From assembly GCF_963576615.1 (NCBI RefSeq), contig NC_088716.1, positions 3,658,001-3,722,000 on the forward strand: a DNA stretch of 64,000 nt, in the 5' to 3' direction. The position numbers were made by a program, and so were the translations under genes. This document shows, in pieces, positions 1 through 64,000 of the stretch. A model generated the notes under the pieces. It saw only the letters and a list, made by a program, of their open reading frames with translations. It searched no databases and was not told the DNA's origin. Position 1 is the stretch's first letter. Every line of letters begins with the position of its first letter. The stretch is from Watersipora subatra. Lineage: Eukaryota; Bryozoa; Gymnolaemata; Cheilostomatida; Watersiporidae.

Positions 1-1255
1 CTGCCCAGTTTTTCATACGCTGCACTCTGCACTTAATGTCGTCTTTGCTGATGGTGAGTCCTTGCTGAGCCACAGTGTGTTGTTGGTTCTCTTTAAGCCT
101 CTTCAGCCAATTTGCAGTGGTGTTATGAGTGGTCTCTTTCTCCCAGATGTCCTTCCAGAACTTTGAAGTGCTAGATCGGGGAGGCTCAGACATTGGCCTC
201 TGCAGTTCACCTTTGAACTGGGAATACACTCTAGATGGATTATTGATGAACAGTTTGTTCATTCTCTTGTTATCTCGCTCTTTGGTGTACCGCTTCAGTC
301 GTGCCGAGAGTGCTACTAGCCGCTGTTTGGCAGATTCTAGAGCTTCTATTGTGGCTTCCCTTTTTGGACGCTCCAAACTGTGGTTAGATCTCTCACTGAG
401 CCTACTAACTTTCTTGCGCAAGTCCTTGATCTTATTTTGTAGCCTCAGCTGCCAGGATGGAATGGCTTGAAGCCTTGTTGGCATTGGCTTAATATCCATC
501 TCCTTCAAGATGACGGTTGCTGTACTGTAGATTAAGGCATTGGTCTCACTGATTGATCCAGTTGAGATCGACTCCAGTGCCATGTTAATGTCTTCTAACA
601 GCTTCTTAGGTATGGCCTTGCTAATTCTTCGTAGTGGTACCCTGCTTCCATAATCATTAGCAGCTGACATCTTGTTGATGATATTTTCTGCAAGCTCTTT
701 CACCCTTGGGTCAAGGGTGAAAGATGGGTGAAATGGGTGAAATGGCTTCAAGCCATTCCATCCTGCAAGGTCCAAGTGCATGTCCTCTTCAGCCCGTGAG
801 TCAGTGTGACAGTGTGTGTTGATATGCACTCCTCGTTGGTTGAGGTTACTTGGGTGAACTTTTCCCTAATTTCATCTACCTCAAGTTGTGATATGAGGTG
901 CCGCTTGATTATGTTACTCCTCTGAGCTACAAGTTGCTTAGCGGTTAGTGGCAATTCAGGGCGCATGTTTATCCACAGTTGACGCATCCTTCCCATGTAG
1001 CCCCACTTTTGAGGTTCACTCATAAAGTAGCACTGCATGAGGTCCGTGTTATCAGTCCGAGTCCATTTCATCCGTTTTGAACCAGTAGCCCATTTTTCAC
1101 TGCCTTGTCCTGGTTCAGCTACAGGCAGCGCGGACCTTGTTTGACCGGGCGACGTCCGAGCCGGCATGGCTTTGGTTATTGCACTCATCATAGAGGTTGT
1201 AGACGTTATACAAGCAAAGGTTTTGTCTAAGGACCACCAGAAAAGTGCAGTTGTT
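1..1255 (-). mobile_element. LINE with restriction-like endonuclease type ORF, 5' part, runs off the left edge
   Basis: Minus-strand reading gives the N-terminal half of a non-LTR retrotransposon protein. A frame starting near 1188 and ending at 748 reads KRMKWTRTDNTDLMQCYFMS, GYMGRMRQLW and QRSNIIKRHLISQLEVDEIR, the segment that precedes the reverse transcriptase in R2/NeSL/Hero-like LINEs. After a break near 750 a second frame stays open to base 1 and includes VYSQFKG and FWKDIWEKETTHN, again typical just upstream of the RT domain. The RT and endonuclease lie beyond the window. The stop near 750 suggests that the copy is dead, unless the shift is a sequencing error. Family assignment is from remembered motifs; the exact clade is not determined. 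Confidence 0.8.
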
Positions 1256-1318
1256 GGGGTTTGAACCGAGGACCTAATGATCATGGTCCCGATACCTTAC
1301 CAACTGCGCTATCTGTCC
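1256..1318 (-). other. tRNA-like sequence at the 5' end of the LINE
   Basis: On the minus strand, 1311-1300 reads TAGCGCAGTTGG, a good A box, and 1267-1257 reads GGTTCAAACCC, a good B box; the spacing is that of a tRNA gene. The fold is not a clean cloverleaf, so this is tRNA-derived rather than a working tRNA. It abuts the LINE 5' region directly. It could be the LINE's own internal promoter, a SINE head, or an old tRNA target. Confidence 0.55.
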
Positions 1319-1327
1319 TGTATATTA

Positions 1328-2027
<700 letters not shown>

Positions 2028-5000
2028 CTATATTCTGAAGTCAAGGATGTAGAAGAGGATTTCAGCTATGAATGTCTGCAGAACTTGGAGTATTTGGACT
2101 GGACAATTAAAGAGTCGCTACGCTTCTTTCCTCCCGTTCTACGGTACGACTCCTACTGGTGCTTTTAGTAGGTTCATTGCTATAGAAGTAGCTAATCTGT
2201 ACAGTCAAACCCTGTACAGTCAAACCCTGTACAGTCAAACCCTGTACAGACAAACCCTGTACAGTCAAAACCTGTACAGTCAGACCCTGTACAGTCAAAC
2301 CCTGTACAGACAAACCCTGTACAGTCAAACGACAAACCTCGGCTGATGAAGTTAATCCATCGCAGTATACAATGACCCCTCTTTCTCTCTCCCGGAAAAA
2401 AATTAAAATATGAGAAATTGAAACTAATCTTTAAAATATGAACCACAGTTTTAACACCAGAACACTTAAACTGCCTCTAAAACTTATTGTATTTATTGTG
2501 GAGTTTTATATTTAACAAGTAGACAAATTGAAGTTTTTTTAACTGACTTGCAGTTTATATTTCAGCTTCAGCTCTAGTATTTCAAGTCAGAGAATGCACT
2601 TAAGCATTAGTATGGACTTGATCTGGTCTAAATATTTGTGATTGGGATGAACAGGATTTGTTGTGAGAAGGAAATCACATGTTTGTAAATATCAGGGAGA
2701 TTTATGTATTTTAGTTTTATTTTTTATTTTTTTTAATCCGTAATTTTTCAACTTTTTACTCTACAAAGTACTGAAGCCTCGAAGGCTGAACTGCAAATAA
2801 GAACACATTAGCATAATTGTTATAATTTCTTTTAACATGGTTATAAACAGATAATAAAAACTAGAAATTCCTCTGTCATACAGCCCACGACCATAGTGGT
2901 ATTGGAAAAAAGAAAGGGTACTGATGGTTGAGAAATGCAATATTAGCAATCAAAAGGCACTGCAGTGCAATAGGATAACTGTAATGGTAGCTGTAATGGT
3001 AGCTGTAATGTACTGGGTGTTATTATGTACAACAAACAGCAATAATGAAAGGAAAAGGTTACATGTTTATATCTCTCTCCTGCAATAGGAGAAATGCAAT
3101 ATTAGAAGTAAAATGGCAAGCTGCTGCGTAATATACACAGGCTGGGGGGCTGTATATCATTGGTCATAGCAAGCAATAGCAAGAAGTTGTGATATTTATC
3201 AAGATTTCAGTATTTCAGTAAACTTATATATGCTATATATACAACTAAAAAGGGTAGTGCTGGTTGAGAAATGCAATATTAGCAGTCAATGGCAGCACAG
3301 TGCAATAGGAGAGCTGCAATGGTAGCTGCGATGGTAAATGTAATATACTGGGTGTTATTATGTACAACAAACAGCAATAATGAAAGGAAAATATTATATG
3401 TTTATATCTCTCCCCTGCAATAGGAGAAATGCAATATTAGAAGTAAAATGGCAAGCTGCTGCGTAATATACACAGCAGCTATTGCTTGTTATTTGTTACT
3501 TACTGTTAAAATATACAAAATTAGGCCAAAATCCTAATTTTGTATATTTTGACAATTAATTATTTAGTATTTAACAATATTAACTTTAACAATAATTTTA
3601 ACAGCCAGAGCAATACTATGACATCACACAAAGAGGAGGCAACTCTACACTATTGTAAAATACAAACAGTCTGTTACACCCAGCATTACTATGACTAGTT
3701 TTGATGAAGTAAAATTGACAGATGTTACATGGTTAAAACGTGATTTTATTCGTCAGTCAAGTGGCCTTAGTGATATGTTGTTGCAGGTACAACTAACCAT
3801 GACTGTTTATGTCGGTTGTAGGCTTGACAGGGCTACTGTAGAAGATGCAACTATTAATGACTTCACGATTCCTAAAGGCATGATGATTTCCTGCTTGGTC
3901 TATCCTATGCACCATGACCCCGAGTACTGGCCCAACCCTGAAACCTTTGACCCAGTCAGGTATGAGAACCTAAGAACTCAGGCTACAGCAAGTGTAATGA
4001 TGCTATAATTTACGTAGACATAACCTTTTCCAGTATTTACTATCATTTTAAAGATAAGCTTGTACAAAGTATCAGTAGAATTAGTAAACTTAGAATTAGT
4101 AAACTTTATTAAAAAGTATCGGTATTTTTTATCATTTGTGGTTGTTTTTTATGTTGGAGGTGATCTGACTGCCAGGATGTTTCAAGATTAAAATCGACAA
4201 ACTTTAGCATGAGGTTTTCAGATAGCTGATGTGTATTGAGAGTAGGACATTTTACGTACGTTGGTGCCTTTTAAATGGTGCTTCAGAAATTGTCATGTTG
4301 TCAGTGACATCCAAACTTTGTCACCGGTTTGTTAATAGTTCTTGTCTGTAGATGTATGTATGCTCCGCGTTTGATAAATTTTAGCTAGGTAGTAAGTGCC
4401 AATGATTTAGAAAAGTTCTAGATTATTCCAAGGTTGATGTCGCTGGTAAAAAGAGACATTTAAATATGAACTTACACAAAATTTTAGTAAACTTTATTAA
4501 AAAATATCGGTATTTTTCTATCATTTGTGGATTGTTTTTTATGTTGGAGGTGATCTGACTGCCTGGATGTTTCAAGATCAAAATTGACAAACTCGTTCGT
4601 GGTTGAAACACTCAGATCAAGCGAAAGTGTGATTATGACATCTATAGTTGTAAAGAGACTAGAGGTGGAACGAGACAGGTTTTTTAAGTTCGAGACGAGA
4701 CTCGAGACACTGTCTTGTGAAAATTCGAGACACGAGACACGAGACAGTAAAATAATGAGCATTTGGTGATGATTTCACTACACAAGTACTAGCTACTCGG
4801 TATATACAAATTAATAAATCTATTTTTAAATTGAATTTTCACCTGGTGTAAACGAGTTAAATACAACATTTTAATTATTATAGTGATATGCATGTAGTTT
4901 TTGTAAACAAAAGTGACACAAACAGCTCTAAAATACCGAAGTTATATATTCTAAGAATTTTAAGCTTGATTGATCATAATTATTATAAACATATTGCTTT

Positions 5001-7377
5001 GTACATGCATATTTTTACCATCTATTGAATAGTTTTTACTTTTTAATGTAATGTGTAATGAAACCGATAGCCGTCGCTCTACAAAGAAATACCGCAACTA
5101 AAAGAACACACGATAACACTTTCATTCTTATCGTTTCATTAATGTTAAGTTTTGTTTATGTATTAACTGTAGTATGTGAATTATATTTAAATTGTACTCA
5201 TGAAATTATATTAATTACTGTATACATGCACATGTATATTCTTATATTGAGTTAACAAAACGTCATTGTTAACCGACCACGGACTATGGTCGACACGGCC
5301 TTTCATTCGTTTCTCCGTGTCCGGGCAAGTTTTACCCGCGATTGGTAGTACAGTGAAACTCGGATAACTCAAACTTCAAGGGACCGAGCAAAAGTGTTCG
5401 AATTATCAGAGTGTTCAAGTTATCAGAGCACTGTCACAAGTCCATGTATTTACTTATTTATTAGTAGATACATGAACATATACAAACTATAATATAAATC
5501 AAAAGCACAAATGGCTTGTTTCAAATTAAATGCTTCTAATGTAAAGTTTAAAACGTTTTTATCAAAAAGTATAGAGATTTTTCTATCACTTGAGATTGGT
5601 TTGTTGTTTGAGGTGATGTTATTGCCAGGACGTTTTTTAGATTGACATTGGCAAAACTTGATCGTTGCTGAAATGCTCAAAGAAAAGACATCTTTTTCTT
5701 TTGAGCGTTTTACCAACGATCAATTTTGCCGATCTTTCTTGAAGTTTTTGCAAAGATTACCTTACTTTACCTGGGATTCGTTAAGAGCAACACTCCGAGG
5801 CAGTTCAATTAAGTTTTACGAGGTTTTACGGTACATTGTATATCACTCACGCTTTTTGAATGGATACTTATTGAATGTACACACGTATTTTGTGTTTAGG
5901 TCAAACGATGAATAGTTTTTTTTAGCTAAGACAATGTATACGTTTGATTACAACATTTTTTAAGACGTTTTAAACATTCAACATTCCGACGTTAATTCAA
6001 CACGGAATCAACGTCGGAAAACTATTCATCACGGGCTAGCCGGGTCACGCACTCAAGGATTTTCGCCACGCAAATACAAAACAAAAACAACATGCTGTTT
6101 TTGTTTTGTATGTGCGTGGCGAAAATCCTTGCGCCCGTGACCCGGCTAGCCCGTGCTATTCATCGTATAGAAGTATAAATCAAATTTCACCAAACCTTTA
6201 GAACAGTCGTTGACAAAAATATTTTGCCGATGGTGGTAGTAACAACGCTTATGAATTACGAAAAGTTGAGGTTTACCTCTATGGCTTGGAATAAAGTGAT
6301 TTTCTAAAGCGATAGCAACCGTTTCGGTAGCCGTTGGGCAAAAAACAGTTCGAATTAACAGTGTTGAGTTCGAGTTATATAGAGCCATTTATCATTGCGT
6401 GGGAACGGACCAAGCAAATCCAGTCGAGTTAACCATGTGTTCGCTATATCCAAGGGCGAGTTATCCATGTTTCACTGTATATACGTAAAAGAGGCTCGAA
6501 TTTTATGAAGGTCAGTTGGTGTTTAGACACGATACGATAAAATACAGACATTTTACCCGCAAAAGTTATCCAATTTATTAAATTGGATTATCCGAAGAGT
6601 AATTAGATACGACCCGGTATCTGTTTTAAGAACACAGAACCGAACTAAAATATAACAGGGCCGTTGTCTGGACTACATGATTAGACTCAGTGGCCAACAT
6701 AATCAATAGCAACAGGTAGTAACGGACCGGGTATAACTTTAAAGGCAGCTGCCCGCAATCCGTTACAATATATGGAGTTGTTGCTACCGCAAGAAGCCAT
6801 GTTTTAACGACCGTGCGCAGGCGCTTTAGTTCTATTTCCTGTCTCGAGTTTGGCAATAGTTAACTCGAGACGAGACCAATACGAGACGAGACAGGTCGAT
6901 ACTCGAGACGTCTCGTGTCTCGTTCCACATCTAAAAGAGACTGACAGAATGGAGACGGGTAACATTGCAACCTGAAAGCAATAGCAATATCATAACCATT
7001 TTGCACATCTTTTTTCCCTGAGCGTTTTAAGTGCGATCAAGTTTTACCGATTTTAATCTTGAAACATCCTGGCAGTCAGATCACCTCAAACATCAAAACA
7101 ACATCAAATGATAGAAATATTTCAACACTTTCTGATAGAATTTACTAAAATTTTGTGTTGATCTTTAAATAATGACTGAGAGCTAACTCAAGTCTGAATA
7201 TCTGACAGGTTTTCACCTGAGCAGAGAACGGAGATTCAACAGAGTGCATTTCTACCCTTTGGTGCTGGAAGCAGGAATTGTTTAGCTAGTCGACTGGCTC
7301 TCTTAGAGCTAAAAGTATCACTAGTGAAGCTTGTAAAAGAATTCCGATTTGAGAAAACGTCTAAAACACCTGGATTG
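2028..7377 (+). CDS. Cytochrome P450, CYP3 clan, C-terminal half (partial gene)
   Basis: Heme-thiolate monooxygenase, normally anchored in the ER and fed electrons by P450 reductase. Three exons join in phase: 2028-2143, 3822-3959 and 7209-7377, all with AG acceptors and GT donors (GTACGA, GTATGA, GTAAGT). Exon 1 holds the K helix (TIKESLRFFPP; ExxR motif). Exon 2 reads TIPKGMMISC and HHDPEYWPNPETFDP, the strands and PERF-like region. Exon 3 holds the heme loop FLPFGAGSRNC with the cysteine ligand intact, then RLALLELKVSLVKL. The order and spacing match CYP3/thromboxane-synthase-like P450s. The N-terminal half must lie left of the window, beyond the LINE. The last 25 or so residues were not found with certainty. 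The frame is intact across all joins, so a live gene is likely. Confidence 0.88.
2197..2330. repeat. 15-bp minisatellite, about 9 copies
   Basis: Unit CTGTACAGTCAAACC with a few changes, in the P450 intron 50 bp after the donor. Because 15 is a multiple of 3 it leaves false open frames on both strands. Confidence 0.95.
2913..3475. repeat. Two direct copies of a 228-bp sequence
   Basis: 2913-3140 and 3248-3475 are closely similar in the same direction; both begin AAAGGGTA and end GCGTAATATACACAG. They are separated by 107 bp. The family is not recognised. Confidence 0.8.
4096..4205 (+). repeat. Solo arm of the long-TIR foldback family
   Basis: Matches the left arm of the element at 4455 (AGGTGATCTGACTGCCAGGA and flanks). 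It has no partner arm, so it is a fragment. Confidence 0.7.
4660..6933. mobile_element. hAT-type non-autonomous element, middle layer
   Basis: Termini TAGAGGTGGAACGAGACA and TGTCTCGTTCCACATCTA are inverted repeats. They are flanked by a perfect 8-bp duplication AAAGAGAC (4652-4659 and 6934-6941), the hAT hallmark. No transposase was seen. Without its own insert (5351-6477) the element is about 1.15 kb. Confidence 0.88.
5351..6477 (-). mobile_element. TA-target element, copy 1 (inner layer)
   Basis: Termini CAGTGAAACTCGGATAACTC and GAGTTATCCATGTTTCACTG, flanked by TA on both sides. It is the same family as the copies at 29643, 42565 and 55544 but opposite in direction and more diverged at the ends. 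It contains the 120-bp foldback (about 6031-6154) flanked by CTATTCAT. A Tc1/mariner (pogo-like) relationship is inferred from the TA duplication and TIR style. No transposase is present. Confidence 0.88.
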
Positions 7378-7442
7378 GTAAGTTATTTAATAGCAATAGT
7401 AGTGTATAAGCAGTAGTAGTAGTGTTATTAGTACTAGTATCA

Positions 7443-7501
7443 GTTTTGAGTGTGAGTGTGTGCGCGTGTGTGTGCGCGCGTGTGTGTGTGTGTGTGTGTG
7501 T
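7443..7501. repeat. (GT)n microsatellite
   Basis: GTGTGT run with GCGC interruptions, just downstream of the last visible P450 exon. Confidence 0.9.
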
Positions 7502-7589
7502 ACGTGATCCCTTGGGGATCACGTATGGTGTATGAGTACTGCAGGCAGAGGCTGTGTGCATGTTTTTTTAAGAGCACAAACATTTCTAT

Positions 7590-7735
7590 GATCTTTATTG
7601 GGCATGTCTGAGCCCAGTGGTAAGGAAACCTTGACAACTGGAGATGTGTCCAGTTGCAAAAGGCTGGATACAATTCCTGTCACAACTGGTGTCCTTTTGG
7701 GGAGTTGTGGCCCCAACCTGTTGTTCTAGACTATT
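7590..7735 (-). mobile_element. SINE-like sequence, minus orientation
   Basis: The minus strand contains ACTGGACACATCTCCAGTTG followed by a run ending GTTTCCTTAC. The same order occurs at 63768-63935 in plus orientation, downstream of a B-box-like GGTTCAGTTCC. This fits two copies of one tRNA-headed SINE family. The head is poorly preserved here. Confidence 0.5.
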
Positions 7736-9049
7736 AGGCTACAGATGCTCCTTCAGTTACAGTAGTTGTATTACCTTGTAGTTTACTAATTTCCTGTTAG
7801 AAAGAAACTAGTTGTGGTTCAGTTACTGATTCACTAAATGAGAGACTTGCATGTGTAAATTGACTGTAAATTGTACATCTGATCTATTATATATACTGTA
7901 TAAGGATATCTCTATCAACTTTTAGGGAACCCATAGACTAACCCAACTTTAACAAGCTAAGATCACTTTGCATATGATAAACAAACTCGACCTTGACATT
8001 GCCATATTGCCAAGCTCACTAAATACCCCTTAGTTAATACTGTATGGCCATAGTTTATAATCTGAAGGAACTTACTTGAATTATTTTTTTGTTTTCTTTA
8101 TCCAAGAGTGACTTGTTTACACTCTCCTAACAAACGATTTTGCTTTTCTGAATGGCTTTATTACTTTGTCCTGCATTTGCTGGTATGACCTTGACATTCA
8201 GACATATATTGTAGAACTCAGGATTTAAGAAGGGGCTTTCCTTCCTAGATATGGCTGAGCCGATAGAAATCAGTGCTGTCCCTCGCTAAACTAGAGCAGA
8301 AGAGTTGATCTCTATATTGCCAATAGGAAACACCATTAGCCAGAGCGTTTTATATGTAAAGTGTGGCCACCCTAAAGGAAATGGTCTTCTATGGTTCTAA
8401 AACTAGTATGAAATATAAGTGATATATATTATATAAGATTACTTTTTTATCTCTGCGTATTATCTTGAAACACAATCAACACTTTTTGGAAGGTCGTGTT
8501 TATTAAACACGACCTGTATACATGTTTACGAGGTCTTAGATAATATGATAAGATATGGAAAACTATATTTAGATTTTCGATTAATTTTATGTTTGCATAT
8601 CAAAAAATATATTTTATGTAGAAAAAATTGTAGCAGCAGAATTGATCTCAATTTTGGAACCACTCATCAGTTGCTGTTTTAGTTTGATTGGACAAACTCA
8701 GGTAGATGTCCAACTTCCTTTCAAATCCTTCTCATATTTATCCACATGCTAGTAGAAGATGTATGTGTATATTTAAGATATATATTTTTGTATGTCTAAA
8801 ACCTGATGAGCTGTTTTAGAATCTTTTAAGCAATTAGTCAAGGAGTTTTTCTCTCAACATGTCTTACATATTATTTCTTCACGAGACGGATCACTCTTTG
8901 GTTAATTTGAATCAATTCTTTAGCAAACTTCCTGATATTTAAAACGATGATTTAGAAAACTGGCCAAGTGAAGGAGTGCTGCTTTTCTGTTTCATTTGCT
9001 GTCGTTTTATGCAAATTAAACATTTCAACATTAGTTTGAATCTAAATGT
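7736..9049. other. Non-coding, between P450 and WAP genes
   Basis: AT-rich with no recognised repeat and no convincing exon. A terminal P450 exon was searched for here; short candidates such as the one after the AG at about 8203 do not match the family C-terminus. Confidence 0.5.
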
Positions 9050-9055
9050 TTTATT
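9050..9055 (-). terminator. AATAAA poly(A) signal of the WAP gene
   Basis: Minus-strand AATAAA about 97 nt after the stop codon at 9152, a normal distance for an animal 3' UTR. Confidence 0.55.
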
Positions 9056-9151
9056 ATAATTATTATCTAATCGAAGATATGAAAGTGTACAGCAAATGTT
9101 CAGAACAGCAGCAGTGCTATTTTTTCTAAACAGGAATTGGCATCAAGAAAT

Positions 9152-11948
9152 TTAATGGCGCCTTTGGTGTGGTTTAACGCACTTCTTTCCCTGGCATCTT
9201 GTAACAACACAGCATTTGAGCCTTCCTTCGCAACTATGGTCATCTTTACACAAGTCCAGTGTCTGCACGCGACTGCACCTACTCAAAGGAAGCTGCCTTG
9301 GGCGCCTTGGACACCTATTAAAACATGTCAAACATAAGTTTAAGACTGAAACAAAGATTTCGGTGGAGAGGCAAAGGAAATTAAGTTGAACAATTTAAAA
9401 ACACGAGATAATTTGGAGAAATGTTTTCTCACCCGAGTAAACTCGGTTTTGTAGTTATGTTTTTCTAAACTTCCGGTTTACATAGAATTACAAAATTTAG
9501 TTCGCTTTGTGTGTGATTTATTCTCAGTATAATTCTGATGTTACCACTTGATTGAACTATTAGTTTTTGAAATATTGCAGACCAAGAGAACTTCTAATAG
9601 ACTGAGAAATGAAAAATGGCTGCCTTAAGCGCATTAGTTTCTGATGACTGATTGAAATTTTTAATAATGATTTTTAACAATAATGACAATCAAAAATAAA
9701 CAAAACTAAAAAGCTTCTCTCCAGCAACAAGAGTATTACATGAAAACCATTTTTTTTATAAACAATATACTCACTCTATCAGACTCACTTCACATTATGT
9801 TTACATCTAAATCGTCAGTTCTTTAAACGAATGCGAAAAGATTTCATAAATTTTTTATGAAATTGTTTTATTTTTTGTTTTTTGTTTTCTCAGCAACAAG
9901 AGATTTACACTAAAGCTATGTATTTGGTCGTTTATTCTTGGGGACTTGCGTGCGTATTCAAAGTTACGATTCAAAGTGTTAAAGAAAGAAATGTTGTACG
10001 GGCTAAATGAGAATAATCAGATGAGGACATCAGTTTAAGGCACTCGATTCACTTCACTGTATCAGTCAAACCCAATTTCAATATAATATTGTTAAGTATT
10101 TTGTGAAATTTGATGAAATTTGTGAAATATTCCGCATGAAATAAAACAAACCCTTGACAATGATGTTGAACTAGAGAAAATATATTGATGATACGAAATC
10201 TGATCCAGTAAACTTACGATCCACGTTTCTGAGATCTTGCCATGCGCAAAGGCTCCACACAAACTCTTGGGCAGCCTATAAAAAAGACAAAAACATGGTC
10301 ACATGGTATAGCTCTCAATTTATGACTACTAGAAGTTGTCTGTTTACTCATTGCAAATGATAGGATAGTTTTATCGATCTCAAGTAACTAAAATTATGAA
10401 AAAATAGGATGTGGAAACTGGTACACTTCTGAAAGTAAAGCTACACTCAAATTCAAAAATGACAGTGAGATTATATGATGTCAATGTGAAAATGTTTAAG
10501 GCACTCTCTGCAGAGAATGAGGTGAGTTTACATACCACAGCATATTTTCCCTGGAGGACAGTTTCTGTTGGTCCTACACATGTGGGGACCTATTTTGATG
10601 CATGGAATTTTTCGGAGTCCCGGTGGCTTAGGACAGACCAAACGCCGATTCTGATCAACTGCAAAGGTGTAAATAAAGGATTAACTTGTATGGTATTATA
10701 TATCATTGTGCGCGATGGTACATTGATGTGCTTTGTTGTACACTGAGCCGTTAAACAGGGGACAGTTGAACACCCTCCCAGCTCGTAACAGTAAAGAGAA
10801 CATGACTAAAACAGCTTCTAGCTAGACAAAGAAACCAATGAAAACATAAAATTTATATCGAAGAAAAAGGTCCTACATCTCTGATTTGATAGCCAAATGG
10901 AATTTTTGACCTTATCCACATTTGGTAGATCTGTCAAGATTAGATTTCTAACTTTATTTTTTTAAACATGCCAACATTATTATCTTTTTTTTAAATTTTC
11001 AGTCCCATTTTTTGGCTATTGTTCTTAGAATTCTTCATGCTTTTTTTTATAAAATTTGCTAATTATTTTACAAAACTGGTAGGTAAAGTCATGGCAGGGG
11101 TGAAATTGACACCCTATAGAAGTACACTAAGTAACTAAGTTTACGAACATTTTTCGTTCCAGATTTCTGTTCGAAAACCGAATTGTTCGAATGCCAAATA
11201 AATTTTCCATAAAAAGAAATATTAAATAATGTGTTCTTATAATATACATATTTCTGTAAAACTTAATGAATTAATGCATAAAACATATATAAAAACAATC
11301 ATATAAAACAAATATATAAAACATAACATAAGCTTATGTTATGTTAATAGAACATAACATATGTTATTTTAACAATAAATTATAAAATAAAGTCTAGAGT
11401 CTACATTGCTATTATCTGTTGTTTTTAACTTCCTTTTTGGCTTCTCATCACAGCTGACTTTCTTACGACAAGACTAATAAAAATAGGTCACCAAAATGTG
11501 AAATAAAGTGTTTGCATAATGCGCAAAGAGTACACAGTGTTAGTCTACCCTCGTTCACAGGCCGGCTCAAACGAATGCTGCTGAATCAGTGCGTGGCTGT
11601 TTGAATTCAAAAAGAAAATGTTCTCGTGTTTCTTGCTCTAGTTCAGAAAGGTTCAAGTACTGAGGTTCTCTTGTAACTTGTAGACAAATTATCACAAAAT
11701 ACAAAGGTAGAAAGCAAAAAGTTTGACACACTGTGAACTTTCAGGTTTTTAGATACTCGCAAACTAAATCACAACACATGTTCTTCAGCCATCTCAGCTA
11801 TTGAATGCAGTACAAGCTATTCATACAAAAGACTGCCCTTACAGTTTCAAAGCAACCAACTGTATCTTATGTGCTTACCGAACCTGCAGGTAACTGTCAC
11901 TCCCAGTACTAATAACACAACAGCGCCGGCACCTTTCAATGACAACAT
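9152..11948 (-). CDS. Secreted single-WAP-domain peptide (four-disulfide core), complete
   Basis: Three exons on the minus strand: 11948-11879, 10275-10218 and 9314-9152. Donors are GTAAGC and GTAAGT, acceptors TATAG and AATAG, and phases 1 and 2 match at each join. The product is 96 residues. Residues 1-20 are a clear signal peptide (MLSLKGAGAVVLLVLGVTVT). A short basic linker with a CPRVC pair and a KR site follows. Residues 44-91 form a WAP domain with the eight cysteines at 44, 56, 65, 71, 77, 78, 83 and 88 (DLCKDDHSC, LKCC, TRCQGKKC). WAP proteins of this size act as protease inhibitors or antibacterial peptides outside the cell; which applies here is unknown. The strongly basic charge favours a defence role, by inference. 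All joins are predicted from sequence only. Confidence 0.86.
10408..10521 (+). CDS. Candidate exon of unknown gene
   Basis: A 114-nt open stretch in phase 0-0 after an AATAG acceptor and before a GAG|GTGAGT donor. It reads DVETGTLLKVKLHSNSKM and TVRLYDVNVKMFKALSAENE. The start phase would fit the end of P450 exon 3, and KMTVRLY faintly resembles the P450 C-terminal strand, but the match is weak. It lies inside the first intron of the minus-strand WAP gene. It may be chance. Confidence 0.25.
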
Positions 11949-11980
11949 GGTGGTCTGATGTCTCAATGTTTTGATGAGGC

Positions 11981-11988
11981 ATTTTATA
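11981..11988 (-). promoter_or_regulatory. TATA box of the WAP gene
   Basis: Minus-strand TATAAAAT, 33 bp before the start codon at 11948. It would place transcription start only about ten bases before the ATG, so the leader is very short. Confidence 0.45.
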
Positions 11989-12706
11989 TGTTAGATATGG
12001 GTCATGAGACAGGACTCTTTATTGCTGCCCAATGATGCGATCTTAAGATCTTACGGATCGCAGACTAAATAGCTGATCCCATCCTGGCACTACCCTGATA
12101 GCAATCAGTTGATACGTTAATCCACTATCTTAATCCACTATGTACTCCGGTGCAGATCAGCTTCACTCACAATGCCATAGCGTGAAATCTTACAATCATT
12201 ACTACTATAATTTTATTATTAAGGTGGAACAGATGTAAATTAAGTTTCTATTCAGCAATAATGTAGCGACACATCCCGGTATGGCGCTTAGGCCATTATA
12301 ACAACGGTCGTGTCGTTTGCATTCTGTCGTGATTCAGTGTCGCTATTGGGACACAAAACAACCGTATGATGTGCCATATTTGTGTCAAGGAAACAGTCTT
12401 AGTGATCTTGTGCGTTAGCAAAGGTTAAAGATACAAATTTGACATAAGGTGTCACGCAACTATCGCTCTACTATAGCACCCTATAGAAACAGGATCTACT
12501 TGTCAGCCCATTGTAGTGCTTCGGTACTGCTGCAGCCAGGTGTCATTACACTATCGCTGTATAAAAATTTAGTAACTGTCACCTATGGTGGAGACAAAAT
12601 TCTTCATATTTTCATATAAAGAGAAATATTTTAACTAACTAATTAGATGAGTTATTTCATTATCAAGATTGTCATGTGATATTTAATGAGAGCTTAGTTT
12701 CTAGTA
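11989..12706. other. Upstream of the WAP gene, nothing recognised
   Basis: No coding frame, clear inverted repeat or tandem array seen. Confidence 0.4.
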
Positions 12707-14284
12707 CAGGGATGTCAAACTCAATTGTAAAAGGGGCCAAAAGTCAAAACACACTTTAGGTCGCGGGCCAAACAGGATAAACATTTATTTATTACACTAA
12801 AATTAATTGTTTTTTGAACATAAATAAGAATAAATACAGACAGGAATACTATTCTGAAACCAACTTAAACCGTGAAGGTTGACTTGCAACAAAATTTACA
12901 TTACAGGTATTTGGTATCTTAAGGTTCACCATGTCTTACTCTGCTGTGATGTAGGTTCAAAATATGTGGAAATGTGATTACAAGCTCTTAAAAGCTCAAG
13001 AACGAACAGTTAAAAATGTGGTTGTAGGTTGGAATCCCATATTTTGACGACGTATTCAACTTGACGTGGTTATTGTTTTGATACATGATGTTATCACATG
13101 AAATCAAATGCCAATAAAAAGCTCAAAATAAAATGTCTCGTAGCACTAATTTATGACAAACACTTTAGGTTCTACCGAAAAGCTCTTATCAAGTATAGAT
13201 GCTCACCACTTTACAGTTTCGTTTCAGCTCGGTCTAATCATCTAGTCATAATCTGATCATGTGACCCATAATTCCCGCTATATGGTGGGAATTTTTGCAG
13301 CATTTTCCGACCATCACTGGTGACCAACAGGCTCCTCATGTTATTTGAGAATTATATGAACCCCCTCGAGCTAATGTTAAAAAATTAAACTGATTTCTAG
13401 GCTAGGTTTTGAGATATCAATGCTCAAAGTGACAGCATTACAATGATAACGAAATAGACGCGCAAGGACAATAGACATGGTTTATTGAATGTGTGAAGTA
13501 TATTTGTGAAAATATTTTGACGAATGAGGTTGCATGAAAGTGTAAACAGAAGCACATTGTGTTCAACTACGTCACATTTGACCCGTTTTGAGAGGGATTC
13601 TAATCTACGGCATTTCTGTGATGGCTGCGATTAACCGTTTGTTCCTGAGCTTTTAAGAGCTTGTAATCACATTTCCACATATTTTGCACCTACAACACAG
13701 CAGGGTAAGACATGGTGATCTTTTGATACCAAATAACTGTAATGTAAATTTTGTTGCAAGTCAACCTTTAAATATTCAAATATTTTTGCTCCTATGCCAA
13801 TTTATATAAAAAATAAACTTGCATATCCCAAAAAGATTTTGCTCTCCTTGAAAATATCTCCTATCGAGATTATACAAGTTATAAATATGAACATGCTAAA
13901 GAACCTGAAAATATACATAAAATGTGTCCTGTTCAGCAGTAACAATTTAAATCATTCAGTATTTTTACTCTTGTGACCTTGATCTGATTATATGATCTGA
14001 CAGAAGCAATGAATTGATTTCCGCTTAGTGTAATGTCCTGTGTTGTGGAGATTCTTAGGATGGACAGCAGGTGCTTATCAGGCTAACTTAATTGATGCGA
14101 GAAGTACGCCGCAAGGCAGGTGAAGCATCGCATTACGGGATATGCAGTTCTGTGCAGTATTATGTCAGCAGCGCTTCATATCAATGGGCCCTGAACAGCA
14201 ATAATGTAAATTGATTTTACGGGTCAAATAAAATTGCAAGGTCGGCCTGGATGTGGCCAGTGGGCCGTGAGTTTGACACATGTG
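12707..14284. mobile_element. hAT-type element with a nested foldback
   Basis: Ends CAGGGATGTCAAACTCA and TGAGTTTGACACATGTG, with GGGCCA-rich subterminal parts, in the style of the animal hAT families that begin CAGGGGTGTCAAACTC. Flanks TTCTAGTA and GTCTAGTA form an 8-bp duplication with one change. No transposase is present. 12875-13768 is a later insertion. Confidence 0.78.
12875..13768. mobile_element. Foldback element with arms of about 140 bp
   Basis: It begins AAGGTTGACTTGCAACAAAA and ends with the complement; the arms include TGTGGAAATGTGATTACAAG and its complement. It sits inside the hAT at 12707. A third, single arm of the family lies at 62280-62424. Class unknown. Confidence 0.8.
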
Positions 14285-14517
14285 GTCTAGTAGTACTGGT
14301 GTGACAAGATAGTATGATTGCTAGCAGGTGTTGTTTAGGGCTAGATAGTGTCCCGGAGGACTGAAACTGAAACTATTATCTCACCAATTATAAAAACAGA
14401 TTAAGGAATAATTAGAGCCATTTTGCACGGTGTTACTGAAAACCCACCAGCGCCAACAATCACACACCTAATTTGACTCGTGTCCAACACCTGCTTGTCG
14501 TAATTATGTGAAAGCAT

Positions 14518-14785
14518 CTCCCGACTTCAGTCCAGTACTGTAACCACCCCTCCAACTTCAGTCCAGTACTGTAACCACCCCTCCAACTTCAGTCCAGTAC
14601 TGTAACCACCCCTCCAACTTCAGTCCAGTGCTGTAACCCCCCTCCCCCATCTTCAGTACAGTACTGTAACCACCCTTCCAACTTCAGTCCAGTGCTGTAA
14701 CCCCCAACTTCAGTCCAGTGCTGTAACCCCCAACTTCAGTCCAGTGCTGTAACCCCCAACTTCAGTCCAGTGCTGTAACCCATGT
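14518..14785. repeat. Minisatellite, 31-bp unit shortening to 25-26 bp
   Basis: Units AACTTCAGTCCAGTACTGTA plus ACCACCCCTCC; later copies lose part of the C-rich tail. Nine or so copies. Confidence 0.93.
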
Positions 14786-15070
14786 CCTGTCCACTTCTAC
14801 CAACAACACAGCTGGTTTCTTTGTTCGCTATACCGACACATACCTTTATTACACAATGACCTCTCAAACATTCTGATTAACAAAACTAAGAAATCTTGAG
14901 ATTGTTTACAAATTGTGCCAAGAAATCATTTCGTCTCTAGGTAACCAGGGGATTGTGACCTCACTGCTGCGATCAAATGAACAAAATAAACCATCGAAGA
15001 TAAAATTAAAATTTTTCACTGTAAGTAATTTGAGCCACTTTTCTTGAGCTAATTAATGAGGCACACAACC

Positions 15071-15157
15071 TAGAGACATCAGAGACCTCTAGAGACATCA
15101 GAGACCTCTAGAGACATCAGAGACCTCTAGAGACATCAGAGACCTCTAGAGACATCA
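15071..15157. repeat. 19-bp minisatellite
   Basis: Unit TAGAGACATCAGAGACCTC, about 4.5 nearly perfect copies. Confidence 0.95.
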
Positions 15158-15847
15158 CTTTCTTCCGTTTTATTCATCTGCTGGTCAACAAACTTCGCGA
15201 TGTCTACACTGTGGAATAAATTGCCAGCATACTCGAAATTAATAAAACCTACTGGTGAGTTTAAGACGGAGATATGGTTCCACCTTAGCTCCGCTTGGTA
15301 AAAATTAATTTCTACGCCTTATGCTGCCGACTCGCTTACTTAGCTCTGCTATTTCCCACTGGCCCCATCATCTCTGCTTTTGTTTGATTGTTGATATACA
15401 ATTGTTTGTACTTTTCTTTGTTTTCTTTTTCATATGTATGCAATTGTATGTACTATGTATTTGATGAAATAAATCACATGCGCGCAGGTGCCTCTCTTTT
15501 CAATGCCTTTGATACCTCATACAGAGCCTATTCTTGGCTTTTATAAAGACAATAAATTTGAGACCAGTGATAGGGATAGGAAAATATCAATATCATGTAT
15601 TGCAAGTAGATGGAGTACAACAGTAATTGCTGAAAGCAAAACATATATACTTATTACAGAATATAAGATGATTTCTGTATAAAATGCACAACTATGATGT
15701 TTTTTACAATATGTACAGCAATCCAGAGAGCCAATAAACCAGGCACACCAGGCTGTCCCTACAGAGCGAATGAACCGGGCAAACCAGGCTGCCCCTAGAG
15801 AGCCAAGATGCTGAGCACACCAGGTTGTACCCATAATCAACACCGCA

Positions 15848-18800
15848 TTAGGAATGAGATCGACGACGTCGAGAGTGCTTGTCTCGTGACCTCTCTCGTG
15901 ACCTTTCGTGCGACTTTTCCTTTGAGCGTCTCCGCTCACGTGACCTGGAGCGACGTTTTCTGTCCTTTGACCTAGAAACAGAGATCAGAAAATGAGCATA
16001 AGGTACACAAATGGATGATAAAATCGATAAATATTGCAATGAAAAGAAATGAATATTGAAAAAAATTAAAATTGCACATGAAATAAACACATGCAAAAGG
16101 AAGAGACTTTTGCCTTCAAGCTTTCATAAAACCTCCATTTAAATGTCACCTCTATGAGACCGCCACTTTCATAGAACCTCCATTTAAATGTCACCTCTAT
16201 GAGACCGCCACTTTCATAGAACCTCCATTTAAATGTCACCTCTATGAGACCGCCACTTTGACAGAACCTCCATTTAAATGTCACCTCTATGAGACCGCCA
16301 CTTTCATAAAACCTCCATTTAAATGTCACCTCTATGAGACCGCCACTTTGACATTCATTTGTTTGATTCTCATGGACCAATAATAAAAAATGATCAGTAC
16401 AGAGTTTTCCACAGAACAGTAGAATTACTAAATGACATCAATTCTTGCGTTGCTGTCGTAATTGCCATGGTTTTATTGACGATGTGCCTGAGATCAAATC
16501 TCAAAATCAACATAATTATACTCCGATTCGAAGCAATTAAAGTATAAATCTGTCCAATGTCATTCAGATTCATCCATAAGGCGATCTGCAATCTGACCTG
16601 AAGACTGAAACATTTAGACGAAAAAGGAGATTTTTTTGTAACAGCGTATATTTATTGTATGACCGTAACAGCAGCCATTATTACATCGTATCTAAATCCG
16701 CTTCCTAAAAATTTTCTAGTTTTCTTTGCTTTTTACTCAGAACTCTAAAAGCACCACCATCGGAATAAGTAATAATTGTATCAGTCTAATATGTCGAACT
16801 AAAAGTAGTTCTTTGTTGAACTTGGTTCGATACTTCAACGCACGTGACAAACTTTTAGCAAAAATGCTAACACCGACGGCATTAAGTCACTCGGTTGGAG
16901 AGAGTGCAAAATATAAGCGACATTAACATTGCCCGTAAACGAGTTGAGCTTTATTTCTTACAATTCTGACCAGCTAGTCAACAAAAAAAGCTATTTGAAC
17001 ATTGCCTGTAATAGAGCGCCACTACAGCAGAAGGGTTGAAAAATACAATGACATGCTCAAATAAAGGTTTTACAATACGTTGAAGGGCATATCAAGCAAG
17101 CGCATGCTTTCCTTCACTGTTAACTATTGGCTTAAGTTGGACCTAAAACTACTACTTATCTGTAGAAGGTAACAATATTTATTAATGCACATCTTCAAAA
17201 CTAAATTATAAATAAAATAAACTTCAAAGACCAACTCCAAATGACAGGATTTTGTAGGATCCCAATTCAATGATAAATTACAAAAATGAAAACAACACTA
17301 TCTACCAAAAAAAATTAACGAGTTGACGGTAGCATGTTCAGGTTGCTACGGCTACTGTTTGAAAAAGCATTGACTATCAATTTAAACATTCATAAAGTTG
17401 CGCAATCAAACATCCAAAAGAAGCTACTTTCAGTGACAGCAATGATACAAATCCCCACGAGGATAGGCGACGACTATCATACGGGCGGGGTTTAATGATC
17501 AAGCTCTGTTACGATTGTGGTAGACTGGGCTTCGGGGCTAACACAGTTCTCGCAGGGCGTTCACGTTGCCTTGTTAGGTTTGAAAAACACGACTCGCTGT
17601 TATCGTCAACGTACAACATTTATCGATTTTTTGTAGGTAAACCATACACGCTGATTTCGATTTTGTACTCAAAATAAAGATTGGTCCACTAACTTTCAAA
17701 GCCATGAATTCTTTTTAAAGTGTTTCAATATCCGTCTTGGAAACAACACAATCGGCACAACAAGCTCCGCCCATAAATATGTGAGGCATGCTAGCTTTTT
17801 AGGAACGGAAATTTGGGATATTTAGTCCGATTTAGAATGATATAGATGGGTGTCTTAAAACCCATTATTATCTAAATTCAGCCTTCAAAATTATGTCTTT
17901 TATGAAAGGTAGATAAACTATTTAACCCTTTCGCAGGCGAACTTTCAAAACTAAATCAGACTCCCATGGGCGAATTAATTTTCCAAAAAATCAAATTTTT
18001 TTACAAGGTTCGTACACTTTTCTGTGTGTTATTATGTGCATATATCTATGTTTAAAGGTGCATATGTATACATGTATATGTCCATAGGCATATATATATA
18101 TTATAAACAAATAAAAATGTATAACATAAAATATATGCTTTTCATAATATTTGTCTATTTACGAATGATATTTTCGAAAGCATTCTCCTTTACAAAGGCC
18201 CACATCAGTCTTTGCACCATGTACTTATTCGTGTAACAAAGAGCTCCCACAAAAATGTACTTCCTGGATTGACAGGCTCAAAAAACTTTTCAAAATACTC
18301 TACTGGTTGAGCATCTACTGGAGTAAATACTGGGCCTGTCACTGCTATAAACTGCTGAATTGTAGGAGATTTATCTCTGTTTATGTTGGTTATATTCTTC
18401 CAGGCACTGGCATCACTCCTCCTCACATCCTCATCATTACTGCTACCAGCCTTTTCATCACTGTCACTTCCAGATGTAAAGTCATTACAATCACAATTCA
18501 AACCTGATTCACTGTCATCTCTTGCTACTAAATCTAAAAAGTCACTGTCAGCTCTGAATCTCTTAGTAATTTCGGTACTAGTACTTGCTTTATTAGAATA
18601 ATTTCGGGAGTTTCTTTTAGAAGTCTTTTAGACGGTAAACTAAAGTCAAACTCTCAAAAAATTCGGTAAATAAAAGCTAAAACCGAAGCAAGAAAAATAA
18701 AAGTTGATAAATTATTTAGAACAATTTTCTAATTTTTTTCTAAAGATTATTTATTCATCACTGCTAAAAACGATCGTTTTTTTCAACCTTGAAGTCAATT

Positions 18801-21800
18801 TTTGAGGCTAACTGAAACTACTATATCGTAGCTTGCTATTGGTAAAAAAAAGTAAACAAAAAACGGCATTTAGCTAACCAGAAACGGCAATAATAAAATA
18901 CGTTACCGAAACGACAAAAACGTCGCACTGCCCATTAGCAGCCGTATCGCAAAGCGACAAAAACGTCGCACTGCCCGCGAAAGGGTTAAAGTTGTTCGTA
19001 GCTTGTTACAGGATGTTTATAGGCTGAACACCAAGAAAAATGAGCTCAAAGAAGCGCGATTTTACCACAAGCTAGCGTTGTTAGCTAGCTAGCGTGCTTT
19101 TTTGAGCTCATTTTTAAATATGCAATGTTAAATCTACCTTTCAGAAAAGACACATTATTTTAAAAGCTGAATATAGATAATAATAGGTTTTAAGACACCC
19201 ATCCCTATCATTCTAAATCGGACTAATCATAGTTAACAACTTCCATTACTAAAAAACTAGCGTACATCACGTATTTATGGGCGAAGCTTGTTGTGCCGAT
19301 CGTGTTGTTTTCGAGACCGATATTAAAGCCTTCATTACTCTGAAAGTTAGTGGACCAATCTTTATTTTGAGTACAAAATCGGAATCAGCGTGTCTTATTT
19401 ACCTAGTAAATACGATAAAAGTTGTACGTGACAGTTATGGTTTAGGTCTAGATTTTCATTTTTGTATGGCCAAAGAGGTGAGTTTGGAAAGATCTTGGAA
19501 TGGATTAGGTAGTTTACAAGCATTTTGCTGTTCTTAAAATGTAAAATACCATAGACTAAATACCTATAACATAGATGTAGCGCCTACTGTATATATATTG
19601 AAATTTATATACCTACGTTATGTATATATCTATGTATATTGAATATCTATGTACAGTGGTGTGCATAAACTTGGAATCACCAGTTAAATCTTCAAATATG
19701 TATGTTTATATGCTGTTGTCTAAGAAATTCTTTGGAGTTAAGTGCCTCAACCCCATCAATATATATATCATTTGAAAGGGAAAATTCTGAAGAACAAGAT
19801 GATGCCAGATATTCGAAAATATTCTCAGATTTTTATCGCTGGGGTGGATCTACCGAAAGGCAGACTTATTGCAGGCTATGAATGTTGTTAGTGAAAATTG
19901 ATAAAATAGGATACAAACAAACTCTTTTATACAAATTGGTGGCCCTGAAAAGGGCCACCAATTAATACACCATAATTAATCTGTTTACAGATTAATACAC
20001 CATAAGTAAAACCACCAATTAATACACCATAATTAAAACACCATTATTAATCTGTTTAATAGGATTAATATAATTCACTCAGAAATGAGTGTGTAAAATC
20101 AATCAATGCATTGTTTGAAAGCACATCTTCTGCTGATCAGATTGATATATAATATCTGGCATGGCATCATAATTGGCGGGAAAATAGAAAGCAAATGGAA
20201 GATCCATTCGATATAGAGTGAACAAAACAATGTGATTCCAAGTTTATGCACACCACTGTACATCTATGAGGCCCACTTTGCATATGGCAATACTCTGTAT
20301 TTTCAGTATCGCAGTCTCACTGACAGTTCATTTATTAGAAAATAAGTGTATCTGCAAAAAATCTTATGTTGCCTGTTGTACACCTATCAGCCAATAACAA
20401 AGGGAAATAAATGGTCTGCTACAAATTTTATCTTATGAGATTCGACAATAAACCATGACCATGATTCCTGTTGAAAGTCCTGGCATGAATGCAATATTAT
20501 AAGTAGTCATGCAGTAACGCTTCATGCCTAGCGCGCTTAAAGAGTGCCAAGAATTTGGGTCGCAAAATAGAATTTGACAAACAGAACACCTGATAGTTGT
20601 GTATAAAACTGTTTAAACTCGCCTGCTGCGTCTCCTCTCATCCTTCACTCTGCTTTTTGCTTTCTTAAGTTCCCTAGAGAAGTCATCGTCATCATTTCTG
20701 TACCTGTCCCTTTCCCGGTCTCTCCCCTCTGATCTGCTCAAACAGTTACAAATGACCATCATACGACTGCAAAGCTTAAATATAGACACCGTACAAGTGT
20801 GAAAGATAGACATTCTACTGCGGGTGTGAGAGATAAACATTCCAATACTGACAGGTGAGAGATAGATACCCTACTACAGGTGTGAGAGATAGACATTCTA
20901 CGGCAGGTGAGAGATAGACACTCTACTGCAGGTGTGAGAGATACACGATCTACTGCAGGTGAGAGATAGACATACTACTGCAGGTGAAAGATAGACACTC
21001 TACTGCAGGTGAGAGATAGACACTCTACTGCAGGTGAGAGATAGACACTCTACTGCAGGTGAGAGATAGACACTCTACTTCAGGTGAGAGATAGACACTC
21101 TACTACAGGTGTGAGAGATAGACACTCTACTACAGGTGTGAGAGGTAGACACTCTACTTCAGGTGAGAGATAGACACTCTACTACAGGTGTGAGAGATAG
21201 ACACTCTACTGCAGGTGAAAGATAGACACTCTACAACAGGTGTGAGAGATAGACACTCCATTAAAATACCTGTGAGAAGAATGAGATGACTTGCTGGAGT
21301 ACTTGTCCCTATCCCGATGCTCTCTGCTATCTCTCCCATCTCTTCCATCTCTGCCTGAATGCCTCGAGTGACGGTCCCTTTCCCTATAAGCATCTCTATA
21401 CCCATCCCTGGGTAACTCCCTTCTCGGTTCCTCATGCCTTTGCTTCAACCTCATCTCTCGCTCTTCCTTCTCTTTCTCAACCCTGCAGTTGTAGCAATAC
21501 AACAATAACTAAAGGGTCAATAAGTGCACGAGGAATGCTACAGTGAGTATCAAAAATGGTGACGGTAGATCAATACTTACTTTTCCATCTCAGCACGGGC
21601 TGCCTCCTCCTGGTACTGCTCCTTGATGGATGGTCCATATTCTTTCATGTTGGCCACAATAACCTTTTGGATAGGAACAGGGATACGAGGAAAAAGGGCA
21701 CCAAACCAGTCCAGTTTCATCAGAAAGTCCCTGACCATGTCACCCATATAAATGACGAAACCCCCGCCAGCCTTTACGTCTATCTCCTGCGCAAGACACA

Positions 21801-24524
21801 CAAAAAGATTGACTAGACCTAGCGAACAAGCAGTAGATAAAAGCCAGTTCGATAAATGCAAAATTGTAATATAGGAGCTAAACAACACAGGCGGAGTAAT
21901 GTAGTCACATTTTAAAATGAACAAGAGTTAAATGTGTTGCTAGCATACAAAGGGTCAGCGTTAGACTTAGCGAGGTGTTATGAGAACAGAAGGTTGGAGC
22001 GGTAGTCTGGACTCACCCAACTCAACGTACCTCCTCATCGGCTAGGTAATCTGCGAACCAATCCCATAGGTCAGCTGGCGGTAGCGTGTACCGGGCGTAC
22101 ATAAACCCGAGACCTCTAATATATGGCGAGTCGCCATGATTCATCATGCCTGTTAGCTGCTTCCTTGTGAGCTTCAATGTGAACAGCTTATAGAGAAGAC
22201 AAAAGGCTGAGGAGACAATTCCACCTGGAAAAATAATTGCGGGGACAACTTTATTAAATAAAATAATACAGGAAAATGTCTAAATGGTGAAAAAGCAGAG
22301 ATCACGCAATAGAATGAGACAATGAGAAGGAATTTATATCATTCATATCATAAATAGCGATGACTACTTTCTATGAAGAAGCAAAGCAGGAGGAGACAAA
22401 TGACTGATGATAGTAGGAATAGTCTGAGAAAAGGTCAGCACGTAGATTATAACTAAAGACTGAAGCGCTCCACTCCCTAACAAATATGTAAGGAGTCCTC
22501 ACCATCTTATTATCTATAAACTCTGCTGATTACTACCTTTTGACCGAAGCAATGCTTCAAGTTAAAATATGTTAAAGTCCAATCTTTCCATGACAACCAT
22601 TACTAGTCCTAAATAAACAGCTATGCAGATACATGGTGGCCTACTCATGAAACATGTATTATTTACATTCTACATCTAGGATATAGAAACTAGTTGAACC
22701 ACAACTGTTATAAGAACTGCTAACCCAGCAACTCTGAAGTGATCCTAGCGCGATAATCTTGCGCCAGACCTATGCGAAGAAAGATGAAACAATCAAGAAT
22801 AAAGAAGACTCAATTGTGTAGCTGCAAGTGATGGTTGTTAGCTCACGGCACACAAGAATATCAAGATTAAAATTCAAGGGGTGAAATGACTGCTGCTCAT
22901 TGATGATCAATATAAAACTTAAGGATTTGATATCATACGACGCCATTTACAAATCTATGGGGTGTGCTAAAAGTGTTAGATGCAAACTAATATCAATGGT
23001 CAGTTGTAAATACAGACGGTTCCCAACCTACGAACGAGTTACGTTCCGAATGATTGTTCGTAAGGTGAATTTGTTTGTAAGTTGCTTCAGTGCTATATTT
23101 TGTATTATAATTTATGTTTAAGGCCTATATAAGTAAATTGAAGGTTTATATAAGTATGTTTAAGGCTTGTATAATTAACCTGTATTGGTTTGTACTGAAA
23201 AAATATTTAATAAAATAAACATATTACTTTGGTGGACGCCGGGCCAGGACACTGCATTTCTTATTTATTGTATGTCTTGTCCTTTCTATTATATTGTTGT
23301 TTTAATCGTTATGCTATCACTTATCGTTGTTGTCTTATTTTTTGTATGTGTTGTCTGTTTATTATATCGTTGTTTCACTCGTTATGCTATTGTTATATCT
23401 GATAGACTGCCATAACACTATCACTTATCGTCACTTATATTGTTGTCATACCAACGCGTTAGCGGTCCTATTTAGTCACCTTGTTAGCCGGTGTTCTTAC
23501 CGTTTGCCGGAACGGTTGATATTATTGTATATATAAATGAGTGCGCTCATTTAGTTGAGCAGAGCAGATAGCCGTACGCTCCTCGGCTAGTGAAATTTCC
23601 TTCGCTAATTAAAAGCTGAATGAAACTACACGCACTCTCTTATCTTTATTTATTAATATAGATCGTGCCAAGTAAAGGCCGGCAAATCCCTTTACAATAC
23701 GTATGTAAAGTTCAAACAAATAACTCGAAAGTTATTCGAGTTACGAACAAAATACATACGTTCGTATGTACCGTTGTTCGTAACTCGAATGTTCGTAAGT
23801 AGGGAACCGTCTGTATAGAGGAGTGGAGTTTATAGACCATATTTATGAATTGAATAGTTGTACAGAGCTGTACATCCAACACAGGTGGTCGCAACTCCAT
23901 AAGCTAGTTGTGAAACGCTGACAATACAGACACAGTCTTGTGTCTGGTAGAAAGAAAAAGATTCCAGAATATGATTAAGGAGAGATGTTTGGACTTACCA
24001 CCAGCACGTACCTGCTCCGACCCCCCTTACTCCTCCACACATCCCTGTCTGTCCTCCAATCTTTCTGCTTCCTGCTTCCCATGGCTCCAAATGCTGCACC
24101 TGTGGTAGACAAAGAATAACGACAGCTTAGCCTACTTCTCTATCCACTAAATTCTTTCACATCGAGAAAGGAGACAGTTTTAACTTCAACTCAAAAACTA
24201 ACCAAAGAGAATGCAGAAAAACCTTAATGTCAACTTGGTGATCTTATCATGAGCTTAACTGATCAGAGAGAAAAGCTATTGGCCACTGCTAGCACAGATT
24301 TGGCGTGCAGTCAATTTAACTTACCCTGTAGTAGATTTCATCCACAACCTCATGGTAAGTTTTTAGCGCAAACAGCTTGACTTTGAAGTATGGAGACCCT
24401 TGAATGTTAGTAAGAATGAGAGAATTGAGGTTCATTGATTTTTCATTGCCCCACACAGGAAGAACATTGCTTACTTTTCCTGAGCCAGCCACATTGGAAT
24501 CTTCATCTTCGTCATAATCTCCCA
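15848..24524 (-). CDS. PRPF38B: Pre-mRNA-splicing factor 38B (PRP38 domain plus RS tail)
   Basis: A spliceosome protein of the Prp38 family, acting in the nucleus. Coding exons on the minus strand are 24524-24325, 24099-24012, 22224-22031, 21786-21581, 21482-21270, 20733-20623 and 15971-15848; all phases match. The PRP38 domain runs from NVLPVWGNEKSMNLN through YFKVKLFALKTYHEVVDEIY, GGQTGMCGGVRGVGAGG, SAFCLLYKLFTLKLTRKQ, DSPYIRGLGFMYARYTLPP and WDWFADYLADEE to DVKAGGG and LFPRIPVPIQK. The last three exons encode an Arg/Ser/Glu/Asp-rich tail ending SRRRRSHS, as in animal homologues. The first resolved exon starts with an acidic run (DYDEDED). The start codon exon was not identified; one possibility is an ATG split across the intron, with A before the acceptor and TG after it. 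The 20623 donor reads AG|GCGAGT, so that 4.6 kb intron is probably GC-AG. The tail is much shorter than the human one. Confidence 0.93.
16118..16350. repeat. 45-bp minisatellite, 5 copies
   Basis: Unit contains CCTCCATTTAAATGTCACC and TATGAGACCGCCACTTT; period exactly 45 (starts at 16132, 16177, 16222, 16267, 16312). It lies in the last PRPF38B intron. Its period keeps a false minus-strand frame open. Confidence 0.95.
16351..17440. other. PRPF38B intron, nothing recognised
   Basis: AT-rich intron DNA with no clear repeat structure or coding signal. Confidence 0.4.
17441..17515 (+). repeat. Fragment of the element family at 52666
   Basis: Shares GATAGGCGACG, a CATACGGG/CATATGGG block and GGGGTTTAATGATC in the same order with the left end of the 52666-53406 element. 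No matching right end is present. Confidence 0.6.
17936..18985 (-). mobile_element. piggyBac element, non-autonomous, TTAA target
   Basis: Begins CCCTTTCGCAGGCGA and ends GCCCGCGAAAGGG, an inverted pair, with TTAA at 17932-17935 and 18986-18989. It carries the N-terminal part of a piggyBac transposase on the minus strand. Length 1050 bp against 2-3 kb for a full element, so it is internally deleted. Confidence 0.85.
18205..18501 (-). pseudogene. piggyBac transposase N-terminal fragment
   Basis: The minus-strand frame has an acidic Ser/Asp-rich start (SGSDSDEKAGSSNDEDVR), then W-rich linker text and DAQPVEYFEKFFEP, which matches the start of the DDE_Tnp_1_7 fold in PGBD proteins. The open frame extends upstream to about 18600. 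The catalytic aspartates are missing. Confidence 0.6.
19430..19581 (+). repeat. Right-end fragment of the element family at 37973
   Basis: Shares a GTATGGCYAAAG block, TTTGGAAA, a CTGTTCTTA run and the end TAGCGCCTACTG followed by TA with 38800-38938. The left part is missing. Confidence 0.6.
19654..20258. mobile_element. Tc1/mariner-type MITE, 605 bp
   Basis: Termini CAGTGGTGTGCATAAACTTG and CAAGTTTATGCACACCACTG form a perfect inverted pair continuing to 27 bp, flanked by TA. No transposase. Near-perfect ends suggest a fairly recent copy. It lies in the 4.6 kb PRPF38B intron. Confidence 0.92.
19934..19963 (-). other. Perfect hairpin matching the histone 3' stem-loop
   Basis: On the minus strand 19956-19941 reads GGCCCTTTTCAGGGCC, the 16-nt core of the metazoan histone mRNA stem-loop, followed by ACCA. 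The pairing continues to a 13-bp arm, longer than a histone hairpin, so it may only look alike. No histone gene is nearby. Confidence 0.5.
20851..21252. repeat. Minisatellite, 25-28 bp units
   Basis: Units built from GGTGAGAGATAGACACTCTA and CTGCA or CTACA, about 15 copies, in the PRPF38B intron between 21269 and 20734. Many units contain GGTGAGA, which resembles a donor in the plus direction only. Confidence 0.93.
23013..23813. mobile_element. Tigger/pogo-like TA-target element, 801 bp
   Basis: Termini CAGACGGTTCCCAACCTACG and CGTAAGTAGGGAACCGTCTG, with TA on both sides and GAACGAGTTACG-type subterminal repeats, as in animal Tigger-like MITEs. It lies in a PRPF38B intron. No transposase. 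The middle part (about 23230-23690) is unlike the ends and may be a separate insertion. Confidence 0.85.
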
Positions 24525-25823
24525 CTATATTAGAAATACAAAAATCAAGATATGGCCATTCCGAACTTAAATACTTCATTGCGTACAGGACTGTCTTGTG
24601 AACCAGGCAAATGGATTAGTGCTACTTGAAATGTATGAGCAGGTAACATATATTTAACCCGTGATGTTCAGTTTGAGTTAAACAAATTAGAAAACTTGCT
24701 TCTATAAGTCTGTTGAGCAGCCAAAAAATTAAACTCAAAGCTAACATAATGTGCATGAATTAGCCAAATGGATGATATCGAAGCGAAGTTTAGTTAGTTG
24801 TGATAACGGTGCAAGTTATTGCCTTTTGCAGATTTATTGTGAAAATGAAACCGTGTGAAAATGGTTGAATGAAGGTCACAAAAATTTGAAGCTTTCTCAT
24901 TTCCTATTACGCATGAAAATCTAACAAGAACCACAAACAGTTGATACAAACCCTTACTCCTACGACCAAGTTATGACAGCCACACCGTGTACCAGTGTAA
25001 AGAAAACAAGCATGAACAAATAATACTAGCCAAGCAATCAGTAATCTTGACAGCAACGATGCAGTGGTGAAATAAATGTTGTTAATTACTTTTATGAAGA
25101 TGGGTGCCCCTAAATGGGCGATTAACTCGAAGTTGGAAGCTCTATGACGTGATATGGTTTTGTCGAAGGTGTGCTCTCCGTTGACACAAAAGCGTAGCTT
25201 TCAACACTTAGGGATGTACAAAATATTAGCTAAGTGATTGCAACACTTAAATCTGTGCACACTATTAGTTTAGGTGCAAATATATTTACAGCAGTTATTG
25301 AGTATACGCGCTCAATTTCCTTTCAACAAGGAATTTCGAAATATAGCGTTCGAAATAGGCTGCCGTAACTGCAGGTAAAAGTTAAATATTACCAGATTAT
25401 CGGTTTTTTGGCCTGCGCTCGCTACGATTTGGTAGATAAAATACTTTATTAGAAAGAGTTGTCTCCCTAATTTAGCCGCCTCAGTAAAATTCGGATTTTA
25501 ACATAGATCATAGGCTGCTGAACAACGACTATATACATTGTTATGCTTGTATATTACGACCCATTGAACTTAAAACCCATTTTTTTTGTTCAATGTTTTT
25601 AGTTCAATGGTTACGACCTTTTGCTCCCCTACAGTTCGTCACATAGCGGGAAAAGGATCCCATGATTGATAAGAAATACGGTAAAAGTGAACATACACTC
25701 TTATTATAGACTGCGACGCGAGCGGAGAGGCTTCAACAATTGACCGTAGTAATCATTTATCGTAAGGTAGTTTATTATCTGTCATTTCAGAACCTTTTTA
25801 TTTCATCAAGTTGTTGCTTGAAA
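24525..25823. other. Probable PRPF38B 5' region
   Basis: It should contain the first exon and promoter of PRPF38B on the minus strand. I could not pick a start exon with confidence; an in-frame ATG at 24579 exists just before the acceptor, but using it would require ignoring that acceptor. Confidence 0.4.
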
Positions 25824-25863
25824 CAATGATATACAGCCCCCACAGGGAGGCTGTATATCATTG
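25824..25863. repeat. Short perfect foldback
   Basis: CAATGATATACAGCC and its complement enclose a 10-base loop. The sequence resembles the ends of the 52666 element and may be its extreme deletion product. Confidence 0.7.
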
Positions 25864-26147
25864 CTTCAACCTAAATGTTTTTGGACAAGAGATAGTTGAC
25901 GTGATATGTTTATAATTAAATTAAATGATATTATACTCAAAAACATAGATAGATATCTAGTACATATATAGTTTTTAAAGTTATATTTTGGGCTATTGAA
26001 AATAATGACTTGTTCCGGATGTGTTCAATGTTCATCACCCAGCAATATGGATATGTGGTGCAGAATATGGATAGTCCAGACCTTCAATAGCCTGATTATA
26101 TGATGGTGACTTGGCTGTGTCTTTTATTATTCATTATGTGTTATTTA

Positions 26148-27250
26148 CAGGGTTGGTTTGATATATATCGCTTGATATACGTATATCATCGATATATATC
26201 GCCGATAGATATGATATTTTTGGGTCAAAAATCGATATTTTTGAAAAATATCCATTTTATCATTCCGTTTTCACCTTACAACTATTGCTAACAGTCTAAA
26301 AAGCTAAATAATATATAAAATCATCAAATACTTGCATAGGGGCCTATTAGGCTTACCCAACACAGACAAACAAAGACAGCCAGACCAAGGAGGTGACATT
26401 GGCTAGACCAATTAGTGTTTGAGTTGAGAAGAGTTTTTCAGATCTAAATTGTATTCCTTCATCCCAGTGCTATCTCCCTAACCTGATTATCTCGTCTCAT
26501 GTTAAACTGTTATATTTTATTGCCTTACTTGAAGACCAGCCTGCTAAAAACCCTTTGAACTTCATAACCCATGATTTTGAATTGAACAATCTGACACCCA
26601 GAAACAGAATTGTAAGCACATTACACTGACTCACTGAGATGACAGAGTAACTCATCTCATCATTTTCTGTAAAAATCTTTCAATGAATAGCTTCAAAAGA
26701 TTATGGCTCAGTATAAAACCTATGAATATGATGATGTAACTCTGACTGCTAGTGTTGAGTGTGTGTTTTTATCATGTAGACTGGTTCACAGCAAGTTGAG
26801 AAATTGTCTCGGTGTGGTGAAGGCTGGCAAGCTAGTGTTTGTTTACAAATACCTAAACTAGACAAAAGTAGACATTAAAACATGCATGGATAATCATAGT
26901 GTGTATTTACTATTTGCACTATTTTGTTTGCACTTTGCATTCATGTCATTATTTCCAATCCAATGTTTGACGAAAATTTTCATATTTATAAATATTATTG
27001 ATATACTAGGCCTACAATAAATCAAGTGTTTGGTATTAAACATTGCTGACTGGTCCCATACAACCTATGAAATACATCAATCACAATGTAAACGCCATGC
27101 AAGTTCAATATAGCTTTAAATTTTTTTCAAAAATGTCATTCGTTTAAAAAATATCATAAATATCAATAATTATCAGAAATATCAATAAATATCACGATAT
27201 ATATCAGTGAAATGATATTTTTAAAAATATCGATATTTTTGCCAACCCTG
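26148..27250. mobile_element. hAT-type element, 1103 bp
   Basis: Begins CAGGGTTGG and ends CCAACCCTG, with many GATATATATCG and ATATCGATATTTTT motifs inside both ends. A perfect 8-bp duplication GTTATTTA flanks it (26140-26147 and 27251-27258). No transposase. Confidence 0.92.
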
Positions 27251-27655
27251 GTTATTTATACTGGCTGGTAACTTTTCCAATACCTATCGCTCATACGTAA
27301 AGTGTGATATTACCATTACCAGTTGAGATACCAGGGATTATTTGCTTTATTACTGTCAACTTGGCTTTTTATAATAGTTTACAACAAAGGATATAATGGT
27401 TAATTGCGTTAAGTATAATACATAATAGTTGAATATAATAGGTATTGTCTTACACACAAAGAGAATAGAAAAGAGCGGGAAATATGATTACTAGGGGTGT
27501 ATAAAAATGGGAACGTAGTTAAACGTATGAAATACACTCGATTTGTCCTGAATTAAATTATAAGCTAGAGTAAACCCATCACAGATTTTTAACTTGTGTA
27601 ATAGCTGTCAAGAATGACAATTTTACCTTGTTTGGTTTATATTAGTATCAGTTGG

Positions 27656-27690
27656 CAAGTATTAGTTGTTCTTCCAACAACTAATACTTG
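27656..27690. repeat. Perfect hairpin with 15-bp arms
   Basis: CAAGTATTAGTTGTT, five bases, then its exact complement. No flanking duplication noticed. Confidence 0.85.
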
Positions 27691-28651
27691 ACAGGGGATG
27701 AAACATAGTATTCGGTATGTACTAATTTATTTAGATAACTATTTATATATATTACTATTGTGTGAATTTAGACTTTGTAGTAATGATCTACTGACATCAA
27801 TCAGTAAGTAGTATGTTGTGAGTGGGAAACGTTTATATGGCATCCCACAAACAGCGGATGGATTAAATACTATTTTATCTAAGCTAGCAGCTTCTAACGC
27901 AATCTAGTCGCAAAGAACTTATTGAAATCTCTGAGACCGTGCACTGTCTGGCCTCAACAAAAAATTCTCCAATCATCGCAATGGTGTAATAACTATCCAC
28001 GCAAATCAATTATCACTGACACATCTTTTAGCATTCATGATTTGGTAGCTACCAACAGAGCCATGTCAAAGCCAAATCAAAAGCAGATAGTCGCAGCGAA
28101 GACAACAAAAGCATCATAGATAAATATAAATAAACTTTTTAATTAAATTAATTTTGAAATTAATTTTGAAATTAATTTAAAGAGCATGAATATTGCTACG
28201 TAAGCGCATATAATCATTGAAAACAATTGATAGCTTCTTGAAAAGAGTATGTACTAGGAATTTGCAAGCGAAAATACAAAGTGAGATCTATATTACAGCA
28301 AAATCAAATAACTGTGACTGGACTACATTGAGCGAAACACTAAAAAGTTATGGACAAACACATTTTGTAGAATTGTTGATTTGTAACATCTTGTGTATAT
28401 TTCATAGCATTTTATTACTGTAGGTAACATAGATAACGGTAGCGTAAGGTAACGTTAGGTAAGATATCCCAAGAGCTTGTTTTATTGTATCATTAGTTTG
28501 AGTAGCATATGACTGTTATATAGAAGCTTTAGAAATATCTGTGTAATAGGCTGGTTAATTGTGGAAATTATTATATAGTTTTACTAGTAATTTACTAGTA
28601 ATGGTTCCTTGCACAATTTTGTGAATTTCTGCAAGTTCATCACTCATTGTC
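27691..28651. other. Intergenic, nothing recognised
   Basis: AT-rich. Two short open frames (27922-28119 and 28217-28423) have no recognisable product and no splice context. Confidence 0.4.
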
Positions 28652-28789
28652 GGGATTACCAGGTCCCAAGTCACGGGATTACCAGGTCCCAAGTCACGGG
28701 ATTACCAGGTCCCAAGTCACGGGATTACCAGGTCCCAAGTCACGGGATTACCAGGTCCCAAGTCACGGGATTACCAGGTCCCAAGTCAC
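28652..28789. repeat. 23-bp minisatellite, 6 copies
   Basis: Unit GGGATTACCAGGTCCCAAGT plus CAC, almost perfect. Confidence 0.96.
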
Positions 28790-28871
28790 TCAACCGCAAA
28801 GCTTTTAAGCTATGGGTCTGTTAAAGAGTAATATTGAAGAAAAATATGTGGTCAAAGGTGAACAAGAGAGA

Positions 28872-28894
28872 ACCAAGCAACATGACCAATGACA

Positions 28895-28978
<84 letters not shown>

Positions 28979-29001
28979 TGTCATTGGTCAAGTTGCTTGG
29001 T
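28872..29001. repeat. (TA)n flanked by inverted arms
   Basis: ACCAAGCAACATGACCAATG and CAGC on the left, then about 39 TA units, then the complement ending TTGCTTGGT on the right. The whole 130 bp is one near-perfect palindrome. Confidence 0.9.
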
Positions 29002-29049
29002 CATATATATATATATATACATACATATATATATATATATATAAATTTG

Positions 29050-29617
29050 TTTCTTCACCCCGATTAACCCGTATGAGTGGTAAATTCTGCTCTAACTCGA
29101 GTCTCCTACCAGAGACCTGGGAGTTTGAGCACTCGCCTCAAGATCTTAGCTGTTCCCAATAGCGCACTTTTCTGCAATTCACCTGAGTTGATTGTTGTTG
29201 GTATTTGGGCAAGCCACATTTTATGCGCCGGTGTTATTGCACCCAGTGCCCCAATGACTACTGGAATTACAGTTGTTCTTACATTCCAGCATTTTTCAAT
29301 CTCTTCTCCAAGAGGGAGATATTTCTCTACCTTTTCTTTTTCTTTGCTGGCTATATTGTAGTCATTGGGTACTGCTATATCTATTATAGTAGCCCTCTTG
29401 TTCTCCTTGTCTACCACCACAATATCTGGTTGGTTTGCTAGGACATGCTTGTCAGTTCGGATGTAGAAGTCCCAGAGGGTCTTAGCGTGGTCATTTTCAT
29501 TGACCTTACCAGGAGCTTCCCACCAGTGTTGTGGTTTATTAGGGCCATACTCATCACATAGACTTCTATACACAACACCTGCGACATGATTATGCCGCTC
29601 AGTGTATGCGTTTCCTG
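29050..29617 (-). mobile_element. LINE 3' end (restriction-like endonuclease type), 5' truncated
   Basis: The C-terminus and short 3' UTR of a LINE, cut off at its 5' side by a TA microsatellite (29618-29642) and followed on its 3' side by another TA tract (29005-29043). This is the form expected of a 5'-truncated insertion into a TA repeat. Confidence 0.85.
29106..29617 (-). CDS. LINE restriction-like endonuclease domain, C-terminal fragment
   Basis: The frame reads [45 protein letters not shown] and [17 protein letters not shown], then [17 protein letters not shown] and [14 protein letters not shown]. The PDIVVVD and IIDIAVP blocks are the PD-(D/E)xK nuclease signature found after the reverse transcriptase in R2/NeSL/Hero-like LINEs, where it nicks the target DNA. 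The frame is unbroken to its stop, so this insertion is fairly young. Only the last 170 residues remain. It is probably the same broad group as the LINE at 1-1255, but the two pieces do not overlap, so this cannot be tested here. Confidence 0.85.
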
Positions 29618-29642
29618 ATATATATATATATATATATATATA

Positions 29643-30765
29643 CAGTCAAACATGGATAACTCGTCCACGGATAGCTCGAACACATGGTTAATTCGAACAT
29701 TTCCTTTGGTCCGTTCCCACGTAATGATAAATTGCTATAGATAACTCGAACTCAACACTGTTAATTCGAACTGTTTTTTTGCCCAACAGCTACCGAAACG
29801 GTTGTTTTCGCTTTATAAAATCACTTTATTCAAAGCCATAGAGGTAAACTCCATCTTTTCGTAATTCATAAGCGTCGTTATTACCACCATCGGCAAAATA
29901 TTTTTGTCAACGACTTTTCTAAAAGTTTGGTGAAATTTGATTTATACTGCGATACGATGAATAGCACGGGCTAGCCGGGTCACGCGTGCAAGAATTTTCG
30001 CCACGCACATACAAAACAAAAATCGCATGTTGTTTTGTATGTGCGTGGCGAAAATCCTTGAGTGCGTGACTCGGCTAGCCCGTGATGAATAGTTTTCCGA
30101 CGTTGATTCCGTGTTGAATCAACGTCGGAATGTTGAATGTTTAAAACGTCTTTAAAAAAATGTTGTAATTAAACGTACACGTTGTCTGAGCTACAAAAAA
30201 CTATTCATCGTTTGACCTAAACACAGAATACGTGTGTACATTCAATAAGTATCTATTAAAAAAGCGTGAGTGATATAGAATGTACCGTAAAACCTCGTAA
30301 AACTTCTAATTGAACTACCGCGGAGTGTTGCTCTTAACGAATCCCAGGTAAAGTAAGGTAATCTGCATAAACTTCAAGAAAAAACGGCAAAATTGATCGT
30401 GGGTAAAACCCCAAAAGAAAAAAATGTCTTTTCTTTTGAGCATTTCAACAACGATCAAGTTTTGCCAATGTCAATCTGAAAAACGTCCTGGCAATAACAT
30501 CACCTCAAACAACAAACCAATCTCAAGTGATAGAAAAATCTCTATACTTTTTCATGAAAACGTTTTAAACTTGACATTAGAAGCATTTAATTTGAAACAA
30601 GCCATTTGTGCTTTTGATTTATATTATAGTTTGTATATGTACATGTATCTACTAATAAATAAGTAAATATATGGACTTGTGACAGTGCTCTGATAACTTG
30701 AATGCTCTGATAATTCGAACACTTTTGCTCGGTCCCTTGAAGTTCGAGTTATCCATGTTTGACTG
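29643..30765 (+). mobile_element. TA-target element, copy 2
   Basis: Termini CAGTCAAACATGGATAACTC and GAGTTATCCATGTTTGACTG with TA on both sides; it sits in a TA microsatellite. Length 1123. Nearly identical to the copies at 42565 and 55544, so it moved recently. A 75-80 residue open frame (30424-30666) recurs in all copies but resembles no transposase; its DNA is a diverged half of the long-TIR family at 4455. It needs a transposase from elsewhere. Confidence 0.92.
29965..30084. mobile_element. 120-bp foldback nested in the TA-target element, with its own 8-bp duplication
   Basis: Arms of about 54 bp start CACGGGCTAGCC and end GGCTAGCCCGTG. ATGAATAG lies directly on both sides (29957-29964 and 30085-30092), as for a hAT-like insertion. 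The same hairpin is in all four copies, so it entered their common ancestor. A second perfect hairpin with 15-bp arms (TTCCGACGTTGATTC) follows at 30095-30130. Confidence 0.85.
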
Positions 30766-30780
30766 TATATATATACTCAT

Positions 30781-30826
30781 GCTACAGACAGTACTGTTTC
30801 GGCTATTGAAGCCTCATCAGTGCAGC
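30781..30826 (-). ncRNA. Type I hammerhead ribozyme, copy 1
   Basis: Minus-strand parts in order: stem I strand GCTGCA, core CTGATGA, stem II GGCT-TCAAT-AGCC, core GAAA, stem III CAG-TA-CTG, cleavage triplet GTC, stem I strand TGTAGC. Stem I pairs over 6 bp with one G-U. All catalytic core residues match the consensus. Predicted cleavage is after the C of GTC, between 30787 and 30786. The 3-bp stem III with a 2-base loop is typical of forms that cut best as dimers. Confidence 0.9.
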
Positions 30827-31039
30827 TCACAGCTTAGGCAAGGGACACAAATCCCATTACCAATGAGAGTTGACTTCCTGTCACGAAACAACTAAGTTGC
30901 CTCGCAGACTTTAAGAAAGTCAATGTGCTGGCACCAGAATGCTCAAATCACAAAAGTGATGAGCTTTGCACAAAGGCTAATAGTGCCGCACCTCTCACAG
31001 AGTGCTCAACCAAACCGAAGTAAGGGAGCATATACTCAT

Positions 31040-31085
31040 GCTACAGACAGTACTGTTTCGGCTATTGAAGCCTCATCAGTGCAGC
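31040..31085 (-). ncRNA. Type I hammerhead ribozyme, copy 2
   Basis: Identical to the copy at 30781 over all 46 bases, exactly 259 bp away. Predicted cleavage lies between 31046 and 31045. Cutting at both sites would release a 259-nt monomer from a minus-strand transcript. Confidence 0.9.
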
Positions 31086-31272
31086 TCAGAGCTTAGGCAA
31101 GGGACACAAATCCCATTACCAATGAGAGTTGACTTCCTGCCACGAAATAACTAAGTTGCCTCGCAGACTTTAAGAAAGTCAATGTGCTGGCACCAGAGTG
31201 CTCAAATCACAAAAGTGATGAGCTTTGCATATATATATATATATATATATCTACTATATATATATATATATA

Positions 31273-32229
31273 TATCTACTATATAAACGGCAATCGTTGT
31301 GTGTGTGTGTGTGAGTGTCCGCCTTATAGAGTACCGTACTTTTCCGACTATTAGCCGCTACTAGGTATCTAGGGCGCGTTAACGGGATTCTCCGGTTATT
31401 GCGCCTCATAACCTATTCATCGTTTGCCGTTTTCACCCCAAAATGACGTAATAATGACAACTACGGCTTTCTTTTAGCTACATGACACGCGATGCTTTTT
31501 TGTCCTCGAAGTATTAGGGCTAATTTGTTTTCGGCAAAACGATATCGACAATAGACTCTCTCGATATTAGAATTTGGCGACTAAGTTTTATTAATTCTAT
31601 GAAACACGATGCCGTTTTTGTGAACCTCTATTTCTGGCTTTTCTTAAGGTTCAATTGCTAAATCGCTGTTAAGGTCACTACTTTTCACGCGGACAATAAT
31701 GTATTATCTCGAGTAGGAGTAACATCTATATTCTCTCACCTTCGATCAGACAAAGACACTACAACAATTTACTTTTACATAACATATCGTTGTAGCAGTA
31801 TCGTCGTATTCAGAGTTTTGGTGGATATCTGTTGGTGGAACAGTAACTTTTTTATACACACTTATGCAAGAATTGTTATTATTAATTCAACATATTCACG
31901 AATGTTATTTTGTTTTCTCAGTTTGTATCATTACCGAATCATCTCATATTGTAATCGTAGCAAAACAGACTCGATTTAGCTATTACTTGCTAATTATTTC
32001 ACTGTTACATCTAAACCCTTTATAGACGTTTTATTTTTAAAGATTATTTGACCTGCACGAAACCTTTTTTGTCATTATATGAAGTTTAAAAGTAGTTTGA
32101 CAAAGTAAATTTGAAACCCTTCACAGTTGTTTTAGGTAAAATGGCAAATGTTGTTATATGTTAAATACAAATCAATTTTTTGTTCAGTGTTTTTTTTATT
32201 ACCCGGGCAACGCTGGGTTGTACAGCTAG
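31273..32229 (+). mobile_element. Non-autonomous Helitron
   Basis: Starts TCTACTATATAAACGGCAAT followed by a GT-rich run. It ends with a small hairpin (ACCCGGGCAACGCTGGGT) about 7 bases before CTAG, the layout of Helitron 5' and 3' ends. The base after CTAG is A rather than the expected T. Its 3' half is similar to 34330-34784. Confidence 0.65.
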
Positions 32230-32621
32230 ATGTATTAGCTTACACACCTTTCCTGTTAAATCTAACCAGTTGGTTTTTCGTAATTATTTTCACATTTTAC
32301 AACAAACATTTGTAAGATTGCTGTAAGATTTATCGTGCAAGATTGCAAGTATCAGTTATTCTCCACTATCTTATATTTACATACATTTACATATATAGTA
32401 GATATTTAAATTCTCTTATCTCCACTACTTAATAACGTTGGATTTGCCGCTGTTCGTGATAGTGGGTCATGTTCATTTCCTTCAGCAGCCGAGTTACTAA
32501 TTTTTTTCCAGCTACGAGTAGGCCTACTGTAACTTACTATTACAGAACTTTCACGAGTACTCCGAGCGTTGTGATACGCTATTGTGAAAAGAGAGCAGCT
32601 GCTATCGACTTACTGTCACCC

Positions 32622-32741
32622 TGCATCAGCCATGACCAGCTATACGTCGCCTGCTCAAAAGTAGGCACACGCCGAAAACTGTTTCTTCATACGCCCGACA
32701 GAAAAACCAAAAATGTTGTCTATCAGCATGTGTTGCGTTGA
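32622..32741 (+). pseudogene. Helitron helicase C-terminal remnant
   Basis: The frame reads CISHDQLYVACSKVGTRRKL and TKNVVYQHVLR before a stop. The block SHxQLYVACSRVG is motif VI of Pif1-type helicases in Helitrons, and TxNVVYxxVL is the usual Helitron tail. Upstream helicase motifs are absent. Confidence 0.75.
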
Positions 32742-32744
32742 ACT

Positions 32745-33329
32745 AAGGGAGAGAGAGAGGGAGAGAAAGAGAGAGAGGGAGAGCGAGGAGGGGAGGGGGT
32801 AGAGAGAAGGGGGAGAGGGAGAGCGAGGAAGAGAGGGGGGGAGAGAGAGAGAGGGAGAGAGAGAGGGGAGGGAGAGAGGGGAGGGAGAGACGGAGAGAGA
32901 GAGGGAGGGGGGAGAGAGAGGGAGAGAGAGGGAGAGAGAGGGGAGAGGGGGAGAGAGAGGGAGAGGGGGAAGAGGGAGGGAGGGAGAGAGGGGAGAGACG
33001 GAGAGAGGGGAAAGAGGGAGAGAAGGAGAGAGAGAGGGAGAGGGAGAGAGGGGAGGGAGGGAGAGAAGGAGAGAGAGAGCGAGGAGGAGAGGGAGGGGGA
33101 GAGAGAGAGAGGGGAGAGACGGAGAGAGGGGAGAGACGGAGAGAGGGAGAGAGAGGGGGAAGAGGGAGGGAGAGGGGAGAGACGGAGGGAGGGGAAAGAG
33201 GGAGAGAAGGAGAGGGAGAGCGAGGAGGAGAGGGGGGGGGGAGAGAAAGAGGGAGAGAAAGAGGGAGGGAGAGAGAGAGAGGAAAAAGAGGGAGAAGGAG
33301 AGAGGGGAAAGAGGGAGAGATGGAGATGT
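32745..33329. repeat. Polypurine tract of about 585 bp
   Basis: Almost pure G and A on the plus strand, as irregular GAGAGG and GGGAGA units. Two long minus-strand frames made of Ser, Pro and Leu are artefacts of it. Confidence 0.97.
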
Positions 33330-33427
33330 AACTGCATATTTGGAGTTGTTTTACAGTATGAAAGACAACTCTCAATAAACCTTATGCTGCGCGTGAATCT
33401 ATTCCTGTAGACGGGTAATGCAGCTAG

Positions 33428-34012
33428 TATATATATATATATATGCTGTCATATACATGTATATATATATGTCAGCAAGTATATCAATTGAGCGAAGGAC
33501 AAACCCAAGGACTACAAGAAAAAGCTTAGCAGGTTTACAAGGATCTAGAACAATGAGTAGCTACAGTTCATCCGTAGGTGAACAGCCTTGGCATTCAGAA
33601 ATTCATCTTATTGAAGAAGGCTGACAAGATACATAGCGTCCTTGACAGAATTTTTCCTGGGTTATAAAACAACATGCTATAATGAGACATTGAAATGTAC
33701 TCGACTCATGTCAGAGAGTTGTTATTTTAACCTCATTATAATTACACAGTTTTACCTATGAACGATAATTGGTGATCCACAACTTTTATGGCCAATGTTA
33801 TTCTTTCATTTATACTATCTTCACAGAATTCTGCGCCTTTTAATATCGAGTATTTTCAACAATGAACAAGGAAGTTCAATTTGTATGTCATAGGGAGAAT
33901 TTGATTAGATTCATTTGACTGATCTGCATGTACATGTATATAAATCTTAGAGTTGTTCATCCGTCCAGTTATAATGATAAAGTTTTAATAATGAAAAAAA
34001 CCTCTTCTCAGA
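33428..34012. other. Intergenic, nothing firm
   Basis: TA microsatellite at 33429-33444, then a short open frame (33478-33624) without known match. Confidence 0.4.
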
Positions 34013-34090
34013 GGATTTGAACCCGCGACGGCTTCAACTGTAAGCTCACAAACATGCACACCTAACCACAAGGCTAAGTCATTCTTATGA
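34013..34090 (-). mobile_element. tRNA-derived sequence (SINE head or tRNA pseudogene)
   Basis: The minus strand has TTAGCCTTGTGGTTAGGTGT as an A-box region and GGGTTCAAATCC as a B box at tRNA spacing. The cloverleaf is not clean. Confidence 0.5.
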
Positions 34091-34329
34091 CTAATGCTGT
34101 CTTATCTGTGGTATCGTTATAGCGATTGCAGGTTACAAGCTAAATATATATATATGTATTTTTTATCAATAATAATTAATATTAATATTATTTTATATTA
34201 ATATTATTTTTAGCATTTGTTTTTATTTTAAATTTTTTTAACAAGTTCTTTCAAATCCAATACCTATTTGTTTAATTTGTAATTTTCAAATGTGCTATTT
34301 TAAATGTCCTGTTACACTCCTATTTCCGG

Positions 34330-34784
34330 TTTCTCTCAAGGCAATTGCTAAACCTACAATCTACCCTTGCAGGCTTCACTACTACACATTTGTAACAGTA
34401 TCGAGAGGTATCAGCATCGAGAGTAACTGGTAGCATTGTATTCAAAGCTTTGATAGATAGCTTATAGTACAACAGTAACTTTTTTACACACACACTTCTA
34501 TGTACTGATTGCTCGTAATATTTGTATCAGTATCTAATCATTTTTCATAGTAATCATTGTAGCAAAATGGACTATCTAGCCATTACTTGCTAATTGTTTC
34601 ACATGTAAACACCTTAAAACCTTTACAGTTGTCTTATTTTTTCATTTTATTTGAACTGCCCGAAACACCTTTCTTTCTTATGCTGGAGGTTTAAAAGTTA
34701 GAATGATAAAGGTTGTATATATGTTAAATAAATTTCTTTCGGAAGACTCTTTTATTACCTTGGCAACGCTGGGCATTCATTTAG
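34330..34784 (+). mobile_element. Helitron 3' end remnant
   Basis: Similar over about 450 bp to 31640-32229, including TTACTTGCTAATT, GCCCGAAAC and TTGGCAACGCTGGGC near the end. Terminus eroded. Confidence 0.5.
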
Positions 34785-35035
34785 TCTTTACTATAATAAG
34801 AGTCGGTTCGTTTGTCCGAAGATACAGTCATATATTGGGATAATAAATCACTTCGTATAGAATTCAAACTCGCAACATTTGGCCTAGCTATCTGACACTC
34901 TAACATTTGGGCTAATCATCCGCCTTTTCGCATTTTAGAATATTTTTCTGCACATCTTATTCTCTGTGTTCTATCGACACACCTGACAATCTCTCACGGC
35001 GAACTAGACTGTACGGAGTACTAGTTAGTATGGTA
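34779..35035 (+). mobile_element. Helitron 5' end remnant
   Basis: Starts TCTTTACTATAATAAGAGTC and shares its later part (TTATTCTCTG, ACTAGACT) with 46083-46320. Both look like 5' ends of one Helitron family. Confidence 0.45.
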
Positions 35036-35309
35036 ACTCTAAGGCAGGATTGAAATCCTGTTACAAATGCTTCAGCCAATGATCCTAAATTGTTTAATGA
35101 AAACCTATTTCACCAACAGTGTTGCCTAATGTCAGGATTTTGAAGCTACTGTATAGTTGTGGAGCTTCTCTAGATCACATGCAAGTCAGCAATCTTGAAC
35201 CAGCGGTAGAAGGTCATCAAAACTGTTTTGGGTCGCTAAAGTTTAACTATATTAGTGAGAGTTCATCAATTATTTTGGTTGACTGAACCAACTATCAAGT
35301 CAGTGTTTT

Positions 35310-35588
35310 TTAGAATTTAAAATAGGCGATCATGTGTCGAGGTAGTTGGGTTTTGGAAAAGTTTTTTATTGCCTTTATCAAAAATGTATATAAAGAACCG
35401 AGGAAATTGGCGGTTGGTTTGGTAAGGGTAAAGTAGGCAAGACTGAGTTTGTCATGATAGAGTTTGTCAACCCATTGCTTTTGGGGTGACCATAGATATG
35501 GTATACCATTGATGACCAAAACATTTGAACCAAGTGTTTGGAGATGATAGATGGTTTCTAATAAGCTAGTAAAGAAGATTTGGGGCAT
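35310..35588 (-). CDS. Unrecognised open frame, about 92 residues
   Basis: From an ATG at 35588 the frame reads MPQIFFTSLLETIYHLQTLG, then SNVLVINGIPYLWS and VDKLYHDKLSLAYFTLTKP, and stops at 35310. The residue mix looks protein-like rather than random. No family is recognised. There is a stop shortly upstream and no convincing splice site. It could be an exon, a transposon fragment or chance. Confidence 0.25.
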   Translation of the reverse strand: MPQIFFTSLLETIYHLQTLGSNVLVINGIPYLWSPQKQWVDKLYHDKLSLAYFTLTKPTANFLGSLYTFLIKAIKNFSKTQLPRHMIAYFKF

Positions 35589-35974
35589 TTGATGATTATT
35601 ATTGGTTTTTCTTGGGTATTTTTTGAGAATGTTGCATGTCAAATTTTAGTTTATTTACATTTAAATGTTATTAAATAAATTTATGCGCGGTTTTCATGGT
35701 TTTACAGATCCACAAAATAATTGCGATGTTATGCCATATATTTTTATGATTTTAATTTTATATGTAATACACGTCATATTTGTAATAAAATGATACATTT
35801 ATATTCGACAATCAATGAATATGAGTTTAACCCAGATGATTCATCGATGTTGTGACACTGGATGTTTCAGTGACATAATTTTTTTTGTTTGGTAAAGTTT
35901 CCATCCATAACATGTTTCTCTTCGCATTGCCATCTCAATACAAAGAGTTGAGGGAAGTTGAGACGTTTTGGTGA

Positions 35975-36330
35975 CATGTATATGTTTCCAGTGACATGTA
36001 TATGTTTCCAGTAACATGTATATGTTTCCAGTAACATGTATATGTTTATAGTGACATGTATATGTTTCCAGTGACATTATATGTTTCCAGTGACATGTAT
36101 ACATGTATGTTTCCAGTGACATGTATATGTTTCCAGTGACATGTATGTTTCCAGTGACATGTATATGTTTCCAGTGACATGTATATGTTTCCAGTGACAT
36201 GTATATGTTTCCAGTAACATGTATATGTTTCCATTAACATGTATATGTTTATAGTGACATATGTTTCCAGTGACATGTATATGTTTCTAGTGACATGTAT
36301 ATGTTTCCAGTGACATGTATATGTTTCCAG
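35975..36330. repeat. 20-bp minisatellite with variants
   Basis: Unit GTGACATGTATATGTTTCCA, about 19 copies, some shortened or with AACATG in place of GACATG. Confidence 0.95.
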
Positions 36331-36335
36331 TTCTG

Positions 36336-37820
36336 CCTTCATCTCCTGCCTAGCATTTATAAGAAAGTTTTGCATATATCAAATTTTTCCAAACTCCCAT
36401 CGATGTCCCATCGCTAACTCATATTCCTAACCCTGAAGTTCATGAAGAGCATGTTATGTATTAGGAGTTAGTGATGACACAATAAGCACTCTACTATTTA
36501 GTTCTACTGCGAACTTCTCTAATTACCCACAACATCAAGTACTTAACTGTTGATTGGTTGACTGAAGTACTCGATCTGGTTGTAGTTTAGCGAGCCCATT
36601 TAATTACTAGTTGAAGATGATTAGTTGATGAGGTCAAATATTATAACCATTTTTGTTGTTATGAGGAACGCCATTTGCCTTTTTATGCTCTTCTTGGCTT
36701 GAAATCTTTTGTTGTTTTTCCTTTTATGATTTAGTAAAAGCTTTAGGTTAGAAAGCTTTTGGATTTTGTTTTGAAGCCACACAAACAAAATGGCATCAAA
36801 AGCTGTCAGTGGCTGAACTGTACATGAATTGGGTAAATTATTACTTTGGCTGAAATGAATGGAGTTGAGTAAAGTTCAGATTACTGGTGTTTCCTGTACT
36901 AAAATGTTAGAACATTTAGTCTGAAAATGTGCTAAAATCTATTCTTCTCACCTAAATTCATTTCATATAATAATATTCACAGCTAAATATCTTTAAAAGA
37001 AACCCCATTGTAAAAAAACAAGTCAAATAGCTGTATAGTAATTCATATCTATACATAATGCAGTAAGTTGTTATATAAACAATGTCATGTGTTAAGAGCT
37101 AGGACAAAACTTGGGTTGTTAAACCTGCACAGTTCAAACCGTAATGTTAGTAGTTGCCTGTATTTTTAAGTTGAAATGCGACTGCATTCTTACCTCAACA
37201 TACAAGTTTAATGTGTTTGGGGCTGAGCTTGTGTGTGAGTTTTCTTGTATCTCAAAGTCAATTTTCCTATATAAAATAACTAAATACGGATTGAGCCGTT
37301 CCCATCCTCGGCTTGGCTCTTTTTGCCTCGTATTCAGACTCACTTTCACTTTTAGCCTGCCTTTTTCACATCCTTTATGATCCGATGGGAAAGGCGGAGC
37401 GATGCTGTTCTCGTAAGCAGCCTCTCGCGTACTTGGCTACCTAGCAGCCGCATCAAGAACTCTCTTGTATGCTCGTATTTCAAATTTGTCTCATATCGCA
37501 AGGCAAAAACTTGCTTGGAATTTTGCTCGTATTTCAAATTAGTCATAAGCTAGGACACTCGTATATCGAGGCATGACTGCTCTTACGATCTTGGCTGGAA
37601 TTCGAGTGCTTTGACTTCCAAAGTTGCATTTGAGCAGATTTAAGTCTAACTTTTCATAGTGGGTAATGTACGTATAGCTTCTTGGTCACTGCAAAAGTTG
37701 TTTCATTTTTTGTGATGTTGAAACCTCAAATTTTATTTGTGCCCAATCAGCTGACCCTTCGATTCCTCTAGAGCTATTAAGATACTATTAATCCTGTCAC
37801 TGGCCACTTCTATTTTCAGC
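36336..37820. other. 5' flank of the RNase T2 gene
   Basis: No gene seen. A strong AG acceptor after TTCTATTTTC at 37820 lies 14 bp before the RNase T2 start codon, so a non-coding first exon probably lies in this stretch. 37560-37590 (TATATCGAGGCATGACTG) resembles the end of a Tigger-like element; a similar end lies at 54046-54068. Confidence 0.45.
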
Positions 37821-37833
37821 CTATCCGGATAAG

Positions 37834-40800
37834 ATGTCACAACTTCTTTTATCAACTCTGTTGGTTCTGTCTGTGTTTCAACCGGCAGCAATGTACTACT
37901 TCACTCACTATGTGTATGCTCAGCAATGGCCTGCAGCTTTCTGCATGTAAGTACCAAGTTATTAGCTATATACTGTTGGCGCTCCTATAACGTATACCCC
38001 CTATAACGTATACCTCCTATAACATATGCCTCCTATAACATATACCTCCTATAACGTATACCTCCTATAACGTATACCTCCTATAACGTATGCCTCCTAT
38101 AACGTATGCCTCCTATAACGTATACCTCCTATAACGTAAATTTCAGATAATCTGAATAGTTCATGTGAAGTTTTTGCTTCGTAATACGTAAAAAATTCCA
38201 TATAATGTGAAATGTTGAGTTGGGCGAGCTCTCAAATTCAATTTGAATGGTAACCTATCTCGCCGCACTTGCGAAAGAAAATCGGCGTGTGTATAACACT
38301 CTATCTATTGTATATACAAGTCTCGTGACATTCTAGTTCATCGTCATATATTTTCTGACGTGTCGACAAAACAGAGAATAGGTAGCTGCACAATTGTTCA
38401 TAAATACTTGAAGGCGATCGATTGGTGCCGGTGTTACGACGTCAGTCTGAAAATCTGAATGTCATTAGTTGGAGTATCGTTGAAAGTTCTTTTTTATCCT
38501 AACCTTGACCCCTGGATACAGATAGATGATGAACAGGTGAACACCACTCTTTTTATATTTTTGGTTAGTTTTACTTTGCAGAATAAACTTTGCTGTTTAG
38601 AAAAGAAACCAAATCGTTGTAAATGAAGTCGAAGATGTACAGTCCCCATCAGCTTATTGGAAATTACTGCAATCACTATCTATAAAACCAGCAAAATTCA
38701 CACAAAAAAAACGAGAAAAGTTGTCGATGCAAACCTATAATACTACAGTTATGATACAGCCCACAAATTAAAAAAAATTAAGTCTAGGTTTTTTCTTTTT
38801 GTATGGCTAAAGGGGTGTTTGGAAAAATCTTGTAACGATTTAGGCAATTCACTTGTATATTACTGTTCTTATAACGTAAAATCCCTATACCGTAAACGTT
38901 CCTGGAGCAGATTACTTACGTGGTAGGAGCGCCTACTGAAAGAGAGTTGCGAAGTTAGTTGTTGAGAAATTATTTGTATTAACGTAAAAGCAGTTGTGAA
39001 ATTATCATTGTATGTCTCTGATGTTGTCACCCGTATGTGTCTGGTGTTATCTCTTGTATGTGTTTGAATGTTCTATGGTAGGTGAATAATAATTGAATGG
39101 TTATGCTCTTATTTCTGTACCCTCCAGGTGTGAGCGCAACTGATATGGACCAGGTGGGTCAGTGGTTCTGCATATTTCTTATCATTTGTAAAGTTGCTGT
39201 ACACATAGCTTCCTGTTAGAGTTAGAGACCAAGCTGCTGTTGTTTTTAGATAAACTGCACCTCTAGAAATTTGCTATACTGGATGGGCTATATATATTGA
39301 ATGGGCTATATATATTGGATGGGCTATATATATTGGACGGGCTATATATATATATTGGATGGGCTATATATACCCTACAGTATGAATTTATTCGCGGAGT
39401 TATATTTCACGAAAATTGCCTTTTCATGCATATTCGCAGATTAATTTATTTGCGGCTGAAAACTGCTACTCTCTATGAAGAGTTAACTCTATTACCTCTA
39501 CCAATAGAGTCTACCAATACGTCTACCCTACGCATGCGCGCATTGCGTGTTTCGTTTTCTATTTAGCTTAAAACTACGGGTGGATCGTGCTAAGGCGGGA
39601 CAGCTAAGCTATAAATTTTTTGCTGCGTTCAGAGGTTTTTACGAATATTCATAGATTTGGAGGCCTTTGATGAACCAACAATTTGTGGTAAGTAATGAGT
39701 TTTTTCAAATCCATTTACTAAATTAGTTGAATTTTACTTTGGTTCTTCGGTAAAACGCAATATTTATTTTTTCCATCCCTACCGCTTCATTATTTGTTTT
39801 AGTGTGAGAGAGATTTTTCATCATACACGCAAGCACAATACTGCAAGGGTGGTATATGTCATTCTTAGAAGATCACCAATCATTCAGGGAAGTCTGGAAA
39901 TTGAGGTAGAAGTGACCGCAGCTACTTACGAGGAGAATATATCTGTTTTAAAAAAGAAACAAAAACGCCTTTACTAGCACAAATCTTTGGCCAACCTGCA
40001 GAACTTTTGCAATAGTAAGCCACGAAGAGAATTCTGATGATAACTTCCTTACCAGCCATGTAGTAGCGAGAGAATTGCCTCTAACATCTACCCAAGACAG
40101 TGACAGCGATATAGAGCTGCTATTACCAAAATAACTAGTCAGAGAGCACCATCACACGCTAGTATTCACTTATCAAGAGTATCAGTTTAATTTTATTGCT
40201 TTAGACAACTGCCATATAGACTAAACTGTTTGTATTTACTCCATTCATCGTTTGTAATATTTTATTTGTATTTGAAATATTTTATTTGTACACTCAAGTT
40301 TGTAATAAATTATAATATATCTATACATGAAATAAAATATATAATTTAATCATGTTTGCTGCAGCGATATCAAGGAGTTGTTGTCGATGAAGACAGTGTC
40401 GTATAGTTTCACAGAGTCCCGTGACCAAAAGCCGGAAACAAAAACGTCCGATTCCAAACAAACCCGATCGACATACTGATCTCTAATGGAATATTCTTAC
40501 CTCGCTCTCAACATCTCACTCTTTTGCATTTACTTTACTTTGTTACAAAAAATCATTAGTCGTTTCTTGTAGAGAATTTTGTCCTTTTTCAAATGGTGTA
40601 TAATACAATAATCAAATTCAAAGGGACTGCCAATGGTAGTAATTTTTGTTGGTTAGTGTTGCGGCATCTCCATTATAACTTATATAAAACAATAGTGGGC
40701 GCGGCTTGTTTGCTTGGAGCCGTGCGAGCTTCGATATGCGCATTCGTTAGCAGCAAAACTCTGTGAAGTTATACAGCTCTGTACTGTCAGAGTCATATAG

Positions 40801-43800
40801 CTTTAAAAAGTCTCGCGACCAAAACCGGAAACAAAAACGTCCGATTCCAAACAAACTCGATCGACATACTGATCTATAATGGAATATTCATACCTCACTC
40901 TCAATACCGCTCTTTTTTGCATTTACTTTACGTTTTTACAAAAACGTTGTTAGCACCTTTTTGTAGGAAATTTTGTTTTCTTTCAGATGGTTTATGATAC
41001 AACAATCAATTTCAAAATGACTGCTAATGGGAGTAGTTTTTGTTGATTGATGTTGCGACCTCTCCATTATAACTTATATAAAAATAGTAGGCGTGGCCTG
41101 TTTGTTTGGAATCGAGCGAGATCCCGTATACGCTTCTGTTAGTCGCGGGACTCTGTGAAACTATACGGCTCTGGATGAAGAGGGTCTAGATTGACTGGTT
41201 GCTTCTCTGCCAATATTCCTGCCTTGATGAATATTACTACTTGTCTCTAGTTTTCGTAATCGGAGTAGGTTGTTTCATTCTCAATTTGCAGTAAACACAA
41301 AAAAGAAAAAAATATTAAAGTGTTACGGAAGTAAAAAAAACAATAGCTGAAGTATTTAATGACAGCGATCAGTTTTTAAACAAAAGAATTAACTAATGCA
41401 GTTAATTATGGAAAAACGTATCTGCACTGCAAATCAAATACATACCAAAATGTCCAGATCAGAATCATGATCGTCCTCAACTTCGGTATTAGAGATTGAT
41501 GGGGTTGATTTCAATGTAAAAAGACTAGGAGAGATTTTTTGCGATGATGAAGCCATGCCGAATAACTTGTGAAAACCTTGAATAATTTTGTAAAGAAGTT
41601 CGATGCAATGGCAATAAAACTCGAAGCCCGGCGATGATTTTAAAGAAGTTTTGGAACTCGGCTACGTTTAGTACTTCTGTCTAGCGGCTATTTTTGCGAT
41701 GACGCCATTCTGCATATCTTGTGACAACCTTGAATAATTTTGTAAAGAAATGTGATGCATTGGCAATGGTGTTAGCTCAAAGCCCAGGCAATGATTTTAA
41801 AAATGTTTTGGAACTCAACTACGTTTAGTATTTATATTAAAAACTAGCCTAGCAGCTAGTTTTTAATTTGATGCAGTAGTTATTTTCCCTTGTAATTAAA
41901 AATAGAACTAATTATTCACAGAATTTAATAATTCGCGGAATTGATTGTTCGCGAAATCGCGAATTTTTATACCCAACGAATATTTTCATCCTGTAGGGTA
42001 TCGGATGGGCTATATATATCGGATGTGCTATATCTATCGGATGGGCTATATATATATCGGATGGGCTATATATATCGAATGGGCTATATATATATCGGAT
42101 GGACTATATATATATATTGGATGGGCTACATACATTGGATAGGCTATATATATTGAATGGGCTATATATATTGGATGGGCTATATATATGAAATGGGCTA
42201 TATATATTGAATGGGCTATATATATTGGATGGGCTATATATATTGAATATGCTATATATATTGGATGGGCTATATATATCGGATGGGCTATATATATCGG
42301 ATGGGCTATATATATATTGGATGGGCTATATATATCGGATGGGCTTTATATATATTGGATGGGCTATATATATCAGATGGGCTATATATATATTGGTTGG
42401 GCTATATATATATTGGATGGGCTATATATATTGGATGGGCTATATATACATTGGATGGGCTATATATACATTGGATGGGCTATATATATTGGATGGGCTA
42501 TATATATTGGATGGGCTATATATATTGGATGGGCTATATATATTGGATCGGCTATATATATATACAGTCAAACATGGATAACTCGTCCACGGATAGCTCG
42601 AACACATGGTTAATTCGAACATTTCCTTTGGTCCGTTCCCACGTAATGATAAATTGCTATAGATAACTCGAACTCAACACTGTTAATTCGAACTGTTTTT
42701 TTGCCCAACAGCTACCGAAACGGTTGTTTTCGCTTTAGAAAATCACTTTATTCAAAGCCATAGAGGTAAACTTCATCTTTTCGTAATTCATAAGCGTCGT
42801 TATTACCACCATCGGCAAAATATTTTTGTCAACGACTTTTCTAAAAGTTTGGTGAAATTTGATTTATACTGCGATACGATGAATAGCACGGGCTAGCCGG
42901 GTCACGCCCGCAAGAATTTTCGCCATGCACATAAAAACAAAAATCGCATGTTGTTTTGTATGTGCGTGGCGAAAATCCTTGAGTGCGTGACTCGGCTAGC
43001 CCGTGATGAATAGTTTTCCGACGTTGATTCCGTGTTGAATCAACGTCGGAATGTTGAATGTTTAAAACGCCTTAAAAAATGTTGTAATTAAACGTATACG
43101 TTGTCTGAGCTACAAAAAACTATTCATCGTTTGACCTAAACACAGAATACGTGTGTACATTCAATAAGTATCTATTAAAAAAGCGTGAGTGATATAGAAT
43201 GTACCGTAAAACCTCGTACAACTTCTAATTGAACTGCCTCGGAGTGTTGCTCTTAACGAATCCCAGGTAAAGTAAGGTAATCTGCATAAATTTCAAGAAA
43301 AAACGGCAAAATTGATCGTGGGTTATACCCCAAAAGAAAAAAATGTCTTTTCTTTTGAGCATTTCAACAACGATCAAGTTTTGCCAATGTCAATCTGAAA
43401 AACGTCCTGGCAATAACATCACCTCAAACAACAAACCAATCTCAAGTGATAGAAAAATCTCTATACTTTTTCATGAAAACGTTTTAAACTTTACATTAGA
43501 AGCATTTAATTTGAAACAAGCCATTTGTGCTTTTGATTTATATTATAGTTTGTATATGTACATGTATCTACTAATAAATAAGTAAATATATGGACTTGTG
43601 ACAGTGCTCTGATAACTTGAATGCTCTGATAATTCGAACACTTTTGCTCGGTCCCTTGAAGTTCGAGTTATCCATGTTTGACTGTATATTGGATGGGCTA
43701 TATATATTGGATGGGCTATATATATTGGATGGGCTATATATATTGGATGGGCTATATATGTATATTGGATGGGCTATATATATTGGATGGGCTATATATA

Positions 43801-44006
43801 TTGGATAGGCTATATATATATATATTGGATGGGCTATATATATTGGATAGGCTATATATATATATTGGATGGGCTATATATATTGGATAGGCTATATATA
43901 TATATTGGATGGGCTATATATATGGGATGGGCTATATATATTGGATGGGCTATATATATATTGGATGGGCTATATATATTGGATGGGCTATATATATTGG
44001 ATGGGC

Positions 44007-44038
<32 letters not shown>

Positions 44039-44675
44039 GGGCTATATATATATTGGATGGGCTATATATATTGGATGGGCTATATATATATATATATATA
44101 TATATTGGATGGGCTATATATATTGGATAGGCTATATATATATATTGGATGGGCTATATATATGGGATGGGCTATATATATATTGGATGGGCTATATATA
44201 TTGGATAGGCTATATATATATATATTGGATGGGCTATATATATTGGATAGGCTATATATATATATTGGATGGGCTATATATATGGGATGGGCTATATATA
44301 TTGGATGGGCTATATATATATTGGATGGGCTATATATATTGGATGGGCTATATATATTGGATGGGCTATATATATATTGGATGGGCTATATATATTGGAT
44401 GGGCTATATATATATATATTGGATGGGCTATATATATATTGGATGGGCTATATATATATTGGATGGGCTATATATATGGGATGGGCTATATATATATTGG
44501 ATGGGCTATATATATGGGATGGGCTATATATATATTGGATGGGCTATATATATGGGATGGGCTATATATATATTGGATGGGCTATATATATGGGATGGGC
44601 TATATATATATTGGATGGGCTATATATATGGGATGGGCTATATATATATTGGATGGGCTATATATATTGGATGGG

Positions 44676-44746
<71 letters not shown>

Positions 44747-47700
44747 GGGCTACATATATTGGATGGGCTATATATATGGGATGGGCTATATATATATATA
44801 TTGGATGGGCTACATATATGGGATGGGCTATATATATGGGGAACAGATGAAACCAGTTATCTTTGTTTCTATTCTCAATCCCTTTTATTTTATTGCGGAG
44901 AGTTTGAGGTGTCAGCTTTCAGTTTACACAAAGCGATGTTTATGCTGCCAGCACTTTTCTCACAAACATTTCACTGTAGATAATTTTTGGACAATTGCCA
45001 CTTTAAAAGCTATTTAACTACCGCTCTTGTCTGTGAATTTGGATGTTTGACAGATTGATACAGCACGCTGTTGATGTTGTGTTCGCTTAATGTTTGTCAT
45101 TGCTTGAATTCTCTCAAGGTTCAGGGATTACAATGCATGAAAGTCGTATTTAAAATTGAGAGAAATACCATAAACTGGTTGCATCCACCAAAATACATGG
45201 CTGTATTTGATATGACCATCATTACAGGAAGTTGCTAGGCTGTGAAGCGCAACATGTTTTTGAATTGCATTCTATAGCCTTATCTTACAGACAGGACCAG
45301 GAGGAATGTGCTTTTCCCAAGAATATTTCGAGTTGGACTGTTCATGGCCTGTGGCCCTCCGTAAATGAATCTTATCCCGCTGGCTGTAATAATTCCTGGT
45401 CGCTTAACAAATCTACGATTGATCCACTCTTGGATGAAATGAGAGCCAAATGGCCGACTCTGAATTGTGAGATGCTACCATATATCATGTAATAATCTTA
45501 GTGGTAGGCAGAGACAAGACTAAGTGTGCTTTTTGGTTTCGCAACACACTTGCGTACATGTGAGACATTCTGATTTTAGTTGTATACCCCTTGTATTTTT
45601 AGGGAAATTACGGTAGCGTTTGTTGTGATTGATGTACAGTAGATGTACCCCACAATGTAAATAATCCGATTCGAGAATGCTTGTGTTATACGAATTCTAC
45701 TATTCTTTCACATGTATTTTATTTATTGTTTTATTATATTATATTATTATTTATATTTATTGTTGTATTTATTATTTATTTATGCAAAGCATTAAATACA
45801 TGTCAATAGCCTAATCTGTTACAAGACCTTTTTCTGGTGTTCAAAAAAGAACAAAAGCTAAGCCTATCTTCTAAATGTAATGACAGTACAGTAACTGTTG
45901 TATTGTTAGTTTATATTGACAACGTTCTTCTTCACTTTCACTCTGATTATGGTAGTTTTATGGCAGGTTAGTTACGCACACCTTAAATGTAAATTTCAAT
46001 CAATCTCGACAGCAAGGTGTATGCTGCAGAGACAAACAGAAAAATATTTTATATTGTAAAATAAAGTAAAAGAAAAATACATCTTTACCATAATAAGCGT
46101 CTGTCTGTCCATCTGCCTGTCTAAAGCCAGGGTTAGAGGTCAGAATAAAACAACTTTCAACAAGAATCGTGACATTAATCTCGGTAGACCGACTCTAACA
46201 CCTGCGGCAATCAACTACCTTGTAATAATTCTGAATACTTGTGCAGCAACTTATTCTCTGCGCTTTATCGATACACCAGGCGATCTTTCATGGCACACTA
46301 GACTACCGGCGCACTATTATATATTAGAAATACCCTTATGCCTATATTACAATATATTTATAATGAATATTATTATTATATTATATTTAGCAAATAAGTT
46401 TGATGTATGCTGAAAACGTTTTGATTTGTTCGTCAGAAGGAACATATAGGGGATAACTCCAAGTCTATGTGACAAGCACTAGACTAATTGAAATGATTAC
46501 AACATACATGTAGTTCATTTCAAAAGAGATATTTTTTCGATAATCAATCACCCCAAACCCAGCTAGGGTATATTTAAAAAATCTAAAAGCACATTAGTGG
46601 CTGCAGTGCAGTAATCACTCAATTTCGCTGTTAGTCGGGGCCGGCCGACCCAGACGAAAATTCCAAATCCGTGAAATGGGAACTTATAAACTCATCTAAT
46701 AAAACCACTTTTAGGGATGTTTTTCATGGTCGAGGATGTTTGAGAGGCATGATGAAGGATGTTACAAGCACTTTACATATTTTACACAGTGTAATAAAAA
46801 CAGCGAACTGCGATGACTGCTATCACAAATGCTCGCGAAGTTACAGGAATACATAAATCTCTCTAATACTCAGCTGGTGGCCAGATTATGAGAGAGATTT
46901 ATGTATTTTACGTACTTTTGTTTGATTATTTTTATCCAATCTCTATAATTTGTAATTAATATTTTTTTACTGGTGAAGTACTGACAGCGCTTAAGCTGAA
47001 CCCTGAAGTAGCAAGGGATTACTCTAGTGCACTTTAACTCTCAGACCATCTAAATAGAGCTTTGGTGCAAAAGATTATAAATTTTCTTAACAAACAAAGA
47101 CGTATCAGCAAACATCAGGCCTGCTCAAAGTATATATAGACTATGGATTTTACTCTATGGATTTTACTCTATAGGTTTTACTCTATGGATTTTACTCTAT
47201 GGATTTTACTCCATGCATTTTACTCTATGGATTTTACTTTATGGATTTTACTCTATAGATTTTACTCAATTGATTTTAGATGCCTTTTTTACTCATTCTC
47301 TGTGTCTATTTTATTATTGTCAAATTAAAAAAATTATTTTATTGGTAATAAATTAAATTTGAGATCTTTAGTGATGAGCTTTGGAATAAAATTCTATCAA
47401 TTCAGCGACCTTTTTTATCAATAGGAGGTTTTCCTAAGCCGACTGGTGGCTATCACATCATCAGTGCTCCATGTTCTTTTAATGGTCATCCATCTGGTTT
47501 CTAAAACCATTTTCCATAGAACTTCTCAAGTTGCAAGTTGTCTTTCAGCTTATTGGGAAGGCCAAGTCTTCACAATTCATGGTTTCTTGTTCCTTGCATT
47601 CTTAGGTGGGTATCTGTTGTAGTCAATCCTGAGGCAACGTCATGGGAATTCTGGGAGCACGAATGGTCCAAGCATGGGACATGCGCAGCAAACGTCAGCA

Positions 47701-50700
47701 TGCTGCACGGACCATATAATTTTTTCAAATTTGCCCTCGCGCTCAACTCCAAGTATAACCTGTTGGAACAGCTTGGAGCTCATCCTTTCAAGTACGTTTG
47801 ACTGTCACTTACTCTACATACTTTTGGCTAACTCAGTGTATGCTTCTGCTTAATAGCCTTATGTTCCTCTCCTCTTCAATATTCTGAATATAGCCTTAGT
47901 CCTCATCAAAGACACTCACTATTGGTTGGGCTGCTTTTGATACACCCACAGATTGCTATGTTACAAGATTTTATTTCTATATACTACTAGTAGTAAGCCA
48001 GGCGTTGCCCTAAATTTCGTTCGTTTTCAATCAGATAGTCTGCAGCACGAGTATAGATTTTTAACGCAAATTCCTACACTGCTTTTACGAAAAAAATTTT
48101 GAATCTTGTTTTTGTTATTAAAATGGAAGCGAGGCAACTACAGGCTGACTGGTATGCGTTTGCTACACGACACAACTGAGAACTTAACTGATATGTTAGC
48201 ACAACATATTTAGGCTATTCCGATAACCATAGCATAAATAACATGCTAAGAAGTTCATCCAAACCATCCGTGTCACTCCAGATATCTGGTAGATAAAATC
48301 CCATGAAATCTTCATCCTCGGCATTACTTTTTATCGACTTACTTTTACTTATGCTTCAACCTGAACCCAACAGCTGATATCGACTTTCAAAATAACAAAT
48401 GTCATTTCGCAAGTTCTTTTACTTAAGTGAAAGTAAGTCTTTTTAAAAATTAAAGCGTTACTTTTTGCAGCGATTGACTTTTTGCAACGATTGACTTTCT
48501 GCTTTCTCCATTTCAGTACGAGTAATCTTCGCTTTTCTCGAGTCCCTTACAATTATTTCGGTAACTCCACACCTTCTACTGCTCAATTCTCATTTTCGGC
48601 TGCATATTTTTGTACTTGCAGCTTGTAATCTGCAGAATATAATTTTTTTTTCTTGTTAAGCCTTCTCAGTTGTTTTTAAATGTTATAATGTTGTAATTAT
48701 CAACATAGGCCTTGAGTGGTTTATCTTGAAAGGAACCTGTGAAACGGTATCTGATATTAACGTGTCAATAATTTCACACCGAGTCACTTTAGAGTAAAAA
48801 TCCGGTTTGACTTTAAAAACATTACAAAGCTTGTAGAAATAAAAATGTGTCGACTTGACCTATATCTAATGTAGGTTGGAGTACGTATGTTACTTACTCG
48901 TCCTTTGAACTTACACAGTGCTAGCTCTATACTTGTGATCATGTCAGGAGAGTAACAACAGGTTACTGTTTTATTTAGTGTTTACTTTAGTGTTTTTTGT
49001 TTAGTTTTTTCATAATGCAATAATCTGCTGTAAGTATTGTAATATCTGCTGTACGTAATGTAATATCTGCTGTACGTAATGTAGTATCTGCTGTATGTAA
49101 TGTAATACCTGCTGTACGTAATGTAGTATCTGCTGTATGTAATGTAATACCTGCTGTACGTAATGTAATATCTGCTGTACGTAATGTAATATCTGCTGTA
49201 CGTAATGTAATATCTTCTGTACGTAATGTAATATCTGCTGTACGTAATGTAATATCTGCTGTACGTAATGTAATATCTGCTGTACGTAATGTAATATCTG
49301 CTGTACGTAATGTAATACCTGCTGTACGTAATGTAATATCTGCTGTACGTAATGTAATACCTGCTGTACGTAATGTAATACCTGCTGTACGTAATGTAAT
49401 ATCTGCTGTACGTAATGTAATACCTTTAATTATTTTGTTATAGCCATTTGGGCTCTGGAACGAACTAAACAAAATGCAATGTATTCTTATAAAAATCTGT
49501 TTCAACATTTGGCAAATACTAGGCTGGATTAACTCTGAACGTAGTTTAGTTGTAAATTAGCTTCAGTGGGAGGAAGTAATGCATAGGAATTTTATTATTC
49601 ACTCCTAGTGATCGCCTTTAGTCCCTCTCTTACAGACTGCGCTGGTATTATTGCCAAACAGCTTGAAGCTCATGAAGCACATAATAGGGTCAATTTTAAT
49701 CATTATTGAAGTTATAAAACCGCACGGTATAAAATATTGATTACAGCCTGTAAGACATGACTGATTTAACTTACACTGTCAATATAAATATTTTCTCTAC
49801 CTTTAAGCTATATGTTCTGGTCACTCATGCTTGCAGCGTCTGATGGTTATTGATTGTTGAGGTGAGCTGATTGGTAATGAATGCTAATGAAAGTGCGTCA
49901 GCTGCCTGACCTATAGCAGTGTCAAACATCTTCTGTAGTACAATCTTTAAAAAAGTTTTTTACATGTTCATAGCGACTATGTTGCAGTTTAGAAATGCTT
50001 GTATTCCAACTATTTTACATGAAGAGGAAATCTGGCTAAGTATGTTTTATTGTTTCAAGTCATGAATAGTGTTGTTTACTCTTTATTTACAGCATTGCAC
50101 CAGGCAATGACAGCAGCTACTCCTATAAGCAGCTGGAAGCCGCCACTAAATTAATTTATGACGAGGAAGTTCTCCTTGGTAAGTAAACTTGCTCAGTGTT
50201 GGTGCCAAGGCTTGTCATTTGGGCAGCTTTGGTTCTGTTGAATATTCTAGGCTATGTTGTTTGGCCAATTTCAACAGTCATGAAACCTCTCCTTGTAACT
50301 GCCTGCTTCATATGTCATACTTGTTCCAGTTCAGCTCCTTCAAAGCGCATGAAATGTAATTATAACTGTGTTTCTCGTAATGCTTTATGATAAGATAGTT
50401 TACTTTAACAGTGAGACTTAAGAGGCTGGCATGGCACCTGTCACGAGCTGTCAGACCCAGGCAATTGCTTTAACGATGTAAGCAGTCGGGATGACAAGTT
50501 TAGCAAACAGTTACTTTCCCCTCAGCAAGTTTTGAAATCACTTCCTTATACTGCATTCAGGCAGCGCCCGTCTTGCTTGTTCAAAGCGCTGTCTGTCTTA
50601 CCTTATAAACAACATGAATTGATGAAGCTGGCTCTTCTATCTGCTACCATAGTCAAATATTCCTGTGTATTAAATTTGTTACATCAAAACCTGTCACCTG

Positions 50701-50962
50701 CGGCTATGTGTCGCCACTGCAATTTTATTCTCCACCTGTTGTTACCGCTATTGATTGGTTTGAAGGTTGCGATTGGGATGGAGAAAGGCAGTACCTTGCT
50801 CAAATAGAGATCTGTTTCGACAAATCTTTTCAGCTCAATTGCGACCCTGAATGGAAAGTAAGACGTAGCAAAATACTTTCTAGCCGTGTCGGCTTTCCGC
50901 ATATAGAGGAATGCAGAAAGAATGAGTCTATTTGGTACTTACCCATTCCACACAGTGACTAG
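37834..50962 (+). CDS. RNASET2: Ribonuclease T2, secreted/lysosomal, complete
   Basis: Cuts single-stranded RNA through 2',3'-cyclic phosphate intermediates, in lysosomes or outside the cell. Five exons: 37834-37946, 45291-45466, 47623-47791, 50093-50178 and 50766-50962. All borders are GT-AG and the phases agree; 246 residues against 256 in human. Residues 1-19 are a signal peptide. QQWPAAFC follows, then the first catalytic block WTVHGLWP (His56), then DEMRAKWPTLN, then the second block FWEHEWSKHGTC (His109, Glu110, Lys113, His114), all intact. The C-terminal part has QYLAQIEICFDKSFQLNC and ends IWYLPIPHSD. Several NxS/T sites (NIS, NES, NNS, NKS) suggest glycosylation. Intron 1 is 7.3 kb and nearly all repeats. 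For exon 3 an alternative acceptor at 47605 exists, but it does not fit the phase of the chosen donor. Confidence 0.93.
37973..38938. mobile_element. TIR element with ends GGCGCTCCTA, 966 bp
   Basis: Left CTGTTGGCGCTCCTATAACG and right ACGTGGTAGGAGCGCCTACTG (inverted, imperfect). TA precedes the left end; the right flank AA is probably a changed TA. A right-end relative is at 19430-19581. Probably Tc1/mariner type; no transposase. Confidence 0.7.
37981..38142. repeat. 16-bp minisatellite grown from the element's own terminus
   Basis: Unit CTCCTATAACGTATAC, about 10 copies, starting inside the terminal inverted repeat, of which it is a piece. Confidence 0.9.
39373..41998. mobile_element. 2.6 kb TA-target element inside the minisatellite
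   Basis: Begins CCCTACAGTATGAA and ends TTTCATCCTGTAGGG, with TA on both sides; the subterminal parts are rich in ATTCGCG motifs in inverted order. The minisatellite resumes exactly at the right flank. It carries the dimer at 40399. No transposase recognised. Confidence 0.8.
40399..41175. repeat. Tandem dimer of a TIR element, about 385 bp per unit
   Basis: Both units carry CCGGAAACAAAAACGTCCGA and GAATATTC-TACCTC. Ends are CGTATAGTTTCACAGAGTCC and its complement, and a third, eroded inverted end lies at the junction near 40760-40800. This looks like two copies sharing a middle terminus. Confidence 0.75.
42565..43684 (+). mobile_element. TA-target element, copy 3
   Basis: Same ends and TA flanks as the copy at 29643, length 1120, almost identical sequence, including the 120-bp foldback with ATGAATAG on both sides. 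Inserted in the minisatellite of RNase T2 intron 1. Confidence 0.93.
44841..45290. other. End of RNase T2 intron 1
   Basis: Unique intron DNA leading to the acceptor at 45289-45290; nothing else seen. Confidence 0.5.
45467..46082. other. RNase T2 intron 2, AT-rich
   Basis: Low-complexity TATTTATT stretch at 45715-45785; no gene. Confidence 0.5.
46083..46320 (+). mobile_element. Helitron 5' end remnant
   Basis: Starts TCTTTACCATAATAAGCGTC followed by TGTC repeats, a common animal Helitron 5' end. Related to 34779-35035. Confidence 0.5.
46321..47141. other. RNase T2 intron 2, nothing recognised
   Basis: AT-rich intron DNA; a short open frame at 46671-46856 has no known match. Confidence 0.4.
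47142..47280. repeat. 14-bp minisatellite
   Basis: Unit GGATTTTACTCTAT, about 10 copies with single changes, in RNase T2 intron 2. Confidence 0.93.
47997..48800 (-). mobile_element. Helitron 3' end, minus orientation
   Basis: The minus strand ends GGGCAACGCCTGGCTTACTA followed by CTAG and T, a Helitron 3' terminus. The upstream limit is unclear. It lies in RNase T2 intron 3. Confidence 0.5.
49020..49424. repeat. 21-bp minisatellite, about 19 copies
   Basis: Unit AATATCTGCTGTACGTAATG plus T. A 173-codon minus-strand frame of repeated ITLRTAD is its artefact. RNase T2 intron 3. Confidence 0.95.
49425..50092. other. End of RNase T2 intron 3
   Basis: No repeat or gene recognised. Confidence 0.4.
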
Positions 50963-51099
50963 TGGAGTCTGGATATGTCTATTACAGTTGCATCTTTCCA
51001 TCAACTGCTGGAACTGATATTACTTTCTATTGATAGGACTTCCATTGTTTTATGGTTATTGATAAAACTGGTTCTAGTCTATAAAACTATCGTGTCAAA

Positions 51100-51576
51100 A
51101 TAACCTTTGTTCAAAGATAACCTTGCACAGAGTTTTGTAGACAATTTTATCAGGAAATGTAGTGACATTTTTCTATCGTTTACAATTTTTTTTGATATTT
51201 GAGGTGATCTGATTGCCAGGATGTTTCAAGATTAAAATTGATAAAATTTGATCGCGATTAAAATGCTGAGATCAAGCGGGAGTACGCTTATGATGTCTAT
51301 AGTTGCAGAGACTGATAAAATAGAGACGCATCATACTTCTACTTGAACCCAACATCTGATAGCAACTATTAAAATAACAACTAGTCATGTCATTACGTAA
51401 GTATTTTTTTCTGAGCATTTTAATCGCAATAAAGTTTTATCAATTTTAGTTTAGAAACATCCTGACAGTCAGATCACCTCAAACATCAATAACAAATGCA
51501 AATGATAGAAAAATACTGACATTTTCTGATAAAATCTACTAAAATTTTGTGTAAGTTCATCTTTAATGAAATGACT
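51100..51576. mobile_element. Long-TIR foldback element, uninterrupted copy
   Basis: Arms of about 150 bp: GAGGTGATCTGATTGCCAGG and CCTGACAGTCAGATCACCTC among others. The same family as 4455-7175 but without inserts. It lies between the convergent RNase T2 and GSKIP genes. Confidence 0.85.
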
Positions 51577-52392
51577 CGCTGATGTTCAATACAATGACCT
51601 TGACCCAAGTGGCTTGTTTCTAGCATTCCATGTGGGGCGAGGCTTTTATACCCAATATTGTACTCTAACATCACTCAAATTTGTTGGTCTTGAGGCTCAA
51701 ATATAAACTAACCACATGACCGACAGGGCTTCTTTATTCTACATAACTGGCGATTTGATTACAGATATTGCTATATGACAATTTTTCCAATAAGCAGTCA
51801 TGAACATATCTCATTTTTGATTTTATACAATTTTAATTTTGATGTTTAACAATCATCGATAACATAATATATTCCAATAACAGTAAACAAGGACTTATGC
51901 AGTTTAAAATAAAAATGGCAAATATTAATAGTTTGAATAAGTGTGTTATTTTGAAGGTCTATCAGTAACTGCCTATAAAAATAGATAAACTCTGCTCTGT
52001 TAGCATAAATGCTAGTAGACAAGGAACCAAAATAAATGAATAAATATAACTGCATATTTTTTCAGCTATGAGCCATAAAAAGCAAGACTGACATACACAG
52101 AAGTGTTGCACGAACATGTCTTTTAAAACCTACAGCCGACAACCTGAACAGTATTACGGCCACAAACTTGAAACAAAATGGTAGGAAGAGTTGTCTGCCC
52201 GATAAGGGGTGGAGACAAGCTTATAATAACCAATAAGATGGTTAGGGTATTAATATTTATCGCAAACTATAGATGACAATCTAAACAATATTATGACTAA
52301 ACACTCGAAACGTAAACAGCAAAAAGAGAGAGCTGTCTTCTCCATCAGGGCTGAAACTAACCTAGAATGACCAATGAAGTAGTCAGGCCTTG
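51577..52392. other. Shared 3' flank of RNase T2 and GSKIP
   Basis: No gene. Presumably holds the 3' UTRs of both; an AATAAA for RNase T2 occurs near 52030. Confidence 0.4.
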
Positions 52393-55233
52393 TTATTGTC
52401 CTTTCTGTAGCTCAGTGAGTTTACAAATCAGTGACTCACTAAATGCATCTCTATAAGCTGGGCTCACATCATTCAGTAGTTGATCAATCAATTCGTACAC
52501 CTTTGCGGGTGGCTTGTTAGCTGTATCAAACTGATCACCAACTACCTACAAGCAGAGGCTAAATGACACCTCAATTGCTTACAACTGAAATATGAAATGG
52601 CAACTCATGGAGTTGTAAAAAGGAGACAACTCCAAGACTAGTATCAGTAACGTTATTCAGTCAAACCAATGATATAAACCCCCACAGGATAGGCGACGGT
52701 TGTCATATGGGTGGGGTTTAATGATCGGGCTCTGTTGGGATGAACCTGGAGATGGCACCAGAACAATGAAATATGCTGAATAAATCCACTTGTAAATTTA
52801 CAAATATTATGAACAGTAGTGGTTATTTTACTGATTTGTTGGTTTCATTTTGTTATCAAACCTGATCAGTCAGTTGCTATTCATAAGCATTCGTGATATT
52901 ACTAGTCGCCATCGTGAAATAGCCCAAATTTGGATTTAGATTTAGAGTATGAAAACTACACTGCACAGCTTTGCCTGCTGTCCCATCTTATTGATCAGGT
53001 CAAACAACATGACAACGATGAAAGACTGTCATTTTATATTAGGGGTGGAGGAATATTAACCAAAAACTAGGGAAAAAGGATGTTGTTCGGGTGATTTCAA
53101 GTAAATTATATTTAACTTTAAGCATAATTATACTACAACCTCTACCAATTTCAAAATTGGTAAAATAGGTAATTTGAAATGTTTTATTTTTCATGGATTC
53201 TAGTATATCGTTAAAATTGAAGAGGGAAAGAGAGAATTACGCGTTTGCTGGTTACAGGTTTTGTTGTTTTGTACTAACCGGAAATCAGGTATTATCCGCG
53301 ATCGACGCATATAGGCGATAAAAATCTAGACCCAAAAATCTAACAAGGTAACGCAACCGCCCCATATGATAGCCGTCGCCTATTCTGTGGGGGTTTATAT
53401 CATTGGTATTTACTTGTAAATGGCGTTTGTTTTTGTAAAAGTAACTGCCCTTTTGACGTACAAATTTCAACTACTTGTAACCACCAATCAATTCATTTGA
53501 AGATTTTCTTAAATGTGAAAATGAAACCGAGGAAAACAGAGCTAAGCCGGAAGAAAAAATTGAAAAGATGAAAATGAAAAATTTATAACTACGTAAAATT
53601 AAAACTTAATTTTATGTGTGCACATAAAAAGTCAAATTTATGGAAGTTAAATTTAATTTTTCCTTTTTCTTCCTCCGCAAACACCGCCGTTAGCCGCTAC
53701 CGTCTGTCTCAAAGGTAAGAACTACATACAGTGTGCTATTGTATGGACTTTGCTATGTACTGCTACTGCTCCATATTGCACTGTGCAGAATAATGTCATA
53801 TTTTATTGCATATCATAACCACTAGATATGTTATTGTTACTTTGTGAGTGTGTGTAAAAAATTAAGACAATTAAAACAAATTTTTCCTTAGTAATATTTT
53901 GTTTTCGTATGTTTTTCAAAAGATGGAATTTCTTCTGTATTTGTTTAAATACAAATACACTTGTATTCAGATGTTATATATAGGAGTAAACTGCTTTGAG
54001 ATACAAGTAAATTGACATACAAACCAAATCCCGCAACGCATTAAGCTCGTATGTCGAGGTATGACTGCAATCTTCCAAACTGTCACTAGTATAATACAAT
54101 AAAATAATGCGATGATACTTTATAGACCAGAATCAAGTGATTATGACAAAACCAACACGTATAAAATATGTCAGTGATATATTTATATATAAAATATACT
54201 TATATATGTCAGTTTATAATTTATATATATTTATATAATATATATATAATATATATTATATATAATATAATATATATTATATATAATATTTATATATGAT
54301 ATTTTAAATATATCCAATATTTTAAATATTGGATATATTTAACGTATAGAATATGTATTGGATATACAGTCAAATCATGACATAAAAAGGTAAAAAACCA
54401 TTCCAATATTTGCTTTGTATGACGAGATAGTCATATGTTAAAGCAAACATTACTGTAACAGTACATTGCATTTTGTTTAATTCGTTCCCAAGCCCAAAAA
54501 GAAGCATAAACGCTTGATAAATACTAAATAGAGCGTTGAAACATAGTACATAAATTAATTTTATTATAATTACCTTTATATAAATCTACCTATATAGTAA
54601 ATGTAAAAAACTAAATTAATAAAAAAAACTCAGCAAAAAAATTTTCATTGCTACTTTGCCCTAGAGACATGGAGCTGCAGGCTCAGAAATACGCAAGTTA
54701 AATGGTGGTAGAATTAGAATTAGTTTAAACTGACATAATTCAACTATTTTTTATAGTTCACATTTCGTTTCTCCAGGCTTTGTTCAATTTTACTTGAACT
54801 TGAAAACTGTAATGATATACACAACTTTGAATGTCATAAGAAGAAAATAACTTTATACGTCAGTACGAATGTTTGCTTACATTTCATCTTGTATCTCAAA
54901 AAATTTATGTGTTAAAGCAGCCGTACGCCGGGCTCATTACAGTCGATGATCATCTCATTGTCTGTAATGAGATGATCATCTTTTATACAACCAAAAGTTT
55001 GAGGAAATTTAGCAAAGATGTAGAGATGCAAAATACACACGCTGTCCGCTCACCTCATATCCGCAGATTGTCAACCGAATACACATGACAATATTCTCTT
55101 TAGTTGTGATATTTAAATATGTAATCGTTGGTGATGACTCCAGAACCTGAGATTGTTGTGCGACCTTGACAAAAGGGGCTATTTCTATAAGTACACGCGC
55201 TCCTTCTATTTGAAGGTCCCCATCTTCATTCAT
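52393..55233 (-). CDS. GSKIP: GSK3B-interacting protein, complete
   Basis: A small cytosolic scaffold that binds and inhibits GSK3-beta and, in vertebrates, anchors PKA. Two coding exons on the minus strand: 55233-55054 and 52545-52393, with a GTGAGC donor, a TTGTAG acceptor and phase 0; 110 residues. EGARVLIEIAPFVKV matches the PKA-anchoring helix region. ITYLNITTKENIVMCIRLTI matches the human segment with VAYINVETKE. The C-terminal YELIDQLLNDVSPAYRDAFS then ESLICKLTELQKGQ matches the GSK3-binding helix (human [20 protein letters not shown]). The start was chosen at ATGAATGAAG just after an AG acceptor, so a 5' UTR intron is likely. It lacks about 30 N-terminal residues of the human form. 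The intron carries the element at 52666. Confidence 0.92.
52666..53406. mobile_element. TIR element of 741 bp with ends CCAATGATATAAACCC
   Basis: About 45-bp inverted ends containing CCCCCACAGGATAGGCGACG and its near complement. The flanks show no clear duplication. Fragments of the family are at 17441 and perhaps 25824. It lies in the GSKIP intron; class unknown. Confidence 0.8.
53407..54165. other. GSKIP intron, nothing firm
   Basis: AT-rich; a Tigger-like end (CGTATGTCGAGGTATGACTG) at about 54049-54068 has no partner that I could place. Confidence 0.4.
54166..54360. repeat. AT-only stretch with palindromes
   Basis: Mostly TATATATA, ending in a palindrome around TATCCAATATTTTAAATATT. Could form a cruciform. 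Confidence 0.8.
54945..54980. repeat. Hairpin with 15-bp arms
   Basis: GATGATCATCTCATT, a short loop, then its complement; GSKIP intron. Confidence 0.8.
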
Positions 55234-55543
55234 AGCTTCCTCTATACAGTCTTGACACCTGCTGACACACAATGCAGGTGGCATAATAAAAACAATTAGA
55301 ATATGGAATGACCGACTATTGTTGCCCCAACGTATTAATCTTTTAAAAGATGACGTAAAATTTTAGCGTTTATTTGTAAAAAATTTCTGACTTTGTATGT
55401 AAAATATTAGGAAGCAACAAATGATAAAACAAAGTTATTGAACAGTATATAGAGGAAGGCAATACAAGTGAAAGTACATGTAATTCCTCATTTTGAGCAG
55501 TTATTGATCGGCGGCCCCGTGGAAATCTGTGAAATAGAAACTA

Positions 55544-56663
55544 CAGTCAAACATGGATAACTCGTCCACGGATAGCTCGAAAAAATGGTTAATTCGAACA
55601 TTTCCTTTGGTCCGTTCCCACGTAATGATAAATTGCTATAGATAACTCGAATTCAACACTGTTAATTCGAACTGTTTTTTTGCCCAACAGCTACCGAAAC
55701 GGTTGTTTTCGCTTTAGAAAATCACTTTATTCAAAGCCATAGAGGTAAACTTCATCTTTTCGTAATTCATAAGCGTCGTTATTACCACCATCGGCAAAAT
55801 ATTTTTGTCAACGACTTTTCTAAAAGTTTGGTGAAATTTGATTAATACAGCGATACGATGAATAGCACGGGCTAGCCGGGTCACGCGCGCAAGAATTTTC
55901 GCCACGCACATACAAAACAAAAATCGCATGTTGTTTTGTATGTGCGTGGCGAAAATCCTTGAGTGCCTGACTCGGCTAGCCCGTGATGAATAGTTTTCCG
56001 ACGTTGATTCCGTGTTGAATCAACGTCGGAATGTTGAATGTTTAAAACGTCTTAAAAAATGTTGTAATTAAACGTATACGTTGTCTGAGCTACAAAAAAC
56101 TATTTATCGTTTGACCTAAACACAGAATACGTGTGTACATTCAATGAGTATCTATTAAAAAAGCGTGAGTGATATAGAATGTACCGTAAAACCTCGTAAA
56201 ACTTCTAATTGAACTGCCTCGGAGTGTTGCTCTTAACGAATCCCAGGTCAAGTAAAGTAATCTGCATAAACTTCAAGAAAAAACGGCAAAATTGATCGTG
56301 GGTAAAACCCCAAAAGAAAAAAATGTCTTTTCTTTTGAGCATTTCAACAACGATCAAGTTTGCCAATGTCAATCTGAAAAACGTCCTGGCAATAACATCA
56401 CCTCAAACAACAAACCAATCTCAAGTGATAGAAAAATCTCTATACTTTTTCATGAAAACGTTTTAAACTTTACATTAGAAGCATTTAATTTGAAACAAGC
56501 CATTTGTGCTTTTGATTTATATTATAGTTTGTATATGTACATGTATTTACTAATAAATAAGTAAATATATGGACTTGTGACAGTGCTCTGATAACTTGAA
56601 TGCTCTGATAATTCGAACACTTTTGCTCGGTCCCTTGAAGTTCGAGTTATCCATGTTTGACTG
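55544..56663 (+). mobile_element. TA-target element, copy 4
   Basis: Same ends and TA flanks as the copy at 29643, length 1120, nearly identical, again with the 120-bp foldback. It lies upstream of GSKIP. Confidence 0.93.
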
Positions 56664-57530
56664 TATATTTAATAATTGCATTGTTAATAAAGTCACTTTT
56701 TCATTAATCACTTTATTCTTTTTGAAGGATCATAAAATGATTTTGATGGCTGAAGGCATTTAACAAGCATGATGAAGAGTGTCACATTTTTTTTCTCTTT
56801 TTTCACTGCAGTTTTCACTTTTTTATTCTAACATTTATTTATTACTTCCACAAAACGTTACAGAAAAACAACTGCTACCACATTATGCTCGTGGAGGGAT
56901 CTCACTGGGCCAGAGTATGCGAGGGTTATTTTAGCTTTTCTAAATTTTACTTTTTAAGAAATATTTGTTACCTCGCCAAGTATCGAAGCCATGAAAGCTG
57001 AACTGTAACCCGCACGAGGGTTATATAATATATACATAATTCATTAAGTGTATAGATATATGCGTATATATATGCATATAATGAATTAAAGTTTATAATA
57101 AATATCATATTAAATGCTGAAATGCACAATAAATCTTCACTTTCACTTACTTTTTCGTTAGTTTTTGTTTCACTCACGAAATATCAAGCACTTACGAAAG
57201 AATGCTGAGCTGAGAGAGAGAGCACCTTATTATCGTTTTCAGGTGTTGTTGGAGGAATTTCAGCAAATAGCATATAGTCATCTTAGTCATTCCGATGTAT
57301 TCAACGTACTGATTGTCAAATTTGAATTTCAAGAGATATTTTTGTTGATGTCAAATGGTGAAAAACATACCATGTGAAGGCAATGAAAAAACATGTTCAA
57401 CGAAAAAAACATGAAACAGGGATGTCATAACCTGTGTGTGCACGGTAGTTGGATTGTGTACAATTTGAATCTTCCACCATTTTAGATGAACGAATCAAGT
57501 AAGACAGACAAGCTGCAATGAGAGCCATTG
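56664..57530. other. Intergenic, nothing firm
   Basis: An open stretch after a TTTTCAG at about 57242 reads VLLEEFQQIAYSHLSHSDVF and runs to a stop at 57377. It may be an exon but has no recognised family. Confidence 0.3.
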
Positions 57531-57539
57531 GCTTTCATC

Positions 57540-58040
57540 CTCATCTGCATCCTGGTTATTTGATCACTTCTGCTGTCGCCAGCTCAGCTAGCCTTCCCTA
57601 TCATTTTACGCCTTTCCTTTTTATTCTCAATAATTTCTTTGGCTTGTTCAAATTTCATTCCTATTGATTTCTGGTCAATTTTAATGTTCTTGTTCCAGAT
57701 TAAATTTGGGGCCCCTGATTCTTTTTAGGGGAAGTCTATATTCCCCTAGTGCTTCTCTGAAGGGGTTTTTTTCTGGCTGTTTTAGTATATGCCCCGCGAC
57801 TCTCAGTCTCCAATTTTGAATAATTTCGCTTTATGGTCTTTTCTTGATTAGGTTGTGCAGGTTGATGCTACTGATCTTTGCGAAATATGTTATGTTTATG
57901 GCTTTTTTCAGTAGCCTCCTCTGAAAGCTGTTTATTGCTTGTGCATTAGTTTTGGTGATGATCTAAGTTTCACTGCTATACAGGAATATACTTGCTGCAT
58001 ACGCACTGAACGCTTTCACTTTAAATTCTACTCTAGTTCT
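57540..58040 (-). mobile_element. Decayed LINE 3' end (jockey/CR1/RTE-like group)
   Basis: Minus-strand pieces read SAYAASIFLYSSET, AINSFQRRLLKKAINITY, SEIIQNWRLRVAGHILKQ and REALGEYRLPLKRIRGP, the familiar tail after the reverse transcriptase in apurinic-endonuclease LINEs (SETW, F-R-R, RLRW-GHILR, GR-P). A stop sits at the usual Trp of SETW and there is at least one frame change, so it is a fossil. Confidence 0.75.
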
Positions 58041-58059
58041 CTTATCCATAGTTATGTGC

Positions 58060-59098
58060 GCTATGGTGTTTATGACTATTTTGGCAATTTGTCACTAGGT
58101 TTTGACACTTGGTCCATGTTTGGTCTCCTCCTTTTTCTATTTATAAGCTTTTATTTTCACTTCATTGGTGGTGAAAATGGCTCAGAAATATTGAAACACG
58201 TCTCATTGTAGGCCTAATAGTTATTCTATTAACAGTGCATCATTGAATAATTATTAGTTGTAAAATCATGCTGCTGTTTTTTATTAGTGTTCCAGCCAAT
58301 TCTATCATCACCAATATTGCAAAGTAATTATCTCAGTCACTCTTGTATGCCAATACAATAAATTGCATCTTTTGTTCACAGTGTTATGATATTCCTACTG
58401 CGTAATATTATCTCGCACTGGTTAGCTTTGAACAAAAGACAATGAATAATCAAAAAACTGCAACTAGTTGAATTGGACAATTTAAACACAAAGATCAATC
58501 ATAACTATCTTACAGACCAGGCTTCCAACACGACCCCAAAATTCTGTTAATGACCACAACTCGCTGTCTAGTCTAAATTAGATTTGAGCGTGACAAAACA
58601 TTTTGCGATGAAGCAATTGTTGCAGAAATAAATCGATTAGACTCGCACACATTACCACAGAGTTTATTGTGCTCCCGGCAGGTCTTTTTGATTTCGCCTT
58701 ACATAGCAAACGCCGTTGTCATAAGTTTGGTCAATAAACAAGTAGAGCTTTGTAGTATATAGAGTTTTTTGTTCTTACACTTAAACGAAATAAACAAAAT
58801 GTTTAAAATATTTAATAAGTTAAAAAATAATTTAATAGTATTTTAGCTTTACGTTATTATTAAATAAAAATTGGTTGCAAATAAGTTTTAACAAAACTGT
58901 CAAAACAGTGTTGAAAACCTTTATTGGCTTCCGGTTTGTTACACTTTTCCAAATTTTCTCGAAATACAGTCACGCTAAATATTTTTTGAAACGCAGTCTT
59001 TGGTTACAAAATTAGCGTGCTCCAAGGCTATGTTGGAAAAGCGTGACTTCGCATTTCGCCATTAAATTCTTATTATATATTTTCCGAATAATATAACT
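58060..59098. other. Intergenic, includes possible promoter
   Basis: No repeat recognised. The last 150 bp before 59099 would be the promoter if the exon there is real. Confidence 0.35.
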
Positions 59099-59191
59099 AT
59101 GGCTTCTCAAATCGATGCTTCTCAAAGAAAGCAAATTATGGAACAGGTCAACATGCAAGTAGAAATGGAAAAATTAAAACAGATATTAACG
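59099..59191 (+). CDS. Possible first exon, small-Tim-like (Tim13-like?)
   Basis: ATG at 59099 opens a 31-codon frame ending at a GTAAATGG donor in phase 0. It reads MASQIDASQRKQIMEQVNMQ then VEMEKLKQILT. IMEQV is identical to the start of Tim13 (IMEQVKVQIAVANAQELL in human), but the rest fits only loosely and no exon with the twin CX3C motif was found in the window. It may be another small helical protein. Confidence 0.3.
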
Positions 59192-61193
59192 GTAAATGGC
59201 GATATATTGTTTACACGAGTGCACTACCGCACTTAGCTTTTTTACCGATAAACACTAGCTAAGCTACCCACACTATTCTATTAAATAGTGATGCGAAACT
59301 TTTCGTTCTTGGCTCATCAGAATTCTTTTTAGAAAACCGATATAGGGAAATAAACATTGAACATGCAGTTAATTCTAAGCGCATATTCCTCTTGAAGCAA
59401 ACCCCTTTTGGAGTGGGGGTGGCGACAACTCTCATTTTTTGCGTATTTATGATACGCTCCTGAGACCGACTCACTAGCGCTCTGCTGAGACAAACAGAGT
59501 GCGGCTGAACCCAATGCTTCCTACAATACAACCTGCTGAAACCACCGAACTTGCGCTCTGCTGAAACCAACAGGGTACAACCTGCTGAACCTAACAGAAA
59601 GGGCTAAGAACTTTGTGAGAGCAATAACTCTTTAATTCTAATCAGCATTGGCAACATCAATTAGCATTAGCATCAGCAACCTTTTCCGAGTTTGCTGTCA
59701 GTTATTTAACTTACCATCAATAAGTGATAACATTTCTCCGGCGAATAAACAATTTTATAGAAGTAAGATATCCATGTCTATCCCTCAAGAGGGAAACACA
59801 CTCTGACCTGCTTGAAAAATGGCAACAGTATTTATATTGATAGGCGGATGCACTGCTGCAATTAAGTGAATTGACCAATCGATTTACTTTGCTGTCTGCT
59901 AACTTTGCAGAATTTCCACATTTACAACAATGTAAAAATATCGTGCTGCAGCTAACCATCTTGGTGGACTAAACTAAATGCTAGTAACAATCCCATGAAA
60001 AGTTACATACAGTATGTGTTATATAAACGTGTGTACTCACATGCGGTTGATGCAAAGAAGGAAGCTCTCCCAATCTCCCCACGCCTTTATACTCCTGTAA
60101 CTTCTCGCACTTCCCGTAACCTCTCGTACTTCCCGTTACCTCTCGTACTCCCCGTGACCTCTCGTAACTACCTGTAACTACCATGACCTCGGGCATTAGC
60201 ATAGCCCGCGGCCCATCAGCTCGATTATACAACAGTATGTGGTGAGCAGTACTCTCATGTAATAACAAGACATATCCTGTGGACGAAAAGTAACAAATAC
60301 AAAATCTTGTCATGAGAAAAAAGCATAAACAAAAAAACATTACTTGAAGGAATTTTAGCAACCAGTAACTAGTTAGAACAGATACTTATACTATTCCAAC
60401 ATGCAACATAAATAAAATTTACTAACATGCGAACAGTATGAATTAGCTCGTTAAAGATTGTCAATTGAATAAAAATGTGTATCAATTTGGCAAATGGCGT
60501 TTTTCATCTTTTCTGTGTTAGCATCAGTCCCAGAAATTTTGCATATATATACAGTATATAACGGCTCAGTCGCCTCGTCTTTCCATCGGTTATCGGAAAT
60601 GAATGCCTTCCTGCATTTGATATCTCGCTTGCCAACGAAATTGTGGTTGCATGGGACACACAATCTAGTCTGGCTTACTCGGTGGAGTCACTCCCTCATG
60701 GCACTGTTCAGGACCATCGCTCATTTCAAATTCGGTTCGTTAGAAAATCTTTTTCAATTTTTCATCACTCTCTAACCGGGACAGTCTACTCATGATGCCA
60801 CATGTATTCTTCTTTTAAGATTGAGCTCTAAATCTGTTTTACATATGTTCTAGATTTTTGTGGATCAGTATATCATTTTTTGATACCTGTCCACAACACT
60901 TTGGTTATGGTTTAATTAGGATGTTAGTGCAAAAGTGTCATTTATCTTTACGTGACTGTCAACCAACTCTAGCTTTTTTTTCTTGTACAAGCTTACCTGT
61001 GAGCATGGGGTTTAGCGGATGCAGAACATCTTTATCAGGATTGAAATGCAATCCATATAGCTGTTAGTCCAGGTAAAGTAACAGAGAGTCTTAGGGAGCA
61101 TTATGGGTTAGTTTCATATTTCAGATTCACAGAGCATGTTGACTAGACCAACATGGCTTCAAGTAGATCAACATGGCTTGAGTTGCTGTAGAG
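59192..61193. other. No gene recognised
   Basis: Contains repeated CTGCTGAAACCAACAG-type text at 59480-59605, a short array at 60100-60186, and a protein-like minus-strand frame at 60451-60663 (CVPCNHNFVGKRDIKCRKAF) plus a plus-strand one at 60919-61064 (KCHLSLRDCQPTLAFFSC). Neither was identified. Confidence 0.35.
60100..60186. repeat. Degenerate short array
   Basis: Units CTCGTACTTCCCGTAAC with changes, about five copies. Confidence 0.75.
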
Positions 61194-62214
61194 TAGGGAA
61201 GGGTGGACACGTTGCAACCGAAAATGCATTTTTCGCTACAAAGCTTCACTAAAATATTGGAATATAATTTAAATGATCGCATAGAATGCAGAAGTATGTT
61301 TTACATATGTATACCAATTCTAATGGTTGTATACTTTGGAAAATATAACAAAATTACTAATTGCAAGTGTCAACGTGTCCCGTTAGGGGTACGTTGACAC
61401 AGCAATTATGCAACTGGTGCAATTGACCATGGCGTCCTTGACTTTCATTGTAAATTTTTGTTTTAGAAATGTCTTTCCTTTGAATTCTTGGAGTCCTTGT
61501 TTTCAATCAAACAATTCAAATTGCCACTATTTATCTGAGCAAGAAAAAATTGACAAGAGTTAGCTATAAACTACAAAACACTGTACAGCAATCACGAGAA
61601 ACAAACTTCCACAGTCTTTCTATATGTTGACATTTACAGTCATCATATCAATATTGTCCAGAAATTGAAGGTTCATCATAAGGATTAACTTTTAGTTATG
61701 TAATCAAAGTTTGTATCAAACCGCAGCTTTCACACTACTCAAACTTCCTTTCCATAAGAATAGAGGGGCAAGTTTGAGGGGCAACATGTTGCCCCTCTAT
61801 TTTTATCATTAAAGCATGTTGCAACTTGCCCCATACCCTTTGTGTTTCAACGTGCCCTAAATAACTCTGAGTAACCAAAATGTTCATCCTCAACTCAGGA
61901 TGTTGTAACATCATAAAGTTGGTGGATGCATTGTGAAAAGAACATGTCTGTAGCTGACTCCACTGGTTTTTGTTAACGTGGGATGATGTAACAAAGAAGT
62001 GCAATTGTCTAAATTTGGATATAAAAATAAAAGAACAAAAGTTTACCAATAAAGTTTACAAAATCATTGCTCACCTAGATTGCTGTTTTTTTATTTTATG
62101 TAATCAAGATATCTCATAAGATGACCTAGAAAGCTCTTTAGTTAGTGAGATAAGAATTCAAAATAATGTAAACAAGCAAGAAATTTGAGGTGGGTTTCAG
62201 CGTGCCCTACATTT
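61194..62214. mobile_element. Possible TIR element of about 1 kb
   Basis: Left GTAGGGAAGGGTGGACACGT and right CAGCGTGCCCTAC share an imperfect inverted core, and ACGTGCCC/ACGTTGCAAC motifs recur inside. No flanking duplication established. Confidence 0.3.
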
Positions 62215-62279
62215 TTGAGCTTTTAAGAGCTCAAAAATGTTTTTTGAGCTTTTACTTGAACTTTTTTTTGAACTTTTAA

Positions 62280-62424
62280 AAATGCTTTTACTTTGTTTTT
62301 GAGCTTTTAAAAGCTTGTAATCACATTTCCACATATTTGGCACCTACAACACAACAGAGTAAAACATGGTGAAGCTTTTGATACCAAATAACGGTAATGT
62401 GAATTTTGTTGCAAGTCAACCTTT
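62280..62424 (+). repeat. Single arm of the 12875 foldback family
   Basis: TTGTAATCACATTTCCACAT through TTGTTGCAAGTCAACCTT, closely matching 13650-13768. Confidence 0.85.
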
Positions 62425-63328
62425 AAGCGCCTTCCGCAGATCCAAAAAAAGAGCTGCGGGTACAAGTTTGGTCTTCACTTGATGTCATGTTGGTGAGCTA
62501 TTGGAGAGAGTAGCTATTGGAGAGAGTATGTGCGAGTTTTCCTACCTCGGCCTAAATGACATTTGGGATTACACATCATAGCTCAACTATCAAGCATAGA
62601 CATTGTTCCAGGATACTGTTCTGTGTTTTACCAGCTTATAAGCTGATTGTTACAGGTCTGTAACAATGTGGTTCACTGATTTCCTGGCAGGAATATAACC
62701 AGATCGAATCAACTAGAGCACTCACCAAGTTTTTTCCTGATTCAGAGTTTTAGCTGTTGTAAGTAGCGAAACTTTAGGCTCGCTTCAGCTAATTTTCTTT
62801 TCTAGAAACTTTGCTTCTTAAAGCTCATTAATAACATCTGCTTTAGTTGTATTTTTGTGAAGACACTGTTAAGGAGGATTCTGTATTAGTTTGGGTCTCA
62901 CTTGCCGAAATGTTTAAAGTTCGCATATCCATTGATTCAAGTTTGATTTACTTGACATCAGAAGAATTGAGTGTTTGGCTTGCAGAACCTTGGGTACTGG
63001 TTGTTTGTATGAATCTAGTGACTAGTGAGGAGAGTTTGGTGGCTTCCTTGAGGATCATTTACTCGTGATTTAACAAGGAAAGTGCTAGTAATTTAAGAGA
63101 GCCACGTTTTCAAGTGGTTACCACAATGTTGTTTTTGTTAACAAAATTTATGCTACTGCTATACATATCGATGAATAATGACATTCCAGTGTCGCTAAAC
63201 GGCACTCCTTTGTGTATATCGGTTGAAGGTGTCAACCACTATTTCTGAATTTGTTCTTATTTGGAGGAAAGTTATTTATCCTTATATGTCACAACATTGC
63301 CATGGTACTGGCATGTGAGGGCTTGGTT
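62425..63328. other. Nothing recognised
   Basis: An open frame at 62847-63068 has no known match and no splice support. Confidence 0.35.
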
Positions 63329-63397
63329 CACTATAAAGGTTTGGGTTTTTCCACTATAAAGGTTTGGGTTTTCCACTATAAAGATTTGGGTTTTCCC
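63329..63397. repeat. Three copies of a 22-23 bp unit
   Basis: Unit CACTATAAAGGTTTGGGTTT plus a few bases. Confidence 0.92.
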
Positions 63398-63767
63398 ATT
63401 TTTTCCTTAACATTGTTCTTCAATTTTGTTGGTATTTATATTTACTTCTGCAAAGGGCTAAGCTAAGTGCAGTATGATAGTTGAGCAAGTTGGGGGCCTG
63501 TTCCGGACGGTTCTTATTAGGGTGAGAGAGCACAACTCTAACATAACACTATTGCTTTTGGGAAATGTTGACACCAGTAAGATATCTTTTGGCAAGTTAT
63601 TTTGACTATTATTACGAATAGGTTGATATCCATGCATGAATTATTTACATTACTGGAAATGAAGTAAATAGTGTTATCCTGTATCTAAAACTACTCAAGA
63701 TTTGAGTGTGAGAACTTAGGTGAAGAATACAGTACTAACAGTAATTAATAGTACTACCACACATTCT

Positions 63768-63935
63768 TTTAGAGCAGCCGTGGTCTAGAAAGACCGATCT
63801 ACAAACAGCAGATAGGGTTCAGTTCCCAAAAAAGTCAATGGTAGGGACAGTAATGAAATTCAACACTTAAATTGCTTTCCGCAACTGGGCATGTCTCCAG
63901 TTGTCGAGGTTCCCTTACTGTAATGTTTATAGAAA
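63768..63935 (+). mobile_element. tRNA-headed SINE
   Basis: GCAGCCGTGGTCTAGAAAG resembles the start and A box of a tRNA, and GGTTCAGTTCC the B box. The body has AACTGGGCATGTCTCCAGTT then GTCGAGGTTCCCTTAC, also seen inverted at 7590-7735. Confidence 0.6.
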
Positions 63936-64000
63936 ACCCACAAAACTGCTGCATTGTGAGATTGTTGCGTGAGATTGATTTTACTGATGTATGGAATGAT

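Follow-up and report, generated by a model that had tools for sequence, protein, structure and literature searches.

In a 64,000-nt stretch of the Watersipora subatra genome (hereafter, the window), we found a minus-strand insert that carries two complete type I hammerhead ribozymes and belongs to a large, dispersed family whose members, in a sample from one contig, nearly all end at one point and pass there into (TA)n microsatellites. We consider it very probable that the family is a non-autonomous, non-coding retrozyme, copied from a self-cut circle into (TA)n by a reverse transcriptase acting in trans. The dispersed tandem copies, the fixed 3' end, the scattered 5' truncation and the mostly homogeneous units all agree with the retrozyme identity that a preliminary description had proposed from the window alone. 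We class the element as a putative new family within a known kind, the animal non-LTR retrozymes.

Structure of the insert

Comparison with other copies defined the bounds of the insert and the position of its parts (Table 1). The tandem arrangement with two ribozymes stands as first described, its extent being corrected from two units to 1.77. The two units had been said to differ at only a few bases, all outside the ribozyme; the differences are indeed few (four of 195 shared positions), and one of the four sits in the outer part of stem I. The partial unit departs from the family consensus at one base and the full unit at three, which upholds the earlier suggestion that the insert is young. 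The 259-nt unit has a GC content of 46% and is non-coding, the longest stop-free frame of the circle being 37 codons in the sense and 66 codons in the antisense direction. Nothing like an LTR, a primer-binding site or a polypurine tract was noticed in the 459 bp. The TATAT at the 3' end of the insert would mark the start of reverse transcription.

Table 1. Coordinates of the retrozyme insert and its parts in the window
Feature	Position	Strand	Remarks
Retrozyme insert	30771..31229	-	459 bp = 1.77 units of 259 nt; bounds from comparison with other copies
Truncated 5' end of insert	31229	-	From comparison with other copies
3' end of insert	30771	-	Ends in ..GAGTATAT; from comparison with other copies
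Complete 259-nt unit	30775..31033	-	In phase with the insertion end point
Upstream type I hammerhead ribozyme	31038..31086	-	57.3 bits, E 6.9e-13
Downstream type I hammerhead ribozyme	30779..30827	-	57.3 bits, E 6.9e-13
Predicted cleavage site 1	31045..31046	-	GTC^TGTAGC; established hammerhead rule
Predicted cleavage site 2	30786..30787	-	GTC^TGTAGC; established hammerhead rule
CTGATGA	30814-30820 and 31073-31079	-	
GAAACAGTACTGTC	30787-30800 and 31046-31059	-	
Stem I GCTGCA/TGTAGC	30821-30826/30781-30786 and 31080-31085/31040-31045	-	
TATAT	30771..30775	-	Copy of the unit's sole TA run; inserts pass from repeat into (TA)n here
Leftover target TA tract	30766..30770		Between retrozyme 3' end and inverted-repeat end of a DNA transposon
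(TA)n / CTAC microsatellite	31230..31285		Target, 5' side of insert

Detection and validation of the hammerheads

The two ribozyme segments are letter-for-letter identical and lie exactly 259 bp apart. At the end of each unit the hammerhead elements follow in the order CTGATGA, stem II (GGCT/AGCC, loop TCAAT), GAAA, the palindrome ACAGTACTGT, C17 and the closing of stem I (GCTGCA/TGTAGC). C17 falls at 30787 and 31046, with predicted cuts on the minus strand at 30787/30786 and 31046/31045. A structural descriptor scan of the 64-kb window returned these two sites only, the same descriptor giving 0.005 matches per window on 200 first-order Markov sequences.

Searching the window against Rfam gave no family at the gathering score. 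Hammerhead_HH9 appeared below threshold when 601 bases were searched (21.7 and 20.5 bits, E 0.008 and 0.019), and was absent at E values up to 1 when the whole window was searched. At gathering score, Rfam likewise matched none of six phage loci with hammerhead stems I and III intact, and none of five loci holding the retrozyme or a Penelope-like element (PLE). Since six full-stem phage hammerheads were missed as well, the Rfam miss in the window is uninformative.

A covariance model built from phage hammerheads gave a different picture. Scanning IMG/VR for the 25-nt core, including stem-loop II, found it in 27 contigs (L103-L129), and in every case the core is part of a complete type I hammerhead whose stem I has 6 bp and whose stem III has 3-9 bp. 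Nineteen of the 23 distinct phage sequences were aligned, with L109, L112, L116 and L126 dropped for long stem III or loops. Stem I covaries strongly in this alignment, as 36 cells were changed on both sides versus 9.6 in shuffles (0 of 500). The resulting model scored both window sites at 57.3 bits (E 6.9e-13) and nothing else in the window up to E 1; it did not find, in the loci given to it, the hammerhead of the PLE or those of two other hammerhead-like families. The phage hammerheads resemble those of the retrozyme in their 6-bp stem I and in the 25-nt core with stem-loop II, the latter identical by choice because it was the search word; unlike the retrozyme, they occur as one match per contig, their stem III is mostly longer and their stems I and III have other sequences. 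Because the phage sequences were found through the shared core, only stems I and III provide independent support.

Two complete type I hammerheads are present at 30771-31229: the core elements and the 259-bp spacing first read from the letters are borne out by the sequence, the descriptor and the phage-built model. The preliminary description had proposed a covariance-model score as its check and the lack of a hit above threshold as its refutation. Such a refutation would have misled, as the Rfam scores remained below gathering and the phage-built model recovered both sites.

Stem III had been drawn as 3 bp closed by a TA loop, which is wrong in detail. A 2-nt loop is sterically impossible; stem III consists either of A15.1-U16.1 and 2 bp with a GUAC tetraloop, or of a 10-bp duplex between two ribozymes. 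In single-strand folding, the minimum free energy (MFE) structure (-15.9 kcal/mol) pairs the core ACUG with the CAGU of stem III, versus -12.3 for the hammerhead fold. The two-strand MFE structure (-40.6) is exactly the dimeric hammerhead with a stem III of 10 bp. As stem III is both weak and palindromic, the ribozyme would probably work as a dimer; dimeric activity has been reported for weak-stem-III hammerheads of amphibians (PMC7229834). The closed unit is predicted to fold at -92.3, compared with -71.7 (sd 5.1) for 100 shuffles (z -4.0), and in the predicted MFE structure of the circle the ribozyme core adopts an alternative, non-hammerhead fold.

Genomic copies and insertion record

Counting copies throughout the genome, a check that the preliminary description had suggested, revealed a large family. 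The assembly (783.7 Mb, 239 contigs) contains 1036 exact copies of the 40-nt ribozyme, 497 and 539 on the two strands, and the reversed-pattern control gave 0 occurrences; among the dispersed copies retrieved, tandem arrays reach about seven units. Single and partial copies are found on at least nine large contigs (C1-C6 and C8-C10 among the places listed).

We characterized insert boundaries in a sample not ranked by similarity, namely every place on contig C1 in the exact-ribozyme list (61 places, L041-L087), which yielded 42 inserts. A few of these are neighbours without the exact ribozyme, and L071 and L072, which look like one duplicated locus, were both counted. Three inserts of contig C2 were added, giving 45 in the boundary comparison.

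The 3' ends of the C1 inserts are nearly invariant. All except that of L082 (41 of 42) lie within 7 nt of one point, and the final 14 letters are identical in 29 of the 42. A (TA)n run of at least three repeats begins 11 nt past the cut in 29 inserts, 9-14 nt past it in 11 others and 24 nt past it in one; one has none. The end point coincides with the sole TA run of two or more repeats in the 259-nt unit, a UAUAU run 11-16 nt past the cleavage site. In 31 of the 42 inserts, TA steps make up 80% or more of the 20 nt beyond the 3' end, a level reached by 0.66% of 5000 random 20-mers from the window; by the same measure, nine of 42 have a TA flank on the 5' side.

The 5' starts are consistent with uniform placement along the unit (KS p 0.32). 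Insert lengths range from 50 to 1756 bp (0.19 to 6.78 units), with 25 of the 42 inserts at 259 bp or longer and six at 518 bp or longer. The search for target-site duplications gave 15 own pairs of 87, compared with 12.3 (maximum 20) in permuted pairs, and, with a stricter cut, nine compared with 5.0 (maximum 9), so that own pairs do not clearly exceed the permuted ones.

Palindromes in which two arms enclose a TA run (X-(TA)n-X'), resembling the product of a strand end that folded back and primed its own extension, were observed at the 5' flanks of several copies (L008, L015, L021, L049, L071 and L085) and at window 28883-28990. A strict scan found them at seven of 87 5' sides and at none of 87 3' sides, and a loose scan, which admits many weak cases, at 28 of 87 and 10 of 87, respectively. 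One of 11 TA runs in the window also has this form.

Homogeneity of units within loci

We compared 88 full units from 51 loci, a set that mixes similarity-ranked loci with the C1 set and in which loci were chosen by intact ribozyme or by similarity. Units differ on average by 0.94 within loci (70 pairs) versus 10.4 between loci (3758 pairs), a contrast reached in none of 2000 permutations. Two arrays of six units supply 30 of the 70 within-locus pairs and lower the mean; averaged per locus (19 values), the difference is about 1.8. Nine of the 19 multi-unit loci show zero variation among their units. Among these nine are L031, with six identical 262-nt units sharing nine derived changes, and L080, with six identical units sharing six. 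L025 is a counter-example, its units differing by 9.0 inside the locus compared with 10.4 between loci.

Derived variants found inside loci comprise 15 that are private and 26 that are also seen in other loci, 12 of the 26 falling in alignment-edge columns; among variants common to all units of a locus, 15 are private and 38 are shared with other loci. We had considered the within-locus variants as proof of mutation after insertion and set this aside given the mixed outcome. We read the recurrent ones as hot-spot mutation, a reading that these counts cannot prove. Local unequal exchange could also homogenise long arrays.

Template and mode of copying

These observations suggest the following course. 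Multimeric transcripts would cut themselves at GTC^TGTAGC, probably as pairs of hammerheads joined through their palindromic stem III; the resulting 259-nt monomer would then be closed into a circle. A reverse transcriptase acting in trans would nick a (TA)n microsatellite, and the TA-ended primer could meet the single UAUAU run of the circle, 11-16 nt past the closed cleavage site. Synthesis of cDNA would make a varying number of turns, between 0.2 and about 7 to judge from the copies retrieved, and stop at no fixed position. The outcome would be a tandem with a fixed 3' end, a pattern that the copies display and that this mechanism may account for. Activity of the ribozyme and formation of the 259-nt circle are predicted here from sequence. 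Reads across the back-junction had been proposed as a check, yet joining 30787 to 31045 gives the very sequence that the uncut array has in the genome, and such reads are therefore a weaker test for a circle than they look.

The insertion record discriminates among the possible templates and modes of spread. In 41 inserts the sequence continues through the cleavage site, which rules out a linear cleaved monomer as their template. The crossed cut site, lengths above one unit, a single start and scattered stops are together as expected from target-primed copying of a circle. An uncleaved multimeric transcript, copied from its last UAUAU with the parental array reproduced as is, would account equally for inserts that cross the cut site. 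It gains some support from a lizard PLE, for which in vitro insertion is reported to be no lower with a mutated ribozyme and RNA that has not been processed is considered the main substrate (PMC11167929), and from the roughly 14 within-locus variants that recur in other loci once edge columns are omitted. Nevertheless, we regard this template as unlikely: nine of 19 multi-unit loci have identical units while the loci differ from one another, so that an uncleaved template needs homogeneous parents, and the locus-specific unit length of one array (262 nt, six times) likewise demands a homogeneous parent array.

Two further explanations dispense with a retrozyme altogether. An ordinary satellite, spread by unequal exchange and bearing a hammerhead-like motif by chance, would be tandem and homogenised as these arrays are, but it is very hard to reconcile with copies, single and partial ones included, that are dispersed over nine or more large contigs and have one fixed end with (TA)n and the other end scattered. 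As an account of dispersal it is refuted, and unequal exchange could still have added whole units to some arrays. Two fixed ends would be expected of a DNA transposon, or of a Helitron-like element, that carried tandem repeats inside, and our first similarity list seemed to give just that. This was rejected as a bias of the ranking, because in the full C1 set the 5' ends are spread over the unit; we attach next to no probability to such an element.

Candidate donors of the enzyme

The loci selected for the retrozyme also contain three other hammerhead-like families, one of them in an element with a 709-aa open frame. In L130, this frame lies between two copies of the same hammerhead, the upstream one being incomplete because the retrieved sequence ends within it. 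Pfam gave no significant domain on the frame itself; PF26215 is present in most of the 120 relatives listed, together with GIY-YIG (PF01541) in a single one (P0001, named from Solemya velum), and PF00078 is present in another (P0113). From the domains of these relatives and the reverse transcriptase (RT) and GIY-YIG motifs in the frame, we take the element to be a PLE. A search of the genome gave 136 matches of 3518 candidates, many of them >95%, and its exact hammerhead occurs 124 times.

We sampled 20 of these 124 hammerheads (all 13 on C1 and the next seven on C2). Nine are insert ends, and in each of them the element gives way to a TA run at CAA|ATAT, 43 nt past the cut (the run being interrupted by a C in L140 and L148). 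The remaining 11 read on into the ORF side with the sequence CAAATATTTCATACTCC, L149 having one changed base. Five further copies (L015, L026, L035, L093 and L100) end alike. The nine concordant ends indicate that PLE copies, too, start inside their own RNA, at an AUAU tract past the hammerhead. By eye, the 3' ends of the retrozyme and the PLE show no similarity.

We lean slightly towards this genome's PLE as the likeliest enzyme donor, as it has a hammerhead of its own and its inserts show matching geometry in the same kind of target. The fuller proposal, in which the PLE protein moves ribozyme-made circles in trans, nicking (TA)n, setting a TA primer on a UAUA tract a fixed step past the closed cut and generating tandems by rolling-circle, target-primed synthesis, is put forward only tentatively. 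If true, all that mobilisation demands of an RNA would be a hammerhead with a UAUA tract close by, a signal common to the autonomous PLE (cut+43) and the non-coding element that parasitises it (cut+11).

The enzyme could instead come from the genome's (TA)n-specific LINE, presumably R2/R4-like judging from its C-terminal motifs, a donor that we consider rather doubtful. This LINE has an RVT_1 match at E 2e-28 (Pfam). All 150 copies scored, of 8256 candidates, are 96-100% alike to the copy in the window and ORFs reach 1171 aa, which indicates that it is young. It also shares the target, since by eye TA runs follow its 3' end in seven of eight LINE-selected loci, the eighth (L096) having a palindrome in place of (TA)n. 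On the other hand, no hammerhead was seen in it, and the ..AAACAA(T)n with which it stops ahead of the TA run resembles the 3' terminus of a linear RNA. A circular template lacks such a terminus and requires synthesis to start internally, as has been reported for a PLE (PMC11167929). Microsatellite-specific LINEs are known (PMC4640811).

Relation to known retrozymes and PLEs

Animal non-LTR retrozymes, as described by Cervera and de la Pena (2020, PMC7229834), share with the present family a complete type I hammerhead core and stems, head-to-tail repeats of 150-450 bp with one ribozyme per unit (here 259 nt), low GC (under 45-50%; here 46%), a non-coding, dispersed organization from dimers to long multimers, and the presence of hammerhead PLEs in the same genome. 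The satellite 2 and axolotl retrozymes of amphibians, in the same text, further share the short stem III with a palindromic tetraloop and are reported to act better as dimers; their unit is about 330-353 nt versus 259 here. The family differs in its fixed insertion end at a UAUAU run in (TA)n, of which we found no description in the available portions of that paper. A wider search, limited largely to openly readable papers and hence weak as a negative, met no account of animal retrozymes inserting at a fixed point paired with (TA)n.

Hammerhead PLEs resemble the retrozyme in having the hammerhead upstream of the insertion end, internal initiation, an AT-rich target, partial tandems and palindromic junctions (PMC11167929, PMC3846280). 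Internal initiation and AT-rich targets were described for a lizard PLE by Frangieh et al. (2024, PMC11167929), who report a start not homologous to the cut target DNA; AT-rich targets, partial tandems and palindromes of Penelope are described by Arkhipova et al. (2013, PMC3846280). The insertion record of the retrozyme works like that of a PLE. The retrozyme itself is not a PLE, since its unit has no ORF for reverse transcriptase and GIY-YIG. Its end also lies closer to the cut, at 11 nt, versus 43 nt in the PLE of this genome and about 85-92 nt in the lizard PLE (arithmetic from PMC11167929).

The 2020 paper leaves open which enzyme spreads retrozymes and where the copy starts, with PLEs as a strong candidate (PMC7229834). 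The junction record obtained here shows one start point and one target type, most arrays consist of a single sequence, and the genome also holds a young PLE with a hammerhead, an open frame and matching insertion geometry; together these make the donor question biochemically testable with named parts. Separately, we considered whether the element is a LINE-mobilised SINE and rejected this, as the LINE 3' end AAACAA(T)n and the retrozyme end GAGTATAT are, by eye, not shared.

Neighbouring features

Among the other hammerhead-like families, the second (L047, L087 and L099-L102) has an exact 39-mer that occurs 14 times in the genome; its copies lie within palindromes and in most cases continue into TA repeats, with a PLE fragment adjoining in L087 and L100. 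A third hammerhead-like motif was observed at L006:1240-1450, in a near-perfect inverted repeat running into (TA)n.

Within the window, a 5'-truncated copy of the abundant (TA)n-specific LINE occupies 29041-29620 on the minus strand, flanked on either side by TA runs. Inverted terminal repeats (CAGTCAAACATGGATAACTCG..) bound three stretches of about 1.1 kb, at 29643-30765, 42565-43684 and 55544-56663, each holding a hairpin that Rfam scored, below threshold, as mir-3118; the retrozyme directly adjoins the first of them. Arrays of an 18-bp repeat (TATTGGATGGGCTATATA) span 41999-42561 and 43685-44837, the latter beginning exactly where the second 1.1-kb stretch ends. A histone 3' stem-loop match at 19919-19956 on the minus strand scored below threshold, with 26.8 bits against a gathering score of 34.
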